This document shows positions 1-43,197 of a DNA stretch of 43,197 nt, one piece after another (positions within the stretch are counted from its first letter, which is position 1; each line of letters starts with the position of its first letter). The notes under the pieces are model-generated. The model was not told the DNA's origin and ran no database searches. It saw nothing but the letters and a program-made list of their open reading frames with translations. This stretch comes from a virus. The position numbers were made by a program, and so were the translations under genes. Where the stretch lies: positions 1-43,197 of IMG/VR virus record IMGVR_UViG_3300047277_000013; one strand, given 5' to 3'.

Positions 1-97
1 TTGCAACTTCTAATATGATTAGCATTTGTGATAAAGGGAGTTCCCCATCTAATTGCCTAAATTTATTTAGCAGTAATGTAACAGTCTTAAGTTCCAT
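1..97 (-). CDS. Winged-helix regulator, N-terminal fragment (duplicate of right-edge gene)
   Basis: This is the first 32 codons of the regulator that is complete at the right edge, running off the left edge because of the terminal overlap. The ATG lies at 95-97. It is not a second gene: once the overlap is collapsed there is one copy. The -10-like TATAAT on the minus strand (134-139) and the variable TAAT tract lie upstream of the start. Confidence 0.85.
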   Translation of the reverse strand, partial: MELKTVTLLLNKFRQLDGELPLSQMLIILEVA

Positions 98-186
98 TGC
101 TATTTATGTCCTATACGATTAATTAATAGTCCTATTATAAATGGTAAACAGCTTGTAGATATGAATACATTTATAATCTTCTGTAT
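1..186. repeat. Left copy of terminal overlap
   Basis: These 186 bases reappear at the right edge as 190 bases. The only difference is one extra 4-nt TAAT-type unit in the right copy, within a short ATTAATTAAT tract (here about 118-127). The repeat carries the start of the winged-helix regulator gene and its upstream region. It is either a direct terminal repeat, as in T7-like phages, or the overlap of a circular assembly. The gene order favours the second reading, because the repeat cuts through a gene and lies far from the end of the large terminase gene. Confidence 0.95.
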
Positions 187-256
187 TCGTCCAATAAAAG
201 TCAACCTGACTTACCAGTTCAATATAACATTCCCATCCAGTTATTTTTATATACAT
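119..256 (-). CDS. Hypothetical 45-aa protein
   Basis: An ATG-started frame of 45 codons, preceded by AAGGA 4 nt before the start. The product begins MYIKITGWECYIELVSQVDF and is rich in aromatic and beta-branched residues, with no recognisable domain or clear membrane segment. It lies between the early accessory genes and the winged-helix regulator, reads in the same direction and ends in the TAAT tract of the terminal overlap; the stop is kept in both versions of the tract. It could be a real small early gene or a chance frame. Confidence 0.35.
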   Translation of the reverse strand: MYIKITGWECYIELVSQVDFYWTNTEDYKCIHIYKLFTIYNRTIN

Positions 257-588
257 GGCTTCCTTGATAATTTACCATCATTGCACAGGTTGTCTAGTGG
301 CAACCTAACTGAAATGATGGGACAACGATAACATACTAAGTTACTAATTTTTCACTTATTTTAGGCTCTTCCATTTCTCTACCTGTAGACACCCTTCGCC
401 CCTCCCCCCCCCAACTTGTTGATTTGTAGGGGGGTTTGTCAAACTATACCTTGACTGTGGTGGCGTGAGTAGTACTAACAAATATTTTCGATCTGGATTA
501 GTATGTGGTGGATTACTCAAAATACACCCCAAAGTCCACCTCCCCTAGATTGTCGAGAGGGTGGACTTTAAGTTGGACTTTAGGCTGG
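257..588. other. Non-coding stretch with G-rich tract and hairpins
   Basis: No convincing gene. On the minus strand 392-412 reads as a G9 run followed by G4 and G3 runs, which fits a four-tract G-quadruplex pattern. The C9 run (404-412) can also pair with the G6 run at 429-434. A small hairpin (AGGTTG/CAACCT) lies at about 288-307. A terminator-like hairpin at 531-569 follows the repeat-protein gene. Confidence 0.5.
531..569 (-). terminator. Terminator-like hairpin after early operon
   Basis: A perfect 10-bp stem (AAAGTCCACC at 531-540, GGTGGACTTT at 560-569) starts about 20 nt after the stop of the repeat-protein gene. The U-rich tail is poor on the minus strand (GGGGTGTATTTT follows), so it may be an RNA-end stabiliser or a processing site instead of a classic intrinsic terminator. 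Confidence 0.45.
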
Positions 589-918
589 TTATCTATAGTT
601 GCCTAGATACGAACCATCAGGTGCTTGTAGTGGGTTACCACCGACATACGAACCATCTGGTGCTTGGTAAGGGTTGCCTCCAGTATATGAACCATCAGGT
701 GCTTGGTATATATTGTTACTACCACTACCACCGACATATGAACCATCAGGTGCTTGTAGGATAATGCCATTGTTAGAACCTACATATGAACCATCAGGTG
801 CTTGTAGTGGTGTTCCGTAGACGTATGAACCATCAGGTGCTTGGGTCATGCCTTGGGCGTTAGCAAGATATGAGGTGGTGAGAGCTAGTGCTAGTATTAG
901 TAATTTATTAGTTTTCAT
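589..918 (-). CDS. Secreted QAPDGSY-repeat protein
   Basis: 109 aa. Residues 1-21 form a typical Sec signal peptide (two lysines, then LLILALALTTSYLANA, probable cut before Q22). The mature part is almost entirely six copies of QAPDGSYVGG-like units separated by linkers of about 3-8 residues (NPL, NPY, GSNNIY and similar). The gene has AGGAG 7 nt before the ATG and is the last gene of the early accessory cluster, before a hairpin at 531-569. The product should be exported to the periplasm or beyond. Related APDG-repeat proteins occur in proteobacteria without a known role, so it may be a lysogenic conversion or cell-surface factor. The strong DNA-level repetition (units of about 40-50 bp) makes repeat-number change likely. 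Confidence 0.85.
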   Translation of the reverse strand: MKTNKLLILALALTTSYLANAQGMTQAPDGSYVYGTPLQAPDGSYVGSNNGIILQAPDGSYVGGSGSNNIYQAPDGSYTGGNPYQAPDGSYVGGNPLQAPDGSYLGNYR

Positions 919-928
919 ATTAATACTC

Positions 929-1195
929 CTAATGTATATATTCTAATTTAATTAATTCGACTTCATATTGTGCATTTTTAACCATCAATTCAAACTTAAT
1001 AAGCGCACTATCTAAGCTTTTAAACGTGCCGTTACTGCAAAACGTGCTTTTAGTGGTTTCATGAACACCATAACTTATCCCATTAGCATAGGGTTTTAAG
1101 AGTCTTATTAAATTGACATGAGAACCATCGCTAAAATTAGCACATGCGATTAGTGGGCTTCTAAAAAATCTGTTTGGTAATATTAAGTAGCTCAT
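929..1195 (-). CDS. Hypothetical 88-aa protein
   Basis: The start was placed at the internal ATG at 1195 (MSYLILPNRFF) because GGAG lies 9 nt upstream and the preceding gene stops 4 nt before it; the frame also opens further upstream, to 1249, inside that neighbour. No known domain is seen. The product is soluble-looking with a mixed alpha/beta composition and the central segment SDGSHVNLIRLLKPYANG. It belongs to the tightly packed early accessory cluster between the 51-aa gene and the secreted repeat protein. Confidence 0.65.
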   Translation of the reverse strand: MSYLILPNRFFRSPLIACANFSDGSHVNLIRLLKPYANGISYGVHETTKSTFCSNGTFKSLDSALIKFELMVKNAQYEVELIKLEYIH

Positions 1196-1199
1196 GTTA

Positions 1200-1355
1200 T
1201 TAACTCCAGTTGTAATTTTCGTTGTAATAAGATTCTTCAAGATCACCACCTAGACTCTGGTAGATATCCAAAGTTTGACTTGGTGAGAGCTGGTTTATCT
1301 CTTCCTCTGATAGGACATAAAAAGGGTTAGCGGTGGATAGTGGTTGTATATACAT
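1200..1355 (-). CDS. Hypothetical 51-aa acidic protein
   Basis: Begins MYIQPLSTANPFYVLSEEEI and ends in a tyrosine/asparagine-rich acidic tail (EESYYNENYNWS). It is acidic, has no membrane segment and lies 4 nt upstream of the next gene, which suggests coupled translation. The sequence just before the ATG (GGACACAACCAA) resembles the leader element seen before other genes of this cluster. Function unknown; small acidic early proteins of T7-like phages often act on host enzymes, but that is only an analogy. Confidence 0.6.
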   Translation of the reverse strand: MYIQPLSTANPFYVLSEEEINQLSPSQTLDIYQSLGGDLEESYYNENYNWS

Positions 1356-1389
1356 TTGGTTGTGTCCTATGGTGGCGAGCGGTTAATAA

Positions 1390-1575
1390 TTAATAGTTAA
1401 AATTGAAGAAAACTGGTGTTTCAGGTTTTAAAAACAGTTCAAAACAGTGGTCATCCATGGCTATACATGACCACTTTTTTAATGTCCTGCTGTAGTGTCC
1501 TTTTACATAGACTTTTCTCGAAGTCTCACTACGTTTAAAATAGTTTCCTCTGGGTAGTTCTTTAAGTGTTTTCAT
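1390..1575 (-). CDS. Conserved phage protein, 61 aa (KGHYxRxxKKxxC type)
   Basis: The start was placed at the ATG at 1575 (MKTLKELPRGNYFKRS), which has AAGGA 8 nt upstream; the frame extends to 1641 without a ribosome site. The pattern is a short LKELPxG opening, a VYVKGHYSR strand, KKWSC, an acidic DDH, then a Phe-rich end. It matches a small-protein type I recall from podoviruses of aquatic bacteria, where its role is unknown. It lies directly downstream of ardA and is preceded by the shared leader element ACTATAACCAACC. Confidence 0.65.
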   Translation of the reverse strand: MKTLKELPRGNYFKRSETSRKVYVKGHYSRTLKKWSCIAMDDHCFELFLKPETPVFFNFNY

Positions 1576-1586
1576 TTTGTTTCCTT

Positions 1587-1599
1587 GGTTGGTTATAGT
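1587..1599 (-). promoter_or_regulatory. Leader element ACTATAACCAACC
   Basis: This 13-nt minus-strand element precedes the 61-aa gene. Near-identical copies precede other early genes: 2912-2924 (same 13 nt), 2632-2643 (ACTATAACAACC) and 2272-2282 (ACTATACAACC, directly before ardA). TATAAC could be a -10 hexamer, or the element could be a translation or antitermination signal. The repeated position 5-20 nt before start codons points to a shared regulatory role. Confidence 0.45.
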
Positions 1600-1662
1600 C
1601 AAAATACTTGCATATGACCACCACCATGAGGCGATAGTCATAAACCTATACTCTGCTATTGG

Positions 1663-2271
1663 TTACCAGTTGTTACTGAAGTAATGGCCTCCAGCTTCGT
1701 CATAATCAAGCATGATTTCCCTTGAGGCTTGTTCCCAGTCAATACAACTCTGAGGCCATACATTAGATTCCTCAAAACCACAATCAGTGGCTAGTTGATA
1801 AGCAAAGTCTTTATCATTTTCATACCAGCCACTATAGGCATCTTCTAGTTTGTCCAGTGGTATGTCTAAAGATAAACCAGCGTCAACTGCATCTTGTTCC
1901 ATATGACTATTTATAATGAAATCAATATATTCGTATATCTCATCGACATTGCCTGATTCACTATATAAAGACTTTGGAAAACCCTCGAAGTCTTGGAACA
2001 TAAACTCTGGGTCAACCTCATCACTGTGAAGCTCTTTACAAGCTGTGTAAAAGTCTTCTGAATCGACATAATCATCAAGGTCAAGCCATGCACCTTGAAT
2101 TGAACCATTGTTATACTTTGCGTAAGTACCGACATATAAACGGGGAGTGCTAACTAGTTTCTGAGGTTCTAACCCTAATAACAATGAAGTTTCTAAGGCT
2201 AGTTGTGCGTGGATAGCTTCTATTTCAGTTTTAGTTGCTACCAGTGTTGATTCATATTTGTTAGTGTTCAT
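1663..2271 (-). CDS. ardA: ArdA-family antirestriction protein
   Basis: 202 aa. The central part (about residues 42-135) has the ArdA pattern: TPRLYVGTYAKYNNGSIQG followed by WLDL, an acidic YVDSEDFY helix, and FMFQDFEGFP. ArdA proteins are elongated acidic DNA mimics that bind type I restriction-modification enzymes and protect incoming DNA. The protein is strongly acidic throughout, as expected for a DNA mimic. T7 carries the unrelated mimic Ocr (gene 0.3) as its first gene; here ArdA lies in the corresponding early position if the map is joined across the contig ends. About 45 N-terminal residues precede the core and may be specific to this phage. Confidence 0.9.
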   Translation of the reverse strand: MNTNKYESTLVATKTEIEAIHAQLALETSLLLGLEPQKLVSTPRLYVGTYAKYNNGSIQGAWLDLDDYVDSEDFYTACKELHSDEVDPEFMFQDFEGFPKSLYSESGNVDEIYEYIDFIINSHMEQDAVDAGLSLDIPLDKLEDAYSGWYENDKDFAYQLATDCGFEESNVWPQSCIDWEQASREIMLDYDEAGGHYFSNNW

Positions 2272-2358
2272 GGTTGTATAGTCCTATGATTAAGGTAATT
2301 AAATAAATATTGTTAATGGTTGTCTTGATGCAACTATTAATTCGCCAAGAATGGCTGG

Positions 2359-2469
2359 TTAAGTTAAAAGGGTTGCAAGTATGCCGACAACCATCACTAG
2401 TAATGTATAGGTGATCTGGTGGTTGGTCATTGGGTTGTAAGTAGGTGGGACTGGTTTATAGTCTCTCAT
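2359..2469 (-). CDS. Small membrane protein, 36 aa
   Basis: MRDYKPVPPTYNPMTNHQ followed by a hydrophobic helix (ITYTLLVMVVGILATLLT) to the C-terminus, so a single-span membrane peptide with its N-terminus probably in the cytoplasm. Its ATG overlaps the TGA of the 50-aa gene upstream (ATGA), a strong sign of coupled translation and of a real gene. Function unknown. Confidence 0.6.
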   Translation of the reverse strand: MRDYKPVPPTYNPMTNHQITYTLLVMVVGILATLLT

Positions 2470-2618
2470 GAGTACATTGCCTTCATTTTCATTAGTTGTG
2501 CTTTGATCTCAAGACATTCATTGTAAGTGCCTGTATATATGATCTTGTATGAATTACGCTGATCATTACCTTTACAAACTATTACGTTATTGTGTGCATT
2601 CTTTTGTGCTGTGTACAT
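2466..2618 (-). CDS. Hypothetical 50-aa protein
   Basis: MYTAQKNAHNNVIVCKGNDQ, then a segment SYKIIYTGTYNECLEIKAQL and a Met/Lys tail. A compact basic protein with a probable beta-alpha core. It is preceded by AAGAGG and a copy of the ACTATAAC(C)AACC leader element, and its stop overlaps the start of the membrane peptide gene. The layout resembles that of the 64-aa gene upstream, including the segment of type Y-x-x-T-x-N-E-x, so the two may be distantly related. Confidence 0.6.
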   Translation of the reverse strand: MYTAQKNAHNNVIVCKGNDQRNSYKIIYTGTYNECLEIKAQLMKMKAMYS

Positions 2619-2702
2619 GGTGTAACCTCTTAGGTTGTTATAGTTAAAATTTACTAGTTAACCAGCTAATTAATAACTGGTTAAGTGGTAGACTTTATGT
2701 GA

Positions 2703-2897
2703 TTACCACGCTAATTCTTGTGATATACCAACCAGATTCAATTGACCTTTAAAATCACCTCTCTCAGCTCTGTATTTAGCATCTTGCATAAATGCAAACC
2801 CTTGTGCCTCGTTTAGTGTTTCCGCTGTGTAATTCTTAATTACTTCAAGACCTGTAACATGGTTGTAGTAGACTGCTTCGTATGTATGTAAAGTCAT
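2703..2897 (-). CDS. Hypothetical 64-aa protein
   Basis: MTLHTYEAVYYNHVTGLEVI, then a helix around TLNEAQGFAFMQDAKYRAER. A small soluble protein with no known domain. It is the first gene after the 1.4-kb non-coding region, preceded by AAGAGG, the leader element (2912-2924) and a long hairpin (2931-2977). Its place makes it the leader gene of the early accessory operon. Confidence 0.65.
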   Translation of the reverse strand: MTLHTYEAVYYNHVTGLEVIKNYTAETLNEAQGFAFMQDAKYRAERGDFKGQLNLVGISQELAW

Positions 2898-2930
2898 TGT
2901 GTAGCCTCTTATGGTTGGTTATAGTTGTTA

Positions 2931-2977
2931 TTGATATTATTAAGCCACCTCTATTTGAAGAGACTTAATAATATTGA
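2931..2977 (-). promoter_or_regulatory. Strong hairpin in early leader
   Basis: Arms ATATTATTAAG (2934-2944) and CTTAATAATAT (2964-2974) form a perfect 11-bp stem, extended outward by wobble pairs and partly inward (CCTCT/AGAG). It lies in the leader of the first early gene. T7 early transcripts carry RNase III hairpins between genes, so RNA processing or end protection is a reasonable guess. Confidence 0.55.
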
Positions 2978-2989
2978 TTGATGCCTTGG

Positions 2990-3020
2990 TGTATAGTCAC
3001 CAGCCTTATAAAGGTATCAA
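2990..3020 (-). promoter_or_regulatory. Possible host sigma70 promoter for early operon
   Basis: On the minus strand TTGATA (3015-3020) is followed after 18 nt by CTATAC (2991-2996). It is the best -35/-10 pair noticed just upstream of the early genes, but the hexamers are imperfect and it was found by eye. Confidence 0.3.
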
Positions 3021-3280
3021 TCAGAACCGAGTTGTTAAGGAGCAGTAAGCCAGATGGCTTGATTAGTACTATCCTCTTGTTATTACCTTAAGGCAACTAA
3101 TAAAAAAACAAATAGATAAATTAATTTGGCAATCTTAAGGTTATCAATGAGTTATAAAGATAATTATTTATCATTACTTAGGCAATGACTGCGGTTACTG
3201 CTGGTTTATCTGGTGGTTTGTATATAGATAGGTAATTATTGTCTTCAGGATATCTTTTAATAAGAGGGTAGGTTGTTAAA

Positions 3281-3408
3281 GGTTATCTTAGGGTTATCTT
3301 AGGGTATTACTCATTGTATCTCTATATGATACTAATGGTTGTCTTGTGGTGGTCATTAGGTTGTCAATGAGTACTAATAGGTTATCTTAAGGTTATCAAT
3401 AGGTTATC
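3281..3408 (+). repeat. Helically phased GGTTATC iterons
   Basis: GGTTATC occurs at 3281, 3292, 3380, 3391 and 3402, with the variant GGTTGTC at 3337 and 3359. Neighbouring copies are 11 nt apart and most other gaps are close to multiples of 11 (22, 21, 45), so all copies face the same side of the helix. A further copy is at 3139. This is the pattern of an initiator or architectural protein binding array. Confidence 0.65.
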
Positions 3409-3471
3409 TAAGGTAGTAGCGTATCGAAACTAAAAAAAAACAAATTGATGAATGAGTTTTGGAGGCTTATT

Positions 3472-3491
3472 GCTAATGAGAATGATTATCA
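3472..3491. promoter_or_regulatory. Fur-box-like palindrome
   Basis: TGAGAAT-G-ATTATCA (3477-3491) matches 14 of 15 positions of the 7-1-7 Fur consensus TGATAAT-N-ATTATCA, and 3472-3490 matches 16 of 19 positions of the classic E. coli Fur box. It lies inside the non-coding repeat region with no gene start nearby, so it may be a palindrome of another protein. Confidence 0.35.
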
Positions 3492-3865
3492 TTTAGAATA
3501 CAACAGGTTATCCACCAGATACCACCAGCTAACCATTGAAAGAGATATATAATCCCTCGGTCTACCTTATGAATCAATAGGTTACCGCATGATGTACCTA
3601 CTTTGTACCACCTGACAACCTAGGATTTCCTTTAAGATATTCCAGCGGTCAAGCCGAGGAGGGCATAGGGGGAGTTTCAGCCACCGTCCCCACGATATAG
3701 GCTCACATATTTTTATTTCTAAATTATTTCCCACCCTAAGAAGACCTGTGGATAACCACAAGTCAACTAGTAGTGAAGCCTCCAGACAACCAAGGGACAC
3801 CCTCAGTTCCATCTAGGATTGAACAGGTAACTATAGGATCACCTCCTGATAACCATAGGTTTACT

Positions 3866-3940
3866 TTAGCATTTACCTTTACCATTAGACATAGGTGTCT
3901 TACTGTCCTTCTTCTTCTTCTTGTTCTGTTCCTTAGCCAT
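3866..3940 (-). CDS. Tiny lysine-rich peptide, 24 aa
   Basis: MAKEQNKKKKKDSKTPMSNG plus four residues: a highly basic peptide, preceded by AGGAAA 8 nt before the ATG. It would be the first open frame after the phage promoter that follows the large terminase. T7-like phages often have small genes after gene 19. The polylysine run (GAAGAAGAAG at DNA level) could also be chance in a purine-rich stretch. Confidence 0.4.
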   Translation of the reverse strand: MAKEQNKKKKKDSKTPMSNGKGKC

Positions 3941-3980
3941 GATTATTATTTCCTATATATAGTTATTGTCGATTGTTATA

Positions 3981-4047
3981 CCTAAGGTTATCCACATGTA
4001 TAAACTATAGGATTACCTATACACTACCTCATGTGGATTACCTTAGG
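3981..4047. repeat. 18-bp inverted repeat with nested hairpin and DnaA-box-like arms
   Basis: CCTAAGGTTATCCACATG (3981-3998) is inverted at 4030-4047 with 17 of 18 positions kept. Between them ATAGG-ATTA-CCTAT forms an inner hairpin. Each arm contains a DnaA box or near-box: TTATCCACA at 3988-3996 and TAATCCACA (minus strand) at 4032-4040. The 16-nt segment just inside the left arm is also repeated with one change at 3830-3845. A cruciform or a dimeric protein site is likely. Confidence 0.65.
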
Positions 4048-4330
4048 TCTATCTTTATTGTTTATTCTTAATGGTAATAGTACTATGGTCTCAACCACTA
4101 GATACCTTAGGTTAACCTTAAGTATCCTTAGTTGTCTTGTATCACCTATATCACAGAGGAAAACTACAGCTACCCCCCTACCCCCCAAAGGTTACCCCAT
4201 TGGTTAGTAGAAGAATATACTATGTAGATTATCCTTTGTGATGATGTTCATCACTCTAGGTCTCACAGCCAGAGATTGCTCTCAACCTAAAGTGCTATAG
4301 TCAGCAATTAGATTCCCCCCAGTCATATAT
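4048..4330. other. Non-coding stretch after late promoter
   Basis: No gene. The minus strand carries G6 runs at 4170-4187 (G6-TA-G6) and 4314-4319, plus the palindrome TTAGGTTAACCT around 4109-4120. It would be the transcribed leader of the promoter at 4331-4360. Confidence 0.45.
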
Positions 4331-4360
4331 CTCTATATTTCCAATTGGGCAACCAATACT
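4331..4360 (-). promoter_or_regulatory. Phage RNA polymerase promoter P4
   Basis: Minus strand AGTATTGGTTGCCCAATT followed by GGAAATATAGAG. It shares 17 of the first 18 bases with P3 and the core GTTGCCCAAT with P1 and P2. The predicted start is the G at 4342. It lies just after the large terminase stop, like T7 phi-OR, and would transcribe the non-coding region and the early accessory genes. Confidence 0.8.
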
Positions 4361-4400
4361 CTAGGTACTGGTTTACCTGCTGTTAACTAGCGAGTGCTTC

Positions 4401-6101
4401 CTAGCGGATACAACCTTCACTACTGTTTAACCATGAGTCTTTCCTAGGTTTGTTATTACCTGTATTGAGTATCCCATTCATGAATCCTTTGAGTTCTTTA
4501 TCTATAGCTAGATTCTTTAGTTCCTTAGCTGCCTTGTTATTATCCCTCCCCATTGACTCTACCCAATAAGCCACAGCAATAGCTAAAGCATCAAGTCTAT
4601 CATCATGGACAATAGCTCCTCTGTCTCTAGTTAATCGAGTGAGTTGATAGAATAGTGAGTACTTAATATCAGGTGCAGTATCAAAGTCCTTCTGGATAAC
4701 CCTTTGGTCAACAATAAGTCTATGACCTGTCATCACAGGTTCTAAGGTATCTATGATCCTAGCTTCTTTCTGAGTACTATGTCGAACCTCTTCTACAGTA
4801 CAGGGGTATATCCTAGCTAAGATAGGTTTCAATAGTGATGTAAACATACCATCCCCAAAGTTTGCTTCTATTATGATGTACTTAACCTTATTTCTCTTAG
4901 CGACATGAGCAAGTCCTTCTAAGGTTTCCACTTCATAACCACCAGTCAGACCACCAGCCTCCGTGAGAAACAAGTTACCAGCTAATGCCTTGACTACAGC
5001 AAAGCCAGTTTCATCTTTACCTCTACCACTAGGGTCAATACTCATAACACAACCTGTGTAGTCGTGCATCTCAGGTGAGTGCCACATGGGTCTATAGAAT
5101 CTATCACCAGTTAGAGCTACATTAGGTACATCATTAATGCAAAGCTCAGGGCTTGTAGCCCACGCTATCTTGGCATGAGCCATGTTAGGGTTAAGGTTCT
5201 GTATAATGAGGTCACCGACCTTCAGAGGATACCTATTTGAGTCACTTAGAGCTGTATCCAACATGAACTGTAGAGCAAAACCTGCTTTACCATAGGAAGC
5301 CCTACGTTCCATCAAGTCTTCACTATCAAATCTCTTAGGGTCTGTAGGTTCACCCACTAACTTAGGGTCATCCTCAAGAGCCTTGGTTATCATAGGAGCT
5401 AATCTACCTTGATATTTAATTATCTGGTCTAGCTCAGGGTATAAAGCTGTCCATATCCTTACATCATAACCACGTTCAGGTAGTTGGTTGTAGAGAGACA
5501 TCTCAGTCTGAGGTGTTCCAAGGTATATGATCCTAGCTGAGGCTAAGGGCTTGATTATACTATCAAACTCCTTAACGCTCTCAGATAACTTGTCTCGCAT
5601 CATCTGTGTTAGAGAGTTGTTTGGTACTTCAGTATCATCAGCAATAATGATGTCAGCCCTAGACCCTGTGATCTGACCTGTGATACCTACTGACTTAACT
5701 GAAGGACTGTGATCTGGTGTACTATCACCTACATCAAAGGACAGCATAGAGTCTCTCTGACCCTCTCTAGCCTTTAAGTGTTGTAAGATAGGTACTTCAT
5801 TAATTAACTTCTTAACAAAGCTAGAGAAAGCATCAGCTCTCTCTTTAGACGCTGAGACAACCAGTACTTTCTTCTGGGGGTCATTAAGTAATATCCAGCA
5901 GACAAAGGCTGAAGTGATCCATGATTTACCTACACCTCGGAATGCTTCTATAACACATCTCTTAGCCCCATGTTGGAGGTAGAGGCACATGTCGTATTGA
6001 ACTGGTGTAGGGTCAGGTAGGTTGAGGTGCTTCCATATTACATAAACGAATACTCGGAAGTCAGTTAGAACTGTCTCATTCTTTTTTATAGGTGTTGTCA
6101 T
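4401..6101 (-). CDS. Terminase large subunit (T7 gp19-like)
   Basis: 566 aa packaging motor ATPase and nuclease. The N-terminal ATPase domain has Walker A FRGVGKSW (about residues 54-61) and Walker B IIIADDTEV (about 150-158). The C-terminal RNase H-type nuclease domain has its metal-binding acids in SIDPSGRGKDETGF, IIEANFGDGM and DDRLDALAIAVAYW. The length is close to T7 gp19 (586 aa). It works with the small subunit encoded upstream, from which it is separated by an intrinsic terminator, so it must be read through that terminator or be expressed at lower level. It is the last structural or packaging gene before the non-coding region. Confidence 0.95.
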   Translation of the reverse strand: MTTPIKKNETVLTDFRVFVYVIWKHLNLPDPTPVQYDMCLYLQHGAKRCVIEAFRGVGKSWITSAFVCWILLNDPQKKVLVVSASKERADAFSSFVKKLINEVPILQHLKAREGQRDSMLSFDVGDSTPDHSPSVKSVGITGQITGSRADIIIADDTEVPNNSLTQMMRDKLSESVKEFDSIIKPLASARIIYLGTPQTEMSLYNQLPERGYDVRIWTALYPELDQIIKYQGRLAPMITKALEDDPKLVGEPTDPKRFDSEDLMERRASYGKAGFALQFMLDTALSDSNRYPLKVGDLIIQNLNPNMAHAKIAWATSPELCINDVPNVALTGDRFYRPMWHSPEMHDYTGCVMSIDPSGRGKDETGFAVVKALAGNLFLTEAGGLTGGYEVETLEGLAHVAKRNKVKYIIIEANFGDGMFTSLLKPILARIYPCTVEEVRHSTQKEARIIDTLEPVMTGHRLIVDQRVIQKDFDTAPDIKYSLFYQLTRLTRDRGAIVHDDRLDALAIAVAYWVESMGRDNNKAAKELKNLAIDKELKGFMNGILNTGNNKPRKDSWLNSSEGCIR

Positions 6102-6167
6102 ATGTCTCCTTGACGGATATCATTATCTAATTTAAGGTGTGCTGATAAGCACAGAGTGCCTGAGGAT

Positions 6168-6206
6168 AAAAAAAAGGAGAACCAAGGTATTGACCAAGGT
6201 TCTCCT
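6168..6206 (-). terminator. Intrinsic terminator between terminase genes
   Basis: On the minus strand AGGAGAACC and GGTTCTCCT form a 9-bp stem, with a short inner GG/CC pair, followed by eight T residues. Its place between the small and large terminase genes should reduce large-subunit expression relative to the virion genes. Confidence 0.85.
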
Positions 6207-6250
6207 ATTATCGTGCTGTGATGAGCCTGTATGGAGCTGTATGCTACCTT

Positions 6251-6514
6251 CTACCTTCTGATAGAGATTACATTATCATCTTCAAAGATAGGTAAGTCAG
6301 ATAGGTCATGTAAGGCTGATCCCTTAACGCTGATACCTTCTATCTTATTATCCTTTAGAAACTGCCTAGCGACACTTAGGATAGCAGCAGGAGGAGGTAG
6401 TCTTTCCCCTGAATCTGATAGGTATTCCTGTTCTAAGGATTGCCTTAAGATTTTAGCTAGTGTGCCATGTAGTGTCCCTAGTTCTTTTTCATCTGCTTTA
6501 TTGATTATACTCAT
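6251..6514 (-). CDS. Terminase small subunit (T7 gp18-like)
   Basis: 87 aa, the length of T7 gp18 (89 aa). Features are a helical N-terminal half (ELGTLHGTLAKILRQSLEQE), a proline-rich turn LPPPAAILSVARQFLKDN, and a C-terminal acidic segment typical of T7-type DNA maturase A. It recognises the concatemer and presents it to the large subunit. The start overlaps the end of the membrane-protein gene by 4 nt (ATGA-type). The identification rests on position and pattern. Confidence 0.85.
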   Translation of the reverse strand: MSIINKADEKELGTLHGTLAKILRQSLEQEYLSDSGERLPPPAAILSVARQFLKDNKIEGISVKGSALHDLSDLPIFEDDNVISIRR

Positions 6515-6729
6515 AAGAATATTGCCTTAAGTAAACTACTGACACCCATTGACTGAGCTAAGAACATTACTACAGCTCCTGTGGTTATAAACTTTATTTG
6601 TTGAATGTTCTTCTCGATATTCACAACGGATACCGAAAGATTCTTTGAGATGTCTCTAAGGTCTTTGAGTTCTTCATTGTGATTCTCAGCGAGGAACTCA
6701 AGTCTTATGATCCTGTGTTCTAGTTCCAT
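6511..6729 (-). CDS. Holin-like protein with coiled coil and C-terminal membrane span
   Basis: 72 aa. Residues 1-45 are a charged amphipathic helix (EHRIIRLEFLAENHNEELKD onward), and residues 46-72 form a hydrophobic span (FITTGAVVMFLAQSMGVSSL). The coiled-coil-plus-tail-anchor layout resembles XhlA-type lysis proteins. It occupies the slot of the T7 holin gene 17.5, between the tail fibre and the small terminase. A different holin candidate lies at 24495-24680, so one may be an antiholin or have another membrane role. Confidence 0.65.
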   Translation of the reverse strand: MELEHRIIRLEFLAENHNEELKDLRDISKNLSVSVVNIEKNIQQIKFITTGAVVMFLAQSMGVSSLLKAIFL

Positions 6730-6737
6730 ATTGGTGT

Positions 6738-7409
6738 CTACTCGTACATTATGTTAATTGAGCCAGCATCAAAAGCATCTGTTCCGTTTACTGTAGTGAT
6801 GCGAACTCGGTCTAATGTGCTACCAAGAGCAATAGAGCCAGCTTGAAAAGTTGCTCTTGATGACTCAGAATATCCTATTGAGCCTGTCATAGTAAAAGTG
6901 TTTCCTGTTAAAAGCATAAATGTCATAGCTCCATGTCTTATGTAAGAAGCCGCACCTACACTGTCAATTATAAATCCTGAGCCATTATTAGTGTTAGTAA
7001 CACCTAACCCAGCCCCTACTGTATTTAAATTTGTTCCAAAATACCCTGTTGTTGCAATCGTTCCGCTACCTAGTTGAACTTGGACAACACTAGAGCCATT
7101 CGTACTAACCCCACTAAACATCACCGTAATTCGTTTAGCCCAACTAGGAATACCAGTAAAGTCTATAGACGTACCTGAAGTTGAAGCTTGAGCTGTACCT
7201 GAAGTCAATACAGAAGAACCCATAGAACTTACAACCGCACCAGTAATAGTCGGTGATGTTAAAGTCTTATTCGTCAAGGTATCTGTAGTAGCCTTGCCTA
7301 CCAACGTATCTGTAGCGACAGGTAGCGTTAAGACTGAAGCCCCTGCAACTGCTGGTGCTGATAATGTTATCGAACCGCTCGTATCGCCTGAAACTACTAT
7401 ACTACTCAT
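6738..7409 (-). CDS. Tail fibre tip protein
   Basis: 223 aa, Ser/Thr/Gly-rich. It contains TTDTLTNKTLTSPTITGAV (about residues 40-58), a repeat type common in phage tail fibres, followed by a beta-rich C-terminal domain (RITVMFSGVST, YIRHGAMTFML) likely to be the receptor-binding head. It is the last of the fibre genes, overlaps the 75-aa gene upstream by 4 nt and precedes the holin-like gene. Confidence 0.75.
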   Translation of the reverse strand: MSSIVVSGDTSGSITLSAPAVAGASVLTLPVATDTLVGKATTDTLTNKTLTSPTITGAVVSSMGSSVLTSGTAQASTSGTSIDFTGIPSWAKRITVMFSGVSTNGSSVVQVQLGSGTIATTGYFGTNLNTVGAGLGVTNTNNGSGFIIDSVGAASYIRHGAMTFMLLTGNTFTMTGSIGYSESSRATFQAGSIALGSTLDRVRITTVNGTDAFDAGSINIMYE

Positions 7410-7633
7410 ACTGCTATCCCCAATAAGGATTTAAGTTCATCCACTGATAATCCAGCAGATGCTAGTTTCTCTTGTGGAGTTGGTTCTACTGGAGCTGGTT
7501 GATTAGCTTCAATCTCTGCTTGTATAGCCTGTGCTTCTTCGTCTGTAATTGGAGTGCAATCAGCAGTGAGTAGATATTCAAACTCAGCAGAATCAAGAAA
7601 GTGTAGGTTGTTGTTTGTGTTTTTGTAATACAT
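7406..7633 (-). CDS. Probable tail fibre assembly protein, 75 aa
   Basis: MYYKNTNNNLHFLDSAEFEY, then an acidic helix TDEEAQAIQAEIEANQ, a proline linker and TPQEKLASAGLSVDELKSLL. The order (aromatic N-terminus, ITDEEA, proline linker, QEKL helix) is that of small fibre-associated chaperone-type proteins encoded beside phage tail fibres. It sits between two fibre genes. Role by context and pattern only. Confidence 0.6.
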   Translation of the reverse strand: MYYKNTNNNLHFLDSAEFEYLLTADCTPITDEEAQAIQAEIEANQPAPVEPTPQEKLASAGLSVDELKSLLGIAV

Positions 7634-7642
7634 ATTTTTTCC

Positions 7643-8467
7643 TTATCTGAGTTCAAATGCAGTATAGGCAAGTGAGGTAGTAACAACATAGTTTAATCCA
7701 CTAGGAATAACCACTACTAAAGGTGAGTAGTTCCCAGTATTGCTTGAGTTCCCCGTTGCCACTACATTACTGCCCACCGTTATTGATACTCCTCCAGAGC
7801 CATTTGTGTATAAGACATTAAGTACAATCGGCTTACCTGTTGTGTTATAATAAGTAGTGCCACTTGTCCTTGTTACCGCTTGCCAAGTCTGCCCATACCC
7901 CAAAGAACTCATAGCTGCTAATGCTTGACCACCTTGACCTTGTATCGTACTAGGAGCAGTTGCCCATGTTCCAGCAGTTGCTTGAGTTGACTCTATGTAG
8001 CCTACGACTCTAAAAGGTAGTGAAGTTCTTGCAGTTGTTGAGTACACTACGTTAGCGGCATTAGAACCAGCAATAATCGCTGTAGTAGAGATTAAAGTAG
8101 TTTCATCTAGGTTAGTACCTCCAGCAATATTGACTACTGCAAGTTCTACTGTTCCAGCGTTATCAAGAGCTATTACTACAAGTCTTGATTGTCGAGCTGA
8201 TACTGTGCCTAAAGTTGCTGTGCTTGGTACTACAACAGAAATAGCTGTAGCCACTGTTCTGGTGTTGATTGTTCCTGAAGTTAGCGGAGTGTTTCTAAAG
8301 TTCAGTATCGTAGGGTTTAAAGTACAAGTTAATGCACTGGTCGCTACTGAAGCTGTTACTGGTTGAATAGGTATAACACCACCTATCAATCCACCTGTTC
8401 CACCTGAGCTTGTAACTAAGGGTACTGGGAGTGTACAACCTAAAGTTCCATCGAGAATTATTGCCAT
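7643..8467 (-). CDS. Tail fibre or receptor-binding protein
   Basis: 274 aa, beta-rich and low in charge. It contains a GQGGQALAAMSSLGYGQTWQ segment (about residues 180-199) followed by a C-terminal beta-sandwich-like end (KPIVLNVLYTNGSGGVSITV). The GYGQTWQ pattern is typical of C-terminal domains of many phage side-tail fibres. Its start touches the stop of the 82-aa gene. It is probably one of three alternative or stacked fibre tips in this locus. Confidence 0.75.
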   Translation of the reverse strand: MAIILDGTLGCTLPVPLVTSSGGTGGLIGGVIPIQPVTASVATSALTCTLNPTILNFRNTPLTSGTINTRTVATAISVVVPSTATLGTVSARQSRLVVIALDNAGTVELAVVNIAGGTNLDETTLISTTAIIAGSNAANVVYSTTARTSLPFRVVGYIESTQATAGTWATAPSTIQGQGGQALAAMSSLGYGQTWQAVTRTSGTTYYNTTGKPIVLNVLYTNGSGGVSITVGSNVVATGNSSNTGNYSPLVVVIPSGLNYVVTTSLAYTAFELR

Positions 8468-8715
8468 TAGTTATTCTCCAATACAGGCAGTTGGACTGCT
8501 TTAAGTTCATCCAAAGTAGTCAAGCTGTCAACCTGTTGAGTTGCACCTCGCAGCACTTGTTTCTTAGCTTCAATGTCTGCTAAAGCTACAGGGTCAGCTA
8601 GATTCCTAAGTTGAGCTACGTCTAATGCTTGAAGCAATGGTGTACGTTCTGTTCTTAGGCGGTCTTTAGTTATTTCTTGTGCTTTAGTGAAGTTGATACT
8701 TATGCCCATGTCCAC
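8467..8715 (-). CDS. Probable tail fibre assembly protein, 82 aa
   Basis: MDMGISINFTKAQEITKDRL, then helical EIKD-type segments and QQVDSLTTLDELKAVQLPVL. Helical, with no membrane span. Two ATGs are possible (8715 and 8709); both lie inside the end of the 56-aa gene. The N-terminal part, in which a helix is followed by RTERTPLLQALD, is of a type widely found after phage tail genes with the 56-aa partner upstream. Role by context. Confidence 0.6.
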   Translation of the reverse strand: MDMGISINFTKAQEITKDRLRTERTPLLQALDVAQLRNLADPVALADIEAKKQVLRGATQQVDSLTTLDELKAVQLPVLENN

Positions 8716-8870
8716 GCCCCTCTAAAAGTTCTATCTGATGGAATAGTGTCAGTATCAACAATTTCATACTCAGCACCTTCTGGTATGTCTTTCATACAAG
8801 CTTCAATGGTGTCCGCTGGTATGATTACAGCAACACCGCCATCTTCTGTTTTGTATATTATTCTTTTCAT
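8700..8870 (-). CDS. Small tail-associated protein, 56 aa
   Basis: MKRIIYKTEDGGVAVIIPAD, then a segment IPEGAEYEIVDTDTIPSDRT and an aromatic end (FRGAWTWA). The DRTFRxAW ending and the IIY(K/Q)TxDGGVAV opening define a small conserved protein found beside tail genes of many phages and prophages. The ATG is at 8870. It overlaps the next gene by 16 nt, which suggests coupled translation and a shared assembly role. Confidence 0.65.
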   Translation of the reverse strand: MKRIIYKTEDGGVAVIIPADTIEACMKDIPEGAEYEIVDTDTIPSDRTFRGAWTWA

Positions 8871-8882
8871 TGTTTTACCCTT

Positions 8883-9428
8883 TTAGCGGAAGATTGACAG
8901 TGATACCAGTTGAGCATCAGAGAGGGTATTAGTAGATATTACTGTTTGTATTCTGCACGCCCCCACCGAGGTGGCTGCAAGAGAGTTATATATTCTCGGC
9001 ACTATCCATGCGTTAGATGCACCTGTATCTGCCCTATTAAGCGCACCAACTGAGTAATTAGCATCAGGCATAGCAGTAGTGAAGTTGACCGTGTAATCAC
9101 CAGTACCATTATCAGTAATACTCGATACGTTTCCACTTGCACGAATAGCCACAGTACCTGTACCGTCAAAGTTGACCCATGCTCTGCACATATAAAGAGG
9201 AGCTGTACCTGATATGGTTGGCACTTGGGCTGAGTCTATGGTTGGTGTGGTTAGCGTAGGTGTAACCAAAGTAGGAGAAGTCAACGAGTTAGCAAAAGTA
9301 ACCTTCTGACTTGCACTTATACTCAGTGCTGTAACCCCTGCTGTTTGTAGAGCCAGTACACCCGAAGCATCACCTGAAGTGACAAGCCCACCGCCCCCTG
9401 CGCTATTTGCTGAAATTGTTGCTGCCAT
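8883..9428 (-). CDS. Tail fibre protein with (TSPTLVTPTLTTPTI) segment
   Basis: 181 aa. The N-terminal part has TFANSLTSPTLVTPTLTTPT, a fibre shaft-type repeat, and the C-terminal part (about 80-181) is a beta-rich domain starting MCRAWVNFDGTGTVAIRASG. The latter resembles receptor-binding ends of many phage fibres and phage-tail repeat proteins. It starts directly after the 192-aa fibre gene (TAAATG), so the two may form one extended fibre. Confidence 0.75.
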   Translation of the reverse strand: MAATISANSAGGGGLVTSGDASGVLALQTAGVTALSISASQKVTFANSLTSPTLVTPTLTTPTIDSAQVPTISGTAPLYMCRAWVNFDGTGTVAIRASGNVSSITDNGTGDYTVNFTTAMPDANYSVGALNRADTGASNAWIVPRIYNSLAATSVGACRIQTVISTNTLSDAQLVSLSIFR

Positions 9429-10007
9429 TTAGAGTACCGCCCATCGTGAACCTGAAGACACCGTTACCGCTATCCCAGAGTTAATTGTTATAGCACCTAC
9501 ACTAGATGCTGATTTACCTACAGGAACTGTATAAGCTGTAGTAATTACCTGTGAGTTAAGAACAAACACTTGGTCAGTACCACCACCTGTTGCTCCACCA
9601 CCAACATTACCCCAAGCTGTCCCGTTGTATCCCTCGAAACCTACGGTAGTAGTGTTATACCTAAAGTATCCTGTAAGAGGAGTAACATCTCGTTGAGCTG
9701 TTGTACCTACAGGTGTACTTGAAGACCCTGTAGCTGAAGTTCTCGCACCTAAGCCTACTAAGGCTGTAGCACTAGTTGTACCGCCAGTTCCACCATTAAG
9801 AAGTGGAAGAGAGCCTGTAACCTGAGTTGTTAAGTTAACTGCACTGGTAGCTATTTCAGTTGTAGTGATAGAACCTGAAGGTAGTACATAAGCTTTTATA
9901 AGAGCTACTGAGAGACTCTTAGATGTTAATGAGTCATTTACTTCTATCTGCATAGTTCCAGCAGCAGCACTAGCTACTGTTAGATCTGAGATTTTAATAT
10001 CTGCCAT
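9429..10007 (-). CDS. Tail fibre shaft protein
   Basis: 192 aa, Ser/Thr/Ala-rich. MADIKISDLTVASAAAGTMQ is followed by LPLLNGGTGGTTSATALVGL, the GGTG(G/T)TTS segment characteristic of phage fibre shafts, and FRYNTTTVGFEGYNGTAWGN, a common fibre motif. It likely polymerises as a trimeric shaft between the particle-proximal adaptor and the tip proteins. Confidence 0.8.
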   Translation of the reverse strand: MADIKISDLTVASAAAGTMQIEVNDSLTSKSLSVALIKAYVLPSGSITTTEIATSAVNLTTQVTGSLPLLNGGTGGTTSATALVGLGARTSATGSSSTPVGTTAQRDVTPLTGYFRYNTTTVGFEGYNGTAWGNVGGGATGGGTDQVFVLNSQVITTAYTVPVGKSASSVGAITINSGIAVTVSSGSRWAVL

Positions 10008-10041
10008 ATTGTATTATTCCTATTTAATAAAGTAGATGATG

Positions 10042-11085
10042 TTATGCCACTCGTTTCCAAGTATTGTTATCATTAACATAGACCTTTGGTATTACCCATG
10101 ATCCACCAGAGTTCTTAACATAAGGAGTAACAGTACCCCAAGTTGAATCCATAGCTTTACCTGAGATAGAACCATTGAAGGGGATAAGTGTTGCGTCAAC
10201 TACTATTTCTGAAGTAGCGATCCCTATTTGTTCTGATAAGACTCGAACTCCACCTAGATTAGTTACCCTAACATTTAGACCATCTTGAGTTACCCTTCTA
10301 TTTACTGTACCACCGTGTACTGCACTTAATACTGTCATTAGATCACCGTTTAATATGCTTGTTGTTGAGCTTATGTAAGCAAAGATATTCATAGGTAAAT
10401 TAGTAGCTAAGGCATAGCAACTAGATGAACCATTAATTAAAGCTGCTGCTGCTTCTATCAATAAGGGGTATATAGTAAATGCACCCTGAGCTGATAGTTG
10501 AGTTTTAGCTCCAGCTATAAATGAACCTAAAGATACCTGTGAACTAACACTAGGAAGACTTAAAGTAACTGCCTGTGTTAGAGAAGGTATTGAGCTTACT
10601 GAAGCTGCTGAACTTATAGAAACCACAGCATTTAATATCTTCATTGCTGAGTTAATAATTGCACCAGCACTGGTAAGTGGTGACGATACGGTATAGTACA
10701 GAGATAGGGGAGAAACTAGAGTACCTAGTGAAGACAGACTAGCTGAACCTATACGAAGAAACCCCATACTTGCTACAGTTGTTCCTGTGCTTGATAGGTT
10801 AGCCGTGAAGTTTTGTATCCTGACACCGTTGCTAACTATAGTTCCTGTGGAATTACCTATCATTACCATAGAGGCTGTATAGGTTGATACACTAAGCTCA
10901 GAACCTATGGAAGCTAAAGGTGCAGTAGCATAAACTATTTTATTTATAGAATTTACTACTATCCCTACACTGTTGATTGTAACAACAGCATAGAGAGGGT
11001 TCATCTCTTGTGTAATTCTAGGTTCTAAGGCTTGGGTAACTCTGAGACTACCATCTTGGGTAACACGAAAACCACCGCCAGCCAT
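10042..11085 (-). CDS. Tail protein with RVTQDG motifs
   Basis: 347 aa. The opening MAGGGFRVTQDGSLRVTQAL and a second RVTQDGLNVRVTNLGGVRVL near residue 270 flank a long Ser/Thr/Val-rich repetitive middle (units like S-x-G-x-x-V-S-S). The C-terminus ends WVIPKVYVNDNNTWKRVA, a form common in phage tail-fibre-associated proteins. No enzymatic motif. Probably a structural spacer of the fibre complex. Confidence 0.7.
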   Translation of the reverse strand: MAGGGFRVTQDGSLRVTQALEPRITQEMNPLYAVVTINSVGIVVNSINKIVYATAPLASIGSELSVSTYTASMVMIGNSTGTIVSNGVRIQNFTANLSSTGTTVASMGFLRIGSASLSSLGTLVSPLSLYYTVSSPLTSAGAIINSAMKILNAVVSISSAASVSSIPSLTQAVTLSLPSVSSQVSLGSFIAGAKTQLSAQGAFTIYPLLIEAAAALINGSSSCYALATNLPMNIFAYISSTTSILNGDLMTVLSAVHGGTVNRRVTQDGLNVRVTNLGGVRVLSEQIGIATSEIVVDATLIPFNGSISGKAMDSTWGTVTPYVKNSGGSWVIPKVYVNDNNTWKRVA

Positions 11086-11091
11086 TACTTA

Positions 11092-11484
11092 TTAATCCAA
11101 GGTAAGGGTTAGGTTTCCAGCGGAGAACTGAATAGTGTCTCCATCAGCTACAGCCTTAGATACACTTAGAGCACCTGCCCACAATAAGTTACCTGCTGTA
11201 GAAGCATCTAAGATACCAATGTGAGTAATAGTTCCATAAGCTGCACCTACTGCTGTCCATGAGACAATCGCTGAGTTAGCCGTGACACCTGTGCCTGAAG
11301 TAGCTGCATTGAATGCTACTGTCTTTCGAGCGTAAGCACCTACAGCCACCTCAGTACCACCTACTGCATCTGTAGGTGCTGAAGTATATAAAGCTATGTA
11401 CCAAGCAGTTGGTCGTGTAACAGCACCTGCTGTCATCATATAATCTAAAGCTAATTTTTCTGCGTAATCTGATAAACCTGCCAT
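11092..11484 (-). CDS. Tail fibre-associated structural protein, 130 aa
   Basis: MAGLSDYAEKLALDYMMTAG followed by WYIALYTSAPTDA, GAYARK and a Gly/Thr/Ala-rich beta end. The A-x-Y-I-A-L-(Y/F)-T-S-x-P pattern defines a common phage tail-associated family whose exact role is unknown. It is encoded between the gp17-type adaptor and the RVTQDG protein. Confidence 0.75.
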   Translation of the reverse strand: MAGLSDYAEKLALDYMMTAGAVTRPTAWYIALYTSAPTDAVGGTEVAVGAYARKTVAFNAATSGTGVTANSAIVSWTAVGAAYGTITHIGILDASTAGNLLWAGALSVSKAVADGDTIQFSAGNLTLTLD

Positions 11485-11512
11485 TTGTTATTCCTTTATA
11501 TATATAGAAGTG

Positions 11513-12100
11513 TTAAGAAGTAATTTTGAACCATACATCACCTATAGCTCCACCTGAGGGTGAAGCTGTAGATACTGTAAAGGATGCTATGATGTTATCT
11601 GCTTGAGTTAACAGTGCTTGAGATGAAGCATTAATAGCTGTAGCGATGTTTAACTGGCTTGTCATACCTGTATCTATATAGTTCTTAGTTGCTAAATCTT
11701 GAGGATCAAGAGGATCAGCAGAGTTAACTATACGAGATAGCCCAATATTAAACGTCCCATCTAGTTCGGGAAATAGACCCTGAGATACATCATCTTCAAC
11801 CTCTTGAGAGACATAGAGGTTATAGGTAACTAGTAGATCAAGGTCTTTCTCTAGTAGAACTGAGCCGTCACTGAAGTTAACAATAGCTGTTTCTTTAGGT
11901 GTGCTCCTTTTGATTTCTACTGGTAAACCACCATCAGGAGCTACTGTGAAGTGAAGAGTGCTTGAGTTTAAGAAGGTGAATGCAGTGGTTGCTACACCAT
12001 TAACAGCCACATTAATATGAGTCGGATCAAGATAAGGGAAGCTAAAGGTAAAATTCTGTGTGCTTCCATTACCTGTGTAACGAACGTAGCTATATGCCAC
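11513..12100 (-). CDS. Tail fibre adaptor (T7 gp17 N-terminal domain only)
   Basis: 195 aa. The N-terminal 130 residues match the T7 gp17 attachment domain: YVRYTGNGSTQNFTFSFPYL, then VEIKRSTPKETAIVNFSDGS, then LDLLVTYNLYVSQEVED, and ATKNYIDTGM. In T7 the same chain continues into shaft and tip (553 aa); here it stops after a short helical segment, and the rest is supplied by separate downstream genes. It should dock the fibre complex to the tail tube. Confidence 0.85.
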   Translation of the reverse strand: MAYSYVRYTGNGSTQNFTFSFPYLDPTHINVAVNGVATTAFTFLNSSTLHFTVAPDGGLPVEIKRSTPKETAIVNFSDGSVLLEKDLDLLVTYNLYVSQEVEDDVSQGLFPELDGTFNIGLSRIVNSADPLDPQDLATKNYIDTGMTSQLNIATAINASSQALLTQADNIIASFTVSTASPSGGAIGDVWFKITS

Positions 12101-12118
12101 TAGGGTATCTCCTATTTG

Positions 12119-15100
12119 TTATTGTTGCTGTTGGAAGAGGGGAGGGGGTGCAGCAGGTTTAGACCCTTTGTAATCATTAAGACCTAGCTGTGATTCAAAC
12201 TTCTGTTGCATTGAGTTACGAGTACTCTCTAATACTCCTTGTTCTTCCTGCATCATCTGAAAGAAAGCTGTATCCTGATAGGCTTTGATAACCTGTTGAA
12301 CAGCTTCTACCCTGATTCCATTCTGTTTGAATGTACCATCTGGTAGATCACTCTTAAGGATAGGGAGTAGTCCTTCTGAAGGGTTTAGTTTCTTATAGTT
12401 GTTCTGCCACTTATCATAAAGAGTCTCTTTACCATCAGCAGTCAGCACAGTCCTAAGATCCATATTACCTGCCTCAGGTCTCTTGAATGCAGGTATAAAG
12501 GTTTGACCTGTCACCCGACCTAATCTAGCTAATTCCCCCAAGACATAAAGATCATCAGTTGATTTACCTCTACCTAGTTCTTCCTTAGTAGTGGTAGAGA
12601 ACATATTGAATAGAGCTTCGGTATCCGCAAGTTGCTTGATGTTACCTAAGGCATCATAAGCATAAGGAGCTTTAATGTCAGGAAGATCAAGACCTAAGTT
12701 ACCTAGTCTATGTTCTATAACTTGGAAGAGTGTTACTGGGTCTTTAGTTGTAGGGTCGTTGCTTTGAGATATCTTGGTAAAGGTATGAGGTGTTAACAAA
12801 GATAGTTTCTCACTGAATAACTTTAGTAATGCACCTTCACTTCTTTCAGGATCTGCAAGACTCTCAAAGAATTTAGCGGTTGTCTCTAGACCTGCAATAA
12901 GATTCGCATCCCTTATAGCCATAGTAATAGAACCTGTTGCTACACCTATGTAAGCCTCAAGTTTCTTAGATACCGCAGCATCAACAAACTCACCTTGAGC
13001 TTCTCTTATATGTACCTTATCCATAAGTTCTAACCCATTAATAAGTATTTTAATAGGAGTAGATAAAGGTTCAACACCCTTGTATGACCACCAAGAACCA
13101 TCATCCAACTGTATTGAGTACAGAGGTTTGTTATCAGTTTCGACCATACCAGCTCGTAGCTTATAGTCACTTGTACCACCACCTGTGATCTTACCTTGAC
13201 CATACATAGTAAGTACTTGACCTGCAATAGCTATAGAAGTTAAGGCTTCACCTTTGGCTCGTACTTGTCTTAAAGTACCATTGACTCCCTTTAGATCAGC
13301 TATGAACTTAGGTGCAAATAGGTTTAGACCAGCAGTCAGTCTCATGCCTTCCTCAAAGACTCTGATAGGTGTCCTAAAGAACAACTGCCCTATAATAATT
13401 TTAAGAGAAGGACTCTGGCTAACTAAATGTTCATATCCTTTAGCAGTAGTAGAAGCAATACCTTCGCCTGAGAATCTCTCTTTATACAAGACATTCCTAG
13501 CATAACTTAAGGCTTCCTCATTAGTACCTACTCTTAAAGCTTGAGGATTCTTCATGGCTTCAGCTTCAACATAAGCAGCTAACTGTTTACCTTGGAAACC
13601 TCTGTTGATACCCTTGTTAATAATAGGTTGTATTAGAAGTCCATCAGGTGGTGTAGTCAGTGATTCTTTTAAAGCTTTAGCTGAGGCATCTCTCCAGTAT
13701 TTCTCTAGTGCAGCACCCTTAAGACCCTTCTGAGTACCATCTAACACAGCATCCATTGCAGCTTTACTAGCGACAAAGGTAGAGTAATTAAGATGTGCTA
13801 GGTATTCATCGGTAGCATTAAGTATCCTAGGGAAGAATCTTATTGCTCCACCTATGTGGTACTTACCTGTAATCACAGCACTACTCTCTAACATACGAGA
13901 AGAGTCTCTAGTGATTAAAGATTGTTCATACTTAAGAGCAGCCCAAGCAGCTTGGAATGCACCCTTCTGAGCACTAGCAAGTGCTGAGTAGTTAGCTAAC
14001 AATTCAACTCTAGTAGCTTTCTCTAAAGGATTAGATAGGATGAACTTAAGGTGAGGAATGATTAAAGTCTTTGTTGCTGAAGGTACTAAGTTTCTGATGA
14101 CTGTAAGAGGTGTAAATACGTTAGAGATAGCAAACTCATTGAGTCCTCTAAAGAATGTATTAAGCTTACCACTACCTTCAGTATCTAGACTTACTCTAAG
14201 CATAGCTTCAGTGTGAGTAGCTTTAAGCATCTCAGCCTGAGTGACAGCTTTCCAATCATGAGCTGCTGTTGCTTTAGCTATGTCGTCATCATACTGCTTG
14301 GTTATCTTATCGAATGCTGTGGATTTCTCTAGGTCATCCATTTGTTTTGCAAAGATATCCGCAGCTTGAAGATGTGTAAGGCTATCATCACCTGCCATGA
14401 TACTTTCAACAGAAGTCATTATCGACTGTCTATCATGTAGAGATGAACCTATTAAAGAAGATATAGCATCATCAGCTAATATCACAGGTTTAACTCTCGC
14501 TGTTATATCATCCAGTTTCTGTTGAAGAGCTGTGGCTGTCACTAGGTCAGGTGCTTCAGCAATCTTTCTTTCTAAAGTCTCCTGAGCTACCTTAGATTCC
14601 ATAGCTAAACCTTGGACACCCTTGTGAACAAACCGCATCTGCTCAGGTGAGAACCCATGATCTCCTCTTCTTAACTGCTCTAAGATAACATGTAGTTGAT
14701 CTGTAGGTAGTGCTCTAAGTTGAGCAGCTATCTTCTGACCATTACTTACCAACTCTGCTGTAGTGACATGTCCTTCAACTTCAACACCATCTATATCCCT
14801 AGCTTTAGTAGTTCTCTGTCCAGTGTTAACCTCAGGGACATCTAGTTTAACTAGGGGTACTCCTTGGGTATCTAGAGTTACAGTATTATCTTCAACTAAT
14901 CTATTCTTCTGTCTTCTACCTACGTTATCTAATGTTCCATCTACTGAAGTATTGGGATGAACTACAGAACCATCAGTGGTTACTATAGACTCTGGAGCAC
15001 CTGTAGTAGGGTTAGTATTAGGGTTTTCTAAGGAGAGAACAGTAGAGTTTTCTGGAGCACTTATGCCAGACTTATTGCTTTTAAATAAGGAGTTAAATAA

Positions 15101-16873
15101 CTCTGGAGCATCATCCCCTGCATATTCCCAAGACTTTTCTCTAGCTCCTTTTATAACATCAGCAATGTCCCACCCTTGTTCCTTAGCAAACTCAATAGCA
15201 GACTTTATAGTCTCTTGTTCAGTTGAGTTCTCAAAGTTAGGGTCTTTCATCTTTGACATTTTTAAAGCTATAGACCTTCCCAAGGCTTCAGGAGAAGATA
15301 TATCAAAATCTTGCTTTGCCTTTATAAAACTTAGTATCTCTTCCTCATTAATACCCTTGAACATTGCAGAGTCATTTTCTAACTCAACAGTGTGGTCTCC
15401 GTTTGTCCACCATTTCTCTTTAGCTTTGTGAGATAACGCTGCCCATCTATTAGCCTCTTCAGTACCTAAGTGTTTTTCAATAGCGAAGTAATCCAACTCT
15501 TGGTTGGTTTTGACAGCTTCTTGATGTAAGGCTTCTAAGTGATCTTTAGATAGACCTGCATATATAGGTCTGACATCTTCAATGCTACCAACCTCTGATG
15601 TAACTGTAGGGTCTAAAGGGTCTACATGAGGTGGTGGCGGTACTGTGTTATCTGCAACATTAGCTACCTTACTACCGAACTTAGAGATTAACTTATTAAT
15701 ACCCCAGTCACCAAAAGTTCCTAAGGTAGTACCAGCTAATACACCTATACTTGTATCCTTAGCAAACTCACCTAGATGAAATTCATCTTGAGCACCAGCA
15801 TCAATCCTTACACTCTGTCTGATACGATTAGTCTCACCAGACATGAAACCACCAACAACACCAGCTAGAATACCTGTACGACCAAAGGACTTCATTAGTG
15901 TTACCTTAACTGCTTCCTTAGCTGCTATGGTTGCAGCCTTCTGACCTAGACCTAAGGTCTCTATAGTCATCCAGTTAATTGGGTCTACTGCTGCACCTTT
16001 AGCAAACCTACCTATACCTTCCCATGAGAACTCAGTGTTGTCATAGGTTTCCATAAGATATAAGAAAGCTTCTTTGTCATCCTTAGAACCATCCTTAGCT
16101 AGTTTCCCAGCTTGGGCTGCCATAGCTACTGTGTTAGAGTTAAACCAGCCTAGCTTATCTTTACCCCAATCAGATAACTCTTGGTCAGTACCTTGGAAAG
16201 GTTTATTGTTCTCAGAGTTATATAGTTGAGCTGAAGCGGACAACCAGTCTCTACTGGTAGATAGTGAGGCAGGGTCTACCTTATCAGGTATGTTTCCCCA
16301 AGGTCTGTAAGCTAGTGGATCAACCTGTGGTTCAGCAGCAGCAACAGTAGTAGGACTAGAACCTGACTTAATAATATCTAGATAGTTATTGGTTTCATCA
16401 TTGTTCCAGTTACTTTTATCAGTACCTGCGTTATAAGCTCTTATAGCATCTTCAGGATTCTTATATCTATCCATGTTCTCTTGTGATAGAGACCTGTGCA
16501 TGAATAAGGCATCAGTATCATTATAAGAATCAAAGGTTCTACCATGTTTCTTTTCAAGGAGAGCCTTAGTTGCTGGCATTATCTGAGCAAGACCTTCAGC
16601 TCCAGCAGGACTAACAGCAGTACTGTTAAACTTGCTTTCTTGTTGAATCATGGAGCGTGAAGTACCTGCTGGATAACCTGCTATCTTATCTGTTTCATCT
16701 AGATAAGCTAGTGTCTCAGGTTTATTTGAACCGTAACTATCGGATTTACGAGTGGTTGGAGCAGGGTTGGTGTGGGGTAGTTGAGATATAGCAGTTAGTG
16801 ATTCAGTAAGTTTGTCTCCAGCTAAATCATCTGGTAGTTCGTACTGACTACCGTGAACTTCATATATAGCCAT
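12119..16873 (-). CDS. Internal virion protein with lytic transglycosylase domain (T7 gp16-like)
   Basis: 1584 aa, larger than T7 gp16 (1318 aa). Residues of about 65-165 form an SLT domain: MIQQESKFNSTAVSPAGAEG with catalytic Glu79, GLAQIMPATK and the AIRAYNAGTD motif. The long remainder is helical with few hydrophobic stretches and no cysteine-rich parts. In T7 this protein is ejected into the cell, opens the peptidoglycan and forms part of the trans-envelope channel with gp14 and gp15, encoded just upstream here. The C-terminus is proline/glutamine-rich. Confidence 0.92.
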   Translation of the reverse strand: MAIYEVHGSQYELPDDLAGDKLTESLTAISQLPHTNPAPTTRKSDSYGSNKPETLAYLDETDKIAGYPAGTSRSMIQQESKFNSTAVSPAGAEGLAQIMPATKALLEKKHGRTFDSYNDTDALFMHRSLSQENMDRYKNPEDAIRAYNAGTDKSNWNNDETNNYLDIIKSGSSPTTVAAAEPQVDPLAYRPWGNIPDKVDPASLSTSRDWLSASAQLYNSENNKPFQGTDQELSDWGKDKLGWFNSNTVAMAAQAGKLAKDGSKDDKEAFLYLMETYDNTEFSWEGIGRFAKGAAVDPINWMTIETLGLGQKAATIAAKEAVKVTLMKSFGRTGILAGVVGGFMSGETNRIRQSVRIDAGAQDEFHLGEFAKDTSIGVLAGTTLGTFGDWGINKLISKFGSKVANVADNTVPPPPHVDPLDPTVTSEVGSIEDVRPIYAGLSKDHLEALHQEAVKTNQELDYFAIEKHLGTEEANRWAALSHKAKEKWWTNGDHTVELENDSAMFKGINEEEILSFIKAKQDFDISSPEALGRSIALKMSKMKDPNFENSTEQETIKSAIEFAKEQGWDIADVIKGAREKSWEYAGDDAPELFNSLFKSNKSGISAPENSTVLSLENPNTNPTTGAPESIVTTDGSVVHPNTSVDGTLDNVGRRQKNRLVEDNTVTLDTQGVPLVKLDVPEVNTGQRTTKARDIDGVEVEGHVTTAELVSNGQKIAAQLRALPTDQLHVILEQLRRGDHGFSPEQMRFVHKGVQGLAMESKVAQETLERKIAEAPDLVTATALQQKLDDITARVKPVILADDAISSLIGSSLHDRQSIMTSVESIMAGDDSLTHLQAADIFAKQMDDLEKSTAFDKITKQYDDDIAKATAAHDWKAVTQAEMLKATHTEAMLRVSLDTEGSGKLNTFFRGLNEFAISNVFTPLTVIRNLVPSATKTLIIPHLKFILSNPLEKATRVELLANYSALASAQKGAFQAAWAALKYEQSLITRDSSRMLESSAVITGKYHIGGAIRFFPRILNATDEYLAHLNYSTFVASKAAMDAVLDGTQKGLKGAALEKYWRDASAKALKESLTTPPDGLLIQPIINKGINRGFQGKQLAAYVEAEAMKNPQALRVGTNEEALSYARNVLYKERFSGEGIASTTAKGYEHLVSQSPSLKIIIGQLFFRTPIRVFEEGMRLTAGLNLFAPKFIADLKGVNGTLRQVRAKGEALTSIAIAGQVLTMYGQGKITGGGTSDYKLRAGMVETDNKPLYSIQLDDGSWWSYKGVEPLSTPIKILINGLELMDKVHIREAQGEFVDAAVSKKLEAYIGVATGSITMAIRDANLIAGLETTAKFFESLADPERSEGALLKLFSEKLSLLTPHTFTKISQSNDPTTKDPVTLFQVIEHRLGNLGLDLPDIKAPYAYDALGNIKQLADTEALFNMFSTTTKEELGRGKSTDDLYVLGELARLGRVTGQTFIPAFKRPEAGNMDLRTVLTADGKETLYDKWQNNYKKLNPSEGLLPILKSDLPDGTFKQNGIRVEAVQQVIKAYQDTAFFQMMQEEQGVLESTRNSMQQKFESQLGLNDYKGSKPAAPPPLFQQQQ

Positions 16874-16886
16874 TTAGTTTCCTTTA

Positions 16887-18506
16887 TTAGAGTTTCTTAT
16901 AAGTCACTCCGTTAGGTAGTGTGTTGTCTGTAGGTGTAGGTGAGCGTGTTCTATTTGAACTGCCTTCTGCTGGTTTACTATCACCACTTCCAAACTTAGT
17001 TAAACGCTCAGTCTCTTTGTAAGCATTCTCTTTAGCTTTATCCACTATGTCATCCTTAGCATTACCTACAGGATACTTCTGGTGATCCTCAAAGTAGCTA
17101 TTGAATCTATTGCGAACATCTCTGTTGAAACCATCTACAACAGTTGATTCAACATTAACACCACCAGTCATGGACTGAGATTTACCCATAGGATTTGCTA
17201 GTGCATTCTGTATGTTTCTAGAAACCTGAGAGGAAGCATCAAGGACTGAAGGGTCTTTAACAATCCGAATACCTTCTTGAATATGAGGGACTTCTCCAAT
17301 AAGTTTTACCTTATCTTTGTTGTTCATCTTAGTATTACTCTGGATAGCGTTAACAAGGTCTTCTTGAGATGAACCATCACCAAAGGTAGCACCTGTCATA
17401 GCATCAGTCTTAAATGACAAAGCTTCTTGAGCAGAGAGACTATCAGGAACTTTATCTGCATTAGCTTGTTGTTGAGCAAAGACACCTAAGTCCGCAGATT
17501 TAGTAGCCCACCCTCTAATGTCCATAGGTTTACCGTCAATCATATCCTGCATGATCTGAGTCTTACCTTCACGAACAGTCTTCTGAAGCTGGTCAGTAGC
17601 TAGTGTTTCTTTGTGTGCATATTGAGACCAACTATAACTAGCTATCTTTATCCTAGCTTCAGCAAAGGCATTCTTAGATTCAGCATTCATAAACCTATCA
17701 GGCACATTGTTTAAGATACCTGCATCACCATGTGCAAAAGCAGTCTCTATAGCAGTCTTAACTACAAGGTCATTCCTTTCAATATTATTTAAAGAGGTAG
17801 TTGTAGACGCACTGGAATCTATAGACTCTAGGTTCTGACCCTGCTTATACAGGAGGTTATTAGCAATATCAGTAGAGAAACCTTTCTTCTGGATATCTGT
17901 TTTATACTTAAGGTTCTCTACCTGATTCTGTTGGTTAAACCTATCCATGAACTCAGTAGAGCCTTGAGCAAATCCAGCACCATAGAAATCATTATCAGGA
18001 TTATTCTGACTTGCCTTAGTAAACTCCTCTTGCATCCTTTGTTGAACATAAGCTGGTCTTTTAACAGGATCAAGGTTCAATGCACTATTGTTTATTAACT
18101 CATCGTTGATCTGATTAGCTACGTTTCTACCCTGTTCAGCTCCTAGATACTGAGCTATCTTAGCGTTGATAATAGGATGGTGGTCAGGAAACATACCTGT
18201 TAACTGAGCTTGACCTACACTACCATCTTCATGGGAAGCTTTAAACTGAGCTGCATAAAAAGGTATCTTTTCAGCTTGTAACTGTTTCTCTTCTTCATCA
18301 GCTTTCAGTTTGGCATGTTGAAGATTCTGTTGTGTATTCTGTAGGTGTGCTGAGGTGACACCTAAGGATGCAGCTAGTCGTGCAGCCCCAGTATCATTAC
18401 CCAACATTTCCTCAGCAGTTGCAGGTCTTATCTCATGATAATTGGGGGTAACGGTTGTTCCTAAAGCCTCAGCTCTAGGTTCATAATTTACCTGTTCTCT
18501 TGCCAC
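16887..18506 (-). CDS. Internal virion protein (T7 gp15-like)
   Basis: 539 aa, shorter than T7 gp15 (747 aa). Mostly alpha-helical and Gln/Asn-rich, with an early helical segment (ARLAASLGVTSAHLQNTQQN) and no enzyme motif. It is identified by its place between the gp14-like and gp16-like genes and by composition. It should form the middle ring of the ejection channel that spans the periplasm. Confidence 0.8.
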   Translation of the reverse strand: MAREQVNYEPRAEALGTTVTPNYHEIRPATAEEMLGNDTGAARLAASLGVTSAHLQNTQQNLQHAKLKADEEEKQLQAEKIPFYAAQFKASHEDGSVGQAQLTGMFPDHHPIINAKIAQYLGAEQGRNVANQINDELINNSALNLDPVKRPAYVQQRMQEEFTKASQNNPDNDFYGAGFAQGSTEFMDRFNQQNQVENLKYKTDIQKKGFSTDIANNLLYKQGQNLESIDSSASTTTSLNNIERNDLVVKTAIETAFAHGDAGILNNVPDRFMNAESKNAFAEARIKIASYSWSQYAHKETLATDQLQKTVREGKTQIMQDMIDGKPMDIRGWATKSADLGVFAQQQANADKVPDSLSAQEALSFKTDAMTGATFGDGSSQEDLVNAIQSNTKMNNKDKVKLIGEVPHIQEGIRIVKDPSVLDASSQVSRNIQNALANPMGKSQSMTGGVNVESTVVDGFNRDVRNRFNSYFEDHQKYPVGNAKDDIVDKAKENAYKETERLTKFGSGDSKPAEGSSNRTRSPTPTDNTLPNGVTYKKL

Positions 18507-18526
18507 TATAATTTCCTATGTTATTT

Positions 18527-19159
18527 TCAATATGCACCAGAGTTAACTTGGTCAATACTTAACTGAGTACCCCAATTAGTATCTGATCTATTTGTTGTGT
18601 TTGTGCCACCACCAGCTTTCATACCTGTTCCGAAGGAGCTAACCGAACTTGCAATAGAAGAAGTTAATTTCAAACCTTCACCTGCATAGTCAACAGCACT
18701 CGGTCTCTTAAGCTTAGAGACTGTGCTATACATATCGTTGTAGTTATTAATTCTGTTCCAATCATTCGCAGCTACATCACCTTTTAGGTTCTGAGCTACA
18801 GAAGCGTTGTATCTACCTTGACCCCCAGCTATGCCAGACATCAAGGAATCCACAGAGATACCTGTAACACCTCCCGACCCAGCAGCAGCCTGAGCTGTAG
18901 ATAGAGCCTCGTTAGCAGCAATGTTATTACTGTTTATCTTACCTGTTGCAGCATCTCTTTCCTGCATTTGCTGCTGAGCTACCTGAGCATTCTTAACATT
19001 CATGCCTCGGATAGCTGCTGTTCTAGCTAAATCATTAGCATGTTTCTCAGCTTTCTGTTGTGTTTGTTGTTGGTGGATTGACATCCCTGCTGTTGCTGCT
19101 GCGGAAGCCATAGAGATAACTAAGGATGCAACAAGCACTGGTATTAATGGGAGACACAT
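18527..19159 (-). CDS. Internal virion protein (T7 gp14-like)
   Basis: 210 aa (T7 gp14: 196 aa). It opens with a hydrophobic segment (LIPVLVASLVISMASAAATA), followed by a long Gln/Ala-rich helix and a Gly/Ser/Thr-rich tail, the layout of the gp14 family. In T7 gp14 inserts in the outer membrane during ejection. It is encoded directly before the gp15-like and gp16-like proteins. Confidence 0.85.
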   Translation of the reverse strand: MCLPLIPVLVASLVISMASAAATAGMSIHQQQTQQKAEKHANDLARTAAIRGMNVKNAQVAQQQMQERDAATGKINSNNIAANEALSTAQAAAGSGGVTGISVDSLMSGIAGGQGRYNASVAQNLKGDVAANDWNRINNYNDMYSTVSKLKRPSAVDYAGEGLKLTSSIASSVSSFGTGMKAGGGTNTTNRSDTNWGTQLSIDQVNSGAY

Positions 19160-19168
19160 ACTTCCCCC

Positions 19169-19642
19169 CTATCGTAACTTATAAAATTCATAAAATAATT
19201 CTCCATCAATTCCCATAGGTTTAGCTGGGAGAAACTTAAATCCCAACCACTTTAACCACTTAATATGTACTTCATTCTTTGACCAGACATGATTAGTTAA
19301 TACGTCATACCCTTCAAACATCTGTTCTACATAAGAACCACATTCTTTAATGAAGGTTCTCCTAACATTCTTTAAGTCATCTGAAGCTAACATCCAAGGG
19401 ACACCTGTAAATTCATCTTTACGAGATACCCCGAACATCATGAAGATTTCCTCATTTGTATTAACACCTGTCCAGCATCTGTTACCTTGATAACCATTAA
19501 ATAAAGATTTGAGGGGTGTTGATCGAGAAGCAAACCATAGCTCCTGTTGATCCTCCTTCCTCATTACTTTAGCTAACTTGCCACAATCAAATATTGAAGC
19601 TTCTCTTACATAAGGTTTAGACTTGATTACTCCGTTTGACAT
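19169..19642 (-). CDS. Internal virion protein / GNAT-like (T7 gp13-like)
   Basis: 157 aa (T7 gp13: 138 aa). The start was set at ATG 19642 (MSNGVIKSKPYVREAS) because GGAAGGA lies 4-5 nt upstream; it overlaps the end of the tail tubular gene by 26 nt. The pattern resembles GNAT-fold gp13-type proteins: an N-terminal DCGKLAKVMRKEDQQELWFA, a central MMFGV strand and GxPWMLA, and KWLKWLGFKFL near the end. In T7 gp13 is needed for infectious particles and ejection-complex assembly. Confidence 0.85.
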   Translation of the reverse strand: MSNGVIKSKPYVREASIFDCGKLAKVMRKEDQQELWFASRSTPLKSLFNGYQGNRCWTGVNTNEEIFMMFGVSRKDEFTGVPWMLASDDLKNVRRTFIKECGSYVEQMFEGYDVLTNHVWSKNEVHIKWLKWLGFKFLPAKPMGIDGELFYEFYKLR

Positions 19643-22277
19643 ACATTCCTTCCCAATCTGCACTTATGAAAGCACTAGGAAGAGGTGAGTCATTCTTTAG
19701 TACTATGGATGTTGTTGTGTTTCTACTAACTACAGGGACTTTAAATGCACCTGTGGATATAGTGGTTGAACCTATAGTTGCTGAGGTGATACCTAAAGTC
19801 TTCCCTGAGTATGTATAGACATTAGTATCTCTACCTATCGGAGTTACCTCCACATAGAAGTTACCTGTGTCTGCATAATTTAGAGAGACCTTGCGTATCT
19901 GAAGTCTACCCTCAGAGTCACTCTTCTGTGAGGAAGTAGTTGCTGAAGTAACTTTCATTACGATAGGGGATAACTTATATTTGAAGGTATAGGTCTGACC
20001 AAAGGTAGCTGTTACTGTTGTAAAGTCACCCTTGACTGTAGCTGTAGTTCCATCCCAGATAACATTTAGAACTGTACCTGCTGTAAAACCAGCTCCAGTC
20101 TTTAATACTATTTGATAACTACCATACTGCGGTAGATAACCTAAGGTAGTCAGGTTGATTGTTGAGTAACCTGTAACACTAGAATAGGTGAAGTCAGTTG
20201 CTGCCAGTTGTATTTTTCTATCTAAATGGACATAGTATGGTTCGTTACTATCTGAAGCTCCGAGTGCCATATTCATAGTTTCTATGTAGACACCATCAGG
20301 TCTCGACACAACCATCATGAGTTTTGATTGAATGAACTCAACACTTAAGATAGTTGCTTCAGAACCTATAATAAACTTAGACCATGAGTTCTGTAGTTTC
20401 TCAGTGTTTGACCATAGGAACTTGTAGACATATATAGCATTGGGTTCATGACTTGATATTGCTACCATCATATCTTCGTTAGGAGCTGAAGACATCTTGA
20501 AGACACCTGAAGGAATGTACTTAGGTATGTGACCTGTTACATCTAAAGAGTCATAGTTGACACCATAGGAATCAGGAAAGTATTCTCTAAACTGTGAGTA
20601 GTTATCCTTATCAGCAACAAAGTAGATGTTCTTACCTATGCCCACAGGTTTAGCTGTGACGTTACAAGGAAACTCTGTAGCTACTTTCACTGAGATAGTC
20701 TTAGGTGTGAACGTGCCTGAATCCTCAATTAGAAACTGTGTCTGTTCTGAGAATAGTATTAACTGCTTATTGAAGTTAAGAGCAAACTTAAGGTTAGCTA
20801 CTTTGGTATGTGAGGTAGTTACATCTATACGATCAGCATCTAATAAACTAATAATACTGTTAGGATAGAACGAGAAGAACTCCCCATCTTCACTAAAGGA
20901 GATAGACTCATTTGAAAGGAAACCTAGTCTATTTCTATAGAAGAAGACCTCGGAGATAGTGCTATTAACAAATGAAGGATCATGAGCATACTTAACATCA
21001 CCTACAGCTCTTGAGAGATACCTAGGACTGAAGAAACTAAAAGTTCCATCTGAGGTTCTAACCAATACCCAAGGCATGGTCTTACCATAGAAACCTGAGG
21101 ATATACCTGAGGCTACGGACTCTTTCCAGATGCCTGAAGTATCTTTATCCACATACTGAGCATAGTAATCTGCATCATGATTAGAGGGGTCTCCAGCTAT
21201 CTTAACGGTACACCCTTTAAAGTTACCTATGGAAGGTAAGTCTGAGAAGTACTGTGTTGAACCCTTAACTGCCACCATTGAGAAGTTATTAAAACCATCT
21301 TCAGCTCTAATCTTAAAATCAGTATTACTAGTTATATATAGAGTAGCACCCTGCTTTCTCATGAAGAGTGCAGTGGTGAATCTAAAGGAGGTAATAGTAG
21401 GTGCTACGATAGTTGGGGTAAAGAATACCTTCATATCAGTTCCACTAACATTAGTGAAAGCTTGGGTACTATCACCTACCAGAATAGCTGAGTTAGCTAA
21501 GGTAGAACCTGCTGCTAGTGTTACTGTAGCTCCGTAGTAGTAAGTATTATTTACTAAAGAAGTTGTACTGGTAAACCCACCTATGACAGAAGCACTGGCT
21601 ACCTTAGTAGTAACAAATTCATTCTGTGTATAGGTTAACCATGAGACAACCGTAGCTGTCTGAGATGTACCGTTAGCCGTATAAGAAGAATACAACTGGT
21701 TAGCTATGTAGTCACAGGCTATCTGTGCTCCGTGTGCTGCTGCACTACCATCAGGTGTTGCGTAAGATGCGACAGACACATCATTAACGTATATAGCAAA
21801 GGTCTTGCCATAGTTACCTGTCTTAACATTTATGATTGCCTCATAAGGTCTTGCAGGTGTTAGTAAAGTATCTTGTTGTACCTTCACTGTCTTATTAACT
21901 ACGAAGGTATAATCCGCAATAGTTGTTGCAGCAAAGGATGTATTAGGAAATGCAGCCGATAAGTAACCTTTACCATCAGGGAAGTTTACAGTCTGTTCAT
22001 TACCAACTAGATCATAGACCTTAAGATCACCATCGGTAACAATCACCATATACTGCTCAGTGATGTCTCGATTAATAGTATGCAAGAAAGCATTAGTTAA
22101 AGCACTTGAAGTCAGCTTCTTAACATGATGAATGGGTGGTCTCTTCTGGAGACCTTTAGATGCTGTAGATAATCCATTTTCCTGTTCCTCTCCTTGTGAA
22201 CTTAAACGTAGAGTAGGTGGTTGTTGGGAAATACCTTGAGCAAAGTTTGGGAGGGTAGAGGATATTAAGGATTCCAT
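19617..22277 (-). CDS. Tail tubular protein B / nozzle (T7 gp12-like)
   Basis: 886 aa (T7 gp12: 794 aa). The N-terminus STLPNFAQGISQQPPTLRLS followed by EQENGLSTASKGLQKRPP is diagnostic of the gp12 family. The middle contains large beta domains and a VRTSDGTFSFF segment. It forms the nozzle of the short tail and is encoded 2 nt after tail tubular protein A. Confidence 0.95.
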   Translation of the reverse strand: MESLISSTLPNFAQGISQQPPTLRLSSQGEEQENGLSTASKGLQKRPPIHHVKKLTSSALTNAFLHTINRDITEQYMVIVTDGDLKVYDLVGNEQTVNFPDGKGYLSAAFPNTSFAATTIADYTFVVNKTVKVQQDTLLTPARPYEAIINVKTGNYGKTFAIYVNDVSVASYATPDGSAAAHGAQIACDYIANQLYSSYTANGTSQTATVVSWLTYTQNEFVTTKVASASVIGGFTSTTSLVNNTYYYGATVTLAAGSTLANSAILVGDSTQAFTNVSGTDMKVFFTPTIVAPTITSFRFTTALFMRKQGATLYITSNTDFKIRAEDGFNNFSMVAVKGSTQYFSDLPSIGNFKGCTVKIAGDPSNHDADYYAQYVDKDTSGIWKESVASGISSGFYGKTMPWVLVRTSDGTFSFFSPRYLSRAVGDVKYAHDPSFVNSTISEVFFYRNRLGFLSNESISFSEDGEFFSFYPNSIISLLDADRIDVTTSHTKVANLKFALNFNKQLILFSEQTQFLIEDSGTFTPKTISVKVATEFPCNVTAKPVGIGKNIYFVADKDNYSQFREYFPDSYGVNYDSLDVTGHIPKYIPSGVFKMSSAPNEDMMVAISSHEPNAIYVYKFLWSNTEKLQNSWSKFIIGSEATILSVEFIQSKLMMVVSRPDGVYIETMNMALGASDSNEPYYVHLDRKIQLAATDFTYSSVTGYSTINLTTLGYLPQYGSYQIVLKTGAGFTAGTVLNVIWDGTTATVKGDFTTVTATFGQTYTFKYKLSPIVMKVTSATTSSQKSDSEGRLQIRKVSLNYADTGNFYVEVTPIGRDTNVYTYSGKTLGITSATIGSTTISTGAFKVPVVSRNTTTSIVLKNDSPLPSAFISADWEGMYVKRSNQV

Positions 22278-22279
22278 GT

Positions 22280-22855
22280 TTACCTATCAAGTACTCGCAT
22301 AACAGAATAGCTTCCTGTCAGCATGTTATAGTCAGCGGTACTAGCTTCGTACCTTTTGAGAGAAGCTCTAGCTCTCATTTCGTCTTTCTCTGAGAATGCT
22401 CCTAGGATTTGAGAACCTACTACTCTCTGTTGGAATACCCTAGCTGCTCTTATAGTTATATAGTGTCTAGCTGCTTGGGGTAAGTCTTCAAATGGTAAGA
22501 GAATGGTCATATCACAGGTAATAAGAGCATCAAATTCATATGTATGGTTGATCCTGTCATATAACCTATTGCCTCTAATAGCTACATCTACAGAAGAATC
22601 TATAGCATCTACCTCAACACAATTATCAGGTACAAAGATTTCCTTAGAAGGATAGGCTGGTAGTAGATCAAAACTTATCTCTACATTAAAGTGCCAACCT
22701 TCTTCTTGAACCTGTACACCTACTTCATTAAGCACTTGGTGAGCTATAACTGCATCTACTACACCTGAAGCTGCGACAAGAGAGTTGATAGGAGCTTCAC
22801 CAATAGTACTTAACATGATGTTGATAGCATCAAGTTCTGTTGTTTTGTAAATCAT
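22280..22855 (-). CDS. Tail tubular protein A / adaptor (T7 gp11-like)
   Basis: 191 aa (T7 gp11: 196 aa). TELDAINIMLSTIGEAPINS opens the typical adaptor fold, with LNEVGVQVQEEGWHFN and an AARVFQQRVVGS helix later. It forms the dodecameric ring between portal and nozzle. It is the first gene after the capsid terminator. Confidence 0.95.
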   Translation of the reverse strand: MIYKTTELDAINIMLSTIGEAPINSLVAASGVVDAVIAHQVLNEVGVQVQEEGWHFNVEISFDLLPAYPSKEIFVPDNCVEVDAIDSSVDVAIRGNRLYDRINHTYEFDALITCDMTILLPFEDLPQAARHYITIRAARVFQQRVVGSQILGAFSEKDEMRARASLKRYEASTADYNMLTGSYSVMRVLDR

Positions 22856-22873
22856 TTGGTTAACCTCTAATAT

Positions 22874-22907
22874 AAAAAAAAGGGAGACCCTTGTGAAAGA
22901 GTCCCCC
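22874..22907 (-). terminator. Intrinsic terminator after the capsid gene (T-phi position)
   Basis: On the minus strand GGGGGACTC and GGGTCTCCC form a 9-bp stem with two G-U pairs, followed by eight T residues. It lies directly after the major capsid stop, exactly where T7 has its main phage-polymerase terminator, and should keep capsid transcript levels above those of tail genes. Confidence 0.9.
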
Positions 22908-22925
22908 TAGGGTTTTGCTTAGGTA

Positions 22926-23879
22926 TTAAGCAGTCTTAAGTTCTACAGCAGCAGAAGGTCTCAAAATTCCATGACCTAGTGCATACTTAGCAACCATCAA
23001 AGTACCTTGTCTACGGATGTCGTACTGTGACTCCATACCTAAGTCCATCAACTTAACAGTAGCAATAGCTTCTTTGTGACAAACTACACCAACAGTAGTA
23101 GTTGCAACAACAGCATACTTATCTAAAGTACCTGAAGCTACAGAACCAGCAGCAACCGTAGCACCGAAAGGAGAGTGGTTAGTCTTAATAACATTAATAC
23201 CAGCTACTCGAAGAACTTTAGCACCAGCATATTCACCTTCACCACCCCACCATTGGTTCATGATGTTAGTGTTCTGTGCTAACAAGTAGTAAGCAGCAGG
23301 GGCTAGGTAAACATAACGGTCTTCAGAAGGGATGTTCTTTTCATCCATAATCTGAGCAGCTTTGAATAAACCTGTAACTAAAGCAGCACCAGTTGTATCT
23401 GACAACATAGTTGCACCAGTTACAGAACCACCACCAGACTCACCTGTTACAGGAGAAGCGCCACGAGCAGCCAATAAAGCTAGTTGTAATTTATGTTTGT
23501 CCATTTGGTATGCCAAGGCACGACCAATTTGATCTGAGTATGGAGCACGAACATCATAATGATTCATTGCTTCGTCAATGTTAGCTACGAAAGCATGTGA
23601 GATCAATAGGTCATCAATGGTGACCACTACTTCATTAGCAGGTACGTTTAAACCTACAATTTCAGCACCAGCAACATGATATTCAGCAGCGATCTTACCT
23701 AAGATAGGGAACGAAGCTGATTTGCCATTTGCGATTGAACGCTCTACGAATTTACCATTGGTTACAGTTGTTTCGTTGAATGCAGTTAATACTTCACCAG
23801 CGAACACTTTAAGAAATAGTGCTTTTTTATCGCCAGCGGTATTCGCCTGACCTAAGTTTGATACATTAGCGTTAGCCAT
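22926..23879 (-). CDS. Major capsid protein (T7 gp10-like)
   Basis: 317 aa from the ATG at 23879 (MANANVSNLGQANTAGDKKA), with AAAAGG 9 nt upstream; the frame stays open further upstream but that part is inside the structured leader. HK97-fold pattern of the gp10 family: FAGEVLTAFNETTV, then RSIANGKSASFPILG, then VTIDDLLISHAFVANIDEAM, and near the end DIRRQGTLMVAKYALGHGIL. It is preceded by a 300-nt structured leader and followed by a strong terminator. Confidence 0.95.
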   Translation of the reverse strand: MANANVSNLGQANTAGDKKALFLKVFAGEVLTAFNETTVTNGKFVERSIANGKSASFPILGKIAAEYHVAGAEIVGLNVPANEVVVTIDDLLISHAFVANIDEAMNHYDVRAPYSDQIGRALAYQMDKHKLQLALLAARGASPVTGESGGGSVTGATMLSDTTGAALVTGLFKAAQIMDEKNIPSEDRYVYLAPAAYYLLAQNTNIMNQWWGGEGEYAGAKVLRVAGINVIKTNHSPFGATVAAGSVASGTLDKYAVVATTTVGVVCHKEAIATVKLMDLGMESQYDIRRQGTLMVAKYALGHGILRPSAAVELKTA

Positions 23880-23888
23880 TTTGTTTTG

Positions 23889-24190
23889 CCTTTTGAGTAA
23901 GTTAAAGAAAGTTATTGAGCAACCTTCTAGAACTGCACATCTCTTTAGCCAAGATTGTCTTCCGCAGAAGGTAATGGTGGAGCTGTTCATTCTTGAATTA
24001 TGCAACACCACCGCTATGAAAGCAGTGTGGTTGGACTTCTTTATACTTCAGGTAGGCATACCATGATTACTGTTTCTGGCGTTCAGTGAGTGCGACTCAC
24101 CTTCCTTTTGTAAACGGGAATCTTTTCTAGAATTATCAGACCACGTTGCTTACTCAATAATCATGGGATGCCTACCTGTTACGGTAGGGC
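23889..24190 (-). promoter_or_regulatory. Structured 5' leader of the capsid mRNA
   Basis: The 318-nt gap before the capsid gene has no convincing gene but strong RNA structure on the transcribed strand. A 22-nt stem is formed by 24155-24176 and 24051-24072, with one mismatch and one G-U pair. Inside lies a perfect 6-bp hairpin (GTGAGT-CGC-ACTCAC). Further down are a hairpin CAAC...GTTG at about 23998-24032 and CTTC-UGCG-GAAG, a UNCG tetraloop. CCTACC at 24183-24188 can instead pair with the first 6 nt of the long stem. TTGAGTAAG (24149-24157) is complementary to CTTACTCAA (23893-23901), which overlaps the ribosome site. It could be a regulator, an RNase site or an unknown RNA. Confidence 0.7.
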
Positions 24191-24197
24191 TTACGGT

Positions 24198-24407
24198 CTA
24201 TCTGCGTTCTAACTCTAGGACATATGTCCCAAGCTTAGTAGCATCTTTCTTTGAGAAACAAATGTCACCCTGAGGATTCGTGGTGACACTTAAGGTAGGC
24301 TTAGTGGGTAGTGGTGTTGTCTTTGTTATGCTTGGCAGCATCTGACAACCCATTAAAGTGGTTACTAAAGAACATACTAGGATCACTTTCAATTTGATTT
24401 CTTTCAT
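24198..24407 (-). CDS. Rz1-like outer-membrane spanin lipoprotein
   Basis: 69 aa from ATG 24407. KLKVILVCSLVTTLMGC is a lipoprotein signal with lipobox LMGC, followed by a Pro/Thr-rich linker (TTPLPTKPTLSVTT) and a C-terminal helix CFSKKDATKLGTYVLELERR. This is the layout of outer-membrane spanins, which fuse outer and inner membranes in the last step of lysis. It overlaps the 64-aa gene in another frame, the nested layout typical of Rz/Rz1 pairs. Confidence 0.7.
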   Translation of the reverse strand: MKEIKLKVILVCSLVTTLMGCQMLPSITKTTPLPTKPTLSVTTNPQGDICFSKKDATKLGTYVLELERR

Positions 24408-24495
24408 CCTGAGATACCTGTTGTTTGTTAGCATCTATCTTAGCGATGACTAGGTTTAATATTTTATTAATAATCTCTAGGATGATGGCCATCAT
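24301..24495 (-). CDS. Lysis-cassette protein, possible Rz-like partner, 64 aa
   Basis: Two ATGs are possible (24495, 24492). The N-terminal AIILEIINKILNLVIAKI is amphipathic to hydrophobic, and the rest is charged and helical (QQVSQDERNQIESDPSMFFS, then HFNG). It overlaps the holin stop (TAATG) and, in another frame, the lipoprotein gene. Position and overlap suggest an inner-membrane spanin partner, but the N-terminal span is weak and the family is not certain. Confidence 0.55.
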   Translation of the reverse strand: MMAIILEIINKILNLVIAKIDANKQQVSQDERNQIESDPSMFFSNHFNGLSDAAKHNKDNTTTH

Positions 24496-24680
24496 TAGAC
24501 TACAGGTGTTACTTTAGTATCTGGAACTAATGCCCCTACGATACCCATAACACCTAAACCAGCAGCTACAATAGCTCCTTGAAGTTCAGGAGAAAGTGTT
24601 ACACCTACAGAAGTAATTAGAGCAATAATGCCTCTCCAAGTACTAGCTTCTTTTAAACGTGCAATAACATATGAAAACAT
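24495..24680 (-). CDS. Holin
   Basis: 61 aa: a charged amphipathic start (MFSYVIARLKEASTWRG), a first hydrophobic segment IIALITSVGVTLS, a turn (PELQG) and a second segment AIVAAGLGVMGIVGALVPD. This two-helix small form is typical of phage holins. Unlike in T7, the holin is placed between the scaffold and capsid genes together with spanin-like genes. Confidence 0.8.
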   Translation of the reverse strand: MFSYVIARLKEASTWRGIIALITSVGVTLSPELQGAIVAAGLGVMGIVGALVPDTKVTPVV

Positions 24681-24689
24681 TAGATTCCT

Positions 24690-25493
24690 TTAGAAGACAT
24701 TAGAGTTAGCAAGCTTGTTCTGAACACTTGCTCGATAGGCTGCATCAGTTTTATAACGAGGGTCTCTCATTGCTTGAGTAAGTTGTGCTGTAGATTTATA
24801 GGTTTCCTCAGAACTAGCTTTGGATGTACCACCTATGGTTCTCTTAGGGTCACTACCATTCTCATTGGTATAACGATTAGCTAAACCATTAATAGCTAAC
24901 TTAGCATGATCTAAACTACCTGAAGTAACAGCTTTGTTATAAGCATCAAGTTCACCTGCTGTTAGTGTTGCAGCAGCCCACTGAGATACCTCAGCATACC
25001 TTGCCTCACCACCAATTTCATTCTTGATACTACTTTCAAACTGTGAAGCTCTAGCTTTCTGTCCTTCAATATACTGGTTAACAATATCTTGTGGATATCC
25101 TGCTGCTTCCAAGCGTTCATAGCTCTTAGCAGATAGTTCACCTGTAGTACCAAACTCAGTTGAGAACTCTTGAAGGTCTAATCCTTTAGTAGCTAAGGCT
25201 TCCGTAGCTGCCTCAGGTGTTGCTTCAGTAGCTTCAACAGGTGTCTCAGGGGTTACTTCACCTTGCACAGGTTTAGCACCTATCTTAGTCTCTAGTTCAC
25301 CATAGGCTTTAGCCATGTCTTCAGCAGACTTGAATTTCTCAGGTAGCCAAGCAGGTCTCTCAGGTTCTTCAACAGGTGCTACTTCAACAGCAGGTGGCTC
25401 GGCATGTTTATCTACCAAGTCAACCATAGCTTGCTCATGACCTTCAGGTTCTTCAGATGTCGAAGGACTATTTATTACGATTGAATCTGTCAT
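24690..25493 (-). CDS. Scaffolding protein (T7 gp9-like)
   Basis: 267 aa (T7 gp9: 307 aa). It has an acidic, Glu/Pro/Ala-rich N-terminal half with WLPEKFKSAEDMAKAYGELE, the signature of the gp9 family, followed by helices and a basic C-terminal end (MRDPRYKTDAAYRASVQNKL) of the sort that binds capsid protein. It is encoded after the portal and two tiny genes, and before the lysis cassette. Confidence 0.9.
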   Translation of the reverse strand: MTDSIVINSPSTSEEPEGHEQAMVDLVDKHAEPPAVEVAPVEEPERPAWLPEKFKSAEDMAKAYGELETKIGAKPVQGEVTPETPVEATEATPEAATEALATKGLDLQEFSTEFGTTGELSAKSYERLEAAGYPQDIVNQYIEGQKARASQFESSIKNEIGGEARYAEVSQWAAATLTAGELDAYNKAVTSGSLDHAKLAINGLANRYTNENGSDPKRTIGGTSKASSEETYKSTAQLTQAMRDPRYKTDAAYRASVQNKLANSNVF

Positions 25494-25508
25494 GTATATC
25501 CTTATAAA

Positions 25509-25670
25509 TTAATAATCAATAACAACGAAACCGTCATCATATACTCTGATCTTCTTTGCTTTTGGGTCTGCTTCAAACTTAACCTTGTCAGCTCCTTTAC
25601 CAATGTAATCTACTTCTTGAGCTTCAACAGGTTCTTCAACTTGTTGATTAGCTGGTTTGGCTGCTGCCAT
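25509..25670 (-). CDS. Small head-region protein, 53 aa (paralogue A)
   Basis: MAAAKPANQQVEEPVEAQEV, then YIGKGADKVKF and IRVYDDGFVVIDY. The last 34 residues align with the neighbouring 52-aa protein (YIG-x-G-x-(5)-F-x-x-DP-x-A-x-x-x-x-VY-x-DGF), so the two arose by duplication. No known function; possibly a minor head or cement-like protein, judged by place between portal and scaffold. Confidence 0.7.
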   Translation of the reverse strand: MAAAKPANQQVEEPVEAQEVDYIGKGADKVKFEADPKAKKIRVYDDGFVVIDY

Positions 25671-25687
25671 GAGTAATCCTTTTATGT

Positions 25688-25846
25688 TTAATAATAAGTG
25701 AGGTAGAAACCATCACCATATACTGTGAAACTTACAGCCTCAGGGTCTATTACAAACTCAGCACTCTCAGAACCCTCACCAATGTAGGTGAATATCTGAG
25801 GAATACCTTGGTCTCTCATAAAGCTTGATGGTTCATCTAGTATCAT
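25688..25846 (-). CDS. Small head-region protein, 52 aa (paralogue B)
   Basis: MILDEPSSFMRDQGIPQIFT, then YIGEGSESAEF and FTVYGDGFYLTYY. It is the tandem partner of the 53-aa gene downstream; the shared part is a short beta-rich unit ending in an aromatic strand. It starts 14 nt after the portal gene stop. Function unknown. Confidence 0.7.
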   Translation of the reverse strand: MILDEPSSFMRDQGIPQIFTYIGEGSESAEFVIDPEAVSFTVYGDGFYLTYY

Positions 25847-25859
25847 GTTAATTCCTTAT

Positions 25860-27518
25860 CTATTGTGGTTGTTGGGCTTGAGCTTGTTCCAACATCTTAG
25901 ACATGTCAGGCATTTCCATATCAGGGTTATTAGCCATTCCTTGCTTCATTGCTTGACCACCAGCATTAATAAGAGGAGCGATACCTTGCTTCATCATTTC
26001 TTGCTGTTGCATTTGTTGTTGTTGAGCTTGAGCTGCTTGTTGTTCTTGAGCCATATCTTCATCAGACTTAATAAGACCCTTCATATCAATACCTAAAGCT
26101 GTACCTCTACGAGTCAAGTAGTCACCTAAGTTAACCCTAGATGCCAACTCTGGAACTTGTAGACACGGCTGGATGAACTGGTCTAGTTTAGTAAGATCAT
26201 TACCCCTGCCTAGTGCTTCCATACCTGTGACAATCCGAGGACTCACAGTACCTTTAGGTAACACTGGTAGTTTCTTCTTACGTTCCATATAGAACATTAG
26301 ACGAGATACCATAGGTAACTGTAGCTCTAACGATAGGATTGAGTAGATACCACCTAAGGCGGACTCTAGCTCACCTGCCATAAACCTAATTTCTTCAGCA
26401 GTTACCCTATCTCCACTACGTTGAACAGCAGAGTTCAATAGGAATGCAAAAGATAATCTTTCAGTAATTGTGTTAATAGTCTCAAGAGCTACTTTGAAGT
26501 CATTGTATTTGTTAAGCTGCAGCACTGACACATCCTGCTCAGTACCTTCTACAACTGCACCATTGTCAGCATTAGCTAAGGTCTCTTGACTGGTAGTACC
26601 ATTTGGATTCACCATAAATAGGACTTTAGCTGCTGCTGCTGATCCCTCAACAATAGCTTGTGATAAACCTTCAAGACTCTTTATATCTCCAAGGTATTCT
26701 TCAACATAACTTCTACCGTAGTTCTCACCATCAACTCTGGTAAATCTAACAGGAATCCAAGGAGACTTGTCTTTAGGATATGTACCTGTAGACCCTTCAA
26801 TAACCATACCTTTAACTTCTTGATAGGTCTCCCACTTACCATCTTCTAGATAAGTACGAGTATAAATATCAACAGTAGTGTTAACACCTTCACCTTCGTA
26901 TCTACTGGTATCCTTATTCTGTCCTAGGAGTTCTCTAACATCTTTAGGTAGTGAACTAATAGCTGAAGTCTCTTTAACTATAATATCCAATACCTTACCC
27001 ATAGGGTCTCTTTGGACTACATAGCGTTCCAGAGGAAATACCCTCATACCACCTTCATCAGGTAGATAACAAAGAACATTTCCACCCACAACTAAATGTT
27101 TAATAGCTTCAAAAGCAGATACTCTAATAGCACTTGTTTCAATCTCAGACTGAACAGCTCGTTCAATCTTATTGAGACCTTCTTCAACTGCTGCTCTCAT
27201 ACCTTCTTGCTGAGTTAATTGTTCTAACGTAAAGTCATCAATTTGTAATCGGAAGAATGGAGCATTAGGTGGAAGCAGGGCTATGAGCAATTTAGAGGAT
27301 AAGTTGTTAACCCCTCTAGCTCCCATCCCTTGGTAAGGGGTGTAGAACTTAGTAGAACTTGAGTGTCCTGCTGGTGGGATAAGTGTTGGTATTGTGTACC
27401 TTGAGCAATCCCTAGCTCGCAATAGAAACGAGTATCTATCTGATACTAGCTTCTCATATATAGACTCTGCTGATCCTTCACTCTGTTCGTGCTTGGCTTC
27501 ATCCTTCTCTTTTTTCAT
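25860..27518 (-). CDS. Portal protein / head-tail connector (T7 gp8-like)
   Basis: 552 aa (T7 gp8: 536 aa). Early motif SRYTIPTLIPP, then YQGMGARGVNNLSSKLLIAL, GGNVLCYLP, FTRVDGENYGRSYVEEYLGD and a long Gln-rich C-terminal helix (AQAQQQQMQQQEMM), all typical of the gp8 family. It forms the dodecameric portal through which DNA is packaged and ejected. It is the first large gene of the structural operon. Confidence 0.95.
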   Translation of the reverse strand: MKKEKDEAKHEQSEGSAESIYEKLVSDRYSFLLRARDCSRYTIPTLIPPAGHSSSTKFYTPYQGMGARGVNNLSSKLLIALLPPNAPFFRLQIDDFTLEQLTQQEGMRAAVEEGLNKIERAVQSEIETSAIRVSAFEAIKHLVVGGNVLCYLPDEGGMRVFPLERYVVQRDPMGKVLDIIVKETSAISSLPKDVRELLGQNKDTSRYEGEGVNTTVDIYTRTYLEDGKWETYQEVKGMVIEGSTGTYPKDKSPWIPVRFTRVDGENYGRSYVEEYLGDIKSLEGLSQAIVEGSAAAAKVLFMVNPNGTTSQETLANADNGAVVEGTEQDVSVLQLNKYNDFKVALETINTITERLSFAFLLNSAVQRSGDRVTAEEIRFMAGELESALGGIYSILSLELQLPMVSRLMFYMERKKKLPVLPKGTVSPRIVTGMEALGRGNDLTKLDQFIQPCLQVPELASRVNLGDYLTRRGTALGIDMKGLIKSDEDMAQEQQAAQAQQQQMQQQEMMKQGIAPLINAGGQAMKQGMANNPDMEMPDMSKMLEQAQAQQPQ

Positions 27519-27527
27519 TATGACCCT

Positions 27528-27728
27528 TTATTGTGGAAGGTTTAAACCTGCACCTTCACTGCTACTAGCACCAGCACTTCTATCAATTCTTAAAGAAGAC
27601 CTACCTTTAGCTTGTTGACCTGATGCCTGTGGAGCATGAGCAATCTGTAAAGGAGCAATAGGAGCTGGAGGTGCAGGAGGAGCTGGAGGTGGTGGTGGTG
27701 GCTCAGGTTTGGGTGCTGATCCGCACAT
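27528..27728 (-). CDS. T7 gp7.3-like tail/ejection protein
   Basis: 66 aa from ATG 27728 (MCGSAPKPE), followed by a run of prolines with alanines, then Gln/Ala and a C-terminal RSSLRIDRSAGASSSEGAGL. The C-terminal basic-to-glycine end (K/R-S-L-x-(3)-R-S-x-G...GxN) resembles that of T7 gp7.3, a virion protein needed for adsorption and leaving the particle on ejection. It lies directly before the portal, as in T7. Confidence 0.75.
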   Translation of the reverse strand: MCGSAPKPEPPPPPPAPPAPPAPIAPLQIAHAPQASGQQAKGRSSLRIDRSAGASSSEGAGLNLPQ

Positions 27729-27730
27729 AC

Positions 27731-27919
27731 TTAATTCTCCGATAATATAGTTGATTGAGTTTGTTTTAAATGTTGTGCTCTCAAGAAACGAGTCACCTTT
27801 ACAGAACCATAAGACTCCTTTGGACAAACCTCAGGACTTGGAACTTTATCTGGGAATAACCATTCGAGAGCTTCGAGTAAATCTAGGGGGACATAGGGGA
27901 ACTTGTTGTTATCTTTCAT
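27731..27919 (-). CDS. Hypothetical 62-aa protein, first gene of structural operon
   Basis: MKDNNKFPYVPLDLLEALEW, then LFPDKVPSPE and a C-terminal basic helix. The start was set at ATG 27919, which lies only 13 nt after the predicted phage-polymerase start at 27932; the transcript's first bases GGAG are the ribosome site. The gene stops 2 nt before the gp7.3-like start. Small proteins of this type sit before the portal in other T7-like phages; role unknown. Confidence 0.75.
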   Translation of the reverse strand: MKDNNKFPYVPLDLLEALEWLFPDKVPSPEVCPKESYGSVKVTRFLRAQHLKQTQSTILSEN

Positions 27920-27921
27920 GA

Positions 27922-27950
27922 CTCTATACTCCAATTGGGCAACTAATACT
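27922..27950 (-). promoter_or_regulatory. Phage RNA polymerase promoter P3
   Basis: Minus strand AGTATTAGTTGCCCAATT then GGAG. It overlaps the stop codon of the ribonucleotide reductase gene and drives the structural operon. The predicted start is the G at 27932, which leaves a 13-nt leader whose first four bases form the ribosome site. Confidence 0.85.
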
Positions 27951-29940
27951 ATTTAATAGGACAAGCACCTCCAGCACACTCTTGATTGTCCATTTCATCT
28001 AGCGAGTTGGCATCTTGATCCATTACTAAAGGTACAATTCTTGATACATATTCATCATAAGCATCTTTGGTAACCACTTCCTGTGGTAAGTATAAGTAAC
28101 CTAAGTCCTGTGCTGTCTTAGTAGGGTCAGCTCTGAATAAGAAACTAACACCAACATATACATCCCAGTTATCCAACAACCAGTTCATGATCTCAGGGAC
28201 TTCATCAACTGAGTAAGAGATTGTCGCTGAGACATTCTGTTGACACCAGTTAACCATCAGTACCTTATATCTTTCTAACTGACTTAAAGCAGATTCTAGA
28301 TTTACTTCAACAACCTGTTCTATCCCATTGATAACCTTAGTAACCTTCTCAAACGGTACGTCATCCCACTTCACTGGGAAGGTGATTAGTACAGAAGAAC
28401 CATCAGTTGGATTATCAATAACCTTATAGCCTGAAGCTCTACACAGAGGGACTAAAGGATCATGCTTAGAGAAGTTAACATTGTTGAAGATGTATTTACC
28501 TAGAGGCTTATGAAGACCTTCAGTGGTATCCATAATCTTACTTAAAGTACCACTAGGTTTTACTGTGGTAATGTTCTTAGGTCTTGATAGTCCTAGTTCA
28601 TCAGCCATAGAGTAAGCACCTGAGGTAGCCACTCGTTGTAACTCTAGGAAATCATAGCTTCCTAAATCAGGTCTTCTTACTAAACCAGTTAAACCCACTC
28701 CACATAACCTTAGGAACTCGTTGTTCAAGTGCCATGATTCTTGTAGTATGCCATCTTGTAGATTGACACAGGTTTGCCTGTAGTTAGCTCTAGCTGCTAT
28801 GTGTATAGCCCTGCGTAAACCTGAGGAATCACCCTTAAATTTACCTACGTCCACCTCAGTCAGATTACAAAAACTCTTATTACCTAATAAAATTTCTGCG
28901 CATGGATTGCAGCCTTTAAACCAAGGTGCTCTCTTTGTTGCTGTCTGTGCATTAATGAATGCAGGTTCAGAACCACCTGACTCCACCATCAAATCAAAGA
29001 TGTGTGAGAGTTCTTCCTTGGAGGGTTTAGTCTTAAACAACAATGAGTTATTAGACTGCGCTCTCTGAGGATTGTTTACCCACCAGTCTTTCTTAGCTAC
29101 TGCGAACTCTTGCCACTCTTCTTCACCATACGGAAACAAGGCAATTTCAGCACTTCTTCTCGAAGATAGTACAGTCCCAAGCCAGTTAACAACATCAAGA
29201 ATATCAATGCGAGTAAGCAAAGTACCAGACCTACGATTAAGAATCTGAGCGATAGCTTTATAGGAAATAGCAATAGCTTCATCACCACTGGAAATCCACC
29301 CGTAACCCTTGAGACGATCACCAGCAGGTCTGATTTGAGTGAAGTCCAAGACAAGCTTAGTTGCAGGGTACTTGTGTGATACGAGTTTACCAATAGACTT
29401 AGCCCATGCTTCAGCACTATCCCCAATCTGGATTGTCCATATGCCAGTATTAGTATCATAAGATTCCTCATTATCTGGTTTACCACCTTTAGCTGTCCTT
29501 TGGCTTCTGATGATTTCTATTTCTAATGGCTTAACAAACCCCGTCAAGCTACCTACGATAGGGGTAAAACCAACACCACATCCCTGCAGTAATAACCACA
29601 GGATATCCACAACATCATGTATTGTTTCAACCTGTGTGAAGCTGCAGTTAAACTGTGATGCCTCACGTTTCTTGGCTACTTCAGTACCACCTAACCATAG
29701 AGTTCGGCCTGAAGTTAGAATTTTTCTATCTAACATCAACTGTCTTAACTCTTCTAACTCTTCCTTGATAGCAGTACCAGCTCTATCCCATAGCCATGCT
29801 TGATGCTGGATCACACGGTTTACCGTTTCTTCCCAACTTTCAAACACTTTGCCTAGATCATCCAGCGGTCTGTTGTATGTACGTCTTGTAATTAGCTGTG
29901 CTCTTAAGCTGGGTTCTTGTTTCAATTCGGTAAACTCCAT
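27949..29940 (-). CDS. nrdJ: Adenosylcobalamin-dependent (class II) ribonucleotide reductase
   Basis: 663 aa. Pattern of the monomeric class II ribonucleoside-triphosphate reductase: N-terminal redox Cys in SQFNCSFTQV, active-site region CNPCAEILLGNKSFCNLTEV, phosphate loop TTVKPSGTLSKI, and C-terminal cysteine pair in ECAGGACPIK. It makes deoxynucleotides for phage replication and needs B12, so the host must make or import it. Class II enzymes are independent of oxygen. It closes the nucleotide-metabolism operon, with the late promoter P3 overlapping its stop. Confidence 0.92.
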   Translation of the reverse strand: MEFTELKQEPSLRAQLITRRTYNRPLDDLGKVFESWEETVNRVIQHQAWLWDRAGTAIKEELEELRQLMLDRKILTSGRTLWLGGTEVAKKREASQFNCSFTQVETIHDVVDILWLLLQGCGVGFTPIVGSLTGFVKPLEIEIIRSQRTAKGGKPDNEESYDTNTGIWTIQIGDSAEAWAKSIGKLVSHKYPATKLVLDFTQIRPAGDRLKGYGWISSGDEAIAISYKAIAQILNRRSGTLLTRIDILDVVNWLGTVLSSRRSAEIALFPYGEEEWQEFAVAKKDWWVNNPQRAQSNNSLLFKTKPSKEELSHIFDLMVESGGSEPAFINAQTATKRAPWFKGCNPCAEILLGNKSFCNLTEVDVGKFKGDSSGLRRAIHIAARANYRQTCVNLQDGILQESWHLNNEFLRLCGVGLTGLVRRPDLGSYDFLELQRVATSGAYSMADELGLSRPKNITTVKPSGTLSKIMDTTEGLHKPLGKYIFNNVNFSKHDPLVPLCRASGYKVIDNPTDGSSVLITFPVKWDDVPFEKVTKVINGIEQVVEVNLESALSQLERYKVLMVNWCQQNVSATISYSVDEVPEIMNWLLDNWDVYVGVSFLFRADPTKTAQDLGYLYLPQEVVTKDAYDEYVSRIVPLVMDQDANSLDEMDNQECAGGACPIK

Positions 29941-29977
29941 AGGTTAATTGGTGGTAAGGTAAGCTCCTTCCATGTAA

Positions 29978-30361
29978 TCATCGTTCGTCCCCCGACCCAC
30001 CTAATGATCCTTCAGCTTGTCTCTTAGCTAACTTCTTCAGGTTCATGGTGGCAATGGTAGATAGAGAGATGTTGAAGTCATCAGCTACGGCAGCTACGAA
30101 CCACAGGATATCCCCAAGTTCTTTAGCTATATTATTTTGCAAGGCAACTATTTGATCAGCATCATCTAGAGCACCATCTCTTATACGCTTTGCTATGATA
30201 CTATGTAGTTCACCTACTTCACCTGAGAGACCTAAGAGTGCATAGGCTTCATCGGATGTAGGTAAACGTGTGGACATAGCTGCTACTTGATATACATCAA
30301 ACTGACTTGGCTGTTGTATCTGTTGTGGTTTTGATAAAGGTTTCTTTATAGGAGTTCTCAT
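29978..30361 (-). CDS. MazG-like nucleotide pyrophosphohydrolase
   Basis: 127 aa. MazG-fold helices: ALLGLSGEVGELHSIIAKRI (first metal-binding acids in GEVGEL) and IAKELGDILWFVAAVADDF (second acids in KELGD), then LKKLAKRQAEG. Enzymes of this family hydrolyse NTPs or dNTPs and, in phages, are thought to adjust nucleotide or ppGpp pools. It is encoded between the DUF3310 gene and the reductase. Confidence 0.88.
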   Translation of the reverse strand: MRTPIKKPLSKPQQIQQPSQFDVYQVAAMSTRLPTSDEAYALLGLSGEVGELHSIIAKRIRDGALDDADQIVALQNNIAKELGDILWFVAAVADDFNISLSTIATMNLKKLAKRQAEGSLGGSGDER

Positions 30362-30418
30362 TAGCTTTCCATGTGTTAGTTATTTTCTTAATACGTTTCT
30401 TGTTTGACACCTTTAGAC

Positions 30419-30703
30419 TCACGCTACCTCCCCTCTTAACCTCTCGCCATACCATAGGAGTTTCTCTAAGTTAATTTCAGGTGAACCTTTGACTAACATC
30501 CTGTGCTGGTACTTAATCATACAGCCCCTTAAGTAACCCCTATATTCTTCACAGGTTAAAACGTCTTCTATGTAATCAATACACTCAATACCACCTGCGG
30601 TGTAGTGGGGAGGAGAGTTTACCCAGTCAATATCAGGAGATAACGCAGCTAAGTACTCAGCCAATTCTTCAGGTGTTCTTATGCTAGTAGTTGTGGTTGC
30701 CAT
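30419..30703 (-). CDS. DUF3310-type protein
   Basis: 94 aa. The core VNSPPHYTAGGIECIDYIED and YLRGCMIKYQHRM with LLWYGERL matches the short DUF3310 domain found in many phages, sometimes fused to nucleotide kinases. Molecular role unknown. Its start overlaps the exonuclease gene by 25 nt. Confidence 0.85.
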   Translation of the reverse strand: MATTTTSIRTPEELAEYLAALSPDIDWVNSPPHYTAGGIECIDYIEDVLTCEEYRGYLRGCMIKYQHRMLVKGSPEINLEKLLWYGERLRGEVA

Positions 30704-31428
30704 AGGATGACCTCATTGTTTTCAAAGTTATAATCTGATGCTCTTAATATTCGAGCTACCTGTGCTTGTACTAATGCTTCTTCTTCGCTAAGACCTGCTT
30801 TCTCATAGGCTTTAACCACTGCTTCCCACATGGCATAACCTACTTTCCCATCAAGAATCTTCTCGGCTGTCTTAATGCCCACCCCTTGACACCCTTTGTA
30901 TCCATCGGTTGCATCACCAGTCAGAGTTTGAATCATGTGGAATCTATCGGCTTCTGCTGTATCTATAAGGAATGATTCATCTTTCCCAAAGTTATAGTGA
31001 GCAGCAGGTATAGTCTTTAAGTCCTTATCTATCGTGCAGACTATGTATATATCAGCATCTCTTTCATCTGTAGCCATGATGCCAAGAACATCATCACCCT
31101 CAAGACCTGTCATGACCTTGCTACCAAATTTCTTAGTAGCCCAGTCACGCAGGAACTTAAGGAGCATAGGTCTACGAACACCTGATCTGTTAGCTTTGTA
31201 AGTAGGTAGTACATCTTTACGAAAGTTATGAGTATCAGTGAATGCTAAGATGAAGTCATCAGTTTCCACACCATCCAGAATCTTAGTAAGACTAACCTGA
31301 AAGAGAGCTTTAGCTTCCTCTTCAAAAGCGTGAAGTGTCCATAAGCCATCACCCCAATCAACTGGTTTCTCAGCAAGTGTCGCTGCTTGGTATACCAAGA
31401 TGTCTGCATCAATTAACGCTACTTTCAT
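30679..31428 (-). CDS. 5'-3' exonuclease (T7 gp6-like, PIN/FEN fold)
   Basis: 249 aa (T7 gp6: 300 aa). Metal-binding acids lie in MKVALIDADILVYQAA, GLEGDDVLGIMAT and IVCTIDKDLKT, and the helical GDATDGYKGCQGVGIKTAEK is the H3TH DNA-binding segment. In T7 it degrades host DNA and removes primers. It has GGAGAG before its start and overlaps the thyX end by 20 nt. Confidence 0.92.
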   Translation of the reverse strand: MKVALIDADILVYQAATLAEKPVDWGDGLWTLHAFEEEAKALFQVSLTKILDGVETDDFILAFTDTHNFRKDVLPTYKANRSGVRRPMLLKFLRDWATKKFGSKVMTGLEGDDVLGIMATDERDADIYIVCTIDKDLKTIPAAHYNFGKDESFLIDTAEADRFHMIQTLTGDATDGYKGCQGVGIKTAEKILDGKVGYAMWEAVVKAYEKAGLSEEEALVQAQVARILRASDYNFENNEVILWQPQLLA

Positions 31429-32149
31429 TTAAAGCTCTCCATGAGAATGGGTAAAGGAATGCACATAGGTCACCAATCATCTCGGCAACTTCCTGTGTTT
31501 CTAGTTGTGTGTGGCTATCAAGTCTTAACTGGCAGACCCTGTGGAAGCCTATTAATGAACCAGTCCATATCCATTCGGTCATCATGTTCTGAGGTAATAC
31601 CATACGAGCTTGCTCTGCACATACACCTTCAGCTAATAACTCATTGTAGAAATCTAGAGCATCTTCTGAGGCAGACTCAATGTACTCAACGAAGAGATCA
31701 GTGTCAGCTACAGCTTCATCAGAACTACCTTGTTTCACGTTGACTACAGACTTTCTCCAGCTATCAGGTATATAGAACTCAGGTGCATCTGATACATATC
31801 TTCTGGATACCTCATTCCAACTAAAGCCCACCTGATGTTTAGCTAATTGTCTAGCGACAAAGATGGGTGCTTTAACTCTTATGGATATAGAAGTGTGAGC
31901 AAATGGTGACCAATGGTTATGCTTGGCTAAGTACTTAAGCAACTGTACATCTTGATCTTTCAAGGTAACAGGCTGGTCAACCGTAATGTTTTCACATAAC
32001 ATACAGCCTTGACCTTCACATATACATACTGCTGGTGCTTCATAGTTCCAGTCTGATTCTTTACCAAAGCTAACCCTAGCAGCATTAACTACTGAAAGAT
32101 CAGACCCCATGTTATCCACATGATTTACTTGTTGTTTAGCTATTTTCAT
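31409..32149 (-). CDS. thyX: FAD-dependent thymidylate synthase ThyX with Cys-rich insert
   Basis: 246 aa. The ThyX pattern is present: NHWSPFAHTSISIRVKAPIF, then ARQLAKHQVGFSWNEVSRRY, a variant of the RHRxxSxNxxSxRY motif in which the first R is K and the third is Q, and a later R-QL segment (HRVCQLRLDSHTQLETQ). It makes dTMP using FAD and methylenetetrahydrofolate. Odd: an insert near residues 39-60 contains CICEGQGCMLC, a possible metal-binding knuckle not usual in ThyX. It is encoded between the small GTG-start gene and the exonuclease. Confidence 0.92.
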   Translation of the reverse strand: MKIAKQQVNHVDNMGSDLSVVNAARVSFGKESDWNYEAPAVCICEGQGCMLCENITVDQPVTLKDQDVQLLKYLAKHNHWSPFAHTSISIRVKAPIFVARQLAKHQVGFSWNEVSRRYVSDAPEFYIPDSWRKSVVNVKQGSSDEAVADTDLFVEYIESASEDALDFYNELLAEGVCAEQARMVLPQNMMTEWIWTGSLIGFHRVCQLRLDSHTQLETQEVAEMIGDLCAFLYPFSWRALNESSVN

Positions 32150-32349
32150 ATTATGCAGTCCTCTTTGAGTAGGGAAATGCCAAGGGAAGTGATCCTCCAG
32201 TGGCGACCATAGTTGTGTCTAGTTTGTAGAGTTGAGATCATGCCAAGTGATGCTAATGCAGCCACCGCTTGAGCCTGTTCTCGACTATAGTTTGCTTGTA
32301 TTGCTAAGGGTTTAACGTAGATTCTGTAGAGAACATCAGTGAGTATCAC
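32146..32349 (-). CDS. Hypothetical 67-aa protein (possible winged helix)
   Basis: Starts with GTG at 32349, inside the end of the DNA polymerase gene, with GGAG 9 nt upstream. REQAQAVAALASLGMISTLQ followed by RHNYGRHWRITSLGISLL looks like a helix-helix-wing arrangement (an R-W-x-I-T-x-x-G wing), so a small DNA-binding protein is possible. It overlaps the thyX start by 4 nt, so all three genes are probably translated in a coupled way. Confidence 0.6.
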   Translation of the reverse strand: MILTDVLYRIYVKPLAIQANYSREQAQAVAALASLGMISTLQTRHNYGRHWRITSLGISLLKEDCII

Positions 32350-34114
32350 GCCATGTATCTCCTATCTTAGATTCACCAGCCAATGGACACCTGAAGTTAA
32401 AGTAGTCGCCAGCTAAAGGAACACAGTCAGTTGCTATCTTAGCTACTACCTCTGCTATCTCTTGGTTTCTACAGGCTATCTGCACTTCGTCATGTGACCA
32501 TGCACAGAAGGTATAGTCCTTGTCCCAACCATGAGAGAGACCTTCTGTTCCTAAGGTTTCCTCTAAGATAACTAGCCACTTCTTGCAGACTAAAGCACCT
32601 GCTGATTGTAGAAGAGTGTTTAGTGCAGAGTGTGAACTACGAACATGCAACCTTCTACCGTCAAGCCCTGTAAGGTAACCTCGGTCAGCAGCTTTCTTGA
32701 CAGCTTCGCTAAGTCGTCCGAGGGCTGGCAACGAACGTAGAAACTTCTTCTTAAGCTTCCTTCCTGCAACTGCATCTCCATTAACAATCGTTCCGATCTT
32801 TGCATCACCAGCTCCATAAAGGAAAGCATAAATAAATGTCTTTGCTTGAGACCTTGTTGATAAACCTGCTGCTTTCTGGTTCTCAGTATGGATATCACCT
32901 GTTAGCAGGACTTCACCATAAGCTCCACCATCATACTTAGCCATGAAGTGAGCCAAACATCTCAGCTCAAGACCTGAAGCATCTGCACCAACAAGTCTCC
33001 AGCCCTTAGGTACAGTAAATAGTTCTCTGCATTCATGACCATATGCTGATCCACCTGATGGTACTTGTGATATGTTCGGATAGGCATGGGTAGCTCTACC
33101 TGTGACTGCACCATTCGTATTAACTGACCCATGAATCTTTCCCTTCTTTGACAACTTCATCCAAGCTTGATCACCCTCAGCTAACTGAGAGATTCTCTTT
33201 GCTACCAGTAGATACTCAGTGATTAATTCACAGGGTGGAAAGGTAAGCTTGCTGAGAATTACCTCGTCAACTTGTGCCTTACCACTGGCTGTGAACTCAC
33301 TAGGCTTCCAGCCATACAAGTTAATTAACCTGTTAGCTATATGGTCTCTTGAGGAGGGGTTAAATAGGATGGTCTTAGATCGAGGAACAGGTACACCCTT
33401 AAGATACTTAAGAGTCTTGTTGTCCCTCGCTGGTATAAAGTCAGGAAGCTGAACAACCCAAGAACCAAAGTAATTCCTTAGGTCATCCTCAAGTTCACCT
33501 CTGCGTTTAGCAAGTACTGTGTACAGTTGAGCAGCTCCTTGTTCATTAAACACGAAGCCATTTCTTTCTTGCTTTGCCATTAGACATGCTATCTGATGTT
33601 CCAAGACTATAGCTCTCTCAGGCACATCATCCTTCAACAGGAAGTTATATAACGTATGAGTTACTTCAACATCCTGTATGCAGTAGTCCAGCATCTCTTG
33701 ACTATACGTCTCCCAACCACCTGTGTAGTCACCTTTATAATTACCAAGCCTATATCCCCAAGAAGCTAAACTGTGAGAGCCATAATATTTTTTTGGTAAT
33801 TTCTCAGATGCCATTAGCTTCACATCAGTGTCTTTGATATTGGTTCTCAACAACCGAGCCAATACCAGAGTGTCTAACACGAAATGTGATTCGTAACTGA
33901 ACCAAGGATATAACTTCTTGATAACTGGTAGGTCATACTTGATTACATTGTGACCGCAAATGGTCACACCAGCTTGTAACCTACGGAGTCCAGTGGGTAT
34001 ATCCAATCCAGTATAACTAGAGACATCACCAGTCTCTGTATCTTTAATAACTAAGCAGTGTATCTTTGAGACTTCAGGTAGAAGTCCATCTGTTTCACAA
34101 TCAAATATAAGCAT
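32336..34114 (-). CDS. DNA polymerase, family A (T7 gp5-like)
   Basis: 592 aa, shorter than T7 gp5 (704 aa). The 3'-5' exonuclease domain starts MLIFDCETDGLLPE (D-x-E) with a later YCIQDVEVT. Polymerase motif A is DASGLELRCLAHFM, the O-helix is RSQAKTFIYAFLYGAGDAKI, and motif C is SHDEVQIACR. A long T7-type thioredoxin-binding insert does not appear to fit in this length. It replicates the phage genome with the helicase-primase and SSB encoded upstream. Confidence 0.96.
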   Translation of the reverse strand: MLIFDCETDGLLPEVSKIHCLVIKDTETGDVSSYTGLDIPTGLRRLQAGVTICGHNVIKYDLPVIKKLYPWFSYESHFVLDTLVLARLLRTNIKDTDVKLMASEKLPKKYYGSHSLASWGYRLGNYKGDYTGGWETYSQEMLDYCIQDVEVTHTLYNFLLKDDVPERAIVLEHQIACLMAKQERNGFVFNEQGAAQLYTVLAKRRGELEDDLRNYFGSWVVQLPDFIPARDNKTLKYLKGVPVPRSKTILFNPSSRDHIANRLINLYGWKPSEFTASGKAQVDEVILSKLTFPPCELITEYLLVAKRISQLAEGDQAWMKLSKKGKIHGSVNTNGAVTGRATHAYPNISQVPSGGSAYGHECRELFTVPKGWRLVGADASGLELRCLAHFMAKYDGGAYGEVLLTGDIHTENQKAAGLSTRSQAKTFIYAFLYGAGDAKIGTIVNGDAVAGRKLKKKFLRSLPALGRLSEAVKKAADRGYLTGLDGRRLHVRSSHSALNTLLQSAGALVCKKWLVILEETLGTEGLSHGWDKDYTFCAWSHDEVQIACRNQEIAEVVAKIATDCVPLAGDYFNFRCPLAGESKIGDTWRDTH

Positions 34115-34153
34115 ATAGTTCTCTCTAGTGGAGTAACAGGGGAGGAGGGGTTT

Positions 34154-34264
34154 TTAAGTATTCTCAGGGGGCTTCTTAGGGGCTGGTTTACCAAAGATGG
34201 CATCCCAGTTATCGTTATACTTCTTAGTATCGGTAGGTCTTCTTGTTGATCCTTTCCCACTCAT
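34154..34264 (-). CDS. Conserved small protein, 36 aa (NWDAIFGK type)
   Basis: MSGKGSTRRPTDTKKYNDNW then DAIFGKPAPKKPPENT. The GKGSxxRP...(N/D)WDxIFGK pattern is a short widespread phage (and bacterial) protein of unknown function. Its ATG overlaps the stop of the 69-aa gene (ATGA). It lies just before the DNA polymerase gene. Confidence 0.75.
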   Translation of the reverse strand: MSGKGSTRRPTDTKKYNDNWDAIFGKPAPKKPPENT

Positions 34265-34470
34265 TCGTCTAGACCAACCTTAGCTCTATAAAGCTCTGGT
34301 TCTTTACTCACATTTAATCTCTCTAATAATTTAGTAATGCAGTCTATCACTCTCGCTTTATGGTCATCGGGCATAGGTGTTACGTTCCCCTCCCAACCAT
34401 CAAACCATTCGTGAGACCAATAGACCATACGCAGTTCTTCGGTCAGGTCGTAGTATTCTTCTCTAGTCAT
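34261..34470 (-). CDS. Hypothetical 69-aa protein
   Basis: MTREEYYDLTEELRMVYWSH, an acidic and aromatic N-terminal helix, then a WEGNVTPMPDDHKARV segment and a C-terminal helix. No known domain. Overlaps both neighbours by a few nt (8 nt upstream, 4 nt downstream) in the replication operon, which supports expression. Confidence 0.65.
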   Translation of the reverse strand: MTREEYYDLTEELRMVYWSHEWFDGWEGNVTPMPDDHKARVIDCITKLLERLNVSKEPELYRAKVGLDE

Positions 34471-34837
34471 CTAATCCAATGCCGTAATATTCTTCTGCCG
34501 CTCTTATTATCTTAAAGCAACCACTTTTTTCAAGGTCGCTTGGGCTTATGTCGGTATAGCCCATTTCAATAGATACTTTCATCACCATAACCATTATTTC
34601 CTTATCGGTTAATCGCTCACGCTTTTGTGACGCTAAGTAAAGTGGCTCACCGCCATTGTTATTATTGTCCTGATATGCCCACCCGCTTGTTTTCTTCCAA
34701 CGCCAAGCCACAGGCTCTTGCTCAGTCTCAGGTTGGGCGAGTAGTTTTCTAGTTTCTTCCATTAAAGAATCTAATTCTTCAGGCTCAAAAATTGTATCGT
34801 CAAGCCATCTTTCCAGTAACTCTCTTTCTTTAGCCAT
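34463..34837 (-). CDS. Hypothetical protein with EPVAWRW...EPLYL motif, 124 aa
   Basis: The N-terminal helix is acidic, and the middle has EPVAWRWKKTSGWAYQDN followed by GGEPLYLASQ, a small domain seen in many uncharacterised phage proteins. A C-terminal helical part (KEIMVMVMKVSIEMGYTDIS) follows. Base composition is less AT-rich in synonymous sites than in flanking genes to the eye, and the wording of the codons differs, so it may be a recent arrival; this was not measured. Confidence 0.65.
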   Translation of the reverse strand: MAKERELLERWLDDTIFEPEELDSLMEETRKLLAQPETEQEPVAWRWKKTSGWAYQDNNNNGGEPLYLASQKRERLTDKEIMVMVMKVSIEMGYTDISPSDLEKSGCFKIIRAAEEYYGIGLDD

Positions 34838-35043
34838 CAGAAAGGCGCATCCAAGGTATATCTACAGTATCTCTGACCAGTGATTGGGTGCTTCTTCCAG
34901 ACAGTATGGATAGCCATACCTTGTCTTCTTAAAGAAGTAACACACCTTGTTAAACTCTGGATTGAATAGTCCATAATAGCTTCACGCTGTGATATAGAGC
35001 TGGCTGTCTTGAAGTGTTTCTTTAATGTTTCTAACTGTGTCAT
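34837..35043 (-). CDS. Helix-turn-helix protein, 68 aa
   Basis: MTQLETLKKHFKTASSISQR, then EAIMDYSIQSLTRCVTSLRR, then a short wing (QRYCRYTL). This fits the small phage winged-helix family in which the second and third helices recognise DNA (HTH_39-like). Encoded 4-nt-overlapping with the primase-helicase gene. Probably a regulator or replication accessory factor. Confidence 0.65.
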   Translation of the reverse strand: MTQLETLKKHFKTASSISQREAIMDYSIQSLTRCVTSLRRQGMAIHTVWKKHPITGQRYCRYTLDAPF

Positions 35044-36638
35044 GCGAAGTCCTCGTTAATTTCAGTATCAAAGTCCATAGTTGTCTCTACTAATCTACCC
35101 GTCTCCTTGTCATACAAAAGATAACCAGCTTCACCAGTGTCTCCACTGAATCTGTTCTTAAGGACTCTAAGGGTTGTTAAGTTAGGGTTTACAGACTGTT
35201 GGTCTCTCTCCATAGAGATGACCATGTCCGAAAGTTGAGCGATAGCGTGTGATCCTCGAAGCTGTGACAAACTAGTCTTAGCTCCTTCTTCATGACCTTT
35301 ACCTTCAGGTCTCTTAAGATGCGACACAACGAATAGACCTATACCAGTCTCTTCCACAAGAGTCCTAAGCATGGTCATGGTTCTGTCTATAAGTTTCCTT
35401 TCGTCACCATCACCTAATCCTGAGACAACAATACTAAGGTGATCCAATATTACCCAACTACACCCACAGCCTTTGCTAAGGTAACGGATTCTGGATATCA
35501 AATTGTCTACATCTGAAGAACCAAAGTGGTCATAGAGATAAAGACGGTCATTAGCAATAACGCTGTCATAACTACTTTTAAATAATGATTCATCAACAGT
35601 ACTCCTATCTAATAAGTGTAAAGGTTTGTTCATTTCGATACCCATCAGACCCAAGGCTGTACGTTTAGGATTCTCCTCAAGCATTAGCATACCTACCGTT
35701 TCACCTCTGGTTAGAAGATGGTGAGCGATCTCTCTGACTACTGCCGATTTACCTATACCTGACCCTGCTGTGATAGTTACTAACTCTCCTCTTCGTGCTC
35801 CTAAGGTCTTATCATTGAGTGCAGCCCAAGGATATGGAACTGAGTTTACTTCGGTGATTGTTGATACCATCTCCCATAAGTCACTACCTGAAAGTATTCC
35901 ATCGGGTCTATAAGCTTTAGCATTCCATATGGCGGTAATGATTTCTGCTTCTAGTCCTGCCAGTAGTAATTCATTGGGGTCTTTGCGTGATAGTACTGCT
36001 ACCTTAGCCTTACCAGCTTCAAACAGCTCTACACAATCCTTTGTAGCTGCTTGACCTGCTTCGTCCATGTCAAACATAAAGATAACCTCTTCAAATCCTG
36101 TGAAGAACTCAAGGTTTCTTTGTATTGCTTTCTTCGCACCCTGTGCACCATTAGGTACAGAAACTACTGACCACTTGTTTCCTTGTGCCTGAGAAACGGT
36201 AAGACAATCTATCTCACCTTCTGTTACTACTATCTTCTTACCACCATTGAATAACTTCGCACCAAACAACTGTGCCTTTGAGATATCTCCTAGAATCTTG
36301 AAGCTCTTATCAGGGAAGCGGATCTTCTGAGCTACCATCACATTCTCTTTATCAAAATACGGAGCAATGTGTACGTTAGAACCTTGGTATTCACCTACTT
36401 GATACCCAAACTTTCTACAGGTATCTTCTCGTAACTTCCTTTTCACTAAATCTTTGTAGCTACCATTGATTAGACCTAAGGTTTTCTTAGGAGCACTAAC
36501 GGCTGGAATACCTGCATCCTGAACAGTTGTTCCACATTTGAAACAGTGTGTATGCCCATCGTCATACAATGAGTTAGCATCTGATGAACCACATTCAGGA
36601 CAGGGAACATGAGCTATGAACATGGAAGAAGGTTGCAT
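35040..36638 (-). CDS. DNA primase-helicase (T7 gp4-like)
   Basis: 532 aa from ATG 36638 (MQPSSMFIAHVPCPECGSSD), chosen for AAGGAA 6 nt upstream; T7 gp4A is 566 aa. Zinc-binding Cys 13, 16, 32 and 35 form the primase finger. TOPRIM motifs are VVTEGEIDCLTVSQAQG and FMFDMDEAGQAA. Helicase Walker A is TAGSGIGKSAVVREIAHHLL and Walker B is WVILDHLSIVVSG. The acidic C-terminal tail (DFDTEINEDF) fits the T7 tail that contacts DNA polymerase. Confidence 0.96.
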   Translation of the reverse strand: MQPSSMFIAHVPCPECGSSDANSLYDDGHTHCFKCGTTVQDAGIPAVSAPKKTLGLINGSYKDLVKRKLREDTCRKFGYQVGEYQGSNVHIAPYFDKENVMVAQKIRFPDKSFKILGDISKAQLFGAKLFNGGKKIVVTEGEIDCLTVSQAQGNKWSVVSVPNGAQGAKKAIQRNLEFFTGFEEVIFMFDMDEAGQAATKDCVELFEAGKAKVAVLSRKDPNELLLAGLEAEIITAIWNAKAYRPDGILSGSDLWEMVSTITEVNSVPYPWAALNDKTLGARRGELVTITAGSGIGKSAVVREIAHHLLTRGETVGMLMLEENPKRTALGLMGIEMNKPLHLLDRSTVDESLFKSSYDSVIANDRLYLYDHFGSSDVDNLISRIRYLSKGCGCSWVILDHLSIVVSGLGDGDERKLIDRTMTMLRTLVEETGIGLFVVSHLKRPEGKGHEEGAKTSLSQLRGSHAIAQLSDMVISMERDQQSVNPNLTTLRVLKNRFSGDTGEAGYLLYDKETGRLVETTMDFDTEINEDFA

Positions 36639-36648
36639 GTGATTTTCC

Positions 36649-36795
36649 TTAAAAGAGTTTGTGTTTGAGGTAGTCAAAAGCTTCATCCCTCAAGCATCTA
36701 ACGGTGATTCCTAGTAGTCCGATGGGTAGTATGATGATGCACGTTAGGAAGAGGACGAGATACCAAGCTAGATTTCTGATTACATCTTTTACCAT
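36649..36795 (-). CDS. Small membrane protein, 48 aa
   Basis: MVKDVIRNLAWYLVLFLTCI continues as IILPIGLLGITVRCLRD, giving one long hydrophobic segment (about residues 9-33), and a charged tail. The ATG at 36795 lies between the amidase terminator and the primase-helicase gene. Possibly a membrane-acting early protein; function unknown. Confidence 0.6.
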   Translation of the reverse strand: MVKDVIRNLAWYLVLFLTCIIILPIGLLGITVRCLRDEAFDYLKHKLF

Positions 36796-36810
36796 TGGCT
36801 ATACCTGTTG

Positions 36811-36838
36811 AAAAAAGTGAGGGAACAGAAGCTCCCTC
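36811..36838 (-). terminator. Intrinsic terminator after amidase gene
   Basis: On the minus strand GAGGGA and TCCCTC pair across an 8-nt loop, followed by AC and six T residues. It ends the SSB-endonuclease-amidase segment and leaves the replication genes to read-through. Confidence 0.75.
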
Positions 36839-36869
36839 TTCAGAGGTAACAACCTTTAGGATTGAACTA

Positions 36870-37340
36870 TTAAATCTTCTCTTGTTTCACCCATGCCTTA
36901 GTGTCAAAACAGGGGCAATCCTTATGAACATCTGGAAAGTCACGATGACCCTGTATAACTGCTTTGGGATATTTACTCTTCAGCTCTATCAACAGAGCTT
37001 TAAGTGATGTGAATTGATCTTTCGTGAAGTTGTTCTCGGCAGTCTTACCGTCAGAGCCAACACCACCAACCATGCAGATACCTATGGAATTAGCATTGTG
37101 ATCTTCAACATGAGCACCTATAACATTGGTATCTCTACCATATTCAATAAGTCCATCACGGTGGATAACATAATGATATCCAATACATTTCCAGCCTTTA
37201 GCCCTATGCCATTCATTGATCTTTACTGCTCCTATGTCAGTCTTTGCCTGAGTAGCCGAGCAATGAACCACTAGCCAATCTGTAGTCTTCCGTACTTTCG
37301 TACCAGATACATATGGTTTACCTATTACGTTTACTGCCAT
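36870..37340 (-). CDS. N-acetylmuramoyl-L-alanine amidase (T7 lysozyme gp3.5-like)
   Basis: 156 aa from ATG 37340 (MAVNVIGKPYVSGTKVRKTT), with AAAGGA upstream. Amidase_2 fold: zinc ligands are in WLVVHCSAT (His), GHRDFPDVHKDCPCF (His and Cys), with GYHYVIHRDG in the active site. It cuts the amide bond between muramic acid and peptide. In T7 the same protein also inhibits the phage RNA polymerase. It lies after endonuclease I, as in T7 (3 then 3.5). Confidence 0.94.
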   Translation of the reverse strand: MAVNVIGKPYVSGTKVRKTTDWLVVHCSATQAKTDIGAVKINEWHRAKGWKCIGYHYVIHRDGLIEYGRDTNVIGAHVEDHNANSIGICMVGGVGSDGKTAENNFTKDQFTSLKALLIELKSKYPKAVIQGHRDFPDVHKDCPCFDTKAWVKQEKI

Positions 37341-37342
37341 TG

Positions 37343-37804
37343 TTATTCCTTTATCCACGAATCGGGTATATCCCTATCTGTATAGATGAACCCATGTTTA
37401 TCACACCAGTTACCATAAGTAGTTTCTGAGCGTTTGGTTATCCTTGATTTAGAGTTTGAGAACACGAAACGAATGTCATATTCAGGGTGTTGTTGTTTAA
37501 TAAGTAAGTGCTTCTGTCTATCGGCTGTTACAAATCTCCCTTTGGATTCCACAATTACACCGTTTGGTAATCTCCAGTCTGGGGTGTACTTATGAGTTTT
37601 CTCTGGTCTCGTAAAGGGGATAACCAGTTTTTCATATTCATAATTAACACCACGAGCTGTCAGGCTTAGAGCTATTTCTTCCTCTAGTCCTGACCTAAAG
37701 CCGTGTACCAAACCAACTTGAAGACTAGAAGTCGTCTTCGTCTGTCTCTTCTTCTTCTTTAGCAAATCCGCTTCCTTGTGCAGGTGAAACTTCTTTAAAT
37801 CCAT
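37343..37804 (-). CDS. Endonuclease I, Holliday junction resolvase (T7 gp3-like)
   Basis: The T7 gp3 core is clear: FRSGLEEEIALSLTARGVNY, YTPDWRLPNGVIVESKGRF (catalytic D and E-x-K) and HLLIKQQHPEYDIRFVFS, ending in IPDSWIKE. The N-terminal start is uncertain. The ATG at 37804 would give 153 aa and lies inside the SSB gene in another frame; a TTG close to residue 33 of that form would fit the T7 length better. It resolves branched DNA before packaging and degrades host DNA. Confidence 0.9.
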   Translation of the reverse strand: MDLKKFHLHKEADLLKKKKRQTKTTSSLQVGLVHGFRSGLEEEIALSLTARGVNYEYEKLVIPFTRPEKTHKYTPDWRLPNGVIVESKGRFVTADRQKHLLIKQQHPEYDIRFVFSNSKSRITKRSETTYGNWCDKHGFIYTDRDIPDSWIKE

Positions 37805-38333
37805 CTTCCTTTTCGAATCCCATAGCTGAACCAGTAGCTCCACTACTGAACTCTTGCAGGTCTAGGACTTGCACAGCTTTTAAACGTAGTGAGATACCAG
37901 CACCTATCATTGAGGTATAGAAAGGGTTACATTCATAACTGACTCTGATAGTAGAACCACCACCAACATTAGCTGTGATCGGCTTTAACTGAGAATCAAA
38001 TAGAGCTGGTTTCTGTGTGAAACTATCACCATTCTTCATGTTAACCAGAGCTTTCAACTTGAATGTAATCGACACATCACCAGTCTCTTCGCACTGTTTA
38101 TAAGGAGCATCGGCTACTTTAATTTTCTTACCTGCGTTCTCTTTCTTAGCTAGTTGCGCAGACAGCAGTAATTGCTCGTTTAGAAAGTCAATGACTGGTT
38201 GTCCATCTGTAGCAGATAACAATAGAGTTACTTTAAAATCACCGTCTGGTGAGAATTTAGTATCAGGGGTGTTTAACCAAGGATATGAAGCTAGTCCTTT
38301 GGGTGTTGTATATGTAGGTCTTTTTACTGCCAT
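37725..38333 (-). CDS. Single-stranded DNA-binding protein (T7 gp2.5-like)
   Basis: 202 aa (T7 gp2.5: 232 aa). MAVKRPTYTTPKGLASYPWL starts the family-typical N-terminus, an OB-fold region follows, and the acidic tail EEEETDEDDF with a final Phe is diagnostic. The tail coordinates polymerase and helicase at the fork in T7. Its last 80 nt are used in another frame by the endonuclease I gene start. Confidence 0.93.
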   Translation of the reverse strand: MAVKRPTYTTPKGLASYPWLNTPDTKFSPDGDFKVTLLLSATDGQPVIDFLNEQLLLSAQLAKKENAGKKIKVADAPYKQCEETGDVSITFKLKALVNMKNGDSFTQKPALFDSQLKPITANVGGGSTIRVSYECNPFYTSMIGAGISLRLKAVQVLDLQEFSSGATGSAMGFEKEDGFKEVSPAQGSGFAKEEEETDEDDF

Positions 38334-38339
38334 AATTAT

Positions 38340-38510
38340 TTACCTTTGATGTCTATATTTAAGTTGTTCTACGTCATACCCTTGTTCCATCAGCTCTTTG
38401 TAGAGAGTCCGAGAGATGTCATTTCCTTTTGACCAGAGGTGTATTGCCATTCCTAGTGAGGATTGGTATGGTTCATCTTCCATTTCAGTTGGTTGATCTT
38501 TTCTTGGCAT
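38340..38510 (-). CDS. Hypothetical 56-aa protein
   Basis: MPRKDQPTEMEDEPYQSSLG, then MAIHLWSKGNDISRTLYKEL and a basic end. Start set at ATG 38510, one nt after the stop of the 32-aa membrane peptide gene; the frame extends to 38540. A soluble helical protein of unknown role in the first operon after RNA polymerase. Confidence 0.6.
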   Translation of the reverse strand: MPRKDQPTEMEDEPYQSSLGMAIHLWSKGNDISRTLYKELMEQGYDVEQLKYRHQR

Positions 38511-38511
38511 G

Positions 38512-38610
38512 TCATATGTACTCAAGTAAGAAAGTGACAACCAGCACCAGCCATGTAGCTAGTGCCAGAATGTTTAAAGTTTTAAGCAGGAGTAGCTCTA
38601 GTTCTTTCAA
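38512..38610 (-). CDS. Small membrane peptide with TTG start, 32 aa
   Basis: The frame starts with TTG at 38610 after AAGGA (spacing 5) and reads MKELELLLLKTLNILALATW then LVLVVTFLLEYI, nearly all hydrophobic: a single-span membrane peptide. It begins 37 nt after the predicted start at promoter P2 and ends one nt before the next ATG. The good ribosome site and coupling argue that it is real; it could be a membrane toxin or inhibitor. Confidence 0.6.
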   Translation of the reverse strand: MKELELLLLKTLNILALATWLVLVVTFLLEYI

Positions 38611-38630
38611 TGGATTCCTTGTGTGGTGAA

Positions 38631-38665
38631 AATATTTGTGTCTCTTCTATTGGGCAACCTATACC
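38631..38665 (-). promoter_or_regulatory. Phage RNA polymerase promoter P2
   Basis: Minus strand GGTATAGGTTGCCCAATA followed by GAAGAGACACAAATATT, identical over about 35 nt to P1. It lies right after the RNA polymerase stop and drives the first DNA-metabolism genes. The predicted start is the G at 38647. Confidence 0.85.
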
Positions 38666-38677
38666 TTGACGCAGAGA

Positions 38678-41194
38678 TTAAGCAAAGCAAAAACGAGAGT
38701 CAAGTATCCCTGCAAGCTCCAGCGTGCCTTGTTCGGGGGTCTCTAAGATTAAATCTTTTTTGTTATCTGGGAGACAACTTGTTACTTCATCTTTAAACAT
38801 GTTGAGGACATCTAGTTCACCATAGATTTCTAAGAAAGTTTCTCTTACTATTCTAAAGAGGTCTTCAGAATCACCTGCACATGTACCGAAAGAATCATGT
38901 ATAGCTGCGAAGCTCTTTATCTTAGATTGTTGTGCTCTTACAACAGTTAGAAGCATGTGAGCACCGTCACAACTATGGACAAAGTTAGGAGGTAGAGACT
39001 GTGAAGACTTTCTACGATCAATCTTATCTTTCTGGCGGTTCATCTGGCAGTAAACAAGCTTACCATTCAAGCTTGTCTTGATCTTCCTAGGTTCAACATC
39101 AGCGTAGTGTTGCATCACAGGAAAGCCTATTGCTGTAGTCCATCGAATAGGTAACTGCTCTGCACATATCACACCAGCTACTTTCTGTAGCCATGCCATA
39201 GCCTCACCAGCCTTAATTAACACTAGGTTAACTGAGTCCCAGATTAACTTAGCCATGTAATTCGCAGCACTATATCCATCGTGAACAAAGGGAAACACCT
39301 TATCACCACGCTCAGATGCAAACTTAGCTGGTCGAAGTATGTCAGCCATAATAGCCTCCTTAAATCCATACTGCTTAGACCCATAGGCTAGGGTCATCAC
39401 TGGGCGTTTAGTTACCTTCCTAGTGATACCAAAGGTCAACCACTGTTTAGCTAGTGACTTCGTTCCTTGGCTCATATAGGCACTACCATCTGCATTATGC
39501 TTAAGAGAATCTGCAGTACCACTTATAGAATCAATAGTTGCCTGTACAGTTACCTTATCAGCAACCAGTTGATATACATCAGCAGGTAAATCAGAAGGAA
39601 TCAAGTTGACAGCCTTACCACCAAAAGAATCCTTAAGCATTGCTGAGAAGTGTTGAATACCACTGCATGAACCATCGAAAGCTATAGGTAACTTAGAGAT
39701 AAAAGTATCACCAACTTCTAAGTAACCCTTCCACTCGAAGCAGAATGCTAGGAACTGCCAAGGTTTATCTATTTCAACATCACCTATAGTTCCACACCAG
39801 CCTCGATTAGTGTATGGGTCTGAAGCTATTGCATAGATTTCTTCCTCATGATCTTCTATGAACTTTATACGATCTTCAAAGCTTACTTTGTCATAGCCAG
39901 CTACGTTAGCACCTTGAACTGCCAACCATTTAGCACCTTCAGACCCTAATGGTTTAGCATCAGCAAATCTTAATAGAGCTTTCTGGTGGTCAGCACCTTG
40001 TGGATTTAACTGAGGAACAGCATAGACTCTACCTCTAAAGTCCAGTTGATAAGGAAAGTATATCTTTCGGTACTCTTGGTATCTCTTAGCGATACTTAAG
40101 GTTGTGCTGAAGCTAATACGTTGCCCCATCTGTTTCACATTCTCAGAGTAAACCTTAGCTGAAGCTATCTTCCATTCTTTAAGAGATATTTCATTAGTTG
40201 CAATGTCATAAGGTTTTGGTGGGAGTTCAACACCTGTTTGACAAGGTAAGCCAGCTACAGTTGATCTGGTAGACCATAGGTGATCCATTACTTCCCTTAC
40301 TTGACTATTAATTTGCCAAGCTGTTGACTGTAAAGCGTTAACACCCGCAAGGACTATAGGTATCTCAGTATTCTCAAGTTCCTCTAAGTAAGCCTTGTTA
40401 GTAGTCTTAACTAAACATAAAGGTGCTATGTTAGTTGATACATAACCACCATCAAAAGGTGTTGTCCAGAGTCTAGGACGGACAACCATAGGTTCATGAG
40501 TAGGTCGAAGCACTGAGAGAGCATTGTTCTTCTTGGCTATCCAATCAGCAGTCTTAGGTAATGCTTGAATGTAATTTGTGGTTTTACCGTTAGCATTCTT
40601 GATTAAGACTATCTCAACCAAACCTAACGTAGAGACAATCAAGTCCAACATCTTCATTCCGACATGTAGTCGAACGACTCTATCCCAGTTGTTCACCATT
40701 TGGTGTCTATCAGCTAACCGAATTGCATAGATTTGTTTGTTGTGATATGAGCTGCGTTTGTCGATACCCTTCTTAATACGTTCATAGAATTTCTTCTCGT
40801 TTAACCTAAGGTCATCTAAGCGTTGTTCATCTTCTATAGCTGTTCCTATAGATATAGCTATGTTCTGAAGTGATCTAACAGTAGAGATGCCACCTATGAC
40901 ATGCTTCAATGCTAGAAAAGAGAGTACTGGACTAGATATATCTTTAATGTACTTATAAGCAGAACCATTCTTAGTAGCTCCACCACTACCACTTGTTAAC
41001 TTCCAGTCATCAATAGCTATCGACAAAAGTTCAAGTCTAGCTGAGAGAGTTTGTTTACCATAAGCTGTATTGTCTTCAATACCTTTCTCTTTAGCTTTCT
41101 CTACATTCTTAAGATATCTTAAAGCTCCACGAGCTGTCATACCTTCTTCTAGTCTTATCTGTACTGCCATTAGGTCTTCTTTAGGTTCTAACAT
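38678..41194 (-). CDS. Single-subunit DNA-dependent RNA polymerase (T7 gp1-like)
   Basis: 838 aa (T7: 883 aa). Motif A LPIAFDGSCSGIQHFSAML holds the first catalytic Asp; motif B RKVTKRPVMTLAYGSKQYGF holds the Lys and Tyr; FVHSCDGAHML and AIHDSFGTCAGD (second catalytic Asp) complete the palm. The start at 41194 has AGGA 8 nt upstream; ATG 41170 is an alternative. It transcribes phage middle and late genes, most likely from the four GTTGCCCAAT promoters, one of which (P1) precedes its own gene. Confidence 0.97.
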   Translation of the reverse strand: MLEPKEDLMAVQIRLEEGMTARGALRYLKNVEKAKEKGIEDNTAYGKQTLSARLELLSIAIDDWKLTSGSGGATKNGSAYKYIKDISSPVLSFLALKHVIGGISTVRSLQNIAISIGTAIEDEQRLDDLRLNEKKFYERIKKGIDKRSSYHNKQIYAIRLADRHQMVNNWDRVVRLHVGMKMLDLIVSTLGLVEIVLIKNANGKTTNYIQALPKTADWIAKKNNALSVLRPTHEPMVVRPRLWTTPFDGGYVSTNIAPLCLVKTTNKAYLEELENTEIPIVLAGVNALQSTAWQINSQVREVMDHLWSTRSTVAGLPCQTGVELPPKPYDIATNEISLKEWKIASAKVYSENVKQMGQRISFSTTLSIAKRYQEYRKIYFPYQLDFRGRVYAVPQLNPQGADHQKALLRFADAKPLGSEGAKWLAVQGANVAGYDKVSFEDRIKFIEDHEEEIYAIASDPYTNRGWCGTIGDVEIDKPWQFLAFCFEWKGYLEVGDTFISKLPIAFDGSCSGIQHFSAMLKDSFGGKAVNLIPSDLPADVYQLVADKVTVQATIDSISGTADSLKHNADGSAYMSQGTKSLAKQWLTFGITRKVTKRPVMTLAYGSKQYGFKEAIMADILRPAKFASERGDKVFPFVHDGYSAANYMAKLIWDSVNLVLIKAGEAMAWLQKVAGVICAEQLPIRWTTAIGFPVMQHYADVEPRKIKTSLNGKLVYCQMNRQKDKIDRRKSSQSLPPNFVHSCDGAHMLLTVVRAQQSKIKSFAAIHDSFGTCAGDSEDLFRIVRETFLEIYGELDVLNMFKDEVTSCLPDNKKDLILETPEQGTLELAGILDSRFCFA

Positions 41195-41360
41195 TATTTA
41201 ATTCCTATTTATGGTGGTAATTAAAAGTTTCTTTAGTTCAGCTATAGACTCTTTAGGTTTCTTTAAGAATCTATAGATCAACACTTGTCTTTTTAAACAG
41301 ATTGAGTCTAGCCATAAGTTGTTGATAGTGTCTACCTTGAGTCAAGTAGTCGACACATTC

Positions 41361-41380
41361 TGGTACATAAAAAATGGTAC
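41361..41380. repeat. Left arm-type TGGTAC repeats
   Basis: Two direct TGGTAC copies (41361-41366 and 41375-41380), 14 nt apart, on the polymerase side of the attP core. Three more are on the integrase side. Same orientation, all close to TGGTACA, as expected for arm sites bound by a tyrosine integrase. Confidence 0.5.
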
Positions 41381-41385
41381 AAAAG

Positions 41386-41421
41386 AATATTTGTGTCTCT
41401 TCTATTGGGCAACCTATACCT
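41386..41421 (-). promoter_or_regulatory. Phage RNA polymerase promoter P1 (autogenous)
   Basis: Minus strand GGTATAGGTTGCCCAATA then GAAGAGACACAAATATT, the same as P2. Predicted start G at 41402, giving a 207-nt leader to the RNA polymerase gene. The polymerase would thus amplify its own expression. A terminator lies just upstream and an arm-type repeat 6 nt away. Confidence 0.85.
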
Positions 41422-41441
41422 CAAGGCAGAGAATACGGGAT

Positions 41442-41466
41442 AAAAAAGGGATATTATTAGTATCCC
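41442..41466 (-). terminator. Intrinsic terminator between integrase/attP and polymerase
   Basis: On the minus strand AAGGGATA and TATCCCTT pair across a 7-nt loop, and the stem runs into six T residues. It should stop transcripts that come through the integrase gene and attP before they reach the RNA polymerase gene. Confidence 0.75.
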
Positions 41467-41558
41467 TTAGTCCGCAATGACTGCGGTTTTATCTCTATAT
41501 ATTGTGAATCTTCAGTAAAACTGAAGGGTAAAACTAATAAATTCTTGTACTAAGGTAA

Positions 41559-41612
41559 TGGTGCCTCGATCCGGAATCGAACCGGAATGGTGTTACCACC
41601 GAGGGATTTTAA
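41559..41612 (-). other. attP: attP core: 3' part of tRNA-Leu(UAA)
   Basis: Minus strand from TTAAAATCCCTCGGTGG to GGCACCA is the 3' 54 nt of a tRNA-Leu: anticodon loop with UAA (TTAAAA), 3' anticodon stem TCCCT, variable arm GGTG-GTAA-CACC, T arm TCCGG-TTCGAAT... in form TCCGG/CCGGA, acceptor strand TCGAGGC and ACCA. No matching 5' half is present upstream, so this is not a full tRNA gene. Being next to the integrase gene, it is the attachment site: integration would restore the host gene's 3' end. Confidence 0.9.
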
Positions 41613-41664
41613 GGCTTACAATCACCATTAAGTACTTGAAATCATTGAGTTTAACCACCTCAAG

Positions 41665-41700
41665 TGGTACTACTTTGGTACAGATGACACACATTGGTAC
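41665..41700. repeat. Right arm-type TGGTAC repeats
   Basis: Three direct TGGTAC copies at 41665-41670, 41676-41681 and 41695-41700, on the integrase side of the attP core. The third lies at the centre of a 7-bp inverted repeat (TGACACA 41685-41691, TGTGTCA 41703-41709) that overlaps the integrase stop codon and might bind an excision factor or end the integrase transcript. Confidence 0.5.
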
Positions 41701-41706
41701 ATTGTG

Positions 41707-42759
41707 TCACACTACTTGTAACATTGGAACATAAGATTTCCTATAGTCATCCAAAGCATTTGTTCCTTCCAATAACTTGTTAGGTGCTAAGTGCATATAA
41801 CGAGCAGTTGTCAAGGGAGTTGCATGACCCATCCACATCTGAATGAACTGAGCAGTTTGATTTGACATAGCTAATCTTGATGCACATGTGTGCCTTAAGG
41901 TATGTACTACAAATTGTGGATCTTTTGCCATGTTCATTACACCTCTCATGGAATCCCATTGAGTCCTAAGAGTCTGAGGTGTCAAGTCGTCAAACAATCT
42001 GTCATTCAAACTGCGAGATTGTATGATCTTAACAACACGGAGGGTAGGTGGTACTGAACGAGCTTTAGATGTCTTAGTTTCATCCGGATGTAACACCATA
42101 AGATTGTGTCGATACTCTCTGATTCTGAAGTCTAATAATTCCATCCTTCTGAACCCTGTATCAATAGCACAAATAATGAAGTCAGCTAGTGCTAGTAAGC
42201 CGAGTTGCTTACAGGTAGCTAACATCCTTAACTCTTCTTCAGCATCGTACCAGCGGATTCTATGAGTCCCCTCTGAACGTCTCTTAAAGTAGGGTATAGT
42301 ATCCAACCATTGTTCCTGACATGCAGTCTTTAGCATCATAGAGAGAGCTGATAACTTAGCATTAACAGTTGACCCTACGTTGCCATAGGTATCTTCTAGT
42401 TCCTCCACCATCTCTCTTATTAACTGAGAGTTGATCTCTGATACAGGCATATCATCACCAAAGAATTTTAGGACAGGCATAGCACTCTTAATATGAGCGT
42501 TAGACTTGTTCTGACTCCAAGTATCTCTTAAGGTAAGTGTGTAAGCTTCTCTAAGAGTGTGCGAGCGTTCAAGTGGCGAGAGATAGGCTCTCTTACGTTC
42601 AACTAGGGACTGACTACTCTTCACAATCCCTAATCTTATAGCATCTTCAAGCTTTTCTGCTTTCACAGCGTCAGCGAGAGTTTTGAAGCTTTTACGGTAG
42701 CGTTCCTCTTTACTGCCCAGCGTTACAACAAAGCTTGAACCTCTTTTGTTGATAGCCAT
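41707..42759 (-). CDS. int: Tyrosine integrase
   Basis: 350 aa. An N-terminal arm-binding and core-binding part (to about residue 165) precedes the catalytic domain, with R in DTGFRRMELLDF, HTLRHTCASRLA (H-x-x-R), MGHATPLTTARYMHLAP (H and nucleophile Tyr). It should recombine attP at 41559-41612 with a host tRNA-Leu gene. GAGG precedes the ATG. It is encoded 18 nt after the winged-helix gene, so both are probably on one transcript. Confidence 0.95.
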   Translation of the reverse strand: MAINKRGSSFVVTLGSKEERYRKSFKTLADAVKAEKLEDAIRLGIVKSSQSLVERKRAYLSPLERSHTLREAYTLTLRDTWSQNKSNAHIKSAMPVLKFFGDDMPVSEINSQLIREMVEELEDTYGNVGSTVNAKLSALSMMLKTACQEQWLDTIPYFKRRSEGTHRIRWYDAEEELRMLATCKQLGLLALADFIICAIDTGFRRMELLDFRIREYRHNLMVLHPDETKTSKARSVPPTLRVVKIIQSRSLNDRLFDDLTPQTLRTQWDSMRGVMNMAKDPQFVVHTLRHTCASRLAMSNQTAQFIQMWMGHATPLTTARYMHLAPNKLLEGTNALDDYRKSYVPMLQVV

Positions 42760-42777
42760 TGTAGTACCTCACTATAG

Positions 42778-43104
42778 TTATTCCCCATCTCTGAGGAGGT
42801 CTTTTAAAAATAGTTTACCCTTGAAAGATAAGGTTAATATCTTTAGTCGTCTATCCATAGGATGTTCAACTGCATCAATTATTCCCATACCTTCTTCGTG
42901 TTTCCTATTGATTTTCCCAAGTTGCGCTAGGTTTCTGCTGGTATTTGCATTGCCTAGATTGAGATTCTTTGAAATTAAAGACAAAGTAGTGCCGCTTTCA
43001 CCAGCCTTTGCAACTTCTAATATGATTAGCATTTGTGATAAAGGGAGTTCCCCATCTAATTGCCTAAATTTATTTAGCAGTAATGTAACAGTCTTAAGTT
43101 CCAT
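42778..43104 (-). CDS. MarR-like winged-helix regulator
   Basis: 108 aa. Helices LSQMLIILEVAKAGESGTTL, then LISKNLNLGNANTSRNLAQL (helix-turn-helix with recognition helix around NANTSRNLAQL), and a wing VEHPMDRRLKILTLSFKGKL. This is a MarR-type fold without a long dimerisation helix. It lies upstream of the integrase gene and is the obvious candidate for a lysogeny repressor or early regulator. Its first 97 nt are also present at the left edge of the contig. Confidence 0.85.
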   Translation of the reverse strand: MELKTVTLLLNKFRQLDGELPLSQMLIILEVAKAGESGTTLSLISKNLNLGNANTSRNLAQLGKINRKHEEGMGIIDAVEHPMDRRLKILTLSFKGKLFLKDLLRDGE

Positions 43105-43197
43105 TGCTATTTATGTCCTATACGATTAATTAATTAATAGTCCTATTATAAATGGTAAACAGCTTGTAGATATGAATACATTTATAATCTTCTGTAT
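43008..43197. repeat. Right copy of terminal overlap
   Basis: 190 bases matching 1-186 with one extra 4-nt unit (ATTAATTAATTAAT against ATTAATTAAT). It includes the regulator's start and its upstream region with a minus-strand TATAAT at 43145-43150. The extra unit lies between that TATAAT and the regulator's ATG. Confidence 0.95.

Follow-up and report, generated by a model that had tools for sequence, protein, structure and literature searches.

A structured RNA leader of the capsid mRNA in T7-like phages

The minus-strand stretch 23880–24032, directly upstream of a major capsid gene, belongs to an RNA family not listed before, which acts in cis as the leader of the capsid mRNA in T7-like phages. 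This leader is non-coding and folds into three hairpins, termed P1, P2 and P3, whose pairs covary. It probably controls cutting, protection or translation of the capsid mRNA, and processing or stabilisation of this message is the role that we infer as most likely.

The capsid leader and its three hairpins

The window, by which we mean the whole 43,197-nt stretch of DNA analysed, is the 43.2-kb genome of a T7-like podovirus whose main genes lie on the minus strand. A terminal direct repeat of ~186 bp is present (positions 1–186 and about 43012–43197), and the record is therefore probably a complete genome. Among named phages, the capsid protein is most similar to that of Bordetella phage BB8 (57% identity), followed by Pelagibacter phages including HTVC019P (47%) and the Prochlorococcus P-SCSP phages (43%). 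A gene-free stretch of ~318 nt separates the preceding small genes from the capsid ATG. In the window, the leader is open in the capsid frame (361-aa ORF); a coding function was rejected, since capsid-frame stops are present in all 22 relatives tested. The conserved element within this stretch comprises positions 23897–24032 of the minus strand, three hairpins before the capsid start that adjoin the segment with the 22-bp stem described below. The features are:

22926–23879, minus strand: major capsid gene, an ORF of 317 aa of the T7 gp10/HTVC019P capsid type, downstream of the leader
23890–23895, minus strand: Shine-Dalgarno sequence AAAAGG just 3′ of P3, unpaired in the consensus; relatives have GAGG or AAGG there
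23897–23938, minus strand: P3, the third hairpin, ending beside the Shine-Dalgarno sequence (covariation, 27 distinct leaders)
23947–23984, minus strand: P2 with its outer helix, within the match of covariance model R1 (23877–24030, 144 bits)
23954–23972, minus strand: P2 core A-C-CUUC-UGCG-GAAG-ACAA-U with a 4-bp stem and a UNMG tetraloop (pairing-blind pattern, covariation, blind scans)
23985–24003, minus strand: linker between P1 and P2 with a conserved AAGAA(C/U) (alignments)
24004–24032, minus strand: P1, with a 5′-strand bulge (CA here) between a short lower stem and an upper stem (covariation)
24009–24027, minus strand: upper stem of P1, CACUGCU/AGCGGUG (helix 1, 100% of cells paired)

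The ~150 nt from the stem-bearing segment to the ATG can be aligned in all close relatives. Covariance model R1 matches 28 leaders at E < 0.001, including that of BB8, and the 27 distinct rows among them were counted. In these rows, 92% of the cells of the three-hairpin structure are paired, and 15 pairs show double changes compared with 7.0 ± 1.5 in shuffled alignments. The covariation score of 0.252 (0.138 ± 0.008 shuffled) is lost if the pairing partner is slid by 1–3 columns. For the helices of P3, 90–95% of the cells are paired in the 27 distinct leaders of the window's clade, with double changes in 9 of 15 pairs. P3 was demonstrated in the window's own clade only, while P1 and P2 are common widely. 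Within the window, R1 has a single significant match.

No Rfam 15 family is matched by the window leader, even at an E-value of 10, or by the leaders of relatives, and we saw no likeness to its families. Around the leaders of 17 relatives, the nearby Rfam matches are upstream tRNAs and, beside one of them, abiF repeats. The earlier claim, made in a sequence-only reading of the window, that the capsid gene is preceded by a structured RNA without a named family thus stands: about 150 nt of it covary in relatives. In the literature searched, which included few subscription journals, no paper was found that reports such a conserved RNA ahead of the capsid gene of these phages. The family may be present, without a name, in large computational collections of phage RNA candidates.

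The 22-bp stem upstream of P1

Upstream of P1, the window carries the following features:

24051–24176, minus strand: 22-bp stem and the segment it encloses, present in this phage only, in place of the variable GC-rich hairpin of relatives
24086–24100, minus strand: small perfect hairpin GTGAGTCGCACTCAC inside the enclosed segment
24170–24190, minus strand: GCCCTACC...GGTAGGC, matching a plain upstream hairpin of the nearest relative

The sequence-only reading had placed a switch here, in which this stem and several alternative pairings exclude each other and reach the ribosome site. The stem itself (24155–24176 with 24051–24072) is present, but it is not perfect, consisting of 20 Watson-Crick pairs, one G.U pair and one mismatch. 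The perfect small hairpin GTGAGTCGCACTCAC at 24086–24100 was confirmed. The proposed competitors can likewise be located in the sequence: the CCTACC segment, the 9-nt match between TTGAGTAAG and CTTACTCAA, the complement of TTATTGAG...GCAAC, and both TTCTAGAA palindromes. In addition, GCCCTACC...GGTAGGC (24170–24190) competes with the outer end of the stem. A 321-nt region folds at –92.3 kcal/mol compared with –70.0 ± 5.6 kcal/mol for shuffles (z –3.96; none of 100 shuffles as good), and the 22-bp stem is the dominant part of this fold.

The segment is not shared with relatives. Among the sixteen close relatives used for this comparison, which were fetched by capsid similarity, none contains the stem-bearing segment. 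The nearest of them, L001, with a capsid 93% identical to that of the window, has the plain GCCCTACC...GGTAGGC hairpin at its place. In 22 relatives, this place is occupied by GC-rich hairpins of unrelated sequence, mostly 20–30 nt before P1. We read the 22-bp stem as a lineage-specific version of the variable hairpin found ahead of P1. The idea that the segment is mobile or repeated was rejected, as no second copy exists in the window, the relatives' loci or the phage records.

A switching leader of the riboswitch or attenuator type, with mutually exclusive structures, is very unlikely. The window does contain alternative complements, but these require a segment that is absent from all relatives. 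Exact complementarity between this segment and the leader extends over 9 nt at most, a length that 65 of 1000 dinucleotide shuffles (6.5%) also reach. A gapped duplex of the two has a more unusual energy (3 of 1000 shuffles), but requires a 27-nt bulge. The case for alternative long-range pairings in the window leader is therefore weak. Because the segment has no match in any collection searched, the proposed switch is not conserved and would be a feature of one phage at best. Conserved alternative pairings with a terminator or ribosome site, which characterise riboswitches and attenuators, were not found across the relatives. Their covarying consensus is a single fold with the ribosome site open, and the Shine-Dalgarno sequence lies just outside P3 and is not sequestered. 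By the refuting condition stated in the sequence-only reading (no covariation or conservation in relatives), the switch is refuted and the leader is not. In short, the sequence-only reading was right about an unusual structured leader outside known families and wrong about which part matters and about switching. A UNCG-type hairpin that it mentioned "further down" is real and corresponds to the tip of P2; the rest of the conserved ~150 nt had been overlooked.

The P2 module and its distribution

P2 contains an asymmetric internal loop, a C opposite AYAM, next to a covarying R-Y closing pair, and is capped by UNMG. In the window, the C lies opposite ACAA and the loop is closed by A-U; most relatives have G-C. 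We define the family module as RC, a stem of at least 3 bp, a cap, AYAM and Y, with R and Y complementary, located 70–135 nt before the start of a T7-like capsid gene. The window hairpin (23954–23972) fits this definition and starts 93 nt before the capsid ATG.

Since the R1 alignment had been fitted to its own model, P2 was tested separately and free of this bias. The pattern [AG]C-N4-TN[CA]G-N4-A[CT]A[AC], which is blind to pairing, was run on 132 leaders of capsid homologues. It gave 57 matches, all located 72–131 nt before the capsid start and all with arms complementary at 4 of 4 positions, whereas nearly all matches elsewhere in these loci (757 kb) have 0–2 pairs. For covariation, 40 distinct P2 sequences were used, 39 from pattern matches plus that of Syn5. 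All 200 pair cells are Watson-Crick, every pair shows double changes, and the covariation score is 0.950 (0.283 ± 0.033 in shuffles). The analysis also revealed the unforeseen closing pair between column 4 (R) and column 22 (Y), which is G-C in 30 and A-U in 10 sequences. If longer apical stems are allowed, the RC-stem...AYAM-Y module is found in 94 of 115 distinct leaders and in 2.8% of shuffles; with a stem of at least 4 bp, the numbers are 67 of 115 and 0.6%. The apical part is a long extra hairpin in several groups, so the constant feature of P2 is the internal loop and not the tetraloop.

Two further ideas about this loop were discarded. A UUG/YAA helix beside it would pair columns 1–3 with 19–21, which is possible in only about half to two thirds of the sequences and is hence not conserved. 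The RC/AYAAC arrangement resembles the peptidyl-transferase loop of 23S rRNA, but the R-Y pair has no counterpart there. In L123, P2 is doubled in tandem ahead of the capsid gene, where GTAAGGCTCTCTGAGGAGAACACCCCTACCAATAAA occurs twice with a single base inserted.

To determine the distribution of P2 without guidance from any gene, 2.9 million viral contigs were searched in three exact-pattern scans, which returned 42, 43 and 35 matches (120 in total). Of these, 41, 36 and 34 (111 of 120) lie in sense 75–123 nt before a T7-like capsid ORF. In five others, an ORF for a LAGLIDADG-type homing endonuclease separates P2 from a capsid gene whose beginning was recognised by eye as P-SSP7-like. Three are too near a contig end to judge, and one (L256), in another context, matches by chance. 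The 257 Gb of cellular genomes searched gave 25 matches, compared with a chance estimate of about 30. The sole capsid-linked case comes from Methylovorus sp. MM2, with the capsid gene 107 nt downstream, and is probably a T7-like prophage; there, a tRNA and P2 precede the T7-like capsid gene on a bacterial chromosome contig (L299, NZ_LXUF01000001.1, 3331–3620).

The hosts of P2-bearing phages include SAR11, cyanobacteria, Roseobacter, Bordetella, Pseudomonas, Rhizobium and others. The motif is absent from the capsid leaders of T7 and ICP3, and because coliphage T7 lacks the element, work on T7 would not reveal the family. What began as a curiosity of a single phage is thus a widespread RNA family, placed before the gene of the most abundant phage protein and shared by T7-like phages that infect SAR11, Roseobacter, cyanobacteria and many further bacteria. 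P2 provides a very specific metagenome marker for the capsid loci of T7-like phages and possibly points to a new RNA-protein pair.

P1, transcript ends and candidate functions

In most leaders, a P1 hairpin is located 5′ of P2, with a bulge in its 5′ strand where a short lower stem of variable sequence meets the upper stem, as in UUC-CA-CACUGCA..UGCGGUG-GAA. The corresponding hairpins read UAGC-CG-CACUGCG..CGCGGUG-GCUA in BB8, AAGU-CG-CACUGGC..GCCGGUG-ACUU in LUZ100 and GACAG-UG-..-CUGUC in RHEph21. The best 5′-bulged hairpin reaches a mean score of 15.8, compared with 8.3 for the 3′-bulged mirror image and 6.2 for shuffles; the 5′ bulge is favoured in 44 of 63 leaders and the 3′ bulge in 12. 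In about a fifth of the leaders scored, no bulged P1 hairpin was detected. The window fits the P1 criterion at 24004–24032, though a 3′-bulged alternative scores slightly higher (18.8 vs 17.8). The bulge itself varies in sequence (CA, CG, UG, A, C or U).

Several members carry tRNA genes shortly upstream of P2 (LUZ100, L014, RHEph21, NATL1A-7 and L299). In cyanophage NATL1A-7, a tRNA-Gly gene takes the place of P1, and in Syn5 and P-SSP7 T-arm-like folds are found there (by eye and by minimum-energy folding), for which ARAGORN calls no gene. These tRNA genes or T-arm-like folds just 5′ of P2 resemble the tRNA punctuation of phage and organellar transcripts, and we expect them to be cut by tRNA-processing enzymes; most members of the leader family differ from such punctuation in having P1 and no tRNA. 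In L014, two matches to abiF RNA (RF03085, 47 and 50 bits; 1812–1893) lie just before the tRNA-Asn gene and the capsid leader.

LUZ100 is the one member with a usable mapped transcriptome (PMC10134795). Its capsid promoter phi7 is local and located ~560 nt upstream (PMC10134795), which places the LUZ100 element within the transcript. The terminator regions given there span –60 to +40 around the 3′ end (PMC10134795). The positions of 3′ ends were calibrated with intrinsic terminators, which end in U-runs, and with T14, which ends 2 nt before the 5′ end of tRNA-Asn, as tRNA processing predicts. The non-intrinsic 3′ end T15 coincides, to about 2 nt, with the CG bulge in P1; this position is one point from one phage and is derived from the –60/+40 convention. 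No comment on this end was found in the searched text of PMC10134795. As a single, indirect observation, the T15 end is what cutting at P1 would give.

The same data bear on two other explanations. P2 could act at the DNA level, as a promoter of a phage RNA polymerase or a protein-binding palindrome, and its Watson-Crick-only stem as well as the similar distance of phi10 in T7 would agree with this. However, the motif of the mapped LUZ100 promoters, ATTACCACACAG, bears no relation to P2 and is located far upstream, so that the published LUZ100 promoter data consulted rule out P2 as a promoter, and the repeated promoter-like motif of the window, GTTGCCCAAT, is equally unrelated. Moreover, G.U pairs are kept in P1 and P3, and the AYAM side is asymmetric with respect to strand and is found in sense in every case. 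Repetition of the motif before other genes of a genome, at the mapped start site, as expected of such a promoter, was not observed, as judged from LUZ100, the window's repeats and the single R1 match. We therefore consider a DNA-level element highly improbable. The 200 pair cells of the P2 stem contain no G.U pair, although P1 and P3 tolerate them. Either this short stem is strongly selected for stability, or an extra constraint acts at the DNA level. The P3 loop GGTTGCTCAATA was also rejected as a promoter: it is one base off GTTGCCCAAT, but ~2–3 such matches are expected by chance, and the flanks differ. The window contains four minus-strand copies of a promoter-like motif with the consensus GTATWRGTTGCCCAATWGRA (at 4353, 27943, 38658 and 41413) in or beside intergenic stretches, which are candidate promoters of the phage's own RNA polymerase.

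The second explanation is a self-cleaving ribozyme, in which the P1 bulge would be cleaved and the P2 internal loop would belong to the active core. The LUZ100 3′ end at the P1 bulge and the invariant C and A residues of P2 are in line with it, but there is no match to an Rfam ribozyme, the bulge varies, and tRNAs or tRNA-like folds replace P1 in some cyanophages, so a ribozyme seems very improbable.

In T7, RNase III makes a single cut in bulged or asymmetric-loop hairpins between genes and so defines the 5′ ends of mRNAs. The new leader resembles these RNase III signals and stabilising hairpins in placing such hairpins between phage genes, but P1 is shorter, its bulge is different, and nothing in T7 corresponds to the P2 module; the gene 10 leader of T7 measures about 63 nt, begins at phi10 and lacks the motif. 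If our reading is right, the leader would work like the processing and stabilising hairpins of T7 without being one of them. P1 would be a processing hairpin, nicked at its 5′ bulge to set the 5′ end of the capsid message. The C/AYAM internal loop of P2 would be a specific docking module for an RNA-binding factor, candidates being a host RNase, a ribosome-associated protein or a phage protein. Together with P1 and P3, the bound factor would stabilise the message or aid ribosome loading, with P3 keeping the Shine-Dalgarno site free. As a net effect, the capsid mRNA would be more plentiful and longer-lived than its co-transcribed neighbours. We give this complete model, in which the leader sets the 5′ end of the capsid message and shields it, roughly even chances. 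Against it, a classic RNase III substrate would be longer than P1, and the bulge of P1 is not constant in sequence. The leader offers a handle on how phages raise capsid output from shared late transcripts.

The chief rival to processing and protection is a translational operator, in which the capsid protein, the scaffold or some other late phage protein binds P2 and lowers or raises capsid synthesis. Coat proteins of RNA phages as well as RegA and gp43 of T4 bind operators of this kind. Those of the MS2, PP7 and Q-beta coat proteins are likewise small hairpins that are linked to the capsid gene and marked by a specific internal loop or bulge. They differ in belonging to another class of phage; P2 lies ~90 nt before the start, away from the ribosome site, and its binder is only putative. 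A covarying stem that carries a sequence-specific internal loop and a UNMG cap argues for an operator, as does the exclusive linkage to one gene in phages of hosts from many phyla, which suggests a phage-encoded partner; the motif is also missing in T7 and ICP3, whose capsids are more distant. On the other hand, P2 is located 72–131 nt before the start codon without overlapping the Shine-Dalgarno sequence, and we know of no HK97-fold phage capsid that binds its own mRNA. On balance, we treat an operator as a possible but doubtful explanation. As a point against the protection model, the strict conservation of the P2 internal loop may reflect a specific binder that represses rather than protects. 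We tentatively consider, at clearly less than even chances, that the P2 loop is the recognition site of a phage-encoded regulator, perhaps the capsid protein, or that P1-P2 is a new RNA which is cleaved specifically, or cleaves itself, and so matures the capsid mRNA. If true, this would be, to our knowledge, the first case in which an HK97-fold capsid regulates its own synthesis at the RNA level, or a maturation of capsid mRNA in a large share of T7-like phages.

Finally, some observations concern the surroundings of these leaders. In the window, 2.1 kb following the terminase gene (2272–4400) are free of long ORFs and contain many short GATAACC/GACAACC repeats. The loci in which an endonuclease ORF follows P2, about 450 nt before the capsid gene, are L208, L231, L238, L239 and L244. 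In L012, a group I intron (RF00028, 56 bits; 3362–3949) with an HNH-type ORF resides inside the capsid gene, and HNH genes are annotated before the capsid gene in the Roseobacter phages CRP-403 and CRP-804. From the intron and these HNH genes, the capsid locus looks like a homing hot spot.

Follow-up and report, generated by a model that had tools for sequence, protein, structure and literature searches.

Anatomy of an attP site between the integrase and RNA polymerase genes of a temperate-type T7-like phage, and the division of this gene order in integrated relatives

The integration region of a T7-like phage genome

The window, which is the whole stretch of 43,197 nucleotides that was analyzed, is a T7-like phage genome with nearly all of its genes on the - strand. 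Profile matches (Pfam and PHROG) identified a single-subunit T7-type RNA polymerase (RNAP) along with T7-like replication and packaging genes, in order, which places the phage in the Autographiviridae. The T7-like set comprises RNAP, a gp2.5-like SSB, a T7 endonuclease, an amidase, a T7 primase-helicase, PolA, an exonuclease and a T7 terminase. A preliminary description of this DNA had listed a regulator, an integrase, an attP core, a terminator, a phage promoter (P1) and RNAP in succession, and all of these elements are present on the - strand in that order (Table 1). A regulator and a tyrosine integrase directly upstream of RNAP, with a tRNA-derived attP core, is the gene arrangement of temperate T7-like phages (MarR-like gene, integrase, attP, RNAP), and the region is an integration and RNAP-control module of a temperate-type T7-like phage. 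The regulator has homologues in phages LUZ100 and YIMV22061 and at the integrase end of the Pseudomonas putida HAI-2 prophage, and the integrase is 46% identical to that of Bordetella phage BB8.

The ends of the contig overlap, with positions 1-127 equal to 43008-43134 and positions 118-186 equal to 43129-43197, and they look like a circular assembly cut at that point; the natural ends of the genome are probably located elsewhere, between terL (4401) and the early genes (2271). The overlap contains a 4-nt slip in an ATTA run and falls in the early region and at the 5' end of the regulator gene. Once the ends are joined, the early operon extends upstream of the regulator into approximately 2271-589, where an ArdA-like antirestriction gene and small genes are found. 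Thus, the early operon is longer than had been stated. The same region has a tandem repeat of approximately 39-90 nt at 602-844, which is located inside a small early ORF (589-918, - strand) whose product is repetitive and belongs to no known protein family.

Table 1. Features of the integration and RNAP-control region and of the early region, with window coordinates
Feature	Position	Strand	Details
ArdA-like antirestriction gene, early	1663..2271	-	Pfam PF07275, 2.7e-23; upstream of the regulator once ends are joined
Phage promoter P2, downstream of RNAP	38631..38665	-	exact copy of the 15-mer core at 38659-38645
T7-type single-subunit RNAP	38678..41194	-	PF00940, 2.8e-108; PHROG 414
Hairpin in RNAP leader	41236..41282	-	inverted repeat I1; covaries and folds equally well in L070
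Probable integrase arm-type sites, RNAP side	41361..41380	+	TGGTAC at 41361 and 41375
Phage RNAP promoter P1	41386..41420	-	repeat families D3 and D7; 15-mer core 41414-41400 shared exactly with P2
Intrinsic terminator in attP, RNAP side of core	41440..41468 (stem 41468-41446 plus six T)	-	hairpin and U-tract; covarying stem in L070
attP core, 57 nt	41559..41615	-	3' part of tRNA-Leu(UAA) from the anticodon loop to the CCA; matches the 55-nt core of HAI-2 in extent
Probable integrase arm-type sites, integrase side	41665..41700	+	TGGTAC at 41665, 41676 and 41695
Tyrosine integrase	41707..42759	-	Pfam PF00589, 8.8e-15
HTH/winged-helix regulator, of the kind called MarR-like in T7-like phages	42778..43104	-	PHROG 9665, 2.4e-16

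The tRNA-Leu fragment that forms the attP core is oriented in the same direction as the integrase and RNAP genes, a point that the preliminary description did not use. Five same-strand TGGTAC repeats surround the core, three on the integrase side and two on the RNAP side, and their outer bounds coincide exactly with 41361-41700. Only six further + strand copies occur in the rest of the genome, and approximately 0.05 would be expected in 340 bp by a calculation made post hoc. Judged from their sequence and placement these repeats are probably integrase arm sites, and relatives too have repeats that flank the core on both sides. Besides the exact copies in P1 and P2, variants of the promoter 15-mer core occur at 27944 and 4354, both on the - strand. 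A scan of 38500-43197 for sigma-70-like patterns returned 10 sites versus 12.3 in shuffled DNA, with just two weak ones between attP and RNAP. Since such sites are no commoner than in shuffled DNA, a host promoter between attP and RNAP, which the preliminary description had raised as evidence that would count against its model, was rejected.

Conservation of the layout and its split on integration

The closest relative that we found, L070, has an integrase that is 76% identical and an RNAP that is 61% identical to those of the window, and it retains the core and a promoter-like site, together with a terminator stem and an RNAP-leader hairpin that both covary. Scans of viral contigs yielded 103 unique intervals in which the same type of integrase precedes a same-strand RNAP. 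Of these 103, 50 contain a recognizable tRNA 3' end in sense orientation, and about as many are without a recognizable tRNA piece. The order of integrase followed by RNAP is kept across wide divergence and is also annotated in LUZ100, HTVC019P, P-SSP7 and RHEph01; the layout itself is already known from cyanophages, pelagiphages and LUZ100. Bordetella phage BB8 (RNAP 56%) and Limnohabitans phage YIMV22061 (RNAP 49%) are the nearest annotated relatives by both RNAP and integrase, but BB8 has no tRNA piece in its integrase-RNAP interval. Pelagibacter phage HTVC019P carries MarR, integrase and RNAP genes in the same order as the window, but its interval is shorter and no terminator was seen there by eye.

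The preliminary description predicted that integration at attP separates RNAP from the regulator and integrase, and examination of integrated relatives establishes that this split is real. The best cases are the P. putida HAI-2 prophage and a second, near-identical UViG, with ends that are approximately 40 kb apart. RNAP of HAI-2 starts at 600458 directly after host tRNA-Arg, tRNA-His and tRNA-Leu genes, while the integrase lies at 639010-640035 on the same strand, at an end composed of terL, small early ORFs, the regulator and the integrase. The tRNA-Leu(UAG) upstream of RNAP is intact, and a 55-nt copy of its 3' part follows the integrase and is itself followed by a host tRNA-His. UViG 2877794441_000004 exhibits the same split with 52-nt identical repeats; Rhodopseudomonas palustris XCP, AG-914-F14 and Xinfangfangia also have RNAP and integrase separated, and each carries tRNA repeats at its two ends. 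In OTTO1, which is split as well, a reversed tRNA-Leu lies at RNAP and a partial one at the integrase end, and a Polynucleobacter contig extends from tRNA-Leu and RNAP through to the integrase, ending at the core. Additionally, Endozoicomonas, Mucispirillum, two Bradyrhizobium and Paracoccus carry the integrase on the RNAP strand, 27-42 kb downstream, but clear att repeats were not found among them. In integrated relatives, one end of the prophage holds the restored host tRNA gene, the phage terminator, the phage promoter and RNAP, and the other holds the early genes, regulator and integrase. The split is present in every prophage for which both ends were found, and none of the prophages found kept the early genes and RNAP contiguous, the arrangement that the preliminary description had set against its own prediction.

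Two sets of sequences were considered and put aside. The sole bacterial contig examined that has integrase and RNAP contiguous, a 40.3-kb contig of Chelatococcus sambhunathii, seems to start and end in phage structural genes, has no host flank and no exact end overlap, and looks like unintegrated phage DNA; it was rejected as a contiguous prophage. Pseudomonas prophages with a more distant RNAP (G124, G284 and others) are without this integrase type. A search for the attP core, with at most 3 mismatches tolerated, across 369 genomes from the class that includes Polynucleobacter gave no match, and neither an integrated copy of the window phage nor its host was found by this search.

Insertion of HAI-2 (L006, L057) splits a host tRNA operon, with Arg-His-Leu before the prophage and His after it, such that the last tRNA-His is severed from the operon promoter. 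A HAI-2-type sequence, UViG 3300011372_000012, has the integrase followed by the 3' part of a tRNA-Leu, by host tRNA-His and tRNA-Leu genes that are both complete, and then by RNAP, an arrangement that reflects either tandem prophages or host DNA taken up through wrong excision.

A terminator that follows the tRNA 3' end

The terminator of the window has a folding energy of -8.7 kcal/mol (z -2.9) and, in a side-by-side comparison, is weaker (-8 kcal/mol) than that of HAI-2 (-27). It is situated 90-113 nt past the CCA and hence just beyond the 100-nt range in which terminators were sought in relatives by a simple hairpin-plus-U rule. Among the 50 unique intervals with a same-strand tRNA, 27 have a terminator no farther than 100 nt past the tRNA 3' end. 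The corresponding counts are 1 for the 100 nt upstream of the core and 8 for the reverse strand of the same stretch, and shuffled sequences predict 1.4. The 50 intervals are related by descent, so that the 27 cannot be counted as independent events. When the whole distance from core to RNAP is considered, a terminator is found in 34 of the 50 intervals, and the remaining 16 have none that this rule recognizes.

Phages with other tRNA arrangements are informative as to what the terminator belongs to. YIMV22061, which unlike the window has a complete reversed tRNA-Leu, and ProddE, in which the tRNA is also reversed, have the terminator on the integrase side, again past the tRNA 3' end; therefore, the terminator tracks the tRNA 3' end. 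Where the core is derived from the 5' part of a tRNA, no terminator is seen in four of five cases (P-SSP7 and AG-914-F14, by eye; L156 and L127), the exception being R. palustris, which has a terminator after a 5' tRNA fragment. Because the terminator tracks the tRNA 3' end and is mostly absent with 5' cores, the simplest origin is that it serves the restored tRNA gene, and from these placements the attP terminator probably arose in that role and doubles as an insulator of RNAP. A scan for additional phages with reversed tRNAs returned one locus that was already in the set. Pasto also has its tRNA-Leu reversed, but the terminator there is on the RNAP side.

Control of RNAP before and after integration

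As to how a self-amplifying RNAP could be silenced in temperate T7-like phages, we lean toward the reading that integration is a promoter swap behind a fixed insulator in attP, and not a silencing step by itself, in conjunction with a model of early leakage and a P1-driven loop. In the free phage, host RNA polymerase initiating at the early promoters would occasionally read through the terminator and make the first phage RNAP, which would then amplify its own expression from P1 in an autocatalytic loop. In the prophage, the early operon would read out into host DNA and no longer toward RNAP, and the host tRNA promoter would point at RNAP but meet the attP terminator, leaving the loop unprimed. 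The regulator, expressed from the far end of the prophage, may add repression in trans. As the tRNA core is co-oriented with RNAP, one upstream host promoter replaces another after integration; the attP terminator, rather than insertion alone, is the likelier agent keeping RNAP quiet in the prophage. Against this reading stand the weakness of the window terminator relative to that of HAI-2, the 16 of 50 relatives in which none was recognized and, if its reversed tRNA-Leu forms its attP, Pasto.

This combination can be compared with LUZ100, in which the regulator and integrase are co-transcribed from a promoter whose transcripts mostly end at terminator T4 after the integrase, with few passing it, and in which a phage promoter precedes RNAP (PMC10134795). 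Its authors propose sporadic read-through together with repression of the promoter by MarR; they obtained no stable lysogens and do not discuss how integration affects the gene order (PMC10134795). LUZ100 is like the window in its succession of regulator, integrase, terminator, phage promoter and RNAP, with homologous regulator, integrase and RNAP. It differs in that its integrase-RNAP interval yielded no tRNA core, and its tRNA-Leu is reversed and located before the integrase.

The cyanophages provide a second comparison. Integration of P-SSP7 and S-TIP37 into tRNA-Leu has been shown by PCR, but S-TIP37 engineered to carry a marker did not yield stable lysogens, and resistant colonies were found to contain no prophage of either phage (PMC8776855). 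P-SSP7 shares with the window the order of a MarR-like gene, integrase, tRNA-Leu attP and RNAP, but its core is the 5' part of tRNA-Leu and no terminator was seen before RNAP. Since P-SSP7 has the same layout and integrates, yet formed no stable lysogens in published tests, the split alone is not sufficient.

There is close to an even chance that the lysogen is instead maintained by a repressor, with the MarR-like regulator (or CI in ProddE) repressing the promoter before RNAP and the position of attP being incidental. The regulator and integrase are adjacent and conserved, their co-transcription in LUZ100 and the repression proposed by the LUZ100 authors fit this explanation, and Desulfovibrio phage ProddE (L253, 4867-5637) has a CI-like repressor gene, encoded on the opposite strand, that separates integrase from RNAP, an argument that at least one lineage requires a repressor. 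However, no operator was identified in the window: TCTATAG near the RNAP start was tried as an operator for the regulator and rejected, as this motif is spread genome-wide, and no P-SSP7 prophage was recovered from resistant colonies although this phage has a MarR-like gene. The conserved element before RNAP is better read as the leader hairpin than as an operator, and that hairpin may be a site for RNase III type processing of the sort seen in T7 early mRNA. The gene numbering of the ProddE record begins at its repressor, as if in prophage order.

It is rather unlikely that the arrangement has no control function at all, with attP adjoining the integrase as is usual and the terminator only restoring the tRNA gene. 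Such an explanation accounts for a terminator that follows the tRNA 3' end whichever way the tRNA points and is absent from most attP sites with a 5' tRNA part, but not for the R. palustris terminator, which stands where no tRNA needs ending, or for the retention of RNAP as the next gene over wide divergence. More doubtful still is the extension of the promoter swap in which attP is a built-in lysogeny switch, where the early promoter is exchanged for the host tRNA promoter behind a terminator whose strength decides between silent and failing integration. The contrast behind it, in which 3'-core phages with a terminator are found as prophages and cyanophages such as P-SSP7 without one fail to hold, is to be taken with equal reserve, and the link between terminator and stable lysogeny, which rests on few phages, is only suggestive. 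Least probable is the proposal of the preliminary description that integration itself silences RNAP by cutting it off from early transcription and leaving it behind a promoter that depends on RNAP; the separation from the early genes is real and a self-dependent phage promoter does sit before RNAP, but the host tRNA gene and promoter take the place of the early promoter, the terminator, lying on the RNAP side of attP, would shield RNAP before and after integration alike, and T7-like cyanophages with the same topology integrated without stable lysogeny.

A terminator after the tRNA end in attP is a simple genomic mark for many integrase-bearing T7-like genomes, and it may separate lysogenizing phages from those that integrate only briefly. 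The split may already have been discussed in the literature.

The preliminary description also likened the locus to the integration-dependent immunity of mycobacteriophages, which in phage BPs depends on an attP inside the repressor gene (PMC4557955). The likeness is partial. In both cases integration at attP alters which regulatory parts are joined, but the window attP is intergenic, with the regulator ending at 42778 and the core occupying 41615-41559, and integration alters no reading frame and changes only the upstream transcription context of RNAP.
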